DNA of 64,000 bases from Turnera subulata. Its lineage: Eukaryota > Streptophyta > Magnoliopsida > Malpighiales > Passifloraceae. The stretch is from assembly GCA_028386065.3 (NCBI GenBank), contig JAKUCV010007469.1, positions 78,258 to 142,257 of the forward strand, written 5' to 3'. Below are positions 1-64,000 of this stretch, one piece after another. Position 1 is the first letter of the stretch, and each line of letters starts with the position of its first letter. The notes under the pieces were generated by a model, which was not told the origin of the DNA, searched no databases, and saw only the letters and a program-made list of their open reading frames with translations. Position numbers and translations under genes: made by a program.

Positions 1-640
1 TTGCGAAACCCATAAGCCAGGGACCTAGTAATCACAAACCTTGAGAAACGAGCAAACCTTGAGAGAAGCAAACCTTGAGATATGAGCAAACCTTGATAGA
101 AGCAAACCCAGAGATGAGCAAGCCCAGAAGTCGGGGACCCAGTTCTCGCAAATCTTGAGATGAGCGTCCAAGAGAGGAGTGAACCCAAAGCAAAGGACTG
201 GGTTCTTGCAAAACACAAGCCGAGGATCCAGTACCCGCAAACAGAAGTCGAGGACCCGGTTCTCGCCAAAACACATGCCGAGGACCCACTCCCCGCAAAC
301 ACAAGCCAAGGAACCTGTTCTTGGAAAAACACAATTCGAGGGCCCGGTTCTCGAAAACCAATGCCGAGGACCCCGGTTCTTGAAAAACACAAAGCCGAGG
401 ACCCAGTCCACGCAAACACAAGCTGAGGAGCGGTTCTCGCAAAACCAAGAAAAAAAAAACCTGGATGAGATGATTCCCCCAAACACAAATCCCAAGACCC
501 GATCTTCGCAAATCATAAGCCGAGAACCCTGTTCCCGCAAACCATAAGCCACAACCTGGGATGAGAAGATTCCCACAAGCCGAAGACCCGGTCTTCGCAA
601 ACCACAAACCGAGGACCTAGTCCTCACAATTCAAAAAATC
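1..640. repeat. Degenerate minisatellite, unit about 35 bp
   Basis: Imperfect tandem copies built around GCCGAGGACCCGGTTCTCGC followed by AAAACACAA, most regular between about 200 and 440. Units differ by substitutions and small indels. Because the unit is GC-rich and poor in stop codons, long open frames appear on both strands; they are a by-product of the repeat and share no family motif. Similar repeats occur in untranslated parts of gypsy elements, so this may be a remnant of one, but nothing here proves that. Confidence 0.7.
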
Positions 641-998
641 CGATGGTTAGTCCCTCACAAACCTTCAGGATGAGATGATTCCCAAGGAGGAGCACGGGAA
701 GCTCCAACCTTTGATACACACCGCTTACCAATTATTCAAATTTGGTTGTTCCTTGCTTGCGTTGTTTCAACGTTAGCTTTTAAGGACTCATCAACGGTGG
801 GCATATGTGAACACCCAAATTTGACCCACGATTATTCTTCTAATTTGAATTTTGAACATGCTTGAACCTTGGGATTAATGAGATGATTTGGTTTTGGGTT
901 AAGGCACGATAAAATTTTAAATTAGTAGAATTTATATATTTTGGTAAATTGAACCTTATGTGTTTGGAATCTAGGATTAATGAGAAAATTTTATCTTA
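641..998. other. Intergenic stretch, no gene seen
   Basis: AT-rich sequence between the minisatellite and the copia remnant. No domain, RNA gene or clear repeat was recognised. Confidence 0.5.
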
Positions 999-2060
999 GG
1001 AAATGGAGCAAGAGTTGCTGCATTAGCCGTAGGAACTTACTATCTATCCTTACCGAGTGGTTTGGTTTTAGAACTAGACGATTATTATTATGTACCTACC
1101 ATAAGCAGAAATTTGATTTCTATTTCTTGTCTGGACAAGAAAGGCTTTTCATTTGTAATAAAGAACAGATGTTGTTCTATTTATTTCAGTGATATTTATC
1201 ATGGTGGTGCATATTTGAGCAATGGTTTGTATGTTCTAAACCTAGAAACGCCAATCTATAACGTTAATACGAAGAAGGTTAGAATGAACGATTCTAATGA
1301 AACCTACCTTTGGCATTGTCGTTTGGGCCATATAAACGAGACTCGTATTACTAAACTCAATAAAGATGGACTTCTAGACTCATTTGATTTCTAATCATTT
1401 GAGACATGTGAGTCATGCTTATTAGGCAAAATGACGAAATCTCCCTTTACTGGTAAAGGAGAAAGAGCTTCGGACTTATTAGGTCTTATACATTCTGATG
1501 TATGCGGACCTATGTCTACACAGGCTAGAGGTGGTTTTCAATACTTCATTACATTTACTGATGATTACAGTAGATATGGCTATGTGTATCTAATGAGACA
1601 CAAGTCAGAATCCTTTGAAAAGTTCAAAGAATTCAAGAATGAAGTACAGAATCAACTCGGTAAAAGTATCAAAATGCTTCGATCTGATCAAGGAGGTGAA
1701 TACTTAAGCCAAGATTTTCTTGATCATCTAAAGGATTGTGGTATAGTATCACAACTTACTCCACCAGGAACACCTCAATGGAATGGTGTGTCCGAAAGGA
1801 GGAACAGAACTTTGTTGGACATGGTTCATTCTATGATGAGTCAAGCTGACCTTCCTTCTTCATTTTGGGGACATGCATTATTGAGTGCTGCTTTTACACT
1901 TAACCGTGTTCCATCGAAATCGGTTGAAAATACACCATATGAGATACGGATTGGGAAGCGTCCCAATTTGTCTTTTATGAGGATTTGGGGTTGTGACGCT
2001 TACGTGAGATGTGAAGCATCAGATAAACTCGGCTCTAAATCCGAGAAGTGCCTCTTCTAG
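999..2060 (+). pseudogene. copia GAG-pre-integrase and integrase core
   Basis: The frame entering at 999 encodes a GAG-pre-integrase segment with the WHCRLGH histidine motif. It is broken by TAA at 1392-1394 and continues in the same frame as the integrase catalytic core from 1431. The three acidic residues of the D,D-35-E triad are visible in HSDVCGP, LRSDQGGEY and NGVSERRNR. The frame is lost at about 2057, where one base is missing just before the usual copia GYP motif. In the family this domain joins the cDNA to the host chromosome; this copy is dead. Confidence 0.88.
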
Positions 2061-3728
2061 GATACCCTAAGGAAACTAAAGGGTATTACTTCTATAATCC
2101 CACTGACCACAAAGTGTTTGTTGCTCGGACTGCTATTTTTCTAGAAAGAGAATTTATTTCTAGAGGAATCAGTGGGAGGAAAATAGAACTCGAAGAAGTT
2201 CGAGATCTAGAGGCCGAGATGGAACAAGGACAGGAACCACAAGATGTTGTGGATGAGAATCCTGTACCTATAACACATGGACCGCTTAGGTCGGATAGGA
2301 TTCGATATGAGCCTGAGAGATACGGGTTTCTTATGACTCATACTAGAGACGTGATGCTCATGAATGAGGATGAGCCCACTTCCTATCAGCAGGCCATTGC
2401 AGGTCCCGACTCTAAGAAGTGGCTAGAAGCCATGAATTCAGAAATGGAATCCATGTATGAAAACAAGGTATGGACCTTGGTTGATCCACCCGAAGGGGTA
2501 AAACCCATAGGGTGCAAATGGGTCTTTAAGAAAAAGACCGACATGGATGGCAATGTGATTGCCTATAAAGGGCAATTGGTCGCGAAAGGTTTCAAACAAG
2601 TTCATGGTATAGACTATGATGAAACTTTCTCACCAGTTGCCATGGTTAAATCCATCCGGATTCTGTTGGCTATTGCTGCATACCATGATTATGAGATATG
2701 GCAAATGGATGTCAAAACCGCTTTCCTTAATGGAAATCTTTTAGAGGATGTGTACATGACACAACCTGAAGGTTTTGTCAATCCAGAGAATGCTAATATG
2801 GTATGCAAGTTGCAAAGATCCATCTATGGGTTGAAGCAAGCTTCTAGGAGTTGGAATCTTCGTTTTAATGAAGTAATCAAAGATTTTGGTTTCATTAAGA
2901 ATGAAGATGAACCATGTGTTTACAAGAAGGTTAGTGGGAGCACTGTTGTTTTCTTGTTGTTATATGTTGACGACATTCTACTCATTAGGAATGACATTCC
3001 GACACTAAAGTCTGTAAAGACTTGGTTAGGGAAGAATTTCTCGATGAAGGACTTAGGAGAAGCTGCCTATGTGTTAGGTATAAAGATCTATAGAGATAGA
3101 TCCAAAAGGCTTCTCGGGCTAAGTTAGAGTACGTATATTGACAAGGTGCTAAAGAGGTTTAGCATGCAAGATTCCAAGAAAGGATTCTTGCCTATGTCAC
3201 ATGGCGTATCTCTCTCTAACTATCAATGTCCTAGTACATCGAAGGAGAGAGCGCGGATGAGTAAGATCCTTTATGCTTCGGCAATAGGATCTATCATGTA
3301 TGCCATGTTATGTACTCGACCGGATGTCGCTTATGCTTTGAGTGTCACAAGCAGATATCAATCTGATCCCAGTGAGAGTCACTGGACAACGGTTAAGAAT
3401 ATCCTTAAGTACTTGAGAAGGACTAAGGATGCATTCCTTGTCTATGGAAGCGTTGATGAGCTTGTTGTAAAGGGTTACACCGATGCTAGCTTCCAAACAG
3501 ATAGGGATGACTTTAGATCGCAATCAGGTTATGTGTTTTGTCTTGGAGATGGTGCTGTGAGCTGGAAGAGTTCTAAGCAAGAAACAGTTGTCAATTCTAC
3601 AACTAAGGCTGTACAAAGTTCCTTCTGAGAACTATGTAGCAGATCCTTTGGTTGAGCTTTTCACACAACTGAAGCATGATGGTCATGCTACATCCATTGG
3701 TATTAGATACATGGATGATTGGCTTTAG
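2058..3728 (+). pseudogene. copia reverse transcriptase and RNase H remnant
   Basis: The RT domain shows [13 protein letters not shown] (here KGQLVAKGF), MDVKTAFLNG and the catalytic LLYVDDILL motif. A CAG-to-TAG change at 3125-3127 interrupts it, and the same frame resumes to RNase H (GYTDASF, then SWKSSKQET). After 3610 the expected run of roughly 80 RNase H residues is missing. The frame re-enters at 3614 with the C-terminal tail ending in DDWL and TAG at 3726-3728. The end lies 14 bp before the LTR, as usual for copia. Confidence 0.88.
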
Positions 3729-3742
3729 TGCAAGTGGGAGAT

Positions 3743-5260
3743 TGTTAGTAATATGCCCAAAAGCCAATCGAAGGATGATTGTAGTCATGTATATACATTG
3801 AGGTTATTCCAATAAATATGATTATGAGATAATCGCTTGCACATATTTATAACCCTAGAATACTTTGTATTCTTAAAATGTCCCTAGTCGATTATTATTA
3901 TGGATGGGTTGTAATAATAAATTAAGACTAGCGTATGTTGAGAATTATATGAGATATGAATTCTACATACGGGAACAAGTTAGAGAACTTGTGGACTGGA
4001 CCGACCCACATAAGAACCCTACATGGAACGTTGTATGATTGTCATTAGTGGTTCTTATATGTATTATCCTTAGACCTGAGATCATCAAGGTTCCCAACAT
4101 ATGAGTCATATACTTTGATATTATTCCTAGTCATCCGTAACTGGGTGGACTTAAGGATAATCAATGGGTATATGATAAATGTGTAGTGGGTTTTGATTGA
4201 TCAAGATGGGATTCGTCCGACCCATATAACGAGTATATTATCAGTTGGGCCTCTTGATAGAGTTGAACTGTAAATGCATGGCCATGCTCGGATTATATGA
4301 TATGGTGATATCATTAGGATCCGTTTTACACAGTTAACTCGGGGATCAAGAAACTAAGATTAAACATATACGAGATTGACGTTTTCCATCTCTCGGTTTA
4401 ATTTTGATAATGGGACGAAAGGACGATGACATGTTCCGAGGCATATAGAATCAGTACTGATCTTGTCGTTCGGGTAGCAATGATGTGTTGCTAGACACCG
4501 CTCTTTGCTTATAATTGTAAAATGATATTTTACAATTATTGCCGAACGTTACAAGTGCCTACAGGGTCACACACATAGAATTGTTGATTCGAGCAGGTGG
4601 TTGAACCGTGGTTGGACCACGGTTCGACTGGTTGTGGTTGGACCATGGCTAGACCATGGTTGGGCCAGGGTTATTTTGGGCTGGTTTGGTTCAGTTATTG
4701 ACAGAATTATTGGACCAAATTAGTGCTGTGATGAGTGTTTGTACATTAGTGGAGACATGGTTATGTGGAGACATATTCATAAAAGATAATGGGCCAATAT
4801 GTTGGCCATTATCCCATTGTCTCTTAGCACGAATTGGGGGTAGAGTAATCAGATTACTCTTGACCCTTCTCACTCTCTCTTGTATTCTGAATTCTGGTTT
4901 TTTCAGAGCAAGAAACACACACACACTTCTTCCTCTCTTCTTTGTGAAAGAAAGAGATACCATAAACACCACATATAGCTCCCGGAAATCCATAGCTAGC
5001 ACTACGGTTCGGGAGTGCTCGGGGGGTTGGAAATCATGAGACGATTCTGGCTTTTGATTGACGGTTCGTGTGGATACCGTAGAGGAGCAGGGTATCTATC
5101 CGGCTCTAGCTGATTCGGTTCATTAGTTGGGTGAAAGACCTCAACCGTTTCAGTTATGTTTGTTTTGTAGTTCGGTTTAGTTGCTTCACTTGGATCCTCC
5201 AAGGTTTTCGGGTCTTTCCGCTGCTCTTGATTGCCAAGTTTGCATGCCCGGATACTTACA
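3743..5260 (+). repeat. 3' LTR of the copia element (1518 bp)
   Basis: Starts TGTTAGTAATATGCCC after the polypurine tract and ends GGATACTTACA, canonical TG...CA. Length and most of the sequence match the minus-strand LTR at 42486-44000 (1515 bp), which fixes both ends. It contains repeated GGTTGGACCATGG-type short motifs near 4600-4670. No 5' LTR partner exists in the window. Confidence 0.9.
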
Positions 5261-6689
5261 CAATTCACTAAAATATGTTTTGTTTCATTACTTAGGCTTT
5301 CGTATTTATTTTCAATCCAATTATATTGAGATGATTTATTTTTGGTTAGGAATGAATTTAGAGGCCCAAGTTAATGAAGTAATGGATTCTCCAGAGTTGA
5401 TTAGCCCATAAATACATTACTGGCAAACTAATCCTAACTCTGATTTTCGTGAAAATCAGAATCAAATCATCCTTTAAATGGTAATAGTGTTTTTTGTATG
5501 ATTTTTGCATAAAATGGGGATTTAATGTGTGTCAATCAGTTATGGGATGATTAGGAGGAGTACTAATCAAGAAAAAAGGATTTTCTGGGTTGATTAGGGT
5601 TAATTATATGGTTAGATCAAATTAGGGTAGAATTAAGGGGATTGGGTGCTAAAAAAGGAAAGAACGAGTGAAAAGAGAGGAGTTGGGCAGCCATCTCGGG
5701 AAGACCGTCAGGCCTGGCAGTCATCCAAGAAATGACCCCCGGGCCTGGAGGTCATGGGCGCCCAGAAATTGATTTTTTGCCTGATTTTGTTTCTAAGTTG
5801 ATCCTTCACGGTTTCGGCCTAGATTTTCGGCCAGAATCTTGACCATTAAGAGGTGCACGACCCCTACACTCCCCAGAACACTATAAATAGGACCTCTAAT
5901 TCACATCCAAGCACACACAATCTCTCATTCACACATACTCCCTATAAGCTTTGGTGCTCGCAAAAACTCTACCTCTCCTAGTCCAGAATCATTCTTAAGC
6001 AGAAACTCTGGAGAAATTTCATGGGTAGTATCAACAAAAAGGTAGCAAGGGTAGACCAAGAGGGGAACCAAAGATTGAGCTAAGGAATACGAAGAAAGTG
6101 GATGGAGAACACAACCCAAACCAAGGAGCTAGAGAAGGACTATAAGAGATAATCCTAAAACCCTTTGTGTTACTATTTGTTGATGATTATTGATGATGTG
6201 AGTGCTATGCGATGCCATATCAAGAACTACGTGGGCTTTGAACCCGGTCGCCGAGGTAAGTTGGTGGTTTCTAGTGGTGAAAACACAAGCCCAATTATTT
6301 TTTATTTTCCTTTCTTTCTTTCAATTAAATTTTTTAATTTTGTGTGACTTGTTTCCTCAAAATACACACACTGTTACAAGGCATACAACTATCCCTCAAT
6401 TGCACAAAGTTTCACCCCAACACGAATGGGCGCCAAACACCTTCCCATCCGTGACGAACTCCCGAGCCCAATATCTTTGGATTGCTGATTGGTTGCCTTA
6501 AACGGAGTCATTGGGATTGAAGAACGGTTTTTCCGAACTTTTCCCTATATTAAAATTCATATGGCGACTCGAAAGGTATCGGGTGACGGTATAGAAGAAG
6601 GTGTAAGGGAATAGGTGAGGAGGCCCAATTAACTTTCGGTCGGGTCCTTAAAAATGGGTAAAGTGCAACTAGAGTTATTGATTGCTGAG
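5261..6689. other. Unassigned, possible LTR/leader of an unidentified element
   Basis: No coding domain was recognised. A TATA-like TATAAATAG lies at 5882-5890 downstream of a GC-rich stretch. The segment 6430-6600 contains GGCGACTCG, which resembles the primer-site region of some gypsy leaders. These features fit a decayed LTR plus leader, but no partner LTR is present. Low certainty. Confidence 0.3.
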
Positions 6690-8397
6690 TTTGGAGGGTC
6701 AACTGATCATGTTGAGTCCTCTCATTCCTCATCTGGATAGAATTCTGCAAGTGTCTGACTTCTCGTCATAGCCATCTAAATCTTATGCTCACTTATGATC
6801 ATGCATGTTTCTTTGCTTTTGTTATCTGCTTTGTTATTTTGGTCTTGTACTGTGCTGTTAACTTTGGCATCTTCGGTGCCAATGTGTCTATCTATTGATG
6901 TTGTTTCGTTCTCACTTATCTATGACTTTTTGCTCCACCCTCGTTATGTTTCTGGTGATGCCAAAAGGGGGAGAGATTGCGGGAACATGTGGATCTGTAT
7001 TTTTCAACATGTTAATTTGTTTTATAGTGTGGCTTCCAAAATTAGTGTGTCACATTTACCTCCTGCTCCTTATACTGTAATCTTTTGAAGGATGAACACA
7101 TTGGAAAAATATTTTAACTAGGGGGAGCATATGTTGAAAGGGAGTCTAAAACATATCTCCACATTTGGTTAAGGTATGTCATCATTAAAAAGGGGGAGAA
7201 TGTGAATTTGATGATGATTAGTAAAATACTTAGGATTAATTAATTGTGTTTATTAACATAATGCTCACACTAAATTGACATTATGTTCATGGTGTTATAA
7301 TAACCTTTTAAGTTCAATTAATTACACTAATGGTTATTACATGATTGATGCTTTAACTATGTTTTGATTATGAGAAACCTATGCGTATTATCCTTTGTGT
7401 CTAACAATGAGTTTCAGCCTACCCATGAATTGTTCAACCCGTAATCAAATTCCCTTGGAAGATGATGTAAGTGGGATTGGAGTTAGTGTTAGTGGGCATA
7501 AAGGGTCGCTTTCACCGAAAAGCTCCCATGCCATTTTTGATTGTTTAATCTCCATGCCTATAAGTCAAACAACCTAGGACACTATACTTCTGGACTTTGA
7601 GCAGATGATTAAAGGTACCTTAAAGAGGTCAAAAATCAGAAGATTCAAAATCTTGGGTCCAACCTAGAACTATGCTAAACAATGACAAAAAGCTGATGAA
7701 TGAAGTGTCTTGGGTCAGAGCGTGAAAGCAACAACAGGTAATATGAACATTAACAATCTGACGCCTCGGAAGACAAACCAGCTTGATAGAAAGTGACATG
7801 CAACGGATCAAATTTAAATAAACATCATCCATCGCCTCTATAAAATGGAAAACTGATTCAAGGGAAGACTCAGAGCTACTATACAGAGATTCTGAATTCA
7901 AGCAAAAAAATAATTGTACCTTGCAGTTCTCAAGTCAAGCAAAAGAATAAGAAAAGCCTTTCTTTGAGCGCATACATTGTAAAGCAATCCTTGAAAAGAA
8001 AAGTGATTGTTCTTAGTGATAGCTTCTGTTTATTATCCTATTCTGAGTGGCTGTGTAAAAGCAAAGCTTGGGTGAGTGTTTAGGGGTTTAAGTTAAGCCT
8101 AAGGAAAAACTTGTATTAAGGATTTTTGGTTGAAGCTGTGAAATGTCATCATAGTGAGAGTTAGAAATCTCAAGGGGGGATCCTTGAGTAGTAGAGGTAG
8201 TCCTGTGTGGCGAACCACTATAAATCATGTCTAATTATCTCTAACCCTTCCTCTTTGTGTGTTAATTAGTTTGTTCATTAGGGCCCTTAAACACAAATCT
8301 CAAACACAAAGACACATTTTCATTAGAGACACCAAAAGAGGTTTAATCTGAAAAAGGCTAATTCACCCTCCCCCTCCCCCCACACTTTGGGCCAACA
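6690..8397 (+). mobile_element. 3' end of a Sirevirus-like copia element (SIRE-0)
   Basis: Several GCCAAAAGGGGGAGA-type polypurine blocks (6960-6975, about 7122-7130, 7187-7200) precede an LTR at 7201-8397. The LTR starts TGTGAATTTGATGATG and ends CACTTTGGGCCAACA. Multiple polypurine copies before the 3' LTR and an LTR ending in TTGGGCCAACA are typical of Sireviruses. Gag and pol are absent, so this is only the tail. Boundaries upstream of 6900 are uncertain. Confidence 0.75.
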
Positions 8398-8533
8398 AAG
8401 ATACTACGCCCTAAAATTTTAAAATTCTTAATTATAAATTTTAGCACAAATCTTGAATTCTGCCAACAAATATACTACGCCCTAAAATTTTAAAATTCTT
8501 AATTATAAATTTTAGCCATAAATCTTGAATTCT
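8391..8533. repeat. 71-bp tandem duplication across the LTR end
   Basis: GCCAACAAAGATACTACG at 8391 and GCCAACAAATATACTACG at 8462 start two nearly identical 71-bp units. The first seven bases are the last seven of the SIRE-0 LTR, so the duplication happened after the element inserted. Confidence 0.85.
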
Positions 8534-8829
8534 AAAGTAATAGATTAAAGTAATTAATTTTAAAATTTAAAATCTTAAACTCTAAAATAATACTAAAATC
8601 TTAAACATTAAAATTCTGAACCTTAAATTCTACATTTAAAATTTTAAAATTCTAAATTTTCAAAGATTTTATATCCACTTTAAAAGCGTAACTTCTAAAA
8701 TCTTAAATCTCTAAATTATAAAATATTAAATCCCAAAGCCCTAAACCTCAAATCCATAAACCCTAAAATTTAAATTCTTAAATCATATATTTAATGACCT
8801 AAAACCCTTAAACTTTATATATCAAATCG
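8534..8829. other. AT-rich degenerate TTAAAATTCT/CCCTAAA tract
   Basis: Irregular repeats of TTAAAATTCTAAA with a few CCCTAAA-like words near 8735-8780. No gene. The CCCTAAA words are too scattered to call an interstitial telomere. Confidence 0.5.
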
Positions 8830-9250
8830 TAAAATCAAATCTTAAACTGTAATTTTAGATGGTCCATGCCAAATAAATTAATTATTATTTAAATAAGAAT
8901 TTGAGATTTTAGATTATTTACGAATGGATTTTGATCCCCCAAGATTAGTTTTTGCAGATTTTGTTCGGTCGGAGACTTTGTAAATGAAAATAGCAACAAC
9001 ATCCTTGCTTCACCATCTTGTATCTTCGCATTTGTTCATCTATCTCAGTTGTATTTCTTTAGATCAGGATTAGTAAGGCCCAATTTATTAATAATATCCA
9101 AAGGGGAAACTCTCTGCAAAGTTGACTTTGCAAATCAATTTATTGATCTAGGACCCTTGCTAGCTAGGAAGTTGAAAAATAAAATAAAAAACAGAGGAAA
9201 GAAACAGACACGCAGTTATTTCAACTTAACGATATCATTTACTTTCGAGT
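8830..9250 (+). repeat. Block A, gene-less copy of the peptide-gene upstream region
   Basis: Runs of near identity with 48183-48465 plus 53019-53110, and with 10575-10970. Shared words include CTTTAGATCAGGATTA (9058-9073) and CTAGCTAGGAAGTTGAAAAA near 9160-9180. No peptide gene follows it, so this is a third, promoter-only duplicate of the region upstream of the cysteine-rich peptide gene. Confidence 0.8.
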
Positions 9251-10055
9251 TTTGACAAGCTCAGGCTCAACTCATTTCCTTAACGAGCTATAATCAAGCT
9301 GAGCCTCGAGTCGTTTGCGAAGGATCGGCTCATTTGCAGCCCTAATTACATCCGATTACTTACAACCAAACAAGAGTCTAAGAGCCTATATAATAGTTTT
9401 CTACTGTGTTTTTTTTCCTGAGATTTTCCTGTTATGAGTTTTTTCCCCCATGTCGAACCCATTATTAAGAATGACTCTTACATGCTCTTTATAAAGATAG
9501 CAATGGAATCAGAAACCTGTAACAATTATTAGTTGTTGATGAGGTTGTTGGACTAGCAATTGAATGACTCTTACATGCAGTACTTTGGGGTGTGTGGCTT
9601 GAGAGAAAACAACCATTGATTCTCACAGGTTGGTTGACATAATATTAGAATGCAACAGCATGGATCAAAGCCTCATAACCCAACTTTCTTTTTACTGCTT
9701 CTTTTGGATTTCAAATGCAGAAACAAATGAAGAACTAGAGCGGTATGCAAAACTACAATAATCTTGGATATTCCCTGTAGCTCTGGCATTTTCCTTTTGA
9801 GTATGTTTTTAGTCTAGTGTATGCTTGGCTGTATTAAGCAGGTGCTAGTTTGCGGCATGCTCTGCACCTTCTACTGCAGTAGGTGCGTGCATGGTGCTGG
9901 TTTGTGCCATGGCTTTGTATTACATCATGTAATTAGTTAATAAGTGTATAAATAAATATCATTGTTTTTTTATCTCTCCCGATTTTGGTTCGTAGGTAAC
10001 CCAAAGCATTAGAGTGTTTGGGCATCCCTTTATATTTCTAGAGAAAAGAAATAAT
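9251..10055. other. Intergenic, no gene seen
   Basis: AT-rich host-like sequence. The last part (10003-10050) is repeated at about 13838-13890, without the SINE that follows here. Confidence 0.5.
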
Positions 10056-10298
10056 TGAGGTTGGTTCAAGTAGTGACTTGTTCCGCTTAAGTGAGGTCTT
10101 GGGTTCGAGTCCTCGTGTACGTAGAAAACCTCATTTGGGAGTCTCACCCACCAATACCTAGGTGCGCCACCCGAGTCGAGAATCAAACAAAGGATTGCAT
10201 ATTTCCTAGATAAGTATAACTTTGAGTTATCGTATTTATTTATTTTAAATAACATGGGACTCAATATCTTAGTGTAATCTAAAGTACGAGGTGCGCAA
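10056..10298 (+). mobile_element. tRNA-derived SINE
   Basis: A pol III promoter is visible: an A-box-like TGGTTCAAGTAG at 10062-10073 and a perfect B box GGTTCGAGTCC at 10102-10112, 40 bp apart. The paralogous sequence near 13838-13890 matches the left flank up to about 10050 and then diverges, as expected if the SINE inserted here. Flanks AAAAGAAATAATT and AGAAGAAAAATTATT look like a decayed target duplication. The 3' end is approximate. Confidence 0.7.
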
Positions 10299-10647
10299 GA
10301 AGAAAAATTATTCCTATTAGTTTTTTTTTTTAATTTCCGTGAATTTCCTAGCATGTTCAATCAGAACTCGAAAATTTGAAATATATAATATCAAAGTACG
10401 ATATTGTCATATATTTAATTCTTCAACTCACTATACAAAATCCAAAACAAGTCCAGGATAGGGGCTTACCTTTAAGTATCGGGAACGCAACTGACAAGAA
10501 TGACTTGTCACCCTCTTGTGTAGCTTGGTTATTTGTATAGGATAGGCTAGCGTTCATTGCCTATCCTATTCCCTCGAGCAACAACATCCTTGCTTCACCA
10601 TTGTAGCTCGGCATTTGTTCATCTTTCTCAGTTGGATTCCTTTAGAG

Positions 10648-10832
10648 CAGTGGAGACCCAGGAAATTATTTTTGGGGATTAAAAAGATAAAATGAATCTA
10701 AATTTAATTTTCGACCTCTAATTATCATCAAAATAAGTATCATTTTATATAAATATAAAAACTAAAAATAATTCATGATAAAAATTTTGGGGGAGCCATG
10801 GCACCCAACAGTCCTCCTTGTGTCTGCCACTG
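10648..10832. mobile_element. hAT-type MITE, 185 bp, exact 8-bp TSD
   Basis: The ends are CAGTGGAGACCCAGGA and, read inward from the right, CAGTGGCAGACACAAGG. The 8-bp duplication CTTTAGAG lies at 10640-10647 and 10833-10840. Terminal CAGTGG and 8-bp duplications are hAT characters. The paralogous sites near 9056 and 48420 read through CTTTAGATCAGG without it and are natural empty sites. There is no coding capacity. Confidence 0.92.
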
Positions 10833-11178
10833 CTTTAGAGGATTATTAGTTAAGGCCCAATTTATTGATCATATTCAAAGGGGAAACTCTCCCCAAAATT
10901 GGCTTTGCAAGTTAATTGGTATGAGGACCCTAGCTAGCTAGCTTAGCTAGGAAGTTGAAAATTAAAAAATAAAAAAAAAAAGAGGAAACAGTAGACGTTA
11001 TAAGAAAACGGGGCAATTTAAGAATTGAGTTGGCACCTTCTTGTTTTGGCTGTTTAGGTAATTATGAATACAAGCCATTAGATTAGGAGGGAGGGCTGAG
11101 ATTAATTAAATTTCTGGGTATCACGAATAATTGTTTTGGAACAAGTATAGTAAATTGTAAGGAAACATCATCTGCGGC

Positions 11179-11188
11179 TATATAAATA
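11179..11188 (+). promoter_or_regulatory. TATA box of the peptide gene
   Basis: TATATAAATA, 82 bp before the start codon. The same box in the same context (GGCTATATAAATAGA) lies at 53314-53323 before the pseudogene copy. Confidence 0.85.
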
Positions 11189-11269
11189 GAGTGTGTGATT
11201 AAAGAGGAGCAAAGCACGAAACATTAAGTATATTTCTTCCAAAACAATAAGAAAGAAAGAAAAAAAAAA

Positions 11270-11557
11270 ATGGCAAGTAGCAAGCAGGTTAGTTTGGTGG
11301 TGGTGATGGTGGTGCTTATGGTTGCAGCCAACTTTGCTCATTACGCTGTTGGTATACCTGAGATTAATAATCCAACAGCTGTGTCTGATGGAAGTGATGA
11401 TCCCTTCTCTGATATCCCTTTGCTCCAATTAGGTGGACTTCCGCATCAGAGTCTTACTTGCATCGCTTCCGGTCAGCGTTGTACACTTGCTAAACGTAAG
11501 GATTGCTGCAGTGGTGTTTGCCTTCGAATTTCGAGGAGGAACAAGAGGTGCAAATGA
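11270..11557 (+). CDS. Secreted six-cysteine knottin-like peptide precursor (95 aa)
   Basis: Encodes a signal peptide (residues 1 to about 28: short polar start, then a V/M/L-rich core), an acidic linker (about 29-62) and a basic cysteine-rich domain. Cysteines at 64, 71, 79, 80, 84 and 94 give C-x6-C-x7-CC-x3-C-x9-C, the spacing of inhibitor-cystine-knot peptides. The CCSG motif and net positive charge resemble the plant C6-type antimicrobial knottins. The ATG follows an A-rich leader and lies 82 bp below a TATA box. No intron is needed. The segment is duplicated at 53407-53727, where Cys spacing is kept but the frame has a stop. Secretion and disulfide fold are inferred; defence is the likely role, but a signalling or inhibitor role is not excluded. 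Confidence 0.85.
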   Translation: MASSKQVSLVVVMVVLMVAANFAHYAVGIPEINNPTAVSDGSDDPFSDIPLLQLGGLPHQSLTCIASGQRCTLAKRKDCCSGVCLRISRRNKRCK

Positions 11558-11739
11558 AATCAATTGCTGCGTCGCCGCCAGGGCTAGCCTATCCTATATA
11601 TTATATACCCTATATATATATATATATGTGAGTGTGAACATGGCCAGTGTGCTTGTAATAATACTATGTGTTAAGGGGTCCAGCTGCTAAGCGATCCGGG
11701 TACGGACGTATGCTTCTATATATGCCGTGATGTAATTTG

Positions 11740-11750
11740 AATAAATAAAA
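11740..11750 (+). terminator. Poly(A) signals of the peptide gene
   Basis: Overlapping AATAAATAAAA about 185 bp after the stop, conserved at 53913-53922 behind the pseudogene copy. Confidence 0.7.
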
Positions 11751-11751
11751 T

Positions 11752-12193
11752 TGTACTGTCCTTGCTTACACTTTTTTTCTAATTAAGGAACCAGACAAGT
11801 CAAGGTTGAAAGGTATAGGAGCCCTGGGTGAATGAAATGGAATATTCCATCTTATGAGGATATTACAAAACACAATCTGGTATATACTCATTAGAGCAGA
11901 TAATTAACTAGTCTCAAAAATTTATAGTTTATTTGAGGTAGAAAACAAGTAAAGCAAGGAAAACCTTATAAAAATTATGGGCCTCGTGATATATATATAT
12001 TTAAATTAAAGTGTTCGGCTAGCTTTCAAAGCGTAAGGATATGTATCCACAAATTTTCTCTTTCTCCTCTGTGTAAAAATCTACTAGTGGCGGCCGAATG
12101 TCTTCATGTGGAAAATGTCCAATGTATTTTTTTTTTTTTTTTGGTACTAAACATGTCAAATGTATTGGAAAAGAGCTTGGAGGAGAGATCTCC
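11752..12193. other. 3' flank of the peptide gene, shared with block B
   Basis: No gene. 11793-11915 matches 53990-54095, and 11915-12035 matches 60722-60837. In block B these two pieces are therefore separated by about 6.6 kb of inserted elements. Confidence 0.8.
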
Positions 12194-13248
12194 GTGTCAA
12201 TGGGAACTTTTTTTTTGATAAGAACGAGATTTCATTAATAAATAACATAGCACTTACGGAGACCGTCATCAAAGTGTCAATGGGTCTATCGTCATATGTC
12301 AGATTGTGATATCTATCCGAGATGCAAACTTGCACCTAAAACTTGCTTGCATGCTATCCGTGACTGCTCGTTTGCAAAATCTGTCTGGTGTCTTCTCTTG
12401 AATACTAATGCATGGCCCATATTTTTTGCAGATCAAAGCTTGAAGTCCTGGCTTTCCACCGCACTAAAGACTCCGTTGGATCGTCACTCCTGCTGCCCGT
12501 GGTCCTTGCTTTTCGGGATTGGTGCATGGATCATATGGAAGGTGAGGAATGAGTTGGTATTCCAGCACCCGCTCGTTGCCCACTGCCCACAAGCCACTGT
12601 TGACAAGATCATGTCCTTCTGCCTCCAAGTCTGGAAGGAGCAACAAGCGGGGAGGACAGCATGCCTTCATCCTTCACCTCCATTGGGGCCTGCAGGCTGG
12701 GCGCCACCAGAACAAGGATAGCTGAAGGCGAATACCGACGGGGCAGTAAGCGGCGGCATTGGTAAATCTGCAGCTGGAGGTGTCTTTCGATCGGGCGATG
12801 GAAAATGGATACAATGGTTCTCTTAATCCCTTCCACCGTGCACCCCGTTATTTGCTGAGTTATGGGGTGTCTATGATGCTCGCACGGAGTTCTGGCTATA
12901 AAAACCTCATCATTGAGGTGGACAGCCATGAGGTGGTTTCCCTTCTCAACTCCAATGGGAACACCCGCTTTGACAGAATTCCAATCATGGAATGCATTCG
13001 GGACCTGTTGAATCGACATTGGCATACTACTATCCAACATGTGCATAGAGAAGCCAATGGAGTAGCTGACTTGCTTGCCAAACATGGGTTAACTCTAAAT
13101 CCTGGTCTAGTCACATTTCCTGGAGCACCCAGGTTTTGTCAGAATCAGCTTTTGTATGATGCCTCAGGGGCACAGACGCTCTATGAGTTCATGATGTAAC
13201 TTGCTCTTCCCTTAATCCACCAAAAAAAAAAAGTGTCAATGGGAACTT
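12194..13248 (+). mobile_element. Compound LINE-type insertion with three target-site copies
   Basis: GTGTCAATGGGAACTT occurs at 12194-12209 and 13233-13248, and GTGTCAATGGG again at 12274-12284. Between the first two copies (12210-12273) is a T-run followed by an inverted LINE-like tail (GATAAGAACGAGATTTCATT). Between the second and third is a plus-strand LINE 3' end closing with an A-run at 13222-13232. This fits two target-primed insertions at the same target, in opposite orientations. Confidence 0.85.
12285..13198 (+). pseudogene. LINE ORF2 C-terminal part: zf-RVT and RNase H-like domain
   Basis: The 5'-truncated frame opens with the reverse-transcriptase zinc-binding motif, with RCKLAPKTCLHAIRDC visible and the first cysteine of the pair lost. 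A tryptophan-rich linker (IIWKVRNELVF) follows. An in-frame TAG at 12719-12721 interrupts it. It resumes as an RNase H-like domain with NTDGA, EVDSHEV and a final REANGVADLLAKHG. It ends at TAA just before the poly(A). In plant L1-type LINEs this domain follows the reverse transcriptase. Defective fragment. Confidence 0.82.
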
Positions 13249-14480
13249 AATGATGTCAACTGTTTGCAATCAGTTATTTCAAGTGTGTAGCTGAAGAATT
13301 TTGATTCTGAAAAAAAGATTTTGGATGAATGACAAGAAGGCATATATATTTTGGTAGGATCTTTATTTACAATAGGCTGGGTTTTGATCGTAAAAAACCA
13401 CTTCCGTTGTTAGCTCACTCCTTTCAAAGTGAAGAGCTGGTTGTGGCATTACCACAAGAGAGGAGCTGCGCAACATACGCATCATCACCCTGGCAGATTC
13501 CTTATGTCCAATGTCTCTTACACACTTACAGGGGACTATCTTCTCCTCTTTGTTCGTGTAAAGAAATTGTGGCTTTGAATTAATGGATGGAAAGTCAAGA
13601 ATTGTTGCCATCTTTAGCATTTATGCCATGGCAGTAAAATTCGAGTTTCATGAAGCATGAATGCATGAATAGTTAAGAGCAAGCTAAAATAGATAAACAT
13701 GACTACTATCTTTCCCTCCTCTATTCTTTTAATCATGCCTTTTTCTTTTATGCTAATCGATTGCCTTTATTGAATTTCAATAATATTTAATCATGCCGTT
13801 ATGTGGTAAAGAAGGATTTGTTGGTTGTCTGATCAAAGCATTAGAGAGTTTGGGCACAACTTTATATTTCTTGAAAAAAAAGAAGTATAATTCCAAAGCC
13901 AAAATTGATGGACCCAAGGAGCACATGTCCGTGGCACTCTACCTTCCTTTTACTCCAAAGCCAAAGTTGAGAGATGTATCTGGAGCACAAGTCACAAAAA
14001 ATCTACACCATATTTGAATCGCACCTTTCACTTCCTGAATCTTGTTATGAAAATTCTTCCTTTTAACCCTAATCGAACTACTTTAGATATTCATGTTCAG
14101 AAATTATAATTCACAGGAACATATCAGTAAAACGCAAGTCAAAGAAACTCCAATGCAATATCTTTCTTGATACCTGTCCACTTGACTATTGATGTGAACT
14201 TACCCATCTCGCAGGAATATATATATTAGTAAAATGCAAGTGAAAGAAACTCCATTGCAGGACTTTTCTTGATGCTGTGCACTTGGTTGTTGATGCAAAC
14301 TTATCGATTTCATAGGTCAAAAGAAACTCCATTGCAGTACTTATCTTGATGCATGTGCACTTAAACGTTTGATCCGAACTCACACTATTGCTTGTACGCG
14401 GCATATATTATCTTATTACTCACACGATTGCTTGTACGCTGCACATATTATCTTATTAAAGTGCGGGATTAAATTTGTAC
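13249..14480. other. Distal block A with short tandem repeats
   Basis: No gene recognised. 13870-14130 matches 61630-61830. From about 14120 to 14350 a degenerate repeat contains GTCAAAGAAACTCCAATGCA followed by TTGATGCATGTGCACTTG; the same unit recurs at 62190-62305. A second short duplication, CACACGATTGCTTGTACGC, lies at about 14381-14441. Confidence 0.65.
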
Positions 14481-14841
14481 ATTCATGAGGTTCACGAGAG
14501 AGTTGACAATGCTCCATCCTCATCATCTATAAATGGACTAAAAACAATGTTACAGCACAAACCTTGCAATACGATGCCAAAGCATGTTTTCCAATGACAA
14601 AAGGTTTTACCTGTAATTTCCACTTTAATTCATCAATTTCTCCAACCCATAATCTGTGATCACATTAATCCTAGTTATTATTTATGGAGGAAGAAACAGG
14701 GTTATTATCTCTGGAAGTAGCTATCCATATCACGACTTAGAATTCTAATTCTAGGATTTTTTTCTATGATGCTACAACCAATTCTATGGGACTGCCCGTA
14801 CTAAAATTTGAGAAAGAATCACAGAAGCTCAACCATAGGCT

Positions 14842-17769
14842 ATGAGCATTGATATTTCATCTGATGAAAAGGAAGAGGATCTGCCTGTATTCATTCCACA
14901 AGTTGTATTGCGACAACAATATGGTATTTTGCCAGATCTGGTTGGAGAAAAATCAGATGTGACTGGACAAGCTTCAACTTCACAACATATTCCTGGAAAT
15001 GTCAGAGCCCTTCGAGGACTATCAACAGATGTTATTCGTGATGATATCTCTAGAGGAGTGACCACAAGGCTCTCCATGCATAATGTGAATGCACATCTTG
15101 CGTTCTTGTCACAAGCTGAACCAAAAAACACAAATGAGGCCATTTAAGATGAAACTTGGATCAATGCCATGCAAGAAGAGCTGAATCAATTCAAAAGAAG
15201 TGATGTATGAGAGCTGGTACCAAAACCTCCAGAATATCCAGTCGTCGAAACAAAGTGGGTCATTAGAAACAAGCTTGATGAATCCGGCATTGCGGTAAGA
15301 AACAAAGCAAGATTAGTTGCTCAAGGTTATAATCAAGAAGAAGGGATAGATTATAAAGAGATCTTTGCTCCTGTTACTAAGTTAGAATCCATTCGCATAT
15401 TGCTTGCCTACGCATCATATAGATCATTTAAACTATTTCAAATAGATGTTAAAAGTGCATTCTTAAATGGCTTTATTATGGAAGAAGTTTATGTTGAGCA
15501 ACCACCCGGTTTTGAGAGCTATGAATACCCTAATCATGTGTATAAACTTAAAAAGGCGTTATATAGCCTTAAACAAGTACCTAGAGCATGGTATGATAGA
15601 ATAAGCAAATATCTTGCATCCAAAGGCTTTAGGAGAGGAAAAGTTGATTCAACATTATTGTTAAGTCATGCAAAAATGATGTGATCATTGTGCAAATATA
15701 TTTTGATGATATCTTGTTTGGTGCTACTAATGATTCTCTTTGTAAGGAATTTGAGAAGCTTATGCACAGTGAATTTGAGATGAGTATGATGGGCGAACTC
15801 ACATAATTTCTGGGATTTCAAGTGGAAAAACTTGAAGGTGGCATCTTCAAAAACCAAGCTAAGTACATTCGAGAAATACTAAAGAGATTTGGTATGGATA
15901 CAACCAAATCAAGTCCTACGCCTATGAGTACATCTACTAAACTTGACAAAGAAGAGAATGGTAAGGATGTCGATATCAAGATGTACAGAGGGATGATACG
16001 TAGTCTCCTATATCTCACTGCCACTAGACCTGACATCATATTTAGTGTGTGTTTATGTGCTCGATTTCAATCTTGTCCTTTAAGAACTTGAAAGGAACAC
16101 CTTCATTAGGATTATGGTATCCTAAAATTGATGCTTTTACTTTGACAGGCTATTCAGATGCTGACTTTACTGGATGTACATTAGACAGGAAAAGTACAAG
16201 TGGAACTTGTCAATTACTTGGACAATGCCTTGTATCTTGGTCAAGCAAGAAGCAGAATTTGGTTGCTACGTCTACCACAGAAACTGAATATGTTGCGGCT
16301 GGAGCATGTTGTGCTCAAGTCCTATGGAAGAAGCAAACCTTATCTGATTATAGAGTAACATTTAACCGTGTGCCCAATGGCAGTGGGCCGGGGAGGGGCA
16401 AAGGGGGCCATGGCCACCCCTGACTTTTTGGAATAGGGGTATTTTTGTAGTTTTATGAGTTAAATAATATACTAAAAATCTGCGTTGGCCTACGTGCGTG
16501 GGTGTGTTTTACCGACTTACCGTGTTTTTGGATCTGGTTCTTTTTGCAATTGGAGAAGTAACAGTAATGTGGGCTCTACAATTAGATTTATCAATAACCC
16601 TTTTGCATTAGTTTTTGTTTTTATTGTTGATAGAACCACCAACATAAAATTCACAATAAGAGGAGGGATAGCGTGAGAGTGCAATTCTTTAACCTATTTG
16701 TGATTCCAACTGCGCACCCAATTGCTACAGGCTTAGAGGAGAACAGATTATTGGACTATCTCTAACAATCATGTAAGATTTTATTTTATTTCTATATTTG
16801 AGAGATTATTGTATTATTTATTTGTTTTTTTGAATCAAATTAAATCAATAGATTGACTATAAAATTTGATTTCTAAGTTTTAAATTTTACACATGGGTAA
16901 ATCAAGGATAATTACTCTTCAAAAGAAAAACAAGTCAAGAAGGACAACAATCTACAATGCCAATTCTTAAAGCTTCACAAACTCAAAATCTTACCCCTCC
17001 TAACTCTCAACTTATTGTGGAAAATTTTAGTCCTGAGCGTCCTTCGAAAACTGAAAGAGTTAAAAATTTTGATATTATTTTATTTTTTTGATAAATAACG
17101 ATCTTTCATCAATGAATAAAAAGAAAACAGGGGAGTCATCAAAGAGATAACCCTCCTACCGTACAACTAGAATTCCAACAGTATAATAACAGAACCACAC
17201 AAAAGAAAGATAAGCACAACAGGACTATACCAACAACGGTTTACACACAGGTCCAGACCAAGACAAAATACAATCAGCTTGGATGACCATGGCGGCCAGA
17301 TATTGTTGTCTTACAATGTGATCCTGGATTACGTCTCCCATTCTGGAAGTACACAGTTGACCAACAAAATGAAATTCGTCATGTATATATTAAAGTTGAC
17401 CCGTATCGTATTATACAAAAAAAACCTCATTTGTCTGAGCAGAAAATCATCCTAGCGATTTTTGTGCTTCCTGAGTATTTTGTGTTTTGGCCCCCCTTAA
17501 AATTTGGTCTAGCTTCGCCACTGCGTGTGCCTATTTATTGTGATAGCTCCAGTGCAATTAACTTGACCAAAAAAAATTCTGTGCAACACTCTCGGACCAA
17601 GCATATTGAAGCTAGACGTTATTTCATCCATGATCATGTGTTGAAGAAATATATGGTGATTGAGTTTGTGAAGACTAAGAATCAGCTTGATGACATCTTT
17701 ACCAAGCCACTCAAAGAGGAGCAATTTACAAAAATCTGGCTTGAACTCGGCATGTGCAACTTAACTTGA
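14842..17769 (+). pseudogene. SIRE-1 pol: reverse transcriptase and RNase H, broken
   Basis: After the linker, the RT reads [21 protein letters not shown] and a catalytic-site variant IYFDDILFG (F where YVDD is usual). Breaks: TAA at 15145-15147, TGA near 15207, a frameshift near 15680, TAA near 15804, and a deletion and frameshift near 16085 that removes the helix before LKGTPSLGLWY. RNase H shows GYSDADF and TTETEYVAA, is interrupted by the hAT insertion at 16375-17523, and continues with CDSSSAINLT, HSRTKHIEARRYF and DDIFTKPL to the stop at 17767-17769. The TSD sequence lies within the RNase H codons, so removing the insertion restores homology, not function. Confidence 0.9.
16375..17523. 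mobile_element. Non-autonomous hAT element (1149 bp), exact 8-bp TSD
   Basis: CGTGTGCC at 16367-16374 and 17524-17531 flanks an element with ends CAATGGCAGTGGGCC and, inward from the right, CAGTGGCGAAGCTAG. Both ends contain the hAT-like CAGTGGC, one with a substitution, and GGGGGCC-like inner motifs. At about 17310-17415 a frame reads CDPGLRLP and then YTVDQQNEIR, resembling the segment before the dimerisation region of plant zinc-finger hAT-like proteins. 17080-17280 looks like a secondarily inserted LINE tail (TTTTTTGATAAATAACGATC). No full transposase. Confidence 0.9.
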
Positions 17770-19606
17770 AGTCTGTAAGTTTCATCTAGTTGTTGCATAA
17801 AGCATATCTGCATATATGTGCTCATGCATCATCATAAAATGTATAATGCTTGTCACACTTGCACATGAACACTAAGTATACTAGCAAATGAGCACATGTT
17901 CAAGAGGAGTTTATATCACCATAAAGGCAAAATGACAGAAGTGGAGAAAATCTAGTTTCTATGGAAACCATTTGTTCATGCTCAGTTGTCATCAGAAAGG
18001 AAGATCTGGTTTCGAGTAAAACCATCTATCGTGGTCCAATAGTTATTATTTAGCTATTATAGAAAAAGAAGAAGGAACTCGATGGTCTATTTTCTGAGTT
18101 GGATGTGGATAATTCTTGGTCGTCTAATGGTTATGAGCAGGAAGATCTTTTTTGGACGGGTAAGACTATTTGGCTGAGCTGGAGGTTGTTACCTCAGAAT
18201 CAAAGAATTCGAAAGATTTGGTAACTGCAGAAACCAAATCAGTCGCTATATAGACTAAAGAAATAGTTGTTATGGTTCCTAAAGAAGCCATGCATGGACA
18301 ACCTAAACAAGAACAACCTGAGAATGAACAACTTGTGGATTTGAACATCACTCATGAAGAAGAAACTCAGAAGAAAGATAAAGATGATGAGTTTGATGGG
18401 TTGACTATGATGAATGTTGAGATTGTTGAGGAGGTAATAAAGACAATCCAATAGCCACCTACTAAAGATCTGATGTAGAGTGAAATTTTTCAAGTTCTGA
18501 TGCTCCTAGGTTCATGCATTGCATCTAGGTTAGATTATGATTTCATATATAGTTCTACTATCATGTTTTTATTATAGTTTTCATCTTTTGGATATCTATG
18601 CTTATATTCTGGATATTTGTGCTACTCTTTTGGATATTTACTTCTGATGATGGATATCATGTTCTTACGTGCTGTTCTACTTAGGTTAATATCCCGTGTT
18701 TGTTGATGCCAAAAGGGGGAGAAAATATGTATGTTGATCTTATGCAGGAAATGTGGTATGGTTCCTGTTGAAACCATTAACCACACTTATGCTATTTTTG
18801 TGAAAATCTATTTTCATTATTGACAAAAGGGGGAGAAATATTGTTGATTTTCGGAGTACGCAGGATATTGATATGTTCTATGCTCAAATAAATACTCTCT
18901 TTTGAACATTTTTTTTTTTATCTTTTGGAGAATGTGTTTAACTTATGGAAGATTATTCTACTTTTTTGAAAGCTTAATCTGTATGATCTTTGGTTTGTTC
19001 CTATGATATTTTGTTCCCTCTTATACTGATGCCAAAAAGAGGAGAAATTGTTGTGTTGATTATATGTAGGAACAAGTGTGGATATGGTTTCTGTTAAAAA
19101 CCATATGTTTTTAACTTGATTGATTATGCAGGATTATATAGAAATAGTTGATGCTTTTGATTGGTTATGCCGAGATTACTGCGATATAGTTATTTTTAAA
19201 ACCATACCTTTGATCAATCTAATTAAATGTTTTGTAGGAAGTGTGAAAATGTGGAATCTGGTTTTTATAAAAACCATACTTACAACTATGATTTGGTTTC
19301 AGTTAAAAACAAAATTTATAATGTTTGAAAGCTGCGGTACTTCGCAATACATACATTCAACTAATTTCTCATGCAGGAATTGAAAATCACAGGGGGATTT
19401 TTTGTCTTGAAAGACAAAAGAAATTCACAAGGAAAATTAGTTGGCCATTATTAGCCAAATATGTCTACATGTTTGAATTTGAAATATCCTTGTCAAATAA
19501 CAAAAAAATTTTATATAGGGGGAGCTTATAAACTGTTTATGAACTTTATCTAGCCCTAGTTTTGCAGAAATCAACACCAGTTTACCATCATAAAAAAGGG
19601 AAAAAT
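17770..19606 (+). other. SIRE-1 region between pol and 3' LTR, polypurine blocks and hairpins
   Basis: No intact env-like gene. Polypurine blocks occur at 18709-18725 (CCAAAAGGGGGAGAAA), 18825-18838, 19031-19048, 19517-19524 and finally 19592-19606 next to the LTR. Imperfect inverted repeats of the type ATGGTTT...AAACCAT occur at about 17956-17970, 18003-18020, 18758-18777, 19082-19106 and 19254-19277. Repeated polypurine tracts in this position are a known Sirevirus trait; the hairpins are discussed in the findings. Confidence 0.75.
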
Positions 19607-20593
19607 TGTTGACCTAAGTATGGGCTAATCACTTTTTAAGCTTAATTAGTGAAACTAACCATGTATAGTGATGTTTTGGAATTAATTTTGATGATTAACA
19701 AACTGCTCGAAAAGAATGCTTTGTATATGTCTTGTGTTGATTAAGTTTGTAGGAGGAAGTATGGTTTTAGAAAAGCCATACTGCGAGTTAATGAGGAAAT
19801 ATGGTTTCAGAAAAACCATACTGCGAGTTAATGAGGAAATATGGTTTCAGAAAAACCATATGCTTATGAAGAATGCGGTTTTTGTTGCAACCATATCTGC
19901 GAGCTGTCACTATCAAACTTTTATAGCAACTTGCATATGGTCCTCCCGATCATTTTAAATCCACTTCCAATGGCCAAATTTGGTGAACAACTAAGAGAAA
20001 AAGTTCAAAAATGTGCAACAAATATTCTCTCTCTTCTACCATGAAGATGGTCCCCATGGTGGTCCAAACTTTCCGAAAATAAAAATACTTTGCAACCAAG
20101 GAGATGCAACTTGCTAAATGGTCCTCACACATATTTCTAACGTTCAAGATTAAATAGCAAGTAAGAGAGATGTGCCAAGAGATGTTATCTCTCAAAGATG
20201 GTGGTCCAAACTTTCAAGAAATAGCAATACTTTGTGAATAAGGAGTAGACATAAAGAAGTGGTCCCAACTCGGAGTAATTGTGAACTATAGTCAACTTGA
20301 AGAATGAAGGAGCCGTTGCAGACTTCCCTCCCAAACTCAGAAGCAATAAAAGAGTGTTAGAAACACCTTTGAAGATCACCCCAGCCATTGAGCAACATCT
20401 GAGTTTATTCTAGTGCTTACAATTGTGTTTAGAAATCTGGTTTTTCTAAGAAGCAAACAACATTCATTCAAAGTGATAATTTGTAAGCAAGACTTGGTGT
20501 AGTTTTGCTGGGTACTCAACGCTAGGAATATTTTTGAGGGTAGGTTAGATCTGAGCCTGTGAAAAGCTTAGGTTAGAGCTGATCCTGTAAAAG
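19607..20593 (+). repeat. SIRE-1 3' LTR, left fragment
   Basis: Starts TGTTGACCTAAGTATGGG immediately after AAAAAAGGGAAAAAT. It holds 2.5 copies of a 42-bp repeat at 19757-19861, each with a TATGGTTT...AAACCATA hairpin. It stops at the gypsy insertion; the last five bases AAAAG (20589-20593) are the target duplication. Confidence 0.9.
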
Positions 20594-22434
20594 TGATGCA
20601 TTTTATTTATGCGTGACTTTTTCAAATTTATAATTCTTGATCAATTCACAACACGACACACAAATAACTCACGAGTAAACGCAAAGATTGTTAACTGCAA
20701 GCGCACAGTGTACTATCTAGTGTAGTAGTCTAATCATGGTCGATCCACGGAACAAGGGAAATAAGTACTATCTAATGTCACAACTTATGATTATCTAGGC
20801 AAATAAATTAAAAGATGGTGTAGGGTGATGTCGACTAGGCTAAAAGAAAGAAATAAAATCGCAAACTTAATCTAAAGCAAAGTTCTATCAATATCTAAAG
20901 CAATCTAGGAAATCGGGGTTCATACAATTACCAGCTAGGTTTATTATGCATGGATGTCGATATTTATATTGATGTGTGATTGTGGGCAATTGTTTCTAAT
21001 GTCTTAATCCTCAGCTCTTGCATGTTGAATCAAATATTCAGCAAAGATTACTACCTAGCTCTCGCATAGCCTAGCATCAATACTAAACTCATTAAGCACA
21101 AAACAATCAATCAAGCCCTAAGAAACTATCAGCTCTCGCATATTTTAGCATCAATCAATCTATATTCTTCTAGGTACCATCATATAAATCACGCAGCTCT
21201 TGCTTGTTGGAATCAATAAGAATCAATCCAAAGTAGATAGGCAATTCGGCATACATAGAATGAACAATCAACACAATCAATTGAATAAACATCAATCCAT
21301 ACATAAATAAAACCATAGAAGTAATTGGCTACATCCCTAATCCTAGATTAGAGAATTAGTTCATCATAATAAAATAGCAAATCATCAAATTCTCACAAGA
21401 GTTCATCAAGTAAACAATTTAACAGAAAGAAAATCAAAAAGAGGAAGAAGTAGTGAAGTCGGGTAGCCGATTTGTGTTGGTGACGATGGCATCGACTTGT
21501 GCTCTCCCGGTGTCAATTTCTGCTGCAATTGGACTGGTGATTCTGTGACTTTAAACCTTCAAATCTTGCTGGAAAAACATTATATTTTTGTGGAGAATAA
21601 CCATTGAAATTGGATGAGAAATTCAGCACCACCTAGAGGATCCAAAAGAGTGAAAACCCTAACCCTACTAGTGTGTGTAACCTAATAACTAACCAATTCG
21701 GCAGAGCTTCACCCTCTGACTTCTGCCTCCTGAATATGTCGACCTAGAGGGTCCTTTTATGCTCTCTTTAGCTATTGGAAGTCGGTGGGGCTTTCTTACT
21801 TTGAATGGAAATTGAATTCTTGACTTGTACTCCAAGTTGGACTTTTGCCTATTTTCTGATCCAAAAATTGCATGCCACTTGACTCCCAGAAGACTTCTGA
21901 ACTGGGCATTGGGCTCTTCTACAACGTTCTATATAATTCTCTCATATTTCTTTTCATAAAAAGAACTCTTCAATTGGACTTCTGTAGCTCAAGATATCGC
22001 TGAAACACTGGGCCTGGGTCGGCACAGAAAAATCTGCATCCTAGCTTGATTAAAATAATTACTGCTCCTTGTAGACTCGTCCAAAAATTACGAAAATTAA
22101 TCCATAGAAATCTTTGGAAGTGTAGTTTCGTCTCCAGTTGGTCTCACTTAATTTTGATGCCTAGAACTTCCAAAATCGTCAAAATAGTCGGTTGTGCTCA
22201 CTGCAGAAAGTTTCCTAAATTGGGTTTGGTTTCCAAACTTGGCTAAAAAGCTTCCATTCTTCAATAAAAACGATAAATTCCTGATAAAAACACTTAATCA
22301 GCAAAATTGAACTACTAATTCACACAATGCTTGAAAACACGCAATAATATAGAGACTAACACATAATTAACCAAGAATACATAGTAAAAACCATTCAAAA
22401 CCATCATAAAAACACTAACATTTAGATGTTATCA
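20594..22434 (-). repeat. 3' LTR of the Athila-like element
   Basis: On the minus strand it starts TGATAACATCTAAATG and ends with ACGCATCA-like sequence (here AATGCATCA). Paired with 45962-47805 over its whole length with scattered substitutions, including repeated AGCTCTCGCATGTTG motifs near 21010-21200. The polypurine-like AAGTTTGAGGAGAT on the minus strand at 22435-22448 abuts it. Confidence 0.93.
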
Positions 22435-24356
22435 AATCTCCTCAAACTTAAACTTTGCTTGTCCTCAAACAAATGATACAAAATAAACCAAAAGAGGGTT
22501 TTGAAAATCTCCACCAATTCACACAATAAAAAAGAACTCATATCAAGACTTCCAAGATAATCACCAAGAGCTTATGAAAAATTATTTAAGATCAAATGCC
22601 AAGTAAGAAAAAAAATATCATGAAAAAGCATCCATGCCATAGTCAGGCTTACCCGCACAAGCTTTCACACAAATCACTTAGCAAAAACCAACTACCCATA
22701 TGCATGCAAGAATGAATTGACATCATGAAATTTTGAAAGACAAGTCCCACAGGCAAATTCCAGAACTTAACTCCAGTATTGAATAAACACTCTCAAAAAG
22801 ATCAATAGGACTTTACAAAGGGTTGTAATGGAGTCTTGGGTAAAGGTTGATCAAAGAAAAGGTGTATATAGGAAAATCAAAGTTCAAAAATTCACTTAAG
22901 AAAGGATTGCAATAGGCATTATCAAGAAATTGAAAAGAATTCTCAAAGTGCAAGTCTTGAAATAACATCCACCATGTGATCATCAAAAGAAATTCATCTT
23001 GTTTCAAGAACCATTGATTGCGCAATTTCCATTTTTTTTGAATTTTTTTCTGAACTTTTTTCTTTTTTTTTGAATCGACTTTGCCGATTTTTTTTTATTT
23101 TTTTTTCTTTTGCACTTGACATTTCATAATATACTTGAAACAATTGAAAGTGCAAACATCTTCAATGCATAGATCTTCTTGGATGTGAAAAGATACGGTA
23201 CAATTGCACTTATCATGGAAAGAATCTTGATAAAAACATAGAACAAAAATCTCTTAAGGAACTTTGAAAGATTGGGTATGGATAACGAAAGAAAAGAATG
23301 GTAGCTATAAGGTTTCAAAGGGTTAAAGGTGGGTAAATGTGGGTAAAAAAAAAAAATTAGCTACCATGATTTAGGCTCAAAGGGGTTAAATAAGGGATAA
23401 TAATAAAGGGTAGGCTTTTTGGCTTGTTGGTTTAAACAAAGAATGCCTAAAACGTTTCTTTCATTGAGCATCTATGAGAAAAATTCGCTTTGAAAAGTTC
23501 TGAAAACTTGTTCTAGGACATATATGTTGACGCCAAAAATTTTGAAAAATAATGCATAGGGTGTCGAAAAAATGCTAGGCAAAGAATGCTAGAACTTGCA
23601 TGAATTCATCATAACTAAGCATAAACACAAGATCAATCAAAAAGCAAACTTCTTGCATCTAGAAGAAAAAATTTCAAAAGCTCAAAGTATCTCTCTTGGT
23701 TATCTATATAAAAAAAAAATCGTTTTGAAATTTTCGAAAAATTTTATTTTTTGTCATTTTTTTTGTCAATTTTTTGTAAATTTTTTATTTGAAAAATGAA
23801 ATTGGAAAAACAATTTTGAAAATAATTTTAAAATTAATTTGAAAAAGTAAAGTTGAAAACGATTTTGAAAACAATTTTGAAAAAGTAATGGCTTTTTACT
23901 AAGTAATCTAGAATCAAAAATATGCATGCTCAATATATTAAAGTCAAAAACATGCTCTTTATTGACACAAAACCAAAACAAACAAATTGAAAAGAAATTA
24001 AAAAGAAATTTATTCTCCCTCCTCAAACTTAAATCAGACAATGTCCTCATTGACCAAGAAAGAAAAGAAAAAAAGGATAAAAAGATAGGCACATAGGAGA
24101 GGCATTCTCCTCAAACTTAGATCGAAACATATATAGCACATAACGAAAGATAATCCAAGTGAGAAAGAAAGTAAGATTCAACCATAAGAGAGATAGAGAA
24201 ATAGAAATTGCATTGCCACTAGGTGTTCATGACACCAAAATTAAATACAATTGACATGAAATTTAAATTGACACGAGGATGACTAGTATTTACTACATCC
24301 TATAAAAGTAAAGACATAAAGCAATAAAAACAAACACATAGAATGATGATACATGA
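22435..24356 (-). other. 3' untranslated region of the Athila-like element
   Basis: AT-rich, no recognisable gene. It includes T-rich tracts at 23028-23112 and runs of TTTTGAAAA-type repeats at 23720-23890. CTCCTCAAACTTAAA occurs next to the LTR and again near 24020 and 24110, suggesting duplicated polypurine tracts. Confidence 0.6.
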
Positions 24357-24358
24357 AA

Positions 24359-24956
24359 CTACTCGGCAAGTTTGTTCTCTATGTTCTCTAGCTTCTTCCT
24401 AAGTTGAGCGACGGTCTTCTCTTGTTCATCCAATTTGCCGCACGTGACTGTCCCTAACTTATCAACAATGTCAACCAACTTATCCATTTGAGAGAGGTGG
24501 TCTTGTTGAGATTGGCGATGCCATCGACTTGAGCTTCCCATCCCATGAGAAAATCGAAGAAGTTGGAGGAATCGGATTCCACGGATGATGTAGACGATGG
24601 TGGCTTACGGTGGATCGGTTGTGAGCTAACACAAAAGCATTCCTCATCAACCTCTTCTTCATCACTAAAAGGATATGGATCAATCGGTTCATGGAGTTCT
24701 AAGGCCATAGCTGCGGCAACACGCTTATGCACAGTCTCAATTGCGGGGTCAGAAGGGGTCAAAGTGTAGAGATCTAGGTTAATTCTTAAAAATTTTGTGA
24801 TATGAGTGATCAGTCCTCCACATGCTGTCTCGCCTTCTCCTTTGAAAATATGAGCAAAATTCTGCAGCAACCAAAATCCTCCATTGAGTTTGTACCCATG
24901 TACCATGCAAAAGAGAACAAAAAGCTCATCACATTGCACCTTGTGTGCATCTTTGG
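24359..24956 (-). pseudogene. C-terminal part of the gypsy third ORF
   Basis: The minus-strand frame entering at 24956 has a hydrophobic HGYKLNGGFWLLQNF segment, then GLITHITKFL, an acidic SDEEEVDEE stretch and a Ser-rich linker. A shift near 24540 moves into a coiled-coil frame (MDKLVDIVDKL, then LRKKLENIENKLAE) ending at 24359. Gypsy elements of the Athila group carry a third ORF in this position, often called env-like, with unproven function. Its N-terminal side is cut off by SIRE-2 at 24957. Confidence 0.6.
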
Positions 24957-26208
24957 TGTTAGAATAGGTGCCCTACGCTAGAGGGGGGTGAATAGCGTTT
25001 TATGGACAAAATCAAAAACTTGCAGCAAATAATTTCGGAATTGAAAGAATGAAGGATACACCAAATTTTATACTGGTTCACACACACAATTTCTGTGGCT
25101 AGTCCAGTCCTCCGAGAGACTCTCTCGGAGAATTAACTATCTAAGTTAAGCTTTCGGGTGCTTAACAAACCGTTTACAGACCTAGAGCTCGAGTCACACG
25201 AAACTCTCCTTACTTGCTTGAAGGTACCTCACTTCAAGACTTTCCTCACAGAAAGAAAGAACCTCTCCCTATGAATTATAGCACGGGAACTAACCTCCCA
25301 AATAATGTATGGCAACAAAATATAACACTCAAAACAGAAACTCTCTCAAGAGTGGTTATTGAGCAACAATGTAAGCACTATAAGGCAACTCTCAATTTTC
25401 AAAGGTATTAGCTCATAAAAAGTGTATGAATGTTTTTCAATGTATGCTTGATCATATGAAGAGTTGATATTTTTAAAGAGAGGTTTAATGCCTCTATTTA
25501 TAGCTTAAAAAACTTATATGGCTGTTGGGAACAAGTTTTGAATTAGACAAGATAACATGCAAGATGGAAAGGGATTTTTGATTCTAACGGCACAACATCG
25601 ATGTTGGGTATCACAACATCGATATTTGTCCGTTGGATTTGAATTATTGAAGCCAACGGTCACTAAAACATCGATGTTTGCATAGCCAACATCGATGTTT
25701 TCAGGAACAACATCGATGTTTACAGTACCAACATCGATGTTTTGGTGCTTCGCAAAAAAAAAAAATATTGTAATGTTGATTTGTAAGAACATCGATGTTT
25801 CAACAAATAACATCGATGTTATTTTGTTGAATTGTCATAACATTGATGTTATGTAATCCAACATCGATGTTGTGGTGCTTCGCTAAATTTTAAAGAAACT
25901 TTGAAGATCAGAACATCAATGTTGGGGTACAAAACATCGATGTTTAGTGCTTAAAACTTGTTTTTGTGTTGGATGATTGGTGAAGTGATGCATGAGGAAA
26001 CACCGATTTTGTTTGAGCTAATAACTTGGAAGATTTAAGTGTTAACCTTGTACAAATGAGTTCTAAGTTCTATTTCAATTCTTGTGCCCTTCTTCACTTC
26101 TCATTTTGAGCTTCTTGAGTGATTTCTTTTTGCTTGGATTGTTGTGATTGGTTTGTCAATATCAAAACCTGTGTGAAGTAAAACATGCATTAGCAACATA
26201 GTGTAACA
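24957..26208 (-). repeat. 3' LTR of SIRE-2 with ATCGAT palindrome array
   Basis: On the plus strand it begins TGTTAGAATAGGTGCCCTAC and ends GTGTAACA, so TG...CA on the element strand. Its 5'-most plus-strand part (CCCTACGCTAGAGGGGGGTG) matches the end of the SIRE-3 LTR. It holds about twelve copies of AACATCGATGTT or one-base variants between 25594 and 25944, mostly paired 21 bp apart, including a run of four at 25669, 25690, 25711 and 25732. Confidence 0.9.
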
Positions 26209-26435
26209 ATTTCCCCCTTTTTGATAATGACAAACAAGAAGAGAAGAAGTATATGTCAAAGGGATTAAAAACGAATTAAGCTTAAGTCAATTTGATTCCC
26301 CCTTAAACTTAGCACATTGCATTTCATGTCATCTACTCTTTTATCTTCCCCCTTTTGTCATTAGCAAAAAGAAATAACAATGACATTAGTAAACTAAAGA
26401 TTAAAGTAGTGCAACATAAGACTAAAGCAAAAGAG

Positions 26436-27250
26436 TTAGAGTTGAGAAGGAGGTGTTCTAGCTTGCGTCTTCATCATCATCTTCGTTCCCACCACCATCC
26501 ACATCCATCGGGTCATTGCTCTCATTTCCGATGTATTCATCATCATCATTGTCGAAGTTGTAACCTTGAAAGGTAGTGTGATATGGTGGAGGTGTGTACT
26601 TGACACGAGCAAAGTAGGAGCGAAGGGCGTGACCCTGTCGTTGAACCTCCGTGTCAATCCGATCAATTGATCGTCCCATGCTATTGACACTTAATTGGAG
26701 ATTGCGGATGGAGGCAGCAATAGAGTCAAGTGTTGCAGCAGGGGCTTGGTCTTGAGAAGCGGGTACTGGAGGAGCTGCTACTCGGGCATGCCTTGGTGTT
26801 TCAGCGGATGATCCAGTGTGGAAGGTGGCGTCATCAATTGCCCAGAGCTTGGAATGAGGGGTGAGTTCACCAACATGAGGATTTATCCCTGCACTCATCA
26901 AGATAGATACAACCAAGAAAGCATAAGGAAGGGGATGATTATTGGACGTATGTTCAGCCATATGCATGAGCACAAATCATGCCCAATTGATGGGAGCCCC
27001 GTGGATGATGGCATGAATGATCTTATCGTCTTCAATTATGAAGTTCGTGTGATTCCCGGGTCTTGGTTTGATCACCCGAGTGAGCAGATAGAAGAGCACC
27101 CTATATTCCGGGTTGATGGAATGGATTGTCGGCCGGTTGTAGCGGTTTCATTTTACTTCCGTGAAACCGAGGTCAGTGAGAAGAGTAGCTTCATGAAGTG
27201 TGAGAAAATGAAGAGGAAAGTCCAAATTTTTTTAGTGGAGACCAAAATAT
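26436..27250 (-). pseudogene. Sirevirus env-like / plant transposon protein remnant
   Basis: The minus-strand frame includes YRVLFYLLTRVIKPRPGNH, then IHAIIHGAPINWA, a stop, and HPLPYAFLVVSILMSAGI. This resembles the plant transposon protein domain found in the extra ORF of Sireviruses. A Pro/Ala linker, a helical segment with LDSIAASIRNLQ and a very acidic end (DNDDDEY, then NEDDDEDAS) follow, ending at about 26458. Stops before 27130 show decay. The function of this extra protein in Sireviruses is not established. Confidence 0.6.
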
Positions 27251-27309
27251 AGCTGTTGGAGCATTGAAAACAGGCTCCAACGACCATTTTTTTTGAAAAT
27301 CAACAGTGC

Positions 27310-27756
27310 AACATCGATGTTGGAGGAAGAAACATCGATGTGGGACACTGTGCAATGGCTAATTTTTTTAAACAACAGGGGCAGAACATCAATGTGTAAA
27401 CGAAAACATCGATGTGGGACACTGTGCAACGACTATTTTTTTTAACAACAGCGTCTAAACATTGATGTTTTAAAAAAATAACATCGATGTTTGAGACGTT
27501 CGGCCAAAACATTTTGTTGAATCTCAACGTCAGAACATCGATGTGTTACTGTGAAACATCGATGTCAGAAACTTTCGGCCGAGTCCACTTAATCTGCAGA
27601 ACATCGATGTGTGTTATGGCAACATCGTTGTTGTGACCGTTAAAAAAAATGGATTGAGAAAACTCCCCTGAACATCGATGTGGCATTGGGTAACATCGAT
27701 GTTGTCATACTTCGGCCTCATATAACATCGATGTTGTTATCAGAAACATCGATGTT
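27310..27756. repeat. Internal ATCGAT palindrome array of SIRE-2
   Basis: Seven doublets of AACATCGATGTT or close variants, starting near 27310, 27385, 27458, 27534, 27599, 27670 and 27723. Centres within a doublet are mostly 21 bp apart (20 or 22 in two). Several right-hand copies end GTG or GTC instead of GTT, keeping the ACATCGATGT core. Confidence 0.92.
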
Positions 27757-28079
27757 GCAGTTTCGCAAGACTTTGTTCGCCCTGTCTCTTGGCCTGATCG
27801 AGGAGTACCTGCAAAACAAACTTAGAAGTTCCTCCGACGCTCAAGTTAGCAATTTTATAACACATTAGAATGATGCTAAGATGCACAAATAGTACTGATA
27901 CCTAAGTAATAAATTTTTCAAAAAAAATATCGTCTCAGATTCTTATGCCTTGAAGGCGTTCATACAGGAGTATTTTTGTCGCTCATGCACCGGACTCGAG
28001 GTACCGTCACATCAGTCTCGGTACGATCCCTTCGGATTGCGAAAAATTTGTACTAGTAGCCAGAAAACATACCACGTAA

Positions 28080-29138
28080 TCACACAATAATTAGACCAAT
28101 GCCAAGATTTTCAAACATCGAATCCTTGAGGATCAAAAATATTTTGGAGGATTGATGATAGAGATCTGCTTTTCCTGTTACCAATGAAAGATATCTTTGG
28201 CTTTCTCGGAGGTGATGAATCAATAATTAATTTGATGCCAAGATTTTCAAAAAGCAAATCTGTGATGATCGAAGAGTGTTTGGAGGGATGTGGAATGAAA
28301 TCTATTGGTCTGGTTACCGAGGAAAAAAAAATTCTATAAGAGTCAAAGCGGTAGAACGTGTGTACTCAAAAGATCATTTCAAAAGAAGATTTTCTAACCC
28401 ACATACAGAGAAAAGTATCAAAATTATTTGAACCCAAAAAAAAAAAAAAAAAGGCCTTCCCCATCATCAGTGTTTTTTGTTCAAGGTGCTTCCTTAGGAA
28501 GACGTAACCAATTAGCCTATAGCCTAATTCAAGAACGTCTAGAGGAATTGCCAAATGAGCTTGGCAGAATTCCTTGCTTAGTTTTTGTCGATGAGCTCTA
28601 CTTGTCCAGATTCTTTGTTTCTTCTATGGAAGAAACAATCTTCCTGGAGGATCAAAGTACACTTAGAACCTCTTTTTACGGCTCTTTTGACTCCATCATG
28701 TTTTTCATTTCTGAAAGACTTGAGGGATTTCAGTTAGAGCCCACCTGTCAGTACCTAGAGCAAGGTAGTTATTACCAGATTACAATGACTGCCCAGAAGG
28801 TGCCTCCTGTAAGTAGGTTACCTCCAACCTGGCCAAAGATGCGATTGCTGGTGTGGAACTGCAGAGGAATCACCCGGCGCTCCCAGGAATTTGTAGGTAC
28901 CTTGAGGGATCTCAAAAATTAATATAAGCCCAATATGATATTACTTACGGAGACCCAGTGGCAACCCGAGGATGATCATGGTGTTCTTCCACTTTGTTTT
29001 GCTCCAGCAAACCGATTTGAACTGCATGATCAGAACAACTCTGGAGGCATGTGGTTTTCATGGGATGACAGCCTTAGAATCAACATAGCTAGTGATTCTA
29101 ATAATAGTTTTAGAGTCAATGCTGAGCCCGCAAGATAA
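28080..29138 (+). pseudogene. Antisense ORF copy 1: unknown domain plus half LINE endonuclease
   Basis: From about 28450 a plus-strand frame of some 230 codons encodes an unrecognised domain (FFVQGASLGRRNQLAYSL, LVFVDELYLSRFF, SIMFFISER) followed by the N-terminal half of an exo/endonuclease (LLVWNCRG; ILLTETQW with a metal-binding Glu). It stops at 29136-29138 before the C-terminal catalytic motifs. One in-frame TAA interrupts it at 28920-28922. Upstream, MPRFS-like words appear twice (near 28110 and 28230). It is antisense to SIRE-2. A homologue with the same end lies at 35941-36624. WNCRG and LLTET are L1-type endonuclease motifs; the first domain is unknown to me. Confidence 0.7.
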
Positions 29139-29436
29139 ATTGTAATACTTATGTTTAGTTGTGAGATAATGCATGAATGTAAGCATATGTGCGATTGTAA
29201 TATTATGAAATAGTGTGAGCGTGTGTGTGTGATTGTAATGAAATATTATGAAATAGTGTGAGCGTGTGTGTGTGTGATTGTAATGAAGGAATTCAGGTTT
29301 TATGATCTTTGTATGTGTGATAATTATGATGAAAGAATGTATGAATTTAGATTATTGTAGAGTCAAGAATGCCAAGTTCAGTACGAATGCGAAAGAATGA
29401 CTCTTTCTCCAAGGGTTTTGTAAAAATGTCTGCTAA

Positions 29437-30708
29437 TTAAAATTTTGTGTCCATAAATTCAATAGCTATGTCTCCCTTGAGAACATGATCTCTAATAAAC
29501 TGATGTCTAATGTCAATATGTTTAGTCCTTGAGTGTAAGAATGGATTCTTAGTTAGACTTATGGCACTAGTATTGTCACACCTAAGAGGAATGTGATTGA
29601 TGTTAAGACCATAATCCTCTAGTTGTTGTTTCATCCAAATGATTTGAGCACAACAACTACCAGCTGCAATGTATTCTGCCTCGATGGTGGATAATGCTAC
29701 ACTAGCTTGTTTCTTACTAAACCAAGAGACTAAGGAGCCGCCGAGTAAGTGACAAGTTCCACTAGTACTCTTACGATCTAGTTTGCATCCTACAAAGTCT
29801 GAGTCAGAATAGCCTACGAGTTGAAGTGTAGAACCTTTTTGATACCATAGTCCAACATTAGTTGTGCCTATTAGGTATTTCATAATTCTTTTAATTGCCT
29901 TAAGATGAGACCCTTTAGGGCATGCTTGATACCTAGCACATAAACAAACGCTAAACATAATGTTTGGCCTACTTGCAGTTAAGTAGAGAAGGGATCCGAT
30001 CATAGCTCGATACTTTTTGACCTCAACTTCCTTACCTTTCTCATCCTTGTCTAGATGTTCAGAAGTGCTCATTGGTGTGGCCATTTCCTTTGATCCGTCC
30101 ATTTCAAAGCGCTTAAGCAATTCCTTGCAATACTTTGATTGTGAGATGAAAGTGCCTTCCTTCATTTGTTTGACTTGCAGTCCCAAAAAGAAGGTCAATT
30201 CTCCCATCATGGACATCTCAAAGTCGCTGGTCATCATAGCAGAGAATTCCTTGCACAAGGATATGTTAGTAGCACCGAAAATGATGTCATCTACATAAAT
30301 TTCTATTAAGAGGATGTCATTGTATTTACTTTTAATAAAGAGTGTAGTATCAACCTTTCCCCTTTTGAACCCATTGTCCAAAATAAATTTGCTCAAGCGT
30401 TCATACCAAGCTCTAGGAGCTTGCTTAAGACCGTAGAGTGCTTTCTTAAGTTTGAAGACATGATCAGGAAATGCATGATCTTCAAAGCCTGAGGGTTGAT
30501 TAACATACACTTCTTCTGGAATGAAGCCATTTAGAAATGCACTTTTAACATCCATTTGATACAACTTAAAGTCCATTGATGATGCAAATGCAAGCAATAA
30601 GCGAATGGCTTCTAATCGTGCAACGGGTGCATATGTTTCTTCAAAATCGATTCCCTCTTCTTGATTATAACCTTTTGCTACTAACCTAGCTTTGTTTCTA
30701 GTTATTAT
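29437..30708 (-). pseudogene. SIRE-2 reverse transcriptase and RNase H
   Basis: The frame enters at 30708 with [18 protein letters not shown], then [11 protein letters not shown], the catalytic [10 protein letters not shown], RNase H motifs [17 protein letters not shown] and [14 protein letters not shown], and ends at about 29437 near FMDTKF. Over 386 codons from 30597 it has no stop, making it the best preserved pol piece in the window. It lacks the C-terminal DIFTKPL tail and everything upstream of RT. Closest in style to the Sirevirus (SIRE/Maximus) RT, like SIRE-1. Confidence 0.92.
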
Positions 30709-31467
30709 GCTCTCGGGTCGGTGCTGGTGTCAGCGTGCCTTGGTGCGTTTTGGTCCGGTTTGGCGCGCCTGTAGGTGCTGGTTGGCGTGCCCGCGGGTGT
30801 GCCTTGGTCTCTCGTTGGTGCGCGCTGGCGGGTCGGCTGGGGCGCGCTGGCCTGCACGTTGGTGCACCTTTGTGCGTGCTGATGCGCGGCTGGTGCGTCT
30901 TGGCTAGCCCGTTGGTGCGCTACTTGTCCTCCTTATGCACCAATGGTACGTAAAAACCCAATTTTTTTGTTTATTCGATTTTTTTTGTGTTTTTCTATTT
31001 TTTTCGATTTTTATCTTTTTAATGTAATATGAAAAAGTGAAAAATCCTAGGGTGCTAGAAAAATAAAGAAAATCCCAAAAACTAATCCTAAAAATTTTCT
31101 CTCTATTTTAGCCTAGTTATGAGCTTGCCATCGTAACCTACGGGTAAGTGCTAAATATATATGGATGCATCAAAACAAATAGAATCCAACAAAGCCCTCA
31201 AGCAAATCATTACACAAATTACGCAGAAAAGTAAAAGTTTGAGTTTAAGAAAAGCTTCTCTGATTAATTTGATGAAGAATTCGTCTTGACCCTTCCTCAA
31301 TGTGGTTGATCTCTCCTCGAAAAGTTCCTCCTTTCTTGCAATCTGCATAGACTCAAAAACAAAAACAAAAATTAATAAAAAGAAAAGACTGAAAATACTA
31401 AATTGTGGGTTGCCTCCCACACAATGCTTCTTTACTGTCGTCTTAGCTGGACTGGATGGATGGGCGG
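30709..31467 (-). other. Gypsy sequence between integrase and third ORF, with GC-rich repeat
   Basis: 30709-30930 is strikingly GC-rich with irregular repeats of TTGGTGCGCGCTGG type. 30960-31140 is T- and A-rich. 31390-31470 includes GGGTTGCCTCCCACACAAT, matching the GTGGGAGGCAACCC motif common behind gypsy integrase genes. No complete ORF; the GC-rich part could be a Pro/Ala/Arg-rich coding remnant. Confidence 0.5.
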
Positions 31468-31963
31468 TTATGGTAGATCATGAAGCTTTTCGGTGAATCG
31501 CCTTCCATGAAAATCGCCTTGATTGTAGACTTTCAGCCTTTGACCATTCACTTTGAAAATTCCACTTCTTTCACTCCATATATCAATTGCTCCATGCTGA
31601 TAGACCTTCATTACAGCAAAAGGTCCCGACCATCTCAACCTCAGCTTCCCAAGAAATTGCTTCAATCTTGAATTGTACAGCAAAACTTGGTCACCTTCCT
31701 TGATTTCGCGTCAAATGATGTGCTTATCGTGCGATCTCTTTGTTCTTTCTTTGTAGATCTTTGCATTGATAGGCATCTAATCGCAATTCTTCAAGCTCAT
31801 CAAGTTGAAGGAGACGCCTTTCCCCAGCTTTCTTCAAATTGAAATTAAGAGCCTTTATTGCCCAATAAGCTTTGTGCTAGATCTCTACGGGCAAATGGCA
31901 TGACTTGCCATAGACCAACTTGTAGGGGGTGGTCCCTATTGGCGTTTTGTATGCAGTTCGTTA
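31468..31963 (-). pseudogene. Gypsy integrase C-terminal region
   Basis: On the minus strand the frame continues the core cut at 39486: RTAYKTPIG, LVYGKSCHLPVE, HKAYWAIKAL, then SRLKQFLGKLRLRWSGPF and the tail to HDLP with a stop at 31468. These are the conserved post-core motifs of Athila/Tat-type integrases. In-frame stops and shifts show decay. The join to 39486 across SIRE-3 loses only a few codons. Confidence 0.85.
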
Positions 31964-33486
31964 TGTTAGAACTCATAGTTCATTACAGGTTTTGATAATT
32001 GACAAACCAATTCCAGATCATGACAAAGATGAAGGAAAAAGAATGAAGCAAAAAGAAATGAAAGCAATCCTCAAGTCAAAGAAACCAAATCAAGAGCAAA
32101 GGATCAAAGTGAATGAGCACAAGAATTGAAGAGCCAAGAAATAAGAGTTAGATCCATAAATTGTACAAGGTATAACACTCAACTCTTCTAGGACATTGGC
32201 TCAAAATAAGATGAATTTTGCTCATGCATAACATAACATACTTCCAAGCATAAAAATATTTTTCGAGCCATGAACATCGATGTTATGGATTTAAACATCG
32301 ATGTTCCTGCCTTTGCACAATTTTTCAAAACAGGCAGAAGGCTCAGAACATCGATGTTGGCATCCCAAACATCGATGTTCTAGTGACCGTTGCTTTTAAA
32401 ACTAGTCACAACATCGATGTTCCCATTTGTAACATCGATGTTCCATATTGGTCAGTTTTCAATTTGATTTTGTCGAACCAAAATAACATCGATGTTGTGG
32501 ATTTAAACATCGATGTTCCTGCCGTTGAACAATTCTTCAAAACAGGCAGTAGGCTAATAACATCGATGTTGGACTCCCAAACATCGATGTTCTCATGACC
32601 GATGCATTTGAAAACACTTTTGCATAAGCACAACATCGATGTTCTATTTCATAACATCGATGTTCTTTAAATACTCAGCTTGAATCATTTTTCACAGAAG
32701 CAAAATAACATCGATGTTGTAATGAAAACATCGATGTTCTTCACAAATCAATTTTCATTTCATTTTCACAGAATCAAAATAACATCGATGTTGGGATGGA
32801 GAACATCGATGATTTAGTTACCGTTAGCCCACAATTCAAATTTAATGGGCAAAACATCGATGTTCTACCTTTAAACATCGATGTTTTAGCCGTTGAGCAA
32901 ACAACTTTTCAGCACCCACTATGTTTTGTTTAAGATTTTTTTTGGGTGGATTTAAAACGGCTCTATAACTTTTCAGAGCTATAAATTGAGCATTTTTAGC
33001 TCTGTTTCAAGATGAATAAACTCTCAACATTCAAGCATTCATTCCATACATTCATCAAAATTATTATTGAGCCAATATCCTATTGAGGATTTGAGAGTTG
33101 CCTTTTAGAGCTTAATCTTGTATACTCAAATCTACTCTTTGAGAGGGTTCTTTGTTTGAGTGATTGAATTGTATATTCATACACCTTAAGGGAGGTTAGT
33201 TCCCTTGTTGAGATTCATAGGGAGAGGGTATATCTTCCTGTGTGAGAAGTCTTGAAGTGAGGTATCTTCAAGAAAGAGTGCTGAAGTTCATGTGACTTGA
33301 ACTCTCAGGTTTAGGATTCTTGTGACTAGAATTCCTAGGTTGTAACGGTTTGTTAAGCACCCGTAAGCTTAACACTAGATAGTGAAATCTTCAAGTGAGA
33401 CTTGAAGGACTGGATTAGCCACAAGTTAGTTGTGTGTGAACCAGTATAAAAATTCTTGTGTCCTTCAATCTTTCAATTCCGCAATT
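31964..33486 (+). repeat. SIRE-3 LTR A with nine ATCGAT doublets
   Basis: Starts TGTTAGAACTCATAGTTC and is colinear with LTR B until the sequence gap. About two dozen single-base differences were counted against LTR B. The palindrome array spans 32273-32885: nine doublets, eighteen palindromes, doublet starts about every 64-76 bp. Doublets 1-3 and 4-6 form a higher-order repeat of about 212 bp, sharing CAAAACAGGCAG. Confidence 0.93.
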
Positions 33487-34031
33487 NNNNNNNNNNNNNN
33501 NNNNNNNNNNNNNNNNNNNNNNNNNNNNNNNNNNNNNNNNNNNNNNNNNNNNNNNNNNNNNNNNNNNNNNNNNNNNNNNNNNNNNNNNNNNNNNNNNNNN
33601 NNNNNNNNNNNNNNNNNNNNNNNNNNNNNNNNNNNNNNNNNNNNNNNNNNNNNNNNNNNNNNNNNNNNNNNNNNNNNNNNNNNNNNNNNNNNNNNNNNNN
33701 NNNNNNNNNNNNNNNNNNNNNNNNNNNNNNNNNNNNNNNNNNNNNNNNNNNNNNNNNNNNNNNNNNNNNNNNNNNNNNNNNNNNNNNNNNNNNNNNNNNN
33801 NNNNNNNNNNNNNNNNNNNNNNNNNNNNNNNNNNNNNNNNNNNNNNNNNNNNNNNNNNNNNNNNNNNNNNNNNNNNNNNNNNNNNNNNNNNNNNNNNNNN
33901 NNNNNNNNNNNNNNNNNNNNNNNNNNNNNNNNNNNNNNNNNNNNNNNNNNNNNNNNNNNNNNNNNNNNNNNNNNNNNNNNNNNNNNNNNNNNNNNNNNNN
34001 NNNNNNNNNNNNNNNNNNNNNNNNNNNNNNN
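33487..34031. other. Assembly gap (545 N)
   Basis: Run of N. By comparison with LTR B, about 75 bp of LTR A, the primer site and the gag N-terminus should lie here. The right edge falls inside a 279-bp gag tandem repeat, so collapsed repeat copies may explain the gap and its true length may differ. Confidence 0.95.
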
Positions 34032-35094
34032 TGAAGAGCTGCAAGATGCATTTAGTGAAATATATAGTAAATTCATTTCAGTTTCTAAGGTCAATAAGAA
34101 TTTAAAGAAACAAATTACAACCTTAGAAAATGATAATGAGAAATTATCAAATGATAAGGATGAGTTATCAAGTAAGATTGATAAGCTTGAAAAAGAAAAG
34201 CATCAAGAAGAGACTGTCAAGCAAGATGAGACTGTCAGCCTTTGTTTCATGGCAAAGAAAGAATCTCCAGAAGAGGTAAGTACTTCCTATTCGAGTGATG
34301 ATTATACATTTGAAGAGCTGCAAGATGCATTTAGTGAAATATATAGTAAATTCATTTCAGTTTCTAAGGTCAATAAGAATTTAAAGAAACAAATTACAAC
34401 CTTAGAAAATGATAATGAGAAATTATTAAATGATAAGGATGAGTTATCAAGTAAGATTGATAAGCTTGAAAAAGAAAAGCATGCTCTCAATATGTCTTGC
34501 AATGAACTTAATGAGAAAATATCCTCGAATGTATGTGCTTGTGTTGAATTGGGAAAAGAGAATGAATTTCTTAAAAATCAAGTTGATGATCTGAAGAAAA
34601 CAATAGAGAAATTTACTAATGGCAGAGATAGTCTTAATCTTCTCCTAGGACAACAAAGAAGTCCAACACAAAAAGAAGGATTGGGTGCATCTAATGTGTC
34701 AAATGATGTCAAACCTGCTATGCTTAATGCTAAGACACATAAACATGGTGCTTCATCTTCTACTCATGATACTAGATCACATGTTCATGACACAAGATCA
34801 CACATTCATTATAGAAGGTCATATGCTCAAATTGCCAAACCAAATACAAGTAGTGGAAAAGTTCACTATGCTAAATTGTATGCTTACAATGTTAGATCAA
34901 ATGCTAATGTTACAAGACCACATGTACACAACGCTAAAAATGAAAGTTCTCATTTTACTAAACCTAGGAAACATGTGACTCAATTTAGGGAAAACAAGAT
35001 CTTACCTAGGCAAGACAAGTTAAGTAGAGATTACAAACATAGACAAAACAACAACTACTGTCAACCTAGGAGAATGCATAATCCTAATCAATAA
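34032..35094 (+). pseudogene. SIRE-3 gag, C-terminal part with coiled coil
   Basis: An open frame of about 354 codons after the gap. It starts in a heptad-rich coiled coil (KVNKNLKKQITTLENDNEKL), repeated as two 93-codon units beginning at 34032 and 34311 with almost no difference. A further helix follows (ENEFLKNQVDDLKKTIEKF), then a basic His/Asn/Arg-rich tail (SHVHDTRSHIHYRRSYAQIA) and TAA at 35092-35094. Sirevirus gag proteins have such coiled coils. No zinc knuckle or protease follows; sequence after the stop is non-coding. Partial because of the gap. Confidence 0.8.
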
Positions 35095-35368
35095 ACAGTG
35101 ATAACATTATCCTATCCTGTGTAACGGGGCCATACAAAATGATCCGTGTCTGTAACCCGTGTTCTACTCCTGGTAGTAGCGGTACAAAGATTGGTGGTTC
35201 CTGGGTTTTTCTAAACCCATGGTTTTAGGAAAACTAAACAAAACGTCCATACGAACTTCGCATCAAGTGTACTTTGGTACCTTGATTACGGATGCTCCAA
35301 GCAAATGACCAAAGAAGCATCCAAAATTCAAGACTAAGTGATAGTGCAAAACCGTACCAATAGGTGAC

Positions 35369-35585
35369 AACATCGATGTTTAACAAGCAACATCGATGTT
35401 CCCATGAGAACCGCCAAGCCATAAATCAAGCATGCACATCGATGTTTAGTATCAAACATCGATGTTCGGTAAGAACTTTATTTATCCAGTAGTCTTTAAA
35501 CATCAATGTTATTCATTCCAAGCTGTTTAAAATTTTCTGTCTAATGGTTAAAAACATCGATATCTCATTCTTGAACATCGATGTT
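35369..35585. repeat. Internal ATCGAT palindromes of SIRE-3
   Basis: Doublets at 35369/35389, 35435/35455 and 35553/35574, plus a single variant near 35499 (AACATCAATGTT). Spacing within doublets is 20-21 bp. The positions correspond to the pre-3'-LTR array of SIRE-2. Confidence 0.88.
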
Positions 35586-35940
35586 GTGTCTTTGATGCAT
35601 TCTCACAAGCTTTGAAACAAGTTAACCTTTTCATTTAAGTTAAGAAATTTAGGTAGCATGTTCATGACTAAGTGTTTCAGGAAGAATATTCAGATTTCTT
35701 TCAATTTATGTCAAGCATGTAGTTAGTGCACAATTGATCGAATTGAGAAACACTTCCTTGTGTGGTGAACATTCACATGAAAGAAGTTTATGTCATACAC
35801 ATGCTGAAAGCATAAGCACTTTTACTGATTACAAAGATTGAGTACAGCTGATGGATCTTAAAACACTCACACACTTGATTACATCATTACATCATAAATC
35901 ACATAAAAAAAAAGGAGTACATAGCTATCATAATCTGTTT
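35586..35940. other. SIRE-3 internal, no gene seen
   Basis: AT-rich linker between the palindromes and the antisense ORF. Nothing recognised. Confidence 0.5.
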
Positions 35941-36624
35941 CTAACGATTCGGTTCAGTTTTTACAGTGAAGCCATTAGGAGTATTAACTATATTAACCCT
36001 AATGCTATGATTCCAAGCAAACCACATTCCACCTGAGTTGTTCTGGCCAGGAAGCTCGAACCGTTGTGTTGGTGGAAAGCGAAGAGGGATAGCTCCGTGG
36101 TCTCCGGTTTGCTGCCATTGAGTCTCCGTGAGCAGAACCATATTTGGTTTATATTGGTTCTTCAGGTCTCGTAGGGTTCAAACAAAATCTTGGGAACGTG
36201 CTGTGATACCTCTGCAGTTCCACACCAAAAGGCGAACCTTTGGCCAAATGGGCGCTACTCCAGATACTCGAGGAATGCTCTGAGCCGTCATTGTAATCTG
36301 GTAATGACTGCCCTTGTTCAAAGTCTGGTAGGTTGGTTCCAACTGAAGCTCCTAAAACCTTTCAGAGATAAAAAACATTGTGGAATTAGCCGTACCATAG
36401 TAGGATGCTCGCAGGGTTTGTTGATGATCCAGGAAGATGACCTCTTCCATAGGGGTGATAAAGAATCGAGACGAATAAATCTCATCTACGAAGACAAGAC
36501 GAGGAATTCTTGCTAGTTCCTCTGGCAATGGCCCTTGTTGCTCATTTACAATGCTGAAGGCCAACCGATTTCTCCTACCTACGTTTGCACCGTCAACAAA
36601 AAAGACAGTGGAAGGGGAATGCAT
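35941..36624 (-). pseudogene. Antisense ORF copy 2: unknown domain plus half LINE endonuclease
   Basis: One minus-strand frame of 228 codons from ATG at 36624 to TAG at 35941-35943. The first domain (FFVDGANVGRRNRLAFSI, LVFVDEIYSSRFF, STMFFISER) is followed by LLVWNCRG, VLLTETQW and NNSGGMWFAW. Two in-frame stops (TAG after the first domain, TGA before LRDLKN) kill this copy. Same order and same end point as 28450-29138, and again antisense to its Sirevirus host. Upstream on the same strand lie a TATA-like TATAAATA (36706-36713) and a short frame with MPRFS and VWRGLPLN (36754-36966), the latter recalling LINE ORF1 DUF4283 sequence. Function unknown. Confidence 0.7.
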
Positions 36625-37249
36625 TTTTTTGTTGTTGTTTCACTAACTTTATTTCAGAAATTGGCTTATAAATTTTCTGTGTTTTAATGAGCTCTAACGT
36701 ATGTCTATTTATAGAAACATAATTGCATTGCCTCTTCTCTAAGAAGGTGACCCCTACAAATTTCTGAAGTGTCCAGCAGTGTTCAGGAGGTGACCCCTAC
36801 CTATCCTTAGAGTATCATGAACAACGTTCAGAGGAAGGCCCCTCCAAACCGCTTCGATTTTCAAGAATCTCCTTTTTGAGACACTTGAAAATTCATTTAT
36901 TGCTAACATCCAATTTTTCAGATAATCAAGTGTCTGCTTTGTTGAAAATCGTGGCATAAACTGCATTATTGATTCATCACGGAACTCACAATCTGATTAG
37001 TTGGGCATCAGAGGCACCCAAAGTCCAACTGACAAGACATTTTCTCGAGCCCGGTGTACTTACGACAAGGAGATACCTCCTCATCCCGGGAGGATAGAAA
37101 TCCAAGAAAATAATACTTGGGGGCAGAGGCCATCTTACTATCCTTAGTTTTGTCACCCATGTTTCATCTTACTAAAACTAGTGAATTATCTTTGCTTACT
37201 TCAGCACCCGAGGCTCGTCTAACTATGTTTGGCAGGTACCCCTCACTAA
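36625..37249 (-). other. Upstream region of the antisense ORF
   Basis: Contains the minus-strand TATAAATA (36706-36713) and the MPRFS/VWRGLPLN reading frame (36754-36966), with GGGGTCACCT-type words duplicated near 36748 and 36788. 37020-37140 has GAGATACCTCCTCATCCCGG and nothing identified. Confidence 0.45.
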
Positions 37250-37598
37250 GACCAAGAGAAAGGGGGAATAAGGCTTGCTGAAGAAGTAACATAGTGAGGA
37301 AGAAGCTACTGATGAAGATGATGATAATGATGGAAACTAGGAACCATCTTTCTAAACCCTTATCCTTGTTATCCTTTATGCTGTGTTTTCCATAAAATAC
37401 TTTGCCATATGCATGAACTTAGGGGGAATTATAAATCATATCTTAAGGGGGAAGAATAAATATGTGCATCATCATTTTTTTTGCTAATGCCAAAAGGGGG
37501 AAGATAAGAAGAAGTATATGCATCAAGATAGGGGGAATTATTGTTATAAATAATGGCATATACATCTAGTTGTTTGTCATTATCAAAAAGGGAGAAAT
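37250..37598 (+). other. SIRE-3 acidic tail remnant and polypurine blocks
   Basis: A short frame ends EEEATDEDDDNDGN at about 37340, like the acidic end of the SIRE-2 env-like remnant. Polypurine blocks follow: near 37255-37268, 37421-37427, 37444-37455, 37490-37506, 37529-37537 and finally AAAAAGGGAGAAAT (37585-37598) touching LTR B. Confidence 0.7.
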
Positions 37599-39195
37599 TG
37601 TTAGAACTCATAGTTCATTACAGGTTTTGATAATTGACAAACCAATTCCAGATCATGACAAAGATGAAGGAAAAAGAATGAAGCAAAAAGAAATGAAAGC
37701 AATCCTCAAGTCAAAGAAACCAAATCAAGAGCAAAGGATCAAAGTGAATGACCACAAGAATTGAAGAGCCAAGAAAGAAGAGTTAGATCCATAAATTGTA
37801 CAAGCTATAACACTCAACTCTTCTAGGACATTGGCTCAATATAAGATGAATTTTGCTCATGCATAACATAACATACTTCCAAGCATAAAAATGTTTTTCG
37901 AGCCATGAACATCGATGTTATGGATTTAAACATCGATGTTCCTGCCTTTGCACAATTTTTCAAAACAGGCAGAAGGCTCAGAACATCGATGTTGGCATCC
38001 CAAACATCGATGTTCTAGTGACCGTTGCTTTTAAAACTAGTCACAACATCGATGTTCCCATTTGTAACATCGATGTTCCATATTGGTCAGTTTTCAATTT
38101 GATTTTGTCGAACCAAAATAACATCGATGTTGTGGATTTAAACATTGATGTTCCTGCCTTTGAACAATTCTTCAAAACAGGCAGTAGGCTAATAACATCG
38201 ATGTTGGAATCCCAAACATCGATGTTCTCATGACCGTTGCATTTGAAAAAACTTTTGCATAAGCACAACATCGATGTTCTACTTCATAACATCGATGTTC
38301 TTCAAATACTCAGCTTCAATCATTTTTCACAGAAGCAAAATAACATCGATGTTGTAATGAAAACATCGATGTTCTTCACAGATCAGTTTTCATTTCATTT
38401 TCACAGAATCAAAATAACATCGATGTTGGGATGGAGAACATCGATGTTTTAGTTACCGTTAGCCCAAAATTCAAATTGAATGGGCAAAACATCGATGTTC
38501 TACCTTTAAACATCGATGTTTTAGCCGTTGAGCAAACAACTTTTCAGCACCCACTATGTTTTGTTTAAGATTGTTTTTGGGTGGATTTAAAACGGCTCTA
38601 TAACTTTTCAGAGCTATAAATTGAGCATTTTTAGCTCTATTTCAAGATGAATAAACTCTCAACATTCAAGCATTCATTCCATACATTCCTCAAAATTATT
38701 ATTGAGCCAATATCCTATTGAGGATTTGAGAGTTGCCTTTTAGAGCTTAATCTTGTATACTCAAATCTACACTTTGAGAGGGTTCTTTGTTTGAGTGATT
38801 GAATTGTATATTCATACACCTTAAGGGAGGTTAGTTCCCTTGTTGAGATTCATAGGGAGAGGGTATATCTTCCTGTGTGAGAAGTCTTGAAGTGAGGTAT
38901 CTTCAAGCAAGAGTGCTGAAGTTCATGTGACTTGAACTCTCAGGTTTAGGATTCTTGTGACTAGAGTTCCTAGGTTGTAACGGTTTGTTAAGCACCCGTA
39001 AGCTTAACACTAGATAGTGAAATCTTCAAGTGAGACTTGAAGGACTGGATTAGCCACAAGTTAGTTGTGTGTGAACCAGTATAAAAATTCTTGTGTCCTT
39101 CAATCTTTCAATTCCGCAATTATTTCCTGCTTATTTTGTTTTAATCCGAAAAACGCTATTCACCCCCCCTCTAGCGTAGGGCTATTGTTCTAACA
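37599..39195 (+). repeat. SIRE-3 LTR B (1597 bp) with nine ATCGAT doublets
   Basis: TGTTAGAACTCATAG at the start and GGGCTATTGTTCTAACA at the end. The array spans 37908-38520 with the same nine doublets as LTR A. One copy has decayed to AACATTGATGTT near 38141. The end contains CACCCCCCCTCTAGCG, the C-rich block typical of Sirevirus LTR ends. Confidence 0.95.
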
Positions 39196-39197
39196 AT

Positions 39198-39210
39198 TGG
39201 TAGCGGAGCC
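39198..39210 (+). promoter_or_regulatory. Primer binding site, TGGTAGCGGAGCC
   Basis: Two bases after LTR B. It resembles the initiator-Met site TGGTATCAGAGCC with two changes; the identical core occurs in three other elements of this window. Confidence 0.8.
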
Positions 39211-39251
39211 TAACTCTCTGAAAGACCTAACCGTTTGAGAGGAAAGTTTCT

Positions 39252-39485
39252 ATGGCTTGTTTAAGTTATGTGTATGCAAGAATCACTGAAGGGCAATCCG
39301 TTACCCAGGCACCATTCTTCGACAGAACTAATTATACATATTGGATGGAAAGGATGAAAGTTTTCATCCAAGCCAATGACTTTGCAGCTTGGCTAACGAT
39401 AAAGAATGGTGTTCAAATCCCATCAAGGACGGAAGTGGAGCACAACGTAGATGCCATTCAAAGAATCGAGAACAACTCCAAGGCG
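39252..39485 (+). pseudogene. SIRE-3 second gag start, truncated
   Basis: ATG at 39252, 42 bp after the primer site, opens a gag N-terminus with [20 protein letters not shown], a copia gag signature. After about 78 codons, near NNSKAI, the sequence switches to the gypsy integrase on the other strand. Only the beginning of gag is left. Confidence 0.85.
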
Positions 39486-40480
39486 ATAATGCATCGTCTA
39501 ATTTTGATGACCTATCCTTCTGGTTAGGATTCACTGTCTTCTCTAGTATCCTCTTTATTTCCCGGTTAGAAACCTCAGCTTGTACACTTGTTTGTGGATG
39601 ATATGGTGTTGCAACCTTGTGCTTGACTCCGTACTTCCTCAATAACTCCTCAAACCTCTTATTGCAAAAATGTGTTCCTCCATCACTAATGATTGTGCGT
39701 GGAGTACCAAATCTAGTGAAAATATTCTTTTTGAGGAAATTAATGACTCTCTTTCCATCATCATGAGGCACTGCGACTGCTTCTACCCACTTAGACACGT
39801 AGTCTACCACAACTAGGATGTGTCAATTGTTGAACGATGCGGGGAATCCATAAAATCGATACCCCAAACGTCGTATAATTCAACTTCGTGAATTCCTTGT
39901 TGCGGCGTCTGGTTCCTCCTACTGATGTTTCCTGTCCTTTGGCATTTGTCGCATGCTTTCACAAAAGATTTTGCATCAGAAAACATCGAAGGCCAATAAA
40001 ATCCCGATTGCAAAACCTTTGTGGCTGTTTTCCATGCTCCAAAGTGTCCCCCGTAAGGTGCGGCATGACATTGTTCCAGAATGGCCTTGCTTTTGTCTTC
40101 AGGAATGCATCTCCGAATGATGTTGTCATTGCACCTCTTGAAAACTAGCGGCTCTTCCCAAAAATAGTCTCGCACATCGACAAAAAAATTTCTTCTTTTG
40201 ATTCCATAAAATCTCCGGTGGTAGAATCCCGCTTACAAGGTTGGTGACGAAGACGGCGTACCAAGGAGCTTCTTTAGTGGAAATTGCATTCACCATGGCA
40301 AGGAAATCGTCAGGCAATGCCTCCTCTTCTTGCCTCTTGTCCTTTACATTACCATCATTAAAATCAACTCGCAAAAAACTGTCTTCTTCAAGTGGTCCTT
40401 CGGTAGCACGGAAGACATTGAACTCGATTTTCTCATTCCCAATCCTTAAAGTAAGCTTTCCATCACGGACATCAATTTGA
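39486..40480 (-). pseudogene. Gypsy protease tail, zinc-binding domain and integrase core
   Basis: From 40480 down: the end of the protease region (IDVRDGKLTLRIGNEKIEF), then directly PWYAVFV and SGILPPE, which normally follow RNase H, so RT and RNase H are deleted. After a frameshift near 40170 come the HHCC-type zinc-binding segment (HAAPYGGHFG, CDKCQRTG) and the integrase core ([33 protein letters not shown]) with the D,D,E residues visible. About 20 codons are missing near 39812-39840. The core is cut at 39486 by SIRE-3 and resumes at 31963. Confidence 0.88.
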
Positions 40481-41346
40481 TGTAAGTATCCGGGCATGGA
40501 AATTGACAATCAAATGCAATAACATACGCAGCGGAAAAACCGGATACACATAGAGGATCCAAGTGAAGGGTAGCTAAACCGAATAACTTTTTTTACGTAC
40601 CTAAATCGGTTGAGGTCTTTCACCCAACTGTAGGAACTAATCAGCAAGAGCCGGACAAAAATCCCGCCCCTCTACGGTATCCACACGAACCGTGATAACT
40701 AGTTGGAATCATCACACGATTACCAACCCGAGCACCCCCGAAGTGATGTGCTAGCAGCAGGTTTCCGGGAGCTAGTGTTTGTGGTGTTTTTCTTCTTTCT
40801 CAAAGAAGGATGTGTGTAACCTGAAAAACTCTCAGCTCTCAAGTCTCTCAAGCTCTGAAAAATCAGACTCAAGGTGTAGAGTAATCTGCTTACTCACTCC
40901 AATTAATGCATAGATTTTTAGAGACAAGAATGGCCAACATAATGGTCCATCCAACATGATTAAGATTCCTCCACTATCTAGTCTAATCATGTCTCCACTA
41001 TGCACTAATGGGATTACACATCACATGCTATCAGGTTTGGCTCAATAATTATGACAATTATTGAATCAAACCAGCCCAAAACGACCCTGGTCCAACCACG
41101 GTCCAACCATGATCCAACCACACTTTGTCGAACCGTGGTCCAACCACGGTTCAACCACCTGCTCGAATCAACGATTCTAAGTAGCGGTCTTATATGAGTA
41201 ATATCAAAGTATACGACTCATATGTTGGGAACCTTGATGTTCACAGGTCTAAGGACAATACATATAAGAACCGCTAATGAAAATCATATAACGTTCCATG
41301 TAGCGGTCTTATATGGGTCGGTCCAGTCCACAAGTTCTCTAACTCA
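40481..41346 (-). repeat. 3' LTR remnant of the non-autonomous copia
   Basis: Colinear with the right LTR from its CTTACA end, but about 460 bp corresponding to 43158-43617 are deleted. At that junction (41183-41198) the word GTAGCGGTCTTATATG is a copy of 41303-41318. The LTR start (TGTTAG...) is missing; similarity ends near 41346. Confidence 0.85.
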
Positions 41347-41649
41347 TAGACTTAGCTCAACTCCTTGCCTCTTAGTCCTTAATCCTATTAAGATGACCTA
41401 GTTAAGTTCAACACCATAATAAGCAGTTCCGATATTACAATTATCGCGTCGCACCTTGCTAGGATAAACATTGGCACCTTGCTTTGGCAAAACCTACCAA
41501 GTGTTGATCTAAGCAATGATGAGTGCTTATCATGGAAGGCAACTAAGAACTTAATATTTTTATCAACATATTATTCCAATACATTACATGCTTGTTCTTG
41601 ATGAATCATATATTGATGTTTGTAAATTTGAAAACCAAAATTACAAGTG
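41347..41649. other. Internal sequence of the non-autonomous copia, unidentified
   Basis: No coding domain. Two nearby CACCTTGCT words at 41452-41480. Nothing else recognised. Confidence 0.45.
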
Positions 41650-42207
41650 AACATCGATGTCTAACAGTGAACATCGATGTTGTGAGAATCTGATTCTCGC
41701 CAACCACTTGGCATTGCTCATGAACATCGATGTCCTAGCTTGAACATCGATGTCCAATGGCCTCTGGAACTCAAGAACATCGATGTCTTGATCTGAACAT
41801 CGATGTTCTAAGGCTCTGGTGCTCCAAACTATTTGGCAGAGCTCAAGAACATCGATATTAGGTTCTTAAACATCGATGTTGGAAAATTCCGAAGGTCCAA
41901 AAACTTGGCAGTAGTTTTAAACATCGATGTCTAACGTTTAAACATCGATGTTTGAGACTTCTGGAACTCAAGAACATCGATGTCCATTGCTGAACATCGA
42001 TGTCCATGAGAATCTGGAGTCTCAAAACAATCTGACAGAAGGCATGAACATCGATGTTGCAACTGGAACATCGATGTTCAATCCTTTCTGCCAAGGCCAC
42101 TCGACATGAGAACATCGATGTTTGTCTCACAACATCGATGTTCAGTGGTCACGGCCAAGGCAAATCTTAATGTGAACATCGATGTTGATCTGATGAACAT
42201 CGATGTC
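41650..42207. repeat. ATCGAT palindrome array behind the primer site
   Basis: Nine doublets of the ACATCGATGT core starting near 41650, 41723, 41776, 41849, 41919, 41974, 42046, 42111 and 42174. Within-doublet spacing is 20 or 21 bp. Most copies read GAACATCGATGTC or GAACATCGATGTT. The surrounding spacer differs from the Sirevirus arrays, so this is a separate array of the same motif in another element family. Confidence 0.93.
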
Positions 42208-42485
42208 CTGGCCCTGCTGCACTAGAACGATAATCGTTCTATACACAAACCGACAATCGATTTTTCCGCGTTCGACTTACTGCCAATAACATCTTGATTG
42301 ATATCACATACCAATCAAGTTCATGTTGTCAAAACACTTTTGACAAAACAACCTCAACATATATCACATATACAAAAGGAATTCAATATATCATGATCAT
42401 GTTACATCATATATATTTGCAGGTACATATCACACATATGCACAACAAATTCGGTTTAGAACTTCACAAGAGGCTCCGCTACCAC

Positions 42486-44000
42486 TGTAAGTATTCGGAC
42501 ATGCAAATTGACAATCAAATGCAATAACATATGCAGCGGAAAAACCGGATACACATGGAGGATCCAAGGGAAGGGTAGCTAAACCGAATAACAATTTTTA
42601 CGTACCTGAATCGGTTGAGGTTTTTCACCCAACTGTAGGAACTAATCAGCAAGAGCTGGACAGAAATCCTGCCCCTCTACGGTATCCACACGAACCGTGA
42701 TAACTAGTTGGAATCGTCACACGATTACCAACCCGAGCACCCCCGAACTGAAGTGCTAGCAGCAGGTTTCCGGGAGCTAGTGTTTGTGGTGTTTTTCTTC
42801 TTTCTCAAAGAAGGATGTGTGTAACCTGAAAAACTATCAGCTCTCAAGTCTCTCAAGCTCTGAAAAATCAGACTCAAGGTGTAGAGTAATCTGATTACTC
42901 ACTCCAATTAATGCATAGATTTTTGGAGACAAGAATGGCCAACATAATGGTCCATCCAACATGATTAAGATTCCTCCACTATCTAGTCTAATCATGTCTT
43001 TACTATGCACTAATGGCATTACACATCATATGCCATCAGGTTTGGCTCAATAATTCTGACAATTATTGAGTCAAACCAGCCCAAAACGACCCTGGTCCAA
43101 CCACACCTAGTCGAACCATGGTCCAACCACGGTTCAACCACCTGCTCGAATCAACGATTCTAAGTGTGTGACCCTGTAGGCACTTGTAACGTCCGACAAT
43201 AATTGTAAACTCATTTACAATTATAAGCAAAGAGCGGCGTCTAGCAACACATCATTGCTACCCGAACGACAAGATCAGTACTGATTCAATATGCCTCGGA
43301 AACATGTCATCGCCCCTTTGTCCCATTATCAAGATCAAACACGAGACATGGAATATGTCAATGTCGCATATGTTTAATCTCGGTTTCTTGATCCACGAGC
43401 TAACTGTGTAAAACGGATACTAATGATATCACCATATTATAATCCGAGCACGGCCATGCATTTACAGTTCAACTCTATCAAGAAAACATCCGATAATATA
43501 CCCGTTATATGGGCTGGACAAATCTCCTCTGGATCATACAAAACCCACTACACATTTATCATATACCCAATGATTACACTAAGTCTACTCATTTACGAAA
43601 TAGCCAAGAGTAATATCAAAGTATACGACTCATATGTTGGGAACCTTGATGATCACAAGTCTAAGGACAATACATATAAGAACCGCTAATGACAATCATA
43701 TAACGTTCCATGTAGCGTTCTTATGTGGGTCGGTCCAGTCCACAAGTTCTCTAACTTGTACCCGTATGTAGAATTCATATCACATATAATTCTCAACATA
43801 CGCTAGTCTTAATTTATTATTACAATCCATCCATAATAATAATCGACTAGGGACATTTAAGAATATATAAATACTCTAGGGTTATAAATATGTGCAAGCG
43901 TTTATCTCATAAACAATATTTATTGGAATAACCTTAATGTGTATACATGACTAAAAATAAAAACATCCATTGATTGGCTTTTGGGCATATTACACTAACA
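42486..44000 (-). repeat. 5' LTR of the non-autonomous copia (1515 bp)
   Basis: On the plus strand from TGTAAGTATTCGGAC to ATTACACTAACA; on the element strand TGTTAGTG...CTTACA. One base separates it from the primer site GGCTCCGCTACCA (42472-42484, plus-strand view). Closely similar to 3743-5260 throughout. Confidence 0.93.
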
Positions 44001-44655
44001 TTTCAGCTCCAACAGTAGCTAATAACGGCCTCCCAAGAATAATCGGCATTTGAAAATCAATCTCCATGTCGAGCACCACTAAATTGACTGGCACAAAGAA
44101 CTTCCCAACCTTGATTGGAATATCCTCCAATATCCCCATTGGATATTTGACAGATCGATCCGCAAGCTGAAGAGAGATGGTAGCCGGCTTCATGTCTCCA
44201 ATATCGAGCTTCTCAATAATTCTCTTTGGAATAAGACTAACACTGGCTCCCAAATCACATAGAGCACGCTCAATACATATAGAACCAATATTGCTAGGAA
44301 TAGAGAAACTTCTAGGGTCCTTTAGTTTCGGCGGCAGCTTGTTCTGCAGAATTGCACTGCACTCCTCCGTCAAAGCCACTGTCTTGTAATTTTCTAGCTT
44401 CCTTTTCCTGGAAAGAATTTCCATGAGAAATTTAGCATAAACAGGAATTTGAGAAATTACTTCAGTAAATGGCACATTAATATGCAATTTCTTTAAATGT
44501 TCAAGAAATCTCCCGTATTGTTCGTCTTTTTTGCTCTGCTGAAGTCGCTGAGGGAATGGAACCGGTGGTTCATATGCTTTGACTTCAGGCCATTTCTCCT
44601 TCGGTTGCTCTCTTTTCTGCTTCGCTAGCTTTCACTTGGGAATCCACTTCTCTTG
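44001..44655 (-). pseudogene. Gypsy aspartic protease region
   Basis: On the minus strand: PVPFPQRL, LEHLKKLHINVPFTEVISQI and LPPKLKDPRSFSIP, then the protease core CDLGASVSLIPKRI. Its catalytic motif is D-L-G-A-S, the form used by Athila/Tat elements instead of DSGA. It ends with IILGRPLLATVGAE at the copia insertion. The stretch from 44487 to 44001 is open. The same frame continues beyond the insertion at 40480. Confidence 0.88.
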
Positions 44656-45915
44656 CTACTGCTTCTTTTCCTCTGCTCCCTTTTCAGGTAACTGGTTCTC
44701 CGCCTTCGGTTGCTCATCTTCTTCTTCTTGCTTATTGATGGTGTCGGCTACATCTTCTTTAGGTGGATAGGGATCATCTAATTGCTTTTCGCTTCTAAGT
44801 GCTATAGCCTTGACTTGCTCTCTCGGATTAACTATGGGTTGTCCCGGTAGGTTTCCTGGTGTCCTCATGATCGCCTCCGCTTGCTACGCAAGTTGCATCT
44901 CAAGCATCTTCGAGTGAGTCTTCATATTTGCCATCCGGTTGTTGAATCCTTGCATATTCTCCAATTGCATATGTTGGGTCTCCATTATGGCTTTCATCAT
45001 AAATGTAAGATCCATGTCTTGATTATTCGGAATTTGCATGCTTGAACTCTTCTGCCCATAATCGTTCCTTTGAAAACCGCCTTGTTGGTTTGGGTTGGTC
45101 TCCCTCCATGAGAAATTAGGATGATTCCTCCATTCCGGATTGTATGTGTTGGTGTAGGGTCCTCGTTGTTGTTGGCATTGATGAATGTAATTCATCTGCT
45201 CAATCTTCAACTCGTCTCCGGTCGGACAATTCATAGAATTGTGTCCAGCACCTGCATATTTATCACATATTAAACTCGGCATAACAGCAGCAAAACATGA
45301 TTTTACCTGCTGACTCAAACAATCTAGCTTTGAATTAAGCATTGTCACTGTCTCCACATCCAGAATTCCAGCTACTCGCTTGTTGTTTGATCGTGAAGAG
45401 CTCTGGTAACTGTTACTCGCCATCGTCTCCAACTTTTGATATGCCACATCTGGTGCTTGCGCCATGAATGCCCCTCCTGAAGCTGCGTCCAAACTCATAC
45501 GCAAAGGCTCATTTAAACCATTAAAGAAAGACTAAACTACAAGCCATTCGGGTAATCCATGTTGTGGGCATCCTTGAATAAAATCCTTGTAACGTTCCCA
45601 TGCTTCACAGAAACTTTCTCCATCGTATTGAGTGAATGATATAATCTTGCTCCGAATACGTGTTGCTTTTTCAAGTGGATAATATTTTGCAAGAAAAGCT
45701 TTTGAAAGCTCCTCCCATGTCTTGTATGTTCCAGCTGCTCCTGACTTCAACCACTTCTTAGCCTTGCCTTGCAAAGAAAATGGGAATAAACGAAGTCGAA
45801 TTGCATCATCAGTCGCCCCATTGATCTTGATCAAATCACAAATCTCCGTAAACTTCTGTAGATGTTGATTCGGGTCCTCATTATCCAAGCCTCCAAATTG
45901 TTCCCGTTGCACCAT
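44656..45915 (-). pseudogene. Gypsy gag (Athila-like)
   Basis: Minus-strand frame starting near 45915, with the retrotransposon gag domain FPFSLQGKAKKWLKS, FLAKYYP and ESFCEAWERYKDFIQGCPQHG. TAG at about 45532 is followed in the same frame by SFFNGL and the rest of gag to 44884, another stop, and a Glu-rich linker to 44656. A zinc-knuckle-like CDKYAGAGHNSMNC lacks the second cysteine. The N-terminal end is truncated next to the primer site by a deletion. Confidence 0.85.
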
Positions 45916-45920
45916 ATGAA

Positions 45921-45961
45921 TGATGCGTTTTATTTACGCGGCAACAGCGCCAAAAAAAGCT
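45921..45961 (-). promoter_or_regulatory. Gypsy primer site (tRNA-Asp type) and LTR-end repeat
   Basis: On the minus strand TGGCGCTGTTGCCG (45939-45952) resembles the tRNA-Asp site TGGCGCCGTTGCCG, nine bases from the LTR. It is followed by a second copy of the LTR end (plus strand TGATGCGTTTTATTTACGCG at 45921-45940, same as 45962-45981), marking a rearranged leader. Confidence 0.75.
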
Positions 45962-47805
45962 TGATGCGTTTTATTTACGCGTGACTTCTTCAAATTTATA
46001 ATTCTTGAGCAATTCACAACACGACACACAAATAACTCACGAGTAAACGCAACGATTGTTAACTGCAAGCGCACAGTGTACTATCTAGTGTAGTAGTCTA
46101 ATCAAGGCCGATCCACAGAACAAGGGAAATAAGTACTATCTAATGTCACAACTCAAGATTTTCTAGGCAAATCAATTAGAAGATGGTATAGGGTGATGTC
46201 GACTAGGCTAAAAGAAAGAAATAAAATCGCAAACTTAATCTAAAGCAAAGTTCTATCAATATCTAAAGCAATCTAGGAAATCGGGGTTCACACAATTACT
46301 ATGTAGGTTTATTATGCATGGATGTCGATATCTATGTTGATGTGTGATTGTGGGCAATTGTTTCTAATGTCTTTATCCTCAGCTCTCGCATGTTGAATCA
46401 AATATTCAGCAAAGATTACTACCTAGCTCTCGCATAGCCTAGCATCAATACTAAACTCATTAACCACAAAACAATCAATCAAGCCCTAAGAAACTATCAG
46501 CTCTCGCATATTTTAGCATCAATCAATCTATGTTCTTCTAGGTATCATCATATAAATCACATAGCTCTCGCATGTTGCTATCAATAAGAATCATTCCAGA
46601 GTAGATAGGTAATTCGGCACACATAGATTGAACAATCAACACAATCAATTGAATAAACATAAGTCCATAGATAAATAAAACCATAGAAGTAAATGGCTAC
46701 ATCCCTAATCCTAGATTAGAGAATTAGTTCATCATAATAAAATAGCAAATCATCAAAATCTCACAAGTATTCATCAAGTAAATAATTTAACAGAAAGAAA
46801 ATCGAAAAGAGGAAGAAGTAGTGAAGTCGGGTAGCCGATTTGTGTTGGTGATGATGGCGTCGACTTGTGCTCTCCTGGTGTCAATTTCTACTGCAAATGG
46901 ACTGGTGTTTCTGTGACTTTAAACCTTCAAATCTTGCTAGAAAAATATTGAATTGTTGTGGGGAATAACCTTTGAAATTGGATGAGAAATTCGGCACCAC
47001 CTAGAGGATCCAAAAGAGTGAAAACCCTAACCCTACTATTGTGTGTAACCTAATAACTAACCAATTCGGCAGAGCTTTGCCCGCTGACTTCTGCCTCCTG
47101 AATATGTCGACCTAGGGGGTCCTTTTATACTGTCTTTAGCTGCTGGAAGTCGGTGGGGCTCTCCTACTTTGAATGGAAATTGAATTCTTGACTTGTACTC
47201 CAAGTTAGACTTTTGCCTGTTTTCTGACCCAACAAGTGCACGCCACTTAACTCTTAGAAGACGTCCAAAGTGGGCAATGGACTCTTCTATATTGTTCTAG
47301 ATAATTCTCTCAATTTTTTTTTTCATAAAAAGAACTCTTCAATTGGACTTCTGTAGCTCAAGATATCGCCGAAACACTGGGTCTGGGTCGGCATAGAAAA
47401 ATCTGCATCCTGGGTTGGATTAAAATAATTACTGCTCCTTGTAGAATGGTCCAAAAATTATGAAATTTAATCCTTTGAAAGATCTGGAAGTCTAGTTTCG
47501 TCTCCAATTAGTCTCACTTAATTTAGATGCCCTGAACTCCCGAAAGCTTCAAAATAGTCGGCTGTGCTCACTGCAGAAAGTTTCCTAAATTGGGTCTGGT
47601 TTCCAAACTTGGCTAAAAAGCTTCCATTCTTCAATAGAAATGATAAATTCCTGATAAAAATACTTAATCAGTAAAATTGAAGTACTAATTGACACAATGC
47701 ATCAAAACACAAAATAATATAGAGATTATACACATAATCGACCAAGAATACATAGTAAAAGACATTCAAAACCATCATAAAAACACTAACATTTAGATGT
47801 TATCA
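45962..47805 (-). repeat. 5' LTR of the Athila-like element
   Basis: Partner of 20594-22434, 1844 bp, TG...CA. Substitutions between the two LTRs occur at a visible rate of a few per 100 bp, so the insertion is not recent. Followed by the TSD copy AAAAG at 47806-47810. Confidence 0.93.
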
Positions 47806-47810
47806 AAAAG

Positions 47811-48116
47811 CATGTAAAGGTTAAGGTTGAACCCATAAAGGCCTAAACATAATGAGTGTTCGAAATCCTAAAAGAAGGGTCCTTTAAGTAGTGGAGTACC
47901 TGGTAAGGATGAACCACTCTAAATCTCTTGTGTTTGCTTTTCTTTCCTTTCTTATTCTCAAGCTCGTTTCAAATCACAAACTCACTCTCTCAGAATCTGG
48001 TTTCACAAAAACCAGTTCTTCCCCAGAATTCGGTTTCACAAAAACCAAATTTTCCTAAACTCGAAAAAGTTTCCAAGCCAAATTCACCCTCCTACTTAGG
48101 CACTTTTGGGCCAACA
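47811..48116 (+). repeat. SIRE-1 3' LTR, right fragment
   Basis: Continues the LTR interrupted at 20593 and ends CACTTTTGGGCCAACA. Contains the hairpin CTGGTTTCACAAAAACCAG (47997-48015) and a second copy beginning CGGTTTCACAAAAACC at 48031. Confidence 0.88.
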
Positions 48117-48182
48117 ATGTAAAATTAAACGATAAAGAGATAACTACCAATTCCTGCCAGCGCGCTTTGCTGCAGGAAAGTT

Positions 48183-48465
48183 TAAATATCAAATCGTAAA
48201 ATCAAATCTTAAACTGTATTTAAGATGGTCCATACCAAATAAATTAATTATTATTTAAATAAGGAATTGAGATTTTAGAATATTGATGACTGGATTTTGA
48301 TCCCCTAAGATTAGTTTGGGCAGATTTTGTACCATCGGGGACTTTGTAAACGAAAATAGCGACAATAACCTTGCTTCACCATTTTATAGCTTGGCATTTG
48401 GTCATCTTTCTCAGTTGGATTTCTTTAGATCAGGATTACTAAGGCCCAATTTATTGATAATATTC
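48183..48465 (+). repeat. Block B, upstream region of the peptide pseudogene (first part)
   Basis: Matches 8830-9090 nearly base for base, including AAATATCAAATCGTAAAATC and CTTTAGATCAGGATTAC. Interrupted at 48466 by a copia element; it continues at 53014-53406 and matches 9095-9200 and 10990-11269. Between 48117 and 48182 nothing is recognised. Confidence 0.87.
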
Positions 48466-48690
48466 TAAAGAACTGTGAGACTAAGAGTTTAAGGTGGCTG
48501 AGAATGGGCACTTGAAGACTTAGCCCAGGTATGTATTATATACTCATTATGTACAGCTCATAGAATACAATCGTAAGAAGTGTACAAGTACTGCAACTCT
48601 ATCATCACAGAAGATAAGATAACTAAGTCAATCATCATAGGAGATAAGATAACTGAGCTATGTTTAGACTTCGTATAGCATACGCTAATA
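48466..48690 (-). repeat. 3' LTR of the young copia element
   Basis: Element strand reads TATTAGCGTATGC...CAGTTCTTTA, so the ends are TA...TA and not TG...CA. The polypurine tract GTTTGAGGGGGAG abuts it on the minus strand. Confidence 0.88.
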
Positions 48691-48697
48691 CTCCCCC

Positions 48698-51600
48698 TCA
48701 AACTGAACCGGGAGAGAACACTAGGTGCAATTTGTTTCTCAGCAACTGGAATCGTTTGGTCGGTAATGGCTTGGCCAGGATATCAGCTAACTGATGTTCA
48801 CTTTGATCATATTGGATGCGAAGCTTGGCTGCACCGACCTGTTCACAGACAAAGTGATAGTCAAGTGTAACTTGCTTGGTGCGAGAGTGCTGAATAGGGT
48901 TGTGACAGAGGTAAGTAGCTCCAATGTTGTCACACCAGATAGTTGGAGGTAAAAAAGAGATGCCAAGTTCACCTAGTAAGGACTGTATCCACAGTAACTC
49001 GGCTGTGCCATCTGCAACTGCTTTGTATTCAGCCTCCGTAGATGATCTGGCAACAGTCCGTTGCTTTTTGGATGCCCAAGATATGAGATTCGTCCCCAGA
49101 AACACAAGAAACCCAGCTGTAGATTTTCCATCATCAATGCTACCACCCCAATCAACATCAGTACAGAGCTGAATGGAGGTGCTGGTAGTGCGATTGAGCT
49201 ATAGGCCAAGATGTGATGTTTGTTTAAGGTAACGAATAATCCGTTTGACAGCCTGGTAGTGTTCCTCAGTCGGTGCTTGCATGAACTGACTGACCTTATT
49301 AAGTGCAAAGATGATGTCGGGCCTAGTGATGCCCAAGTATTGTAAAGATCCTACCAGATGTCGATAAAGAGTGGGGTCAGAAAACTCTTTTCCCCCAGTT
49401 TTGGTGAGCTTCGTCGTAGTCGAAGCAGGAGTGTGTAATCCTTTGCATTCTGCCATGCCGGACTTTTGCAAAAGATCTGTGATGTACTTGCGTTGTGTTA
49501 ACAAGAGTTCTTCCTTGGTGGAGGTGATCTTCACACCAAGAAAGTAATTCGCCCGGCCCAAGTTTCTGAAGGAAAATTCATCTCCAAGTCGCCGAATCAA
49601 ATTAGCAACAAAAACTGGATTGTTTGCAGTGATTAAAAGGTCATCAACATAAATCAATAGATAAGAAACAACATTCTCATGCCTGTATATCATCAAAGAA
49701 GTATCTGACTTGGACATAGTGAATCCAAGAGATATGAGATAATCACTGAGTCGACGATAACAAGCCTGTGGGGCTTGTTTTAACCCATACAGAGACTTGT
49801 GCAACCGGCACACATGATGAGGTTTATCAGAAGCAAGATAACCCCTGTGGTTGAGACATATAAACTTCTTCTTTGAGTTCCCCATGAAGGAAAGCATTTT
49901 TATGTCAAGCTGTTGTACCGGCCAGTGAGAAGATAGTGCATAGCTAAGAACAACACGAATTGTAGTTGGTTTAACCACTGGACTGAATACCTCTTTGAAA
50001 TACCTTCCCTCTGATGAAAGCCTTTGGCCACAAGACGAGCCTTGTACCTTTCTATCTCGCCATTGGCTTTCCTCTTTATCCTGTAAACCCATTTATTTCC
50101 GACCAGGTTCATGGTTGGATGATATGGGACTAATGTCCATGTGTGATTCCTGATCAGAGCATTCATCTCATCTTGCATGGCTGTGTGCCATACAGAGTGT
50201 TTATTAGCTTCCGTAAAGGAGGTTGGTTCCGTATCAGGTGGTAATTGTTTTTGAGTAATATAGTTGGATGGGGAATAACGGTTTACAGTCATGGGATGTG
50301 AACGAAGAGTCATTTTTCTGGTTGGAGCTAAGGGTGCAGTTGGTTGTATTTGTGGTGGACTAGGAGTAGGAGAGGACACAGGTTCATCAACCGACAGACC
50401 AGGTGAGGAAAAAGACAGTTGTCGGTGAGAAAGTAGAAGAGGAGAAGTAGAAGGCGTGTTGGTTTGAATAGGTGAGTGAGATGTGGTAGCGAGTTTGGAG
50501 GAGGATGTACCTATTTGAGATGGACTCGATGACACAGGTTCTGGTGATAAGGCAGGAGCAGTAGTGGCAGATTGAGATTGCACCAAGCGACTTGTATCTG
50601 GGAAGAAGACAGTGAGAGGCACCGATACCCACGTTTCCGTGGGAGGTAGACTTGGACTATGATGCAATTTCATTGTAACAAATGGATAAATATCTTCAAA
50701 AAATTTGACATGCCGGGCAGTATACATTCGTTTTGTTAGATAATCCAGGCAACGATACCCTTTATGCAAAGAGCTATATCCTAAAAATACACAAGGTGCT
50801 GAACGATAGGTGAATTTGTGGTTGTGATAAGGACGAAGGTGAGGGTAGCAAAGGCACCCAAAAACTCGCAGAAAGTGATAATCTGGTTTAGTAGATACTA
50901 GAACTTCATGCGGAGAACGATGTTGTAGAATTCGTGTTGGCAACAAATTGATTAAAAAGACAGCTATTTCAAGAGCAAAATGCCAGTAAGATTGTGGTAT
51001 TTTGGCTGTGGCCATTAAGGTGAGGCCTGTTTCTACAACATGCCTATGGCGCCTCTCAACTGAGCCTTGTTGCTCATGAGTGTGTGGGCATTGAATGCGA
51101 TGCACAATACCACAAGTTTGAAACCATTTATGCAGCGACCTATATTCCCCTCCCCGGTCACTTTGCACATACTTAATTTTAGTGTCAAATTGTCTCTCAA
51201 CCTGTGTTTGAAAAGTGCGAAAGGTATCATATACTTCAGATTTCCTTTTAAGGGGATAAAACCACATATATCTGCTAAAATCGTCCACAAAAAGCACATA
51301 ATACTTTGAACCAGAAATACTTGAGTACGGGGCAGGGCCCCAAACATCTGTAAAAATGAGTTCCAAAGGCTTATTAGAGCGAGTAAAAGTAGAGGCTAAA
51401 TGAGTTCTAGTGGATTTGCCTAAAGGGCAGTAAACACAAGATTTAAAACTAGACTCAGACGAAACAGGAATATGAGAATGACGAAAAACATGTTGTTGAA
51501 TTTGAAGACGAGGGTGCCCAAGTCTTCGGTGCCACGTCTCTGCATCAACCCGTGTAACTGAAAGTTCATGAGGACCAGGTGCTATGGAGGTGGAATCGAA

Positions 51601-51984
51601 GGTGTACAGCCCATTACTGCTCCTGCCGGAAAGAAGTATGGTCTTGGTGGTGCGATCCTTAACATAAAACAAAGTTGGGTGAAATTCAAAGAATACATCA
51701 TTATCATTAGCAAATTGTTGTACAGAAAGGAGAGACTTCATTATGGATGGCACGTGCAAGATATTATTAACAAGGAGAGGACGAGAAGAAGAGGGAATAG
51801 AGGTATTACCAACACCCGCAATTGGCGTGTCATGACCACTACCAACCTGGACAGAATCGTTACCAGAATACTCTGTGTAAGGATGAAGTGTATGTTGATC
51901 AGGAGTCACATGGTGACTAGCACCAGTATCAGGAAACCATGAACCAGCAGAGTATGGAGGGTAAGCAGGTGAGACCGTGTTCAC
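48698..51984 (-). pseudogene. copia protease, integrase, RT and RNase H
   Basis: Frame from 51984: protease WFPDTGASHH, pre-integrase WHRRLGHP, integrase (TDVWGP, VQSDRGGEY, QGSVERRHR) and RT entry [10 protein letters not shown], with shifts in 49900-50090. From 50092 another frame covers RT to LLIYVDDLLIT; just before, the AFLHG motif region is out of frame over a short stretch (near 49880). From 49308 the RNase H reads SSTEAEYKAVADG, then CDNIGATYL, and ends at 48698. Domains and order are complete, and a few small lesions disable it. The linker 50300-50650 is Ser/Pro-rich. Confidence 0.9.
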
Positions 51985-52714
51985 AGTAGGAGAGCCATTT
52001 GAATGACGCTGAAAACAGTTTGTTGCAGTATGCCCAATCTTCTGACAAATTTGGCATTTTGGGCGGTAGGAATCCTGGTTATAATTGCGACCATTCCGGC
52101 CCCGTCCACGCCATCCTCGACTGCCCCTCTGTGAGGGAGAAAACTGTTGCTGCTGCGGCTGTCACTGTGCAACAAGAACAGATGGCGCAGCAGGAGAGGA
52201 TATGTCTTTGGAGTGATTGGGAGCAGGGGCATCAAGAGTCATGGACTTGAGGGGATCATTGTGAAGGAACTCATAACTCATCAAGGCTCCTTGCAACTCG
52301 GCAAAAGACAGTGGTTCAGGACGAGCTGTAACAGTAGTGGCAAAGGTTTTGAGGTCAGGTTGAAGACCCCGAATTAAGCTGATCTGAAAATCAATAGGAC
52401 TCATAGCCTGTCCACTGGCAGCAAGTTCGTCTGAAAAGCGCTTTGCACGATTCAAATATTGAAGAACCGACTCATCAAATGACATAGCCGAGGACTCCCT
52501 GACCAGCCAGAAAGGGCTCGATCTGAGCACGCCAGAACACGTAATTTGTGTGCGAAAGCTTAACGGTAATGGAATGATGGGAATTGCTCAAGGATTGAAT
52601 CTGAGCAGGCGGCTGCACAAGAGCAGCAGCAGGGTTAAGAACAGAGGGTCCAGCTAGGGGATTCTGAGAACCCGAGGTGGTGGAAGCAGCGCTGACTGGG
52701 GGATCAGTAGCCAT
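51985..52714 (-). pseudogene. copia gag with zinc knuckle
   Basis: ATG at 52714 opens a Ser/Ala-rich leader and the gag start (LSHTNYVFWRAQIEPFLAG). A deletion with frameshift lies near 52500. The frame from 52530 (LQYLNRAKRFSDELAASG) ends at an in-frame TGA (52162-52164) and continues in the same frame through an RG-rich basic stretch (SRGWRGRGRNGRNY) to the zinc knuckle CQICQKIGHTATNC, then directly into the protease frame. One gag-pol polyprotein is the usual arrangement. Confidence 0.85.
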
Positions 52715-52776
52715 GATACCAAGCAAGGAAAGGAAAAAGAAACTAGGTTTTTTTTTTTCTGCGGTTAGGCTGTGTA

Positions 52777-53013
52777 GCTCCGCTACCATAAAGAACTGTG
52801 AGACTAAGAGTTTAAGGTGGCTGAGAATGGGCACTTGAAGACGTAGCCCAGGTTTGTATTATATACTCATTATGTACAGCTCATAGAATACAATCGTAAG
52901 AAGTGTACAAGTACTGCAACTCTATCATCACAGAAGATAAGATAACTAAGTCAATCATCATAGGAGATAAGATAACTGAGCTATGTTTAGACTTCATATA
53001 GCATACGCTAATA
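52777..53013 (-). repeat. 5' LTR and primer site of the young copia element
   Basis: LTR 52789-53013 is followed on the minus strand without a spacer by the primer site TGGTAGCGGAGC (52788-52777). This fixes the LTR end at TTCTTTA. Confidence 0.85.
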
Positions 53014-53018
53014 TACTC

Positions 53019-53406
53019 AAAGGTTCTCTCAGCAAAGTTGGCTTTGCAAGTCAATTTATTGATCTAGGACCCTAGCTAGCTAGGAAGTTGAAAAATAAAA
53101 TCAAAAGCATAGGAAAGAAACAGACATTCATTAGTAGAAAACGGGGCAATTTGAGAATTGATTTGGCACCATCTTGTTTTGGCGTTTTAGGTAACTCTAA
53201 ATACAAGCCATTAGATATAAAGGGAGGGCTGAGATTAAATTTCTTGGTATCGCGAATAGATTCTTTGGAACAAGTATAGTAAATTGTAAAAAAAACATCA
53301 TCTGATCCGCGGCTATATAAATAGATCGCGATCGAAGAGGAGCAAAGCAGGAAGATTTAAGTATATTTCAAAACAATAAGAAAGAAAGAAACAAGGCAAC
53401 AAAAGA
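53019..53406 (+). repeat. Block B, promoter and leader of the peptide pseudogene
   Basis: Second part of the upstream region. TATATAAATA lies at 53314-53323, 84 bp before the ATG, in the same sequence context as the intact gene. Promoter elements look conserved. Confidence 0.85.
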
Positions 53407-53727
53407 ATGGCAAGTAGCAAGAAGCAGGTTAGTTTGATGGTGATGGTGGTGCTTGTGGTTGCAGCCAACTCTGCTCATTATGCTGTTGGTATACGTGAGA
53501 TTAATAATACTCCAGCTGGTGTCTCCGATGGAGGTGATGATCAAGTTACAGATATTCTGAAGAATAGTTAATATCCCTTCTCTGATGATATCATGCTCCA
53601 ATTAGGTGGACATCCTCGTCAGAGTCATCTTTCTTGCATCCCTTACGGTCAGCGCTGTAGACCTCATAAACCATGGGAATGCTGCAGTGGTCATTGCGTT
53701 CGAGCTCGATTTGGGGTGTGCACATGA
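53407..53727 (+). pseudogene. Knottin-like peptide gene copy with in-frame stop
   Basis: Paralogue of 11270-11557. The signal peptide and acidic linker are intact up to codon 45; then a 33-bp segment absent from the other copy (53542-53574) brings in TAA at 53569-53571. The insertion length is a multiple of three, so the downstream frame stays in register: the six cysteines are all kept (C-x6-C-x7-CC-x3-C-x7-C), ending in TGA at 53725-53727. Translation should stop after 54 residues, leaving a secreted propeptide without the cysteine domain, unless the 33 bp are removed from the RNA or the stop is read through. An assembly error is also possible. Confidence 0.82.
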
Positions 53728-54329
53728 AATCAATGCCTGGCGAATTCAAACGAGAAAACATTGATGGTCAGGGGAGCGCTATATATATAGGCTATATATA
53801 TATATGTGAGTGTTTGCTTGGCCAGTGTGCTTGTAATAATCCAATAAAATTAAGGTTCAGCTGCTAGGCGATCCGGGTACGGACGTATGCTTCTATGTTG
53901 TGATATAATTTGAATAAATAAAATTGTATTGTCCTTGCTTACACTTTTTCTATTACATTTTTATTGGTAACAAAGGTAAAGGAACCAGACAAGTCAAAGG
54001 TTGAAAGGTACACGAGCCATGGGAGAATGAAAAGGAATATTTCATCAAACTCAATCTGGTATTCATTAGAGCACATAATTAACTAGTCTCTATATATCTT
54101 GACATTAAAATTAGGGGCGGAATCTATAAATATTGTTCAATGTAGGCAAACAAAACAAAGCATCAAACATTATATAAGCAAGCCTGTCCAAATAAAAATT
54201 TTAGTGTCAAACATTAAAATAAATAAATTATTATAATTATTTTATATCTTTTTATAATATCTTTGAAAAGTAATTATAGTATGTACATGTATAAAAACCT
54301 ACTGAATAATAAATTATTATTTAGATAAA
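53728..54329. other. 3' flank of the pseudogene, shared with block A
   Basis: Conserved GCGATCCGGGTACGGACGTA and poly(A) signals AATAAATAAA at 53913-53922. Similarity to block A ends near 54095 and resumes at 60722. 54100-54329 is AT-rich with no gene. Confidence 0.75.
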
Positions 54330-55350
54330 AGACGATGAGAATGCACAGCAAGCACAGTGCTGGAAGATGCTTTGGAATTTATCCATCCCGCCTAAAGTTC
54401 GAGTTTTTATGTGGAGGCTATGTCATGACGCATTGGCTACAAAACGCAACCTATTATTCAGGCAGGTGGTGCATGATAATGCATTCCCCATGTGCAATAG
54501 CAGTGCTGAGACAAGCCTTCACCTATTTTGTGAATCTCAATGGACGAGGGAGGTATGGGAGAGCATCCATTCGGGACAAGTAATGGGACCTTCCCAATCG
54601 CTAGTGGAGTGGCTGCAGGGTATTTATCGAAGTGGAACTGCGGATGCAATGGAACTCACTTGTATGGCGCTGTGGTCCATTTGGAAGACCCGGAACGACT
54701 TTGTGTTCAGTAATATTGCGGGATCTGCATTCGGCACTGCACAAAGAGCAAGAAGTATTCTGAGGGACTATACGGACGCCCAAGGGACATGCAAGCAGAC
54801 GGGTGGTTCGCAAGGAACAACATCGGTGCAGAAGTGGATGTCACCGGCCCACGGCTGGTACAAGGTCAATACAGATGCAGCATGGCACCATGGGAGAGCC
54901 CAAGTCGGAATCGTCGCACGCACGGAAGAATGCAAGGTAATCTTCAGTGCGGTTAAAGGCTTGGCGGGGGTATCCAGCCCGGAGGAAGCTGAAGCTTGTA
55001 AGGTGTCCAATTTTCATTGCAATGGCGCTTATCACAGGTGATCTGGGAGACTGATTGTCTTAGTTTGTTGCAGAGCTTAGCTACGCATGTCTTCCCCCAA
55101 CAATCTCATTGGTCTACTTTTGCAGGATATAACAGCTATGTCTGTCTTGTTTACGTCTTTTCAATTCTGTTTTAGTAGTAGAACATCTAATAAGGTTGCA
55201 CATTCCCTAGCGCACTTAGCAATAGTGACAGACTCTGAACAGGTTTGGGATGGTTCTGTCCCAAGGCCTATTGAACCCATTGTAGACTCTGATTTGAGCA
55301 TGCTATAAATGAATTGGCGATGGTTTCCTAAAATAAATAAATAAATAAAT
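54330..55350 (+). mobile_element. LINE 3' end: zf-RVT, RNase H-like domain and A-rich tail
   Basis: 5'-truncated. An open frame 54367-55041 encodes PPKVRVFMWRLCHDAL, a zinc-binding remnant (MCNSSAETSLHLFCES), a Trp linker (LWSIWKTRNDFVF) and the start of an RNase H-like domain (KVNTDAAWHHG). After frameshifts the domain continues with WETDCLSLLQSL and then, in another frame, SNKVAHSLAHLA ending at 55308. A tail of AAATA repeats at 55332-55350 marks the LINE 3' end. Same domain order as 12285-13198. Broken by at least two shifts. Confidence 0.85.
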
Positions 55351-55729
55351 TATAGACTTATATTTAGAAATGATATAGTTGGGAGAAAGAATCGTTATCA
55401 ACTATATATTTCATTAACATATAAAAATAAGCTTGTACTACCAAAGAATATGTATGTCATATAGATAGTAAGGAAGGATTTATATTATCCCAAGGAAAAA
55501 AATAAGTTAAAACCTGTAAAAACTGAAGAAAGTTCTTGGATGTGTGAGACTAGATCGAGCAAGTCTTAATTTCTTGGGAGAAAATCTAGTGATTATTTAG
55601 TGATCTTTTAAAAAATTACCAAATGAGGAGGAGACATAATGGAAAGGAACACAGATAAGAGAAAAAATAGGTTAAAAGAAAGGAAAACATGAAAAAACAA
55701 AAGAAAAATAATCATATATTTTCTAGGAA
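55351..55729. other. AT-rich, no gene seen
   Basis: Between the LINE tail and the chromovirus target duplication. Nothing recognised. Confidence 0.5.
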
Positions 55730-55734
55730 ATCTG

Positions 55735-56011
55735 TTAGGTATTGAGAGAGAAATTGAGAATTTAGGAGAAGAAACAGAGTAATTCGAGAGAAAGAAAGGT
55801 TAGGAGAGAAAGTAACTGATTTGTGTATTTCCCAAAACTGACTAACAAATCCTCCAGCTCACGGTTATATTGTTACAATATCCGTTACTGGTTAACCAAT
55901 ACACAAGTGACACATGGACTTTCTATTCCAAAGCTTAAAGCTAAACAGACTATATGAATGACAATCACTCAAGGCCAATTGACCTGTCACACAACTAAGT
56001 AAAACACAACA
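55735..56011 (-). repeat. 3' LTR of the chromovirus
   Basis: TGTTAGGTATTGAG to AAAACACAACA on the plus strand. Differs from the partner at 60417-60695 at only a few positions. Confidence 0.93.
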
Positions 56012-56173
56012 ACTTCTCCTCCTTTGAAAACATCCTTGTCTCAAGGATCAAATAAAAACAGAAAATTAAGGTGACAGAAAATAGAATCGGAAGAATAGAA
56101 CGACTTTTTTTTTTTCCATGAACACTTGAACACCAACACAGAAACACTTGAACAGCAGCTGCAGAATCAACAA

Positions 56174-57730
56174 TCAGCTTGCATCAAAGTCTGGAAATTG
56201 TGATCTTATGAATGAATAGTCTTCCGAAGTTGCATCTTCAGGTTCCAGATTCGACCAATGCACCAGTACTTGAGTTACAGCAACATTGTTCCTAGGAACC
56301 ATCTTCCTTGCCAAAATTGCTACTGGAACCACCAAGGTTTGCCCATCTCCACGCAGAATAGGGAGTTTAGTGCATACTGGAACACCTCGCTTAGGGCATT
56401 TCTTTAGTAGTGATACATGAAACACAGGATGTATTTGAGTACCTGGAGGCAATTCAAGCCTATAGGCAACAGGCCCTATCTTCTCCAACACCTTAAATGG
56501 TCCATAGTACTTAGAGCAAAGCTTCAAATTTTTTCTTATAGCAACAGAACTCTGCCGGTAAGGCTGTAACTTCAAGTAAACCAAATCTCCAACCACAAAT
56601 TCTCTCTCTGTTCTGTGCTTATCCTCATAAGTCTTCATCCTATTGCGAGCCTTTTCTAACTGTTCCTTTAATAGCTGCAATGTTTGCTCTCTATTCTTTC
56701 CCCACTCCTCTATAGCTGCTACTGTGGTATTGAAAGGGTCAATGCTATGATGTGGAGGTGGAAACCCATACAAGGCTTGAAAAGGTGACATATTAATGGC
56801 TGAATGATGGCAGGTGTTATACCACCACTCAGCTAAAGGAAGCCATTCTAGCCACTGTGAAGGTTTCTGAGCAATGAAGCAGCGCAAATAAGTCTCAAGA
56901 CACCTATTTAATCTCTCTGTTTGACCATCAGTCTGGGGATGATAAGCTGAACTCATGTGCAACTTCACTTTCAGCTGTTTGAACAACTCACTCCAGAATA
57001 AGCTAGTGAAGATTTTATCCCGGTCAGAGACTATACTTTGAGGCATTTTATCCCGGTCAGAAGAATGAACACTCTCCACCAATTTTCGCTTCAGAGATTC
57101 ATCATTGCCAATATAAAGCTTGTTTTTATAACGCAAGACACCATCACGCAAAGTGAAGTGAGGGAATGCTTGCTGATTTGCATCATTTAATAAGGTGAGA
57201 GCCTCCAACATTGTCTTAGCTTCCTCATCATTAGAATAACTGCCCTTCACATCAGCATACCAATCAGGTATTATGGCCGATATTGCATTACAATAGGCTT
57301 CTGAATGTCCTATCAATGCAGGATTCCTTGAAAAAGTATCAGCCACTACATTATCTCTCCCTTTACGATATTGAATGCGATATGATAAACCCAGCAACTT
57401 AGTCAATCCTTTCTTTTGGATGGCAGTATGCAACTTTTGCTCCAAAAGAAACTTCAAACTCTCATGATCAGTTTTTATAACAAATTCACCTCCTTCCAAG
57501 TAATGTCGCCAACAATCCACTGCCTTCAGAATTGCTAAATATTCCTTTTCACAGATGGATAACCCAGCTGTCCTTGGACTGACACCTTTACTCATATAAG
57601 CTAATGGTCGGCCATTTTGCATCAACACAGCCCCAAATCCTGTATCACAAGCATCTGTTTCCAAAGTAAATGGCTGTGAGAAGTCAGGTAAGGCTAACAC
57701 GGGGGCTGTAATCATCGCCACTTTCAAAGA
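56174..57730 (-). pseudogene. Chromovirus RNase H, truncated integrase and chromodomain region
   Basis: RNase H: FTLETDACDTGFGAVLMQ, ICEKEYLAILKAV and KTDHESLKFLL. After FSRNPAL and a linker (YKNKLYIGNDESLKRKLVESVHSS), the HHCC zinc site and the first third of the integrase core are deleted. It resumes at MPQSIVSDRDKIF (second Asp) and TDGQTERLNRCLE (Glu). Then GDLVYLKLQPYRQ, YYGPFKVLEKIGPVAYRL and PVFHVSLLKK, and a C-terminal chromodomain-like end (VLVHWSNLEPEDATSEDY). Open for 517 codons to 56174. Chromodomains steer integration toward particular chromatin in the family; without the first core Asp this copy cannot integrate. Confidence 0.9.
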
Positions 57731-58822
57731 TTAAAAGGCATTCTCTGCAACTTCATTCCAATGGAAAGCATCTTTCTTTGTCAACTCAGTCAATGGTTTG
57801 CAAATGACACCATATCCTTTAACAAATTTTCTATAGTACCCTGTAAGTCCCAGAAAGGATCTGAGTTCTTTTAAAGTTTTTGGTCTAGGCCATTGAGCCA
57901 TAACTTCAATCTTCTTAGGATCAGTAACCACTCCACCTGCTGTAATGATATGGCCAAGGTACTCTACACTATCTTGTGCAAAAGAACACTTGGACCTCTT
58001 AGCAAATAGTTGTTGTTCTCTGAGTATCATAAAGACTTGGTTCAAATGGTTTTTATGGGAGGCCAAATCAGGGCTGTAAACAAGGATGTCATCAAAGAAT
58101 ACTAAAACAAATTTGCGCAGGAATGGGGCAAAAATAGAATTCATCAAAGCTTGGAATGTTGCAGGTGCACTTGTAAGGCCAAAAGGCATGACTCTAAACT
58201 CAAAATGGCCATGGTGGGTTCTGAAAGCAGTTTTAGGTATATCATTAGGGTCCATTCGAATCTGGTGATAACCAGATCGGAGGTCTATTTTAGAGAAGAA
58301 TTTGGCTTTCCCTAACTCATCCAACAAATCATCAACCATAGGTATAGGGAATTTGTTTTTGATGGTCTTATCATTGAGTTGTCGATAGTCTATACACATT
58401 TGCCAGCTTCCATATTTCTTTTTAACCAACAACACAGGGGAAGAAAAAGGGCTTTGGCTTGGCTGAATAATTGTGGAAGCTAACATCTCAGAAATTTGTT
58501 TTTCAATTTCGTTTTTTTGTTCATGTGTGTGTCTGTAGGGTCTAAGATTTATGGGTTCAGTGTTTGGTTGTAAAAGAATCTTGTGATCATGGTTACGGGT
58601 TGGATGCAAGGAAGTGGGTTCAACAAATAAGTCTTGATACTCAGATAACAATTCAGCAATACATGGAGGCACAAGTTCAGAAGTAGAAGTACCTTCAATC
58701 GAGAACAATTGAGTTAACATAAATTCAGCTTCTAGGTCTTTTGTGTTGCAACATTTATGCACAGCCTCTACCGAAATAAGCTGTAACTCACTACTAGTAT
58801 CCATCTTTCCCACCAACTCCAC
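57731..58822 (-). pseudogene. Chromovirus reverse transcriptase
   Basis: Open frame of 363 codons with [48 protein letters not shown] and the catalytic [10 protein letters not shown] (F-D-D form common in Ty3/gypsy), then [11 protein letters not shown] and [15 protein letters not shown] single in-frame TAA at 57731-57733 separates it from RNase H, where the next codon continues the homology. Upstream, 58823-59005 is a degenerate protease region. Confidence 0.92.
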
Positions 58823-59005
58823 TACTTGATTGCCCTTGGTTAATGACAGCTTCGAGTTTTTCCAATCAAAAGAGTGACCTGATTTCCCGTCATTGGTCAG
58901 TTGTGGGTTGTGGTACAGTGTTGATGAATTCAGGTCTTAAGAGTTCAGAGGTCGCTTAAGTTGTGGGAAGTATCTGGTCCATTTCAGAAATGTTCGAACT
59001 ATTGA

Positions 59006-60382
59006 CTAGTAAGAGACGGGTAACCGATGGTACTGGCTATTTCCTCGTCGACCTACATCTCCTTGAGGGTTATCCTTAGCAACAGAGCTACTGAGGTAAC
59101 TTAAAGTGCTCTCACTATCTGCCATTATTAACAGATTCCGACCATTATAAGCACCATCAATCTTCAAGACTCCGGAACCATTAGACAAGGTATGTAATTC
59201 AGGAGTATCTTCTGGAATAGCACCAGAGGATTCAGGTTCCACTGCAACCATTTCCATACCATCAACATCAACTACCTCCAAACCGTCTACTGCTTCGATA
59301 CAATGTAACAACTTCACTTTGCAATGATGACCTGGAGCATACTTATCCCCACATCGAAAGCACAATCCGGCTTTCCTACGTTGCTCAATCAAGGACTGCC
59401 GAGGATGCTCAGTTGGTCTTACCACCAGTGCACGACTAGTGCCTTCCATAGTATCAGAATTGCCGGCACGTGGGCTAGTTACAAAGTAAGGCAAATTCCG
59501 GGGTTGTTGCTTGATTTCTCTTTTCATAGATTGTAAAGAGAGTTCTTGAATCTTGGCTTGTCTAAAAGCCTCTGCCAAAGAACTAGGATGGAGTATCTTA
59601 ACCCACGGCCTCAAATCATCCTTTAATCCAGTGAGAAAGAAGGAAAGATACTCTGATTCTGTAAAGGAAGCCCCCATATCAAGTAACAAGGAACGCAAGC
59701 CCTCAAACTTCTCCTGGTACTCCGAAACAGTCCCTTGCTGCCACAAGAGCTTAAACTCCTCCATAACATCCAAGAATTCACTCATACCAAATCTTTCACA
59801 CAAAGCTTCAGAGAACTCACCCCAAGTCACCACTGGTTTCTCAGCGAGAAAACCATGGAACCACAAATCTGCTTTTCCATCAAGATACATTGAAGCAATC
59901 TCCAATTTCTGATCCTCCTCTATCTTATAGAAATCAAAATATTTCACACACTTACGCAACCAGCCCTTTGGGTTCTCACCAGAAAAAGGCATAATAAACA
60001 GCTTAGAAAGCTTAGGGTGAGAAATACCAGATCGATTATCTTTAACAACAGCAACAGGAGCCGCAGTAGTAATAGAACCAACAGTGGCTTCATCGGTGTT
60101 CGATGGACCACCTGATGGTGTAGGTAAGATACCAGGCTCCTCTAGGTTGACGACCGCTGGTTTGGGCTTCGCCGGGGGTGGCTCCCGAGCCGCCGTACCT
60201 GCCATCAAAGCTTGAAGAGACTCAAGTTGCTTCATCATCGTCTCTTGTTGAGAATAGAGCTGGTCTTGTTTGGAAGTGAGCTCATCCCGGTTCTTCGCCG
60301 CGGCTGTTTGCAAATCCGATACGCATTTCTCGAGAGAGCGCACTTGATCTTCAACGGTACCCAAGCGATTATTCGCCACCAT
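59006..60382 (-). pseudogene. Chromovirus gag and zinc knuckle, damaged protease
   Basis: ATG at 60382, 34 bp below the LTR. An N-terminal coiled coil (about residues 8-60, VEDQVRSLEKCVSDL) and a Pro-rich linker precede the gag domain (MPFSGENPKGWLRKCVKYF, LDGKADLWFHGFL, EYQEKFEGL, YLSFFLTGL). The zinc knuckle CFRCGDKYAPGHHC is complete. The protease entry reads IMADSESTLSYL, where the family has D-S-G, so the catalytic Gly is replaced by Glu. The frame is lost at 59006. Confidence 0.9.
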
Positions 60383-60416
60383 TGTTAGTGGCCAGATCGG
60401 AGCTCCGCTACCAAGT

Positions 60417-60695
60417 TGTTAGGTATTGAGAGAGAAATTGAGAATTTAGGAGAAGAAACAGAGTAATTCGAGAGAAAGAAAGGTTAGGAGAGAGAGTAAC
60501 TGATTTGTGTATTTCCCAAAACTGACTAACAAATTCTCCAGCTCACGGTTATATTGTTACAATATCCGTTACTGGTTAACCAATACACAAGTGACACATG
60601 GACTTTCTATTCCAAAGCTTAAAGCTAAAAAGACTATATGAATGACAATCACTCAAGGCCAATTGACCTGTCACACAACTAAGTAAAACACAACA
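60417..60695 (-). repeat. 5' LTR of the chromovirus
   Basis: Partner of 55735-56011. Followed on the minus strand by AC and the primer site TTGGTAGCGGAGCT (60414-60401). Confidence 0.93.
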
Positions 60696-60700
60696 AAATC

Positions 60701-60837
60701 CAGTGTGTGGGCACGTCCCTGATTAAAATTAATTGTTTATTTGAGGGAGAAAACAACTAAAGCAAGGAAAACCTTATAAAAATTATCGGCCTCATGATAT
60801 ATATATAAATTAAAGTGTTCAGCTTGCTTTCAGAGCG
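60701..60837 (+). repeat. Block B, resumed 3' flank of the peptide gene
   Basis: TTTATTTGAGGGAGAAAACA, AGCAAGGAAAACCTTATAAA and TTAAAGTGTTCAGC match 11927-12035. This shows that 54095-60720 was inserted into block B. Confidence 0.85.
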
Positions 60838-60847
60838 TAATTGGAAT

Positions 60848-61318
60848 GGAGTAATCCCAATTTTCATCCTTATATTTGTCGTTTTAGACATTTTTCATCC
60901 TTGTCTTGAATTTTCGAGATATTTTTTCATTTTTTGCCGATTTTCTGCAAAAAAATGCTTACATGTCATTTTTTACATGTTCGAAAACGAGAAAAAAACC
61001 ACATTGAAAATTTTTTCCAGCCGGCCTAACGTGTCAGTTTTTAAGTTTCATATTTGGGGGATTGGGTGGATAACAGTTGATGGAAACGGAGGTGTTTTCG
61101 TCATTGGCAAAACGGGAAAGGGCGGTGTGATTTGGGTTGGGTGTTTTCAGTTTGTGTAGGCCCACAAAATTAACATGTCAAGCATTTTTTGTGTGAAAAA
61201 TTGGCAGAAAACGACAAATGTCCTGAAAATTCAACAGGAGGATGAAAAAAGTTCTTTTTGTAACATAATGGAGAATGTCCAAAATGACAAACGTGTGGAA
61301 TAAAAATATGATTAGTCC
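60848..61318. mobile_element. Mutator-like foldback element, 471 bp
   Basis: Ends GGAGTAATCCCAATTTT and, inward from the right, GGACTAATCATATTTTT. Flanks TAATTGGAAT (60838-60847) and TAATTCGAAT (61319-61328) match at 9 of 10. The arms are long: left 60848-60970 (TTTGTCGTTTTAGACATTTT) and right 61150-61318 (inverted TTTGTCATTTTGGACATTCT) pair imperfectly. No transposase. A TSD of 9-10 bp points to Mutator-like transposition. Confidence 0.75.
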
Positions 61319-61328
61319 TAATTCGAAT

Positions 61329-61855
61329 TGAACTACTATATACCAGTTGGTTATCGGTTCTTCACCGCAGGAAAGTAAGTAATACCTAATATATGTGTAT
61401 ATATTGTAATTTTCAACTTAACAATAAGAAACTATCATAGAGATAAAAGAAATACGGACTCTAATATTATAATTTACAATGTCATCAATTTATATGTGAA
61501 TCATATATATATTTTCATAATCTACTTCATAAAATATTAGCTAAACTAAGTCTCTCTAAGCACCATATATATATAGTTTTTGTTTACTTAAATCAGTCTC
61601 TCTGAATCCAAAGCGAAAGTTAATGAACATAAGGAGCACATATCCGAGACCACTTCCTTCTTTGTACCCCATAGTCAAAGTTATGGATATATGGAGTGCA
61701 CATATAACAAAAAAATATATACCATTTGAGCGTACCTTTCACTTCTTGAACTTGATTATGAAGCTTTTTTCCCTTTCTTGTTGAACTAATTTAGATATTC
61801 ATGTTCAAAAACTACAATTCACGGGAACACATTTTTTTTTATAGTATCACAGGTA
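61329..61855. other. Distal block B, no gene
   Basis: 61630-61830 resembles 13915-14110 (GATATTCATGTTCA, ACCTTTCACTTC). 61329-61600 has no counterpart and nothing recognised. Confidence 0.6.
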
Positions 61856-61865
61856 CATAGTAAAA

Positions 61866-62173
61866 TGGATAAAGTAGATTTTGGGTCCCTGTACTCCTTT
61901 TAGATTTTAAATGTGGTCATTATACTTAATTTTCATAGATTTTGGTCTTTGTATTCTATGTTTTCATTAAATTTGTTACTTCTGCACACGTGTCATCGTT
62001 CAATTGGTCTAATTTAAATCCCATGACTTAACCAATCAAATGATGACACGGGTCTGAAAGTACTAAATTTAATAAAAACATGGAGTTCAAGGACTAAAAT
62101 CCATAAAAATTGATTACAGTGACCACATCCAAAATTCGAGGCCAATACAAAGATAAAAAAATCCATTTTATCC
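61866..62173. mobile_element. Mutator-like foldback MITE, 308 bp, exact 10-bp TSD
   Basis: CATAGTAAAA at 61856-61865 and 62174-62183 flanks the element. Nearly the whole element is one imperfect hairpin: left arm GGATAAAGTAGATTTTGGGT..., right arm inverted GGATAAAATGGATTTTTTTA..., with matching inner words (ATGTGGTCA, TTTTCATTAAATTT against TTTTTATTAAATTT, CGTGTCATC) meeting near 62020. No coding capacity. Confidence 0.85.
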
Positions 62174-62183
62174 CATAGTAAAA

Positions 62184-62599
62184 CTTAGGTCAAAGAAACT
62201 CCAATGCAGTATTTTTTTTTATGCATGTGCACTTGATTATTGATGCAAACCTATCAATTCTGCAACATATTAATAAAACATAAGTCAAAGAAACTCCAAT
62301 GCAGTTTAAGTATATAAAAGGGATAATTTAAAAATATAAATATAGAAAAAGAACGAACTAATAGTACGTGTATCAAAAAAAAAATTAATATACTAGTCCA
62401 AGTCTACAAATGATGCAAAAACTGAATAATTAGTTCTTTCGACAAAAAAATGATGCAAAAAAAGAAAGCTCACAAAAGCTGTCCACCTCGATTTCTTACG
62501 CAATAAGCATAACAAGGATTTTTGTTGGGTACCACACATTTTTTCATGGGCGTATATAGAAATCTTTGATACTTCTATTCTGAGTGGAATTTTGAAGAG
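62184..62599. other. Distal block B repeats, no gene
   Basis: GTCAAAGAAACTCCAATGCAG occurs at about 62192 and 62285, with a TTGATGCAAAC-type repeat between, like 14120-14350. The rest is AT-rich with nothing recognised. Confidence 0.55.
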
Positions 62600-64000
62600 A
62601 GTTTTTTTTTTTTTTTTTTTTTGAGAAACCCATATTTCATTCATCAGCATGCAGAGAGATCATGCTGCAAAAAATGAGATACAAAGGGGAACAACCAAAT
62701 CCTAGGTAGAAAAGTCTTCACTTAAATCATATTGCGCTAAACGATGCGCTAATTGGTTTGTTGTTCCTGAAGAATAAACGACAGTACAAGAATGAAAAGA
62801 ATCAATTAAATGTGAAACATCTTGAAAGAAAAGACGAGCTCGATAATGCGGAAAGGAATAGTGTCGTAAAGCCTGCACAATAGAATGGCAATCAATCTCC
62901 CATATAAAACTTGTAATGGACCGCTGCCGCAGCAATTGAAGAGCAAAAAATCCTGCTAGCAGTTCGGCCTCAAGCGCCGTATAAAAGCCCTCAATCTTCT
63001 ACTGAAAGAATCGCGAACCACCATCCCCAAACCAATACTAGAGTGATGAACAGAAGCATCAGTGTTAACTTTCAAAGAACCCAGAGTTGGAGGCTTCCAA
63101 ATAGGAGCGACACAGGACTAGTAGAAGGAGACAAAGTTGCAGCTAGAAGATTGCATTCTCCATTTGATAGTCAACCAGAAAATGACCAGCCTGCATAATA
63201 ATATTGGAAGGATGGAGAGGCGTAGCATGAAAAATGAAGTCATTCCTGGCGCGCAACATAGCCCACAACGTTATAACAAAGACCTCAAAATCAGAAGGAA
63301 TGAGTTGCTGGAGAAGATCGTTAATCCAATCAAGGGAAGTATCAGCAGAAGACACAGGAAGAAATACATAACAAAGCTGCCATGCTGCACCTCCGAACAA
63401 TCCTTAAAGAGATGAATAGCTGTTTCTACTGATTGCGAACAGCAAGGGCAGATAGCAGGGACGTCAAAGTTTCGAGAACGTAAATGCGCTCGAGTAGGTA
63501 AGATATCATGTGTAAACCACCAAAGGAAATGACGAACTTGGGGAGGTAGAAACAAAATCCATATTGTCTTCCATAAAGCATTAGAAGAAGAGGAGATCAG
63601 TCGATTGGAGATTGCATAATGGTAACCACTTTTGACTGTATAACTACCATTAGGAGTATGCAACCAATAGGAAAAAAATCTGATGTGATAGTGGAATTTA
63701 AAGGCGTGGCAAGAATACAATCAGCATCGGAAGAATCAAACTGGTTTAAGATATAATCACGATTCCAACTCCTAATAAAAGGACAAAGGAGAAGGCGCAC
63801 CTTGTTAGATATATAAAAATTGACATTGGATGACGATACTGAATGGACAGAGCCATCTTGGAGCCATTTGTCCTCCATAATCCGGACTGTGCCTCTGTCA
63901 CCAATAAGCTATCCACCACCCCGAATTAGTAAATCCGTACCATGAAGTATACTCCGCCAGACATAACTGGGTCTATAACCCAAAGTGGCATGCATAAAAT
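62600..64000 (-). mobile_element. LINE 3' end (RT C-terminus, zf-RVT, RNase H-like), runs off the window
   Basis: On the minus strand, entering at the window edge: LGYRPSYVWRSILHGTDLL, MEDKWLQDG and the RT C-terminal linker. After a shift come YTVKSGYHYAI and PPQVRHFLWWFTHDILPTRAHL, the zinc motif CPCCSQSVETAIHLFKDC, LWAMLRARNDFIFH, and an RNase H-like domain (VNTDASVHHS, WEIDCHSIVQAL, TNQLAHRLAQYDL) ending at 62702. A T-run at 62601-62622 is its poly(A) tail. Three or more frame breaks. It is in opposite orientation to the other two LINE fragments. Confidence 0.9.

Follow-up and report, generated by a model that had tools for sequence, protein, structure and literature searches.

Palindrome Arrays and Retrotransposons in the Window

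The window, by which we mean the whole analysed stretch of 64,000 nucleotides from Turnera subulata, contains six arrays of a 12-bp palindrome, AACATCGATGTT, with 88 sites in total at up to two mismatches. Across the window as a whole there are 90 matches at this threshold against 3.96 expected, a number that none of 100 shuffled sequences reached. The elements that carry the arrays, and the features that serve to identify them, are as follows:

24957–26208, minus strand: LTR of Sirevirus B
25594–25944: array in the LTR of Sirevirus B, 12 sites
26461–26976, minus strand: open frame of 172 aa, env-like by position, lying between polypurine tracts and the linker array of Sirevirus B
27310–27756: array in the linker of Sirevirus B, 14 sites, upstream of the 172-aa frame
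29440–30729, minus strand: Copia reverse transcriptase region (PF07727), taken as Sirevirus B from its order and strand
31964–33486, plus strand: readable part of the first LTR of Sirevirus A, the remainder being masked as N
32273–32885: array in the first LTR of Sirevirus A, 18 palindromes in nine doublets (the main feature)
35369–35585: array in the linker of Sirevirus A, 7 sites, partly decayed
37261–37536, plus strand: five clustered AGGGGGA polypurine tracts ahead of the second LTR of Sirevirus A
37599–39195, plus strand: second LTR of Sirevirus A, TG...CA
37908–38520: array in the second LTR of Sirevirus A, 18 sites, 17 of them exact
39196–39209, plus strand: ATTGG and TAGCGGAGC, a variant primer-binding site, following the second LTR of Sirevirus A
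41650–42207: array of a Copia element of group 3 (see below), 18 sites, downstream of its primer-binding site
42473–42484, minus strand: primer-binding site of the group-3 Copia element

The first-pass annotation placed the main array inside a Sirevirus LTR, and the landmarks of Sirevirus A bear this out. Multiple polypurine tracts are present, since a AGGGAGAA tract stands at the LTR junction in addition to the five AGGGGGA copies; the published Sirevirus octamer is AGGGGGAG, with a final A in Tnd-1 (PMC2829016, cited sections). The attachment site reads AGGGAGAA-AT-TG (37597–37600), giving the AT/TG junction typical of Sireviruses, and the CA-ATTGG junction at 39194–39200 gives the Sirevirus CA/ATTGG arrangement, followed by a primer-binding site, TAGCGGAGC, that differs from the Sirevirus TATCAGAGC at two positions. 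The C-rich integrase signal, expected some 21 bp before the LTR end, is represented by CCCCCCC at 39163–39169, which by eye stands some 26 bp short of the CA end (39195). A pol frame of Sirevirus A was not found in the window.

The two LTRs of Sirevirus A are 98.4% identical over the 1523 readable bp (37599–39121 in the second copy), and their arrays are broken at different sites, each being exact where the other is broken. In the first copy, the LTR end and the primer-binding site are hidden by a run of 545 N bases (33487–34031). Within the gag frame, the coiled-coil part contains a 172-bp direct duplication (34032–34203 and 34311–34482, 99.4% identical). A primer-binding site also follows the second LTR (37599–39250), so that the layout is LTR-internal-LTR-internal; the second internal part ends near 39.36 kb at the integrase region of another element.

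Four arrays besides those in the Sirevirus A LTRs go unmentioned in the first-pass annotation of the main array (25594–25944, 27310–27756, 35369–35585 and 41650–42207). In Sirevirus B, copies of the palindrome in the linker precede an env-like frame, which is env-like by position only and matches no Pfam family at E 0.001. PF07727 is found in Sirevirus B and in the relative L054, and their reverse-transcriptase pieces are 72% identical.

Two further observations concern these elements. Sirevirus linkers in the genome contain an open frame antisense to the element (28398–28922, plus strand; relative at 35999–36529; L054:5402–6001 and L067:1337–2101, minus strand); the copy in L067 matches PF03372 (endonuclease/exonuclease/phosphatase) weakly, below the cut-off, and the window copy does not match it. 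In addition, a primer-binding-site variant, TGGTAGCGGAGC, replaces the usual TGGTATCAGAGC in Sirevirus A, in groups 2, 3 and 5 and in short-LTR pairs; it occurs in the window at 39198 and, on the minus strand, at 42473, 52777 and 60402, as well as in L036, L037, L041, L046 and L059–L061.

The Array in the First LTR of Sirevirus A

The main array, with its doublets and putative accessory elements, is arranged as follows:

32273–32305: doublet 1, spacing 21 bp
32333–32339, minus strand: putative accessory half-site TTCTGCC, 7 bp outside doublet 2
32347–32379: doublet 2, spacing 21 bp
32410–32442: doublet 3, spacing 21 bp
32485–32517: doublet 4, spacing 21 bp
32545–32551, minus strand: putative accessory half-site TACTGCC, 7 bp outside doublet 5
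32559–32591: doublet 5, spacing 21 bp
32632–32664: doublet 6, spacing 21 bp
32693–32699, minus strand: putative weaker accessory half-site TTCTGTG, 7 bp outside doublet 7
32707–32738: doublet 7, spacing 20 bp
32767–32773, minus strand: putative weaker accessory half-site TTCTGTG, 7 bp outside doublet 8
32781–32813: doublet 8, spacing 21 bp, one mismatch in the second site
32853–32885: doublet 9, spacing 21 bp
32980–32987, plus strand: putative TATA box, judged by eye, about 95 bp past the array

The array had been described as eighteen perfect palindromes in nine doublets. Both counts hold, but perfection does not extend to every site: 17 of the 18 are exact copies of AACATCGATGTT, which has the core ATCGAT, and the site at 32802 has one mismatch and ends in GAT. 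The centre spacing within doublets was reproduced on the window sequence, being 21 bp in eight and 20 bp in one (32707/32727). Successive doublets lie 74, 63, 75, 74, 73, 75, 74 and 72 bp apart, so the regular repeat reported at first stands, with a range of 63–75 bp in place of the 64–76 bp given then.

That Sireviruses carry repeated palindromes, as the first-pass annotation noted, has been in print since 2010: palindromic repeated motifs (RMs) in Sirevirus LTRs were described by Bousios et al. (2010; PMC2829016), who leave their role open in the sections cited here. According to the same sections, RMs occur in at least 8 copies per element at 66–100% identity, commonly above 85%, and lie for the most part ahead of the TATA box, in the LTR's upper half, and also in the linker before env (PMC2829016). 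With 18 copies, the first of them 309 bp into the LTR, the array agrees with the copy number (at least 8) and start (200–400 bp) of Sirevirus RMs.

Retrotransposon Families That Carry the Array

The wider distribution was studied in 42 arrays drawn from contigs among the matches listed for the palindrome or for exact doublets, covering most of these places but not all. The sample was picked for the palindrome or an exact doublet and not for likeness to the window, and one array came with a flank; loci that would have been counted twice were dropped (L002–L004, which overlap L001; L005–L006, which lie in the window; and L072–L073, which repeat L046). With the palindromes masked, the arrays were grouped by blastn (E 1e-6, 80 bp or more), and they fell into five groups with no mutual similarity at this threshold.

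Group 1 comprises 21 arrays chained to Sirevirus LTRs, part of which were checked one by one, and L054 and L067, both Sirevirus linkers, make up group 4. Group 2 represents a Copia family that has gag and pol; its array lies at the end of the LTR, directly before the primer-binding site. In group 3 the array lies downstream of the primer-binding site, and adjoining pol frames in one contig (L048/L055) mark this group as a second Copia family. In group 5, a family of gypsy type with a PF03732 gag, the array separates the primer-binding site from gag; 11 of the 12 fetched copies of this family, the query's own place counted, have the array, L080 being the one without, and the gaps measure 20–22, 41–42 and 51–55 bp, plus one of 63 bp in the query's own place.

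Reverse-transcriptase identity among Sirevirus, group 2 and group 3 is 32–57%, and groups 2 and 3 are judged to be non-Sirevirus from this distance and from their layout, without a tree. Three Copia groups that are only distantly related share the lattice with one gypsy-type family, and it stands at different non-coding places in them. The original placement in one Sirevirus LTR was correct as far as it went, but the same layout recurs in linkers, in other Copia elements and in a gypsy-type element. RMs have been reported as Sirevirus-specific (PMC2829016, cited sections); this array is also present in the gypsy-type family and in the two Copia groups judged non-Sirevirus.

Spacers of different groups resemble one another somewhat beyond their shared column make-up: the observed similarity was reached by 1 of 300 controls for groups 1 and 3, by 8 for groups 2 and 3, by 18 for groups 1 and 5 and by 23 for groups 3 and 5. 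For groups 1 and 2 (73 of 300) and groups 2 and 5 (240 of 300), spacer similarity did not rise above column make-up. Because some excess exists, part of the sharing could be due to pieces of arrays having been exchanged.

Helical Spacing at the Scale of the Genome

The genome (518.7 Mb) contains 76,101 exact palindromes, compared with 63 copies of the reversed word. As the 42 sampled arrays hold 363 exact copies, this suggests an estimated 8,800 or so arrays genome-wide. Exact pairs 12–23 bp apart number 31,061, of which 29,517 are spaced by 20 or 21 bp (20,153 at 21 bp and 9,364 at 20 bp), leaving 836 at 12–19 bp and 708 at 22–23 bp; 50 pairs of the 12–19 bp class were among the matches listed, and all of these were spaced by 18 or 19 bp.

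Spacing in other copies is likewise non-random. Across the 42 arrays, 427 of 438 gaps fall at 18–22, 30–33, 41–46 or 51–55 bp, the remaining 11 being 35, 58 (three), 63, 66, 73, 74 (two), 79 and 83 bp, and none of the 438 falls at 23–29, 36–40 or 47–50 bp. Since doublets were mostly the criterion by which arrays were sampled, only the gaps between doublets are free of selection bias. The phase test accordingly used 221 distinct between-doublet spacers clustered by identity, with the gypsy-type copies of group 5 added and 5000 jittered controls. When spacers were collapsed at 75% identity (59 clusters), the best period was 10.50 bp (R 0.65), a score reached by none of the 5000 controls; at 70% (32 clusters) it was 10.45 bp (R 0.58; 3 of 5000 controls). 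At 65% the spacers chain into 9 clusters and power is lost, 1667 of 5000 controls reaching the period score. An earlier phase test, on a small sample chosen mostly by similarity, was weak: at 10.5 bp its score was reached by 228 of 5000 controls when spacers formed 20 clusters and by 56 of 5000 when they formed 9, and a free-period test on that sample failed, its score being reached by 1350 and 522 of 2000 controls.

Pairwise distances of 60–120 bp have a best period of 10.50 bp overall and of 10.5, 10.6 and 10.4 bp in groups 1 to 3, with a phase near 0. Coherence is local and fades past 200 bp (R 0.13 in group 3). A short gap within a doublet tends to be paired with a long neighbouring gap, such that the spread of the sum is smaller than in all 5000 permutations (239 pairs). 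The array copies are related by descent, which limits the independence of these spacing statistics. Helical phasing is wider than first described, in that it holds between doublets and not just within them.

A Second Half-Site at a Fixed Offset

Spacers of 51–55 bp show a preference for TTC[T/G]GCC at bases 8–14 counted outward from the palindrome, in mirror image at their two ends (54 thinned spacers). Genome-wide, the palindrome followed by seven bases and TTCKGCC occurs 3,461 times (1690 + 1771), compared with 90 occurrences (43 + 47) of TTCKGCC at offsets 8–16 combined, related copies being counted repeatedly in both figures. In the 77 fetched loci, the half-site lies at offset 7 in 59 cases and at offsets 0–6 in 3. 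It was found in all four groups tested: C at +10 together with G at +12, at one or both ends, is present in 58%, 100%, 83% and 60% of thinned spacers in groups 1, 2, 3 and 5 (n = 59, 12, 18 and 15), compared with 0–1% per position for this pair elsewhere in the spacer. A further motif, CCGTT/AACGG, which we take to be MYB-site-like, is present in 26% of group-1 spacers (e.g., 25627–25666 in the window), in 4% of flank windows and in no spacers of groups 2 and 3; because it is enriched in group 1 only, it was kept out of the common grammar.

A 10.5-bp lattice is also what one would expect if phased AA/TT and CG steps set the rotation of nucleosomes on bent DNA, with no need for a sequence-specific protein, and the common doublet repeat of 73–74 bp, which is half a nucleosome, would fit as well. 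The spacers do show a weak in-phase A/T signal (WW amplitude 0.0141, against a maximum of 0.0128 in 300 shuffles; 199 spacers, many of them related), but it has a phase near 0, whereas AA/TT within the palindrome has the opposite phase. Doublets also repeat at about 53 and 63 bp, and both the exact conservation of 12 bp and the second motif at an exact offset exceed what positioning would need. We consider nucleosome positioning a very improbable explanation, and set it aside because the spacer A/T signal is weak and in the wrong register.

Conservation of the Palindromes and of Their Spacing

Substitutions at non-CpG sites were counted in 14 aligned LTR copies. Changes amounted to 33 of 2486 positions in palindromes, 245 of 1076 in spacers within doublets and 621 of 4215 in spacers between doublets, with 346 of 3615 in the upstream and 403 of 8252 in the downstream flank, so that spacers change at 11–17 times the rate of palindromes. 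Misaligned registers may raise the spacer values; a recheck on four of the 14 copies, at 91% identity or above, gave 5 of 720, 35 of 317, 78 of 1223, 52 of 1151 and 94 of 2358 in the same order. Palindromes thus diverge far more slowly than spacers in both sets. Of the two outcomes that the first-pass annotation had named as telling against it, random spacing in other family members and equally fast divergence of palindromes and spacers, neither was observed.

Selection on geometry had been proposed on the ground that spacers vary in sequence but not in length, and the length data agree with it, as does the non-random spacing of other copies. Distances between neighbouring palindromes (n = 170, from 10 of the 14 LTRs) have net changes of −2 to +2 bp or else of +21, +52 or +54 bp; net changes of 3–13 bp were found in 0 of 170. 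The changes of +21, +52 and +54 bp are whole phased units. Overlapping 53-bp windows of the flanks change by at least 3 bp in 18.5% of cases upstream and 1.0% downstream, so the downstream flank, which is better kept than the upstream one, also has few long indels.

Duplication of whole doublet-plus-spacer units, visible in these insertions, is what a functionless, recombination-prone minisatellite would produce if it were copied within and between elements and inherited its spacing from the copied unit, and some likeness of spacers between groups points the same way. Copying, however, would preserve spacers along with palindromes, contrary to the 11- to 17-fold difference in rate; moreover, different spacer clusters keep the same phase, and the half-site is specific to offset 7. 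Passive spread of this kind is quite improbable as an explanation of the array.

The first-pass annotation offered RNA hairpins as one of two models, with a 12-bp stem and a loop of 9 nt (8–9 nt on the measured spacings). The stem would form in the transcript between the palindromes of a doublet, and such hairpins might yield small RNAs or a structural signal. The RNA of the array does fold well (z −10.7 against 20 shuffles), though this is expected of any palindrome array; in groups 2, 3 and 5 the primer-binding site is next to the array or precedes it, and palindrome regions of maize Sireviruses have been called hotspots of sRNA mapping (PMC5311732, cited sections). Hairpins, however, do not require doublets to be phased at 10.5 bp, and in the leaders of groups 3 and 5 each palindrome would add an upstream ATG. 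A change in one palindrome was matched by a pairing-keeping change in its partner in 1 of 88 variant doublets, compared with symmetric changes within a single palindrome in 6 of 88, some of them from related copies; this comparison has little power because many variants are likely to be post-insertion decay. The hairpin model finds no support in these results, and we regard it as quite improbable.

A Proposed Phased Platform for a DNA-Binding Protein

The other model put forward at the outset, a DNA site that a protein would occupy as paired dimers on one face of the helix, agrees best with the 10.5-bp phasing and the conservation of the palindromes. From these sequence features we infer that the array, on its 10.5-bp helical lattice, is likely a rigid docking platform for a putative dimeric DNA-binding protein aligned on one face of the helix. 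The 12-bp dyad would bind a homodimer, two dyads would hold a pair of touching dimers two helical turns apart, and doublets added at whole-turn distances would extend these into a one-sided row. The outer half-site, at its fixed distance, could be read by a putative partner protein or by a second domain. As the same grammar is found upstream of a TATA box, in a linker, at an LTR end and in a leader, the platform would be independent of position, and the bound array may act as an enhancer or as a silencing-escape element for the retrotransposon promoter. The binding factor would be supplied by the host, a proposal made because this is the simplest way for unrelated elements to share the array.

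A different source of the protein can be envisioned, in which one retrotransposon family encodes a trans-acting anti-silencing factor, like VANC, that targets the array, and other families parasitise it. Dense short motifs in non-coding DNA and their sharing across families would fit such a scheme, and VANC targets are themselves short motifs built up as tandem repeats in non-coding regions (PMC5735166, PMC10398659, cited sections). On the other hand, coding content differs among the carrier families, and the cited sections of PMC5735166 make no mention of palindromes, spacing or periodicity. We hold this scheme to be unlikely.

Returning to the docking platform, a broader proposal can be put forward tentatively, as a possibility that we rate below even: the palindrome doublet with its 7-bp outer half-site may be a common regulatory port of the retrotransposons of this genome, built or borrowed by Copia and gypsy lineages at different non-coding positions, and recruiting a single complex, of host or transposon origin, by which thousands of copies would be transcribed or released from silencing together. 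The lattice, the partner site at an exact offset and the sharing between Copia and gypsy elements together make a concrete, testable prediction, namely a specific protein pair on one face of the DNA. Finding such a protein would show how one factor could activate, or keep unsilenced, thousands of retrotransposon copies.

Comparison with Known Systems

VANDALs are DNA transposons. Like the present arrays, the VANC targets of Arabidopsis VANDALs are short non-coding repeats whose density matters; they differ in that the motif, YAGTATTAY, is non-palindromic, its binding protein is known and element-encoded, and phasing goes unreported in the cited sections (PMC5735166, PMC10398659).

Searches of the literature found the 12-mer AACATCGATGTT in no plant paper; the matches concern the glucocorticoid receptor, the sequence occurring in a receptor oligonucleotide (PMC9976882, cited sections), with a second match on the same receptor (PMC10297449). 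A search with a 10-mer gave no plant-repeat paper, as judged on titles and the beginnings of abstracts, and nothing usable on a plant factor binding ATCGAT was among the matches listed. No paper on helically phased LTR palindromes was found among the matches listed in these searches, the spacing content of Bousios et al. (2016) being outside their scope.

The closest relatives are the Sirevirus RMs. The RM of tobacco Tnd-1, ACAATCGATTGT, present eight times, has the ATCGAT core in common with AACATCGATGTT (PMC2829016, Table 3), and the arrays of Sirevirus B, in LTR and linker, occupy both of the places given for RMs by Bousios et al. (2010; PMC2829016). AACATCGATGTT lacks the CGG-CCG core that 12 of the 13 listed RMs have; the Tnd-1 RM lacks it too, and the cited sections do not describe helical phasing, doublets or a half-site at a fixed offset for Sirevirus RMs (PMC2829016). 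The LTR palindromes of maize Sireviruses (Bousios et al. 2016, via PMC5311732, cited sections) are likewise clustered in the regulatory part of the LTR, but the OPIE-2/PREM-2 motif differs in sequence from AACATCGATGTT, and the maize palindromes are discussed there through small RNAs.

The array is of the Sirevirus-repeated-motif type and extends beyond Sireviruses, with a geometry and a host range that were not found in the prior literature searched. Rigid helical spacing for cooperating proteins is a property of enhanceosome-type composite sites in the enhancers of single-copy genes. Those sites belong to single-copy enhancers; the arrangement described here has rigid helical spacing as well and is repeated thousands of times across transposon families.
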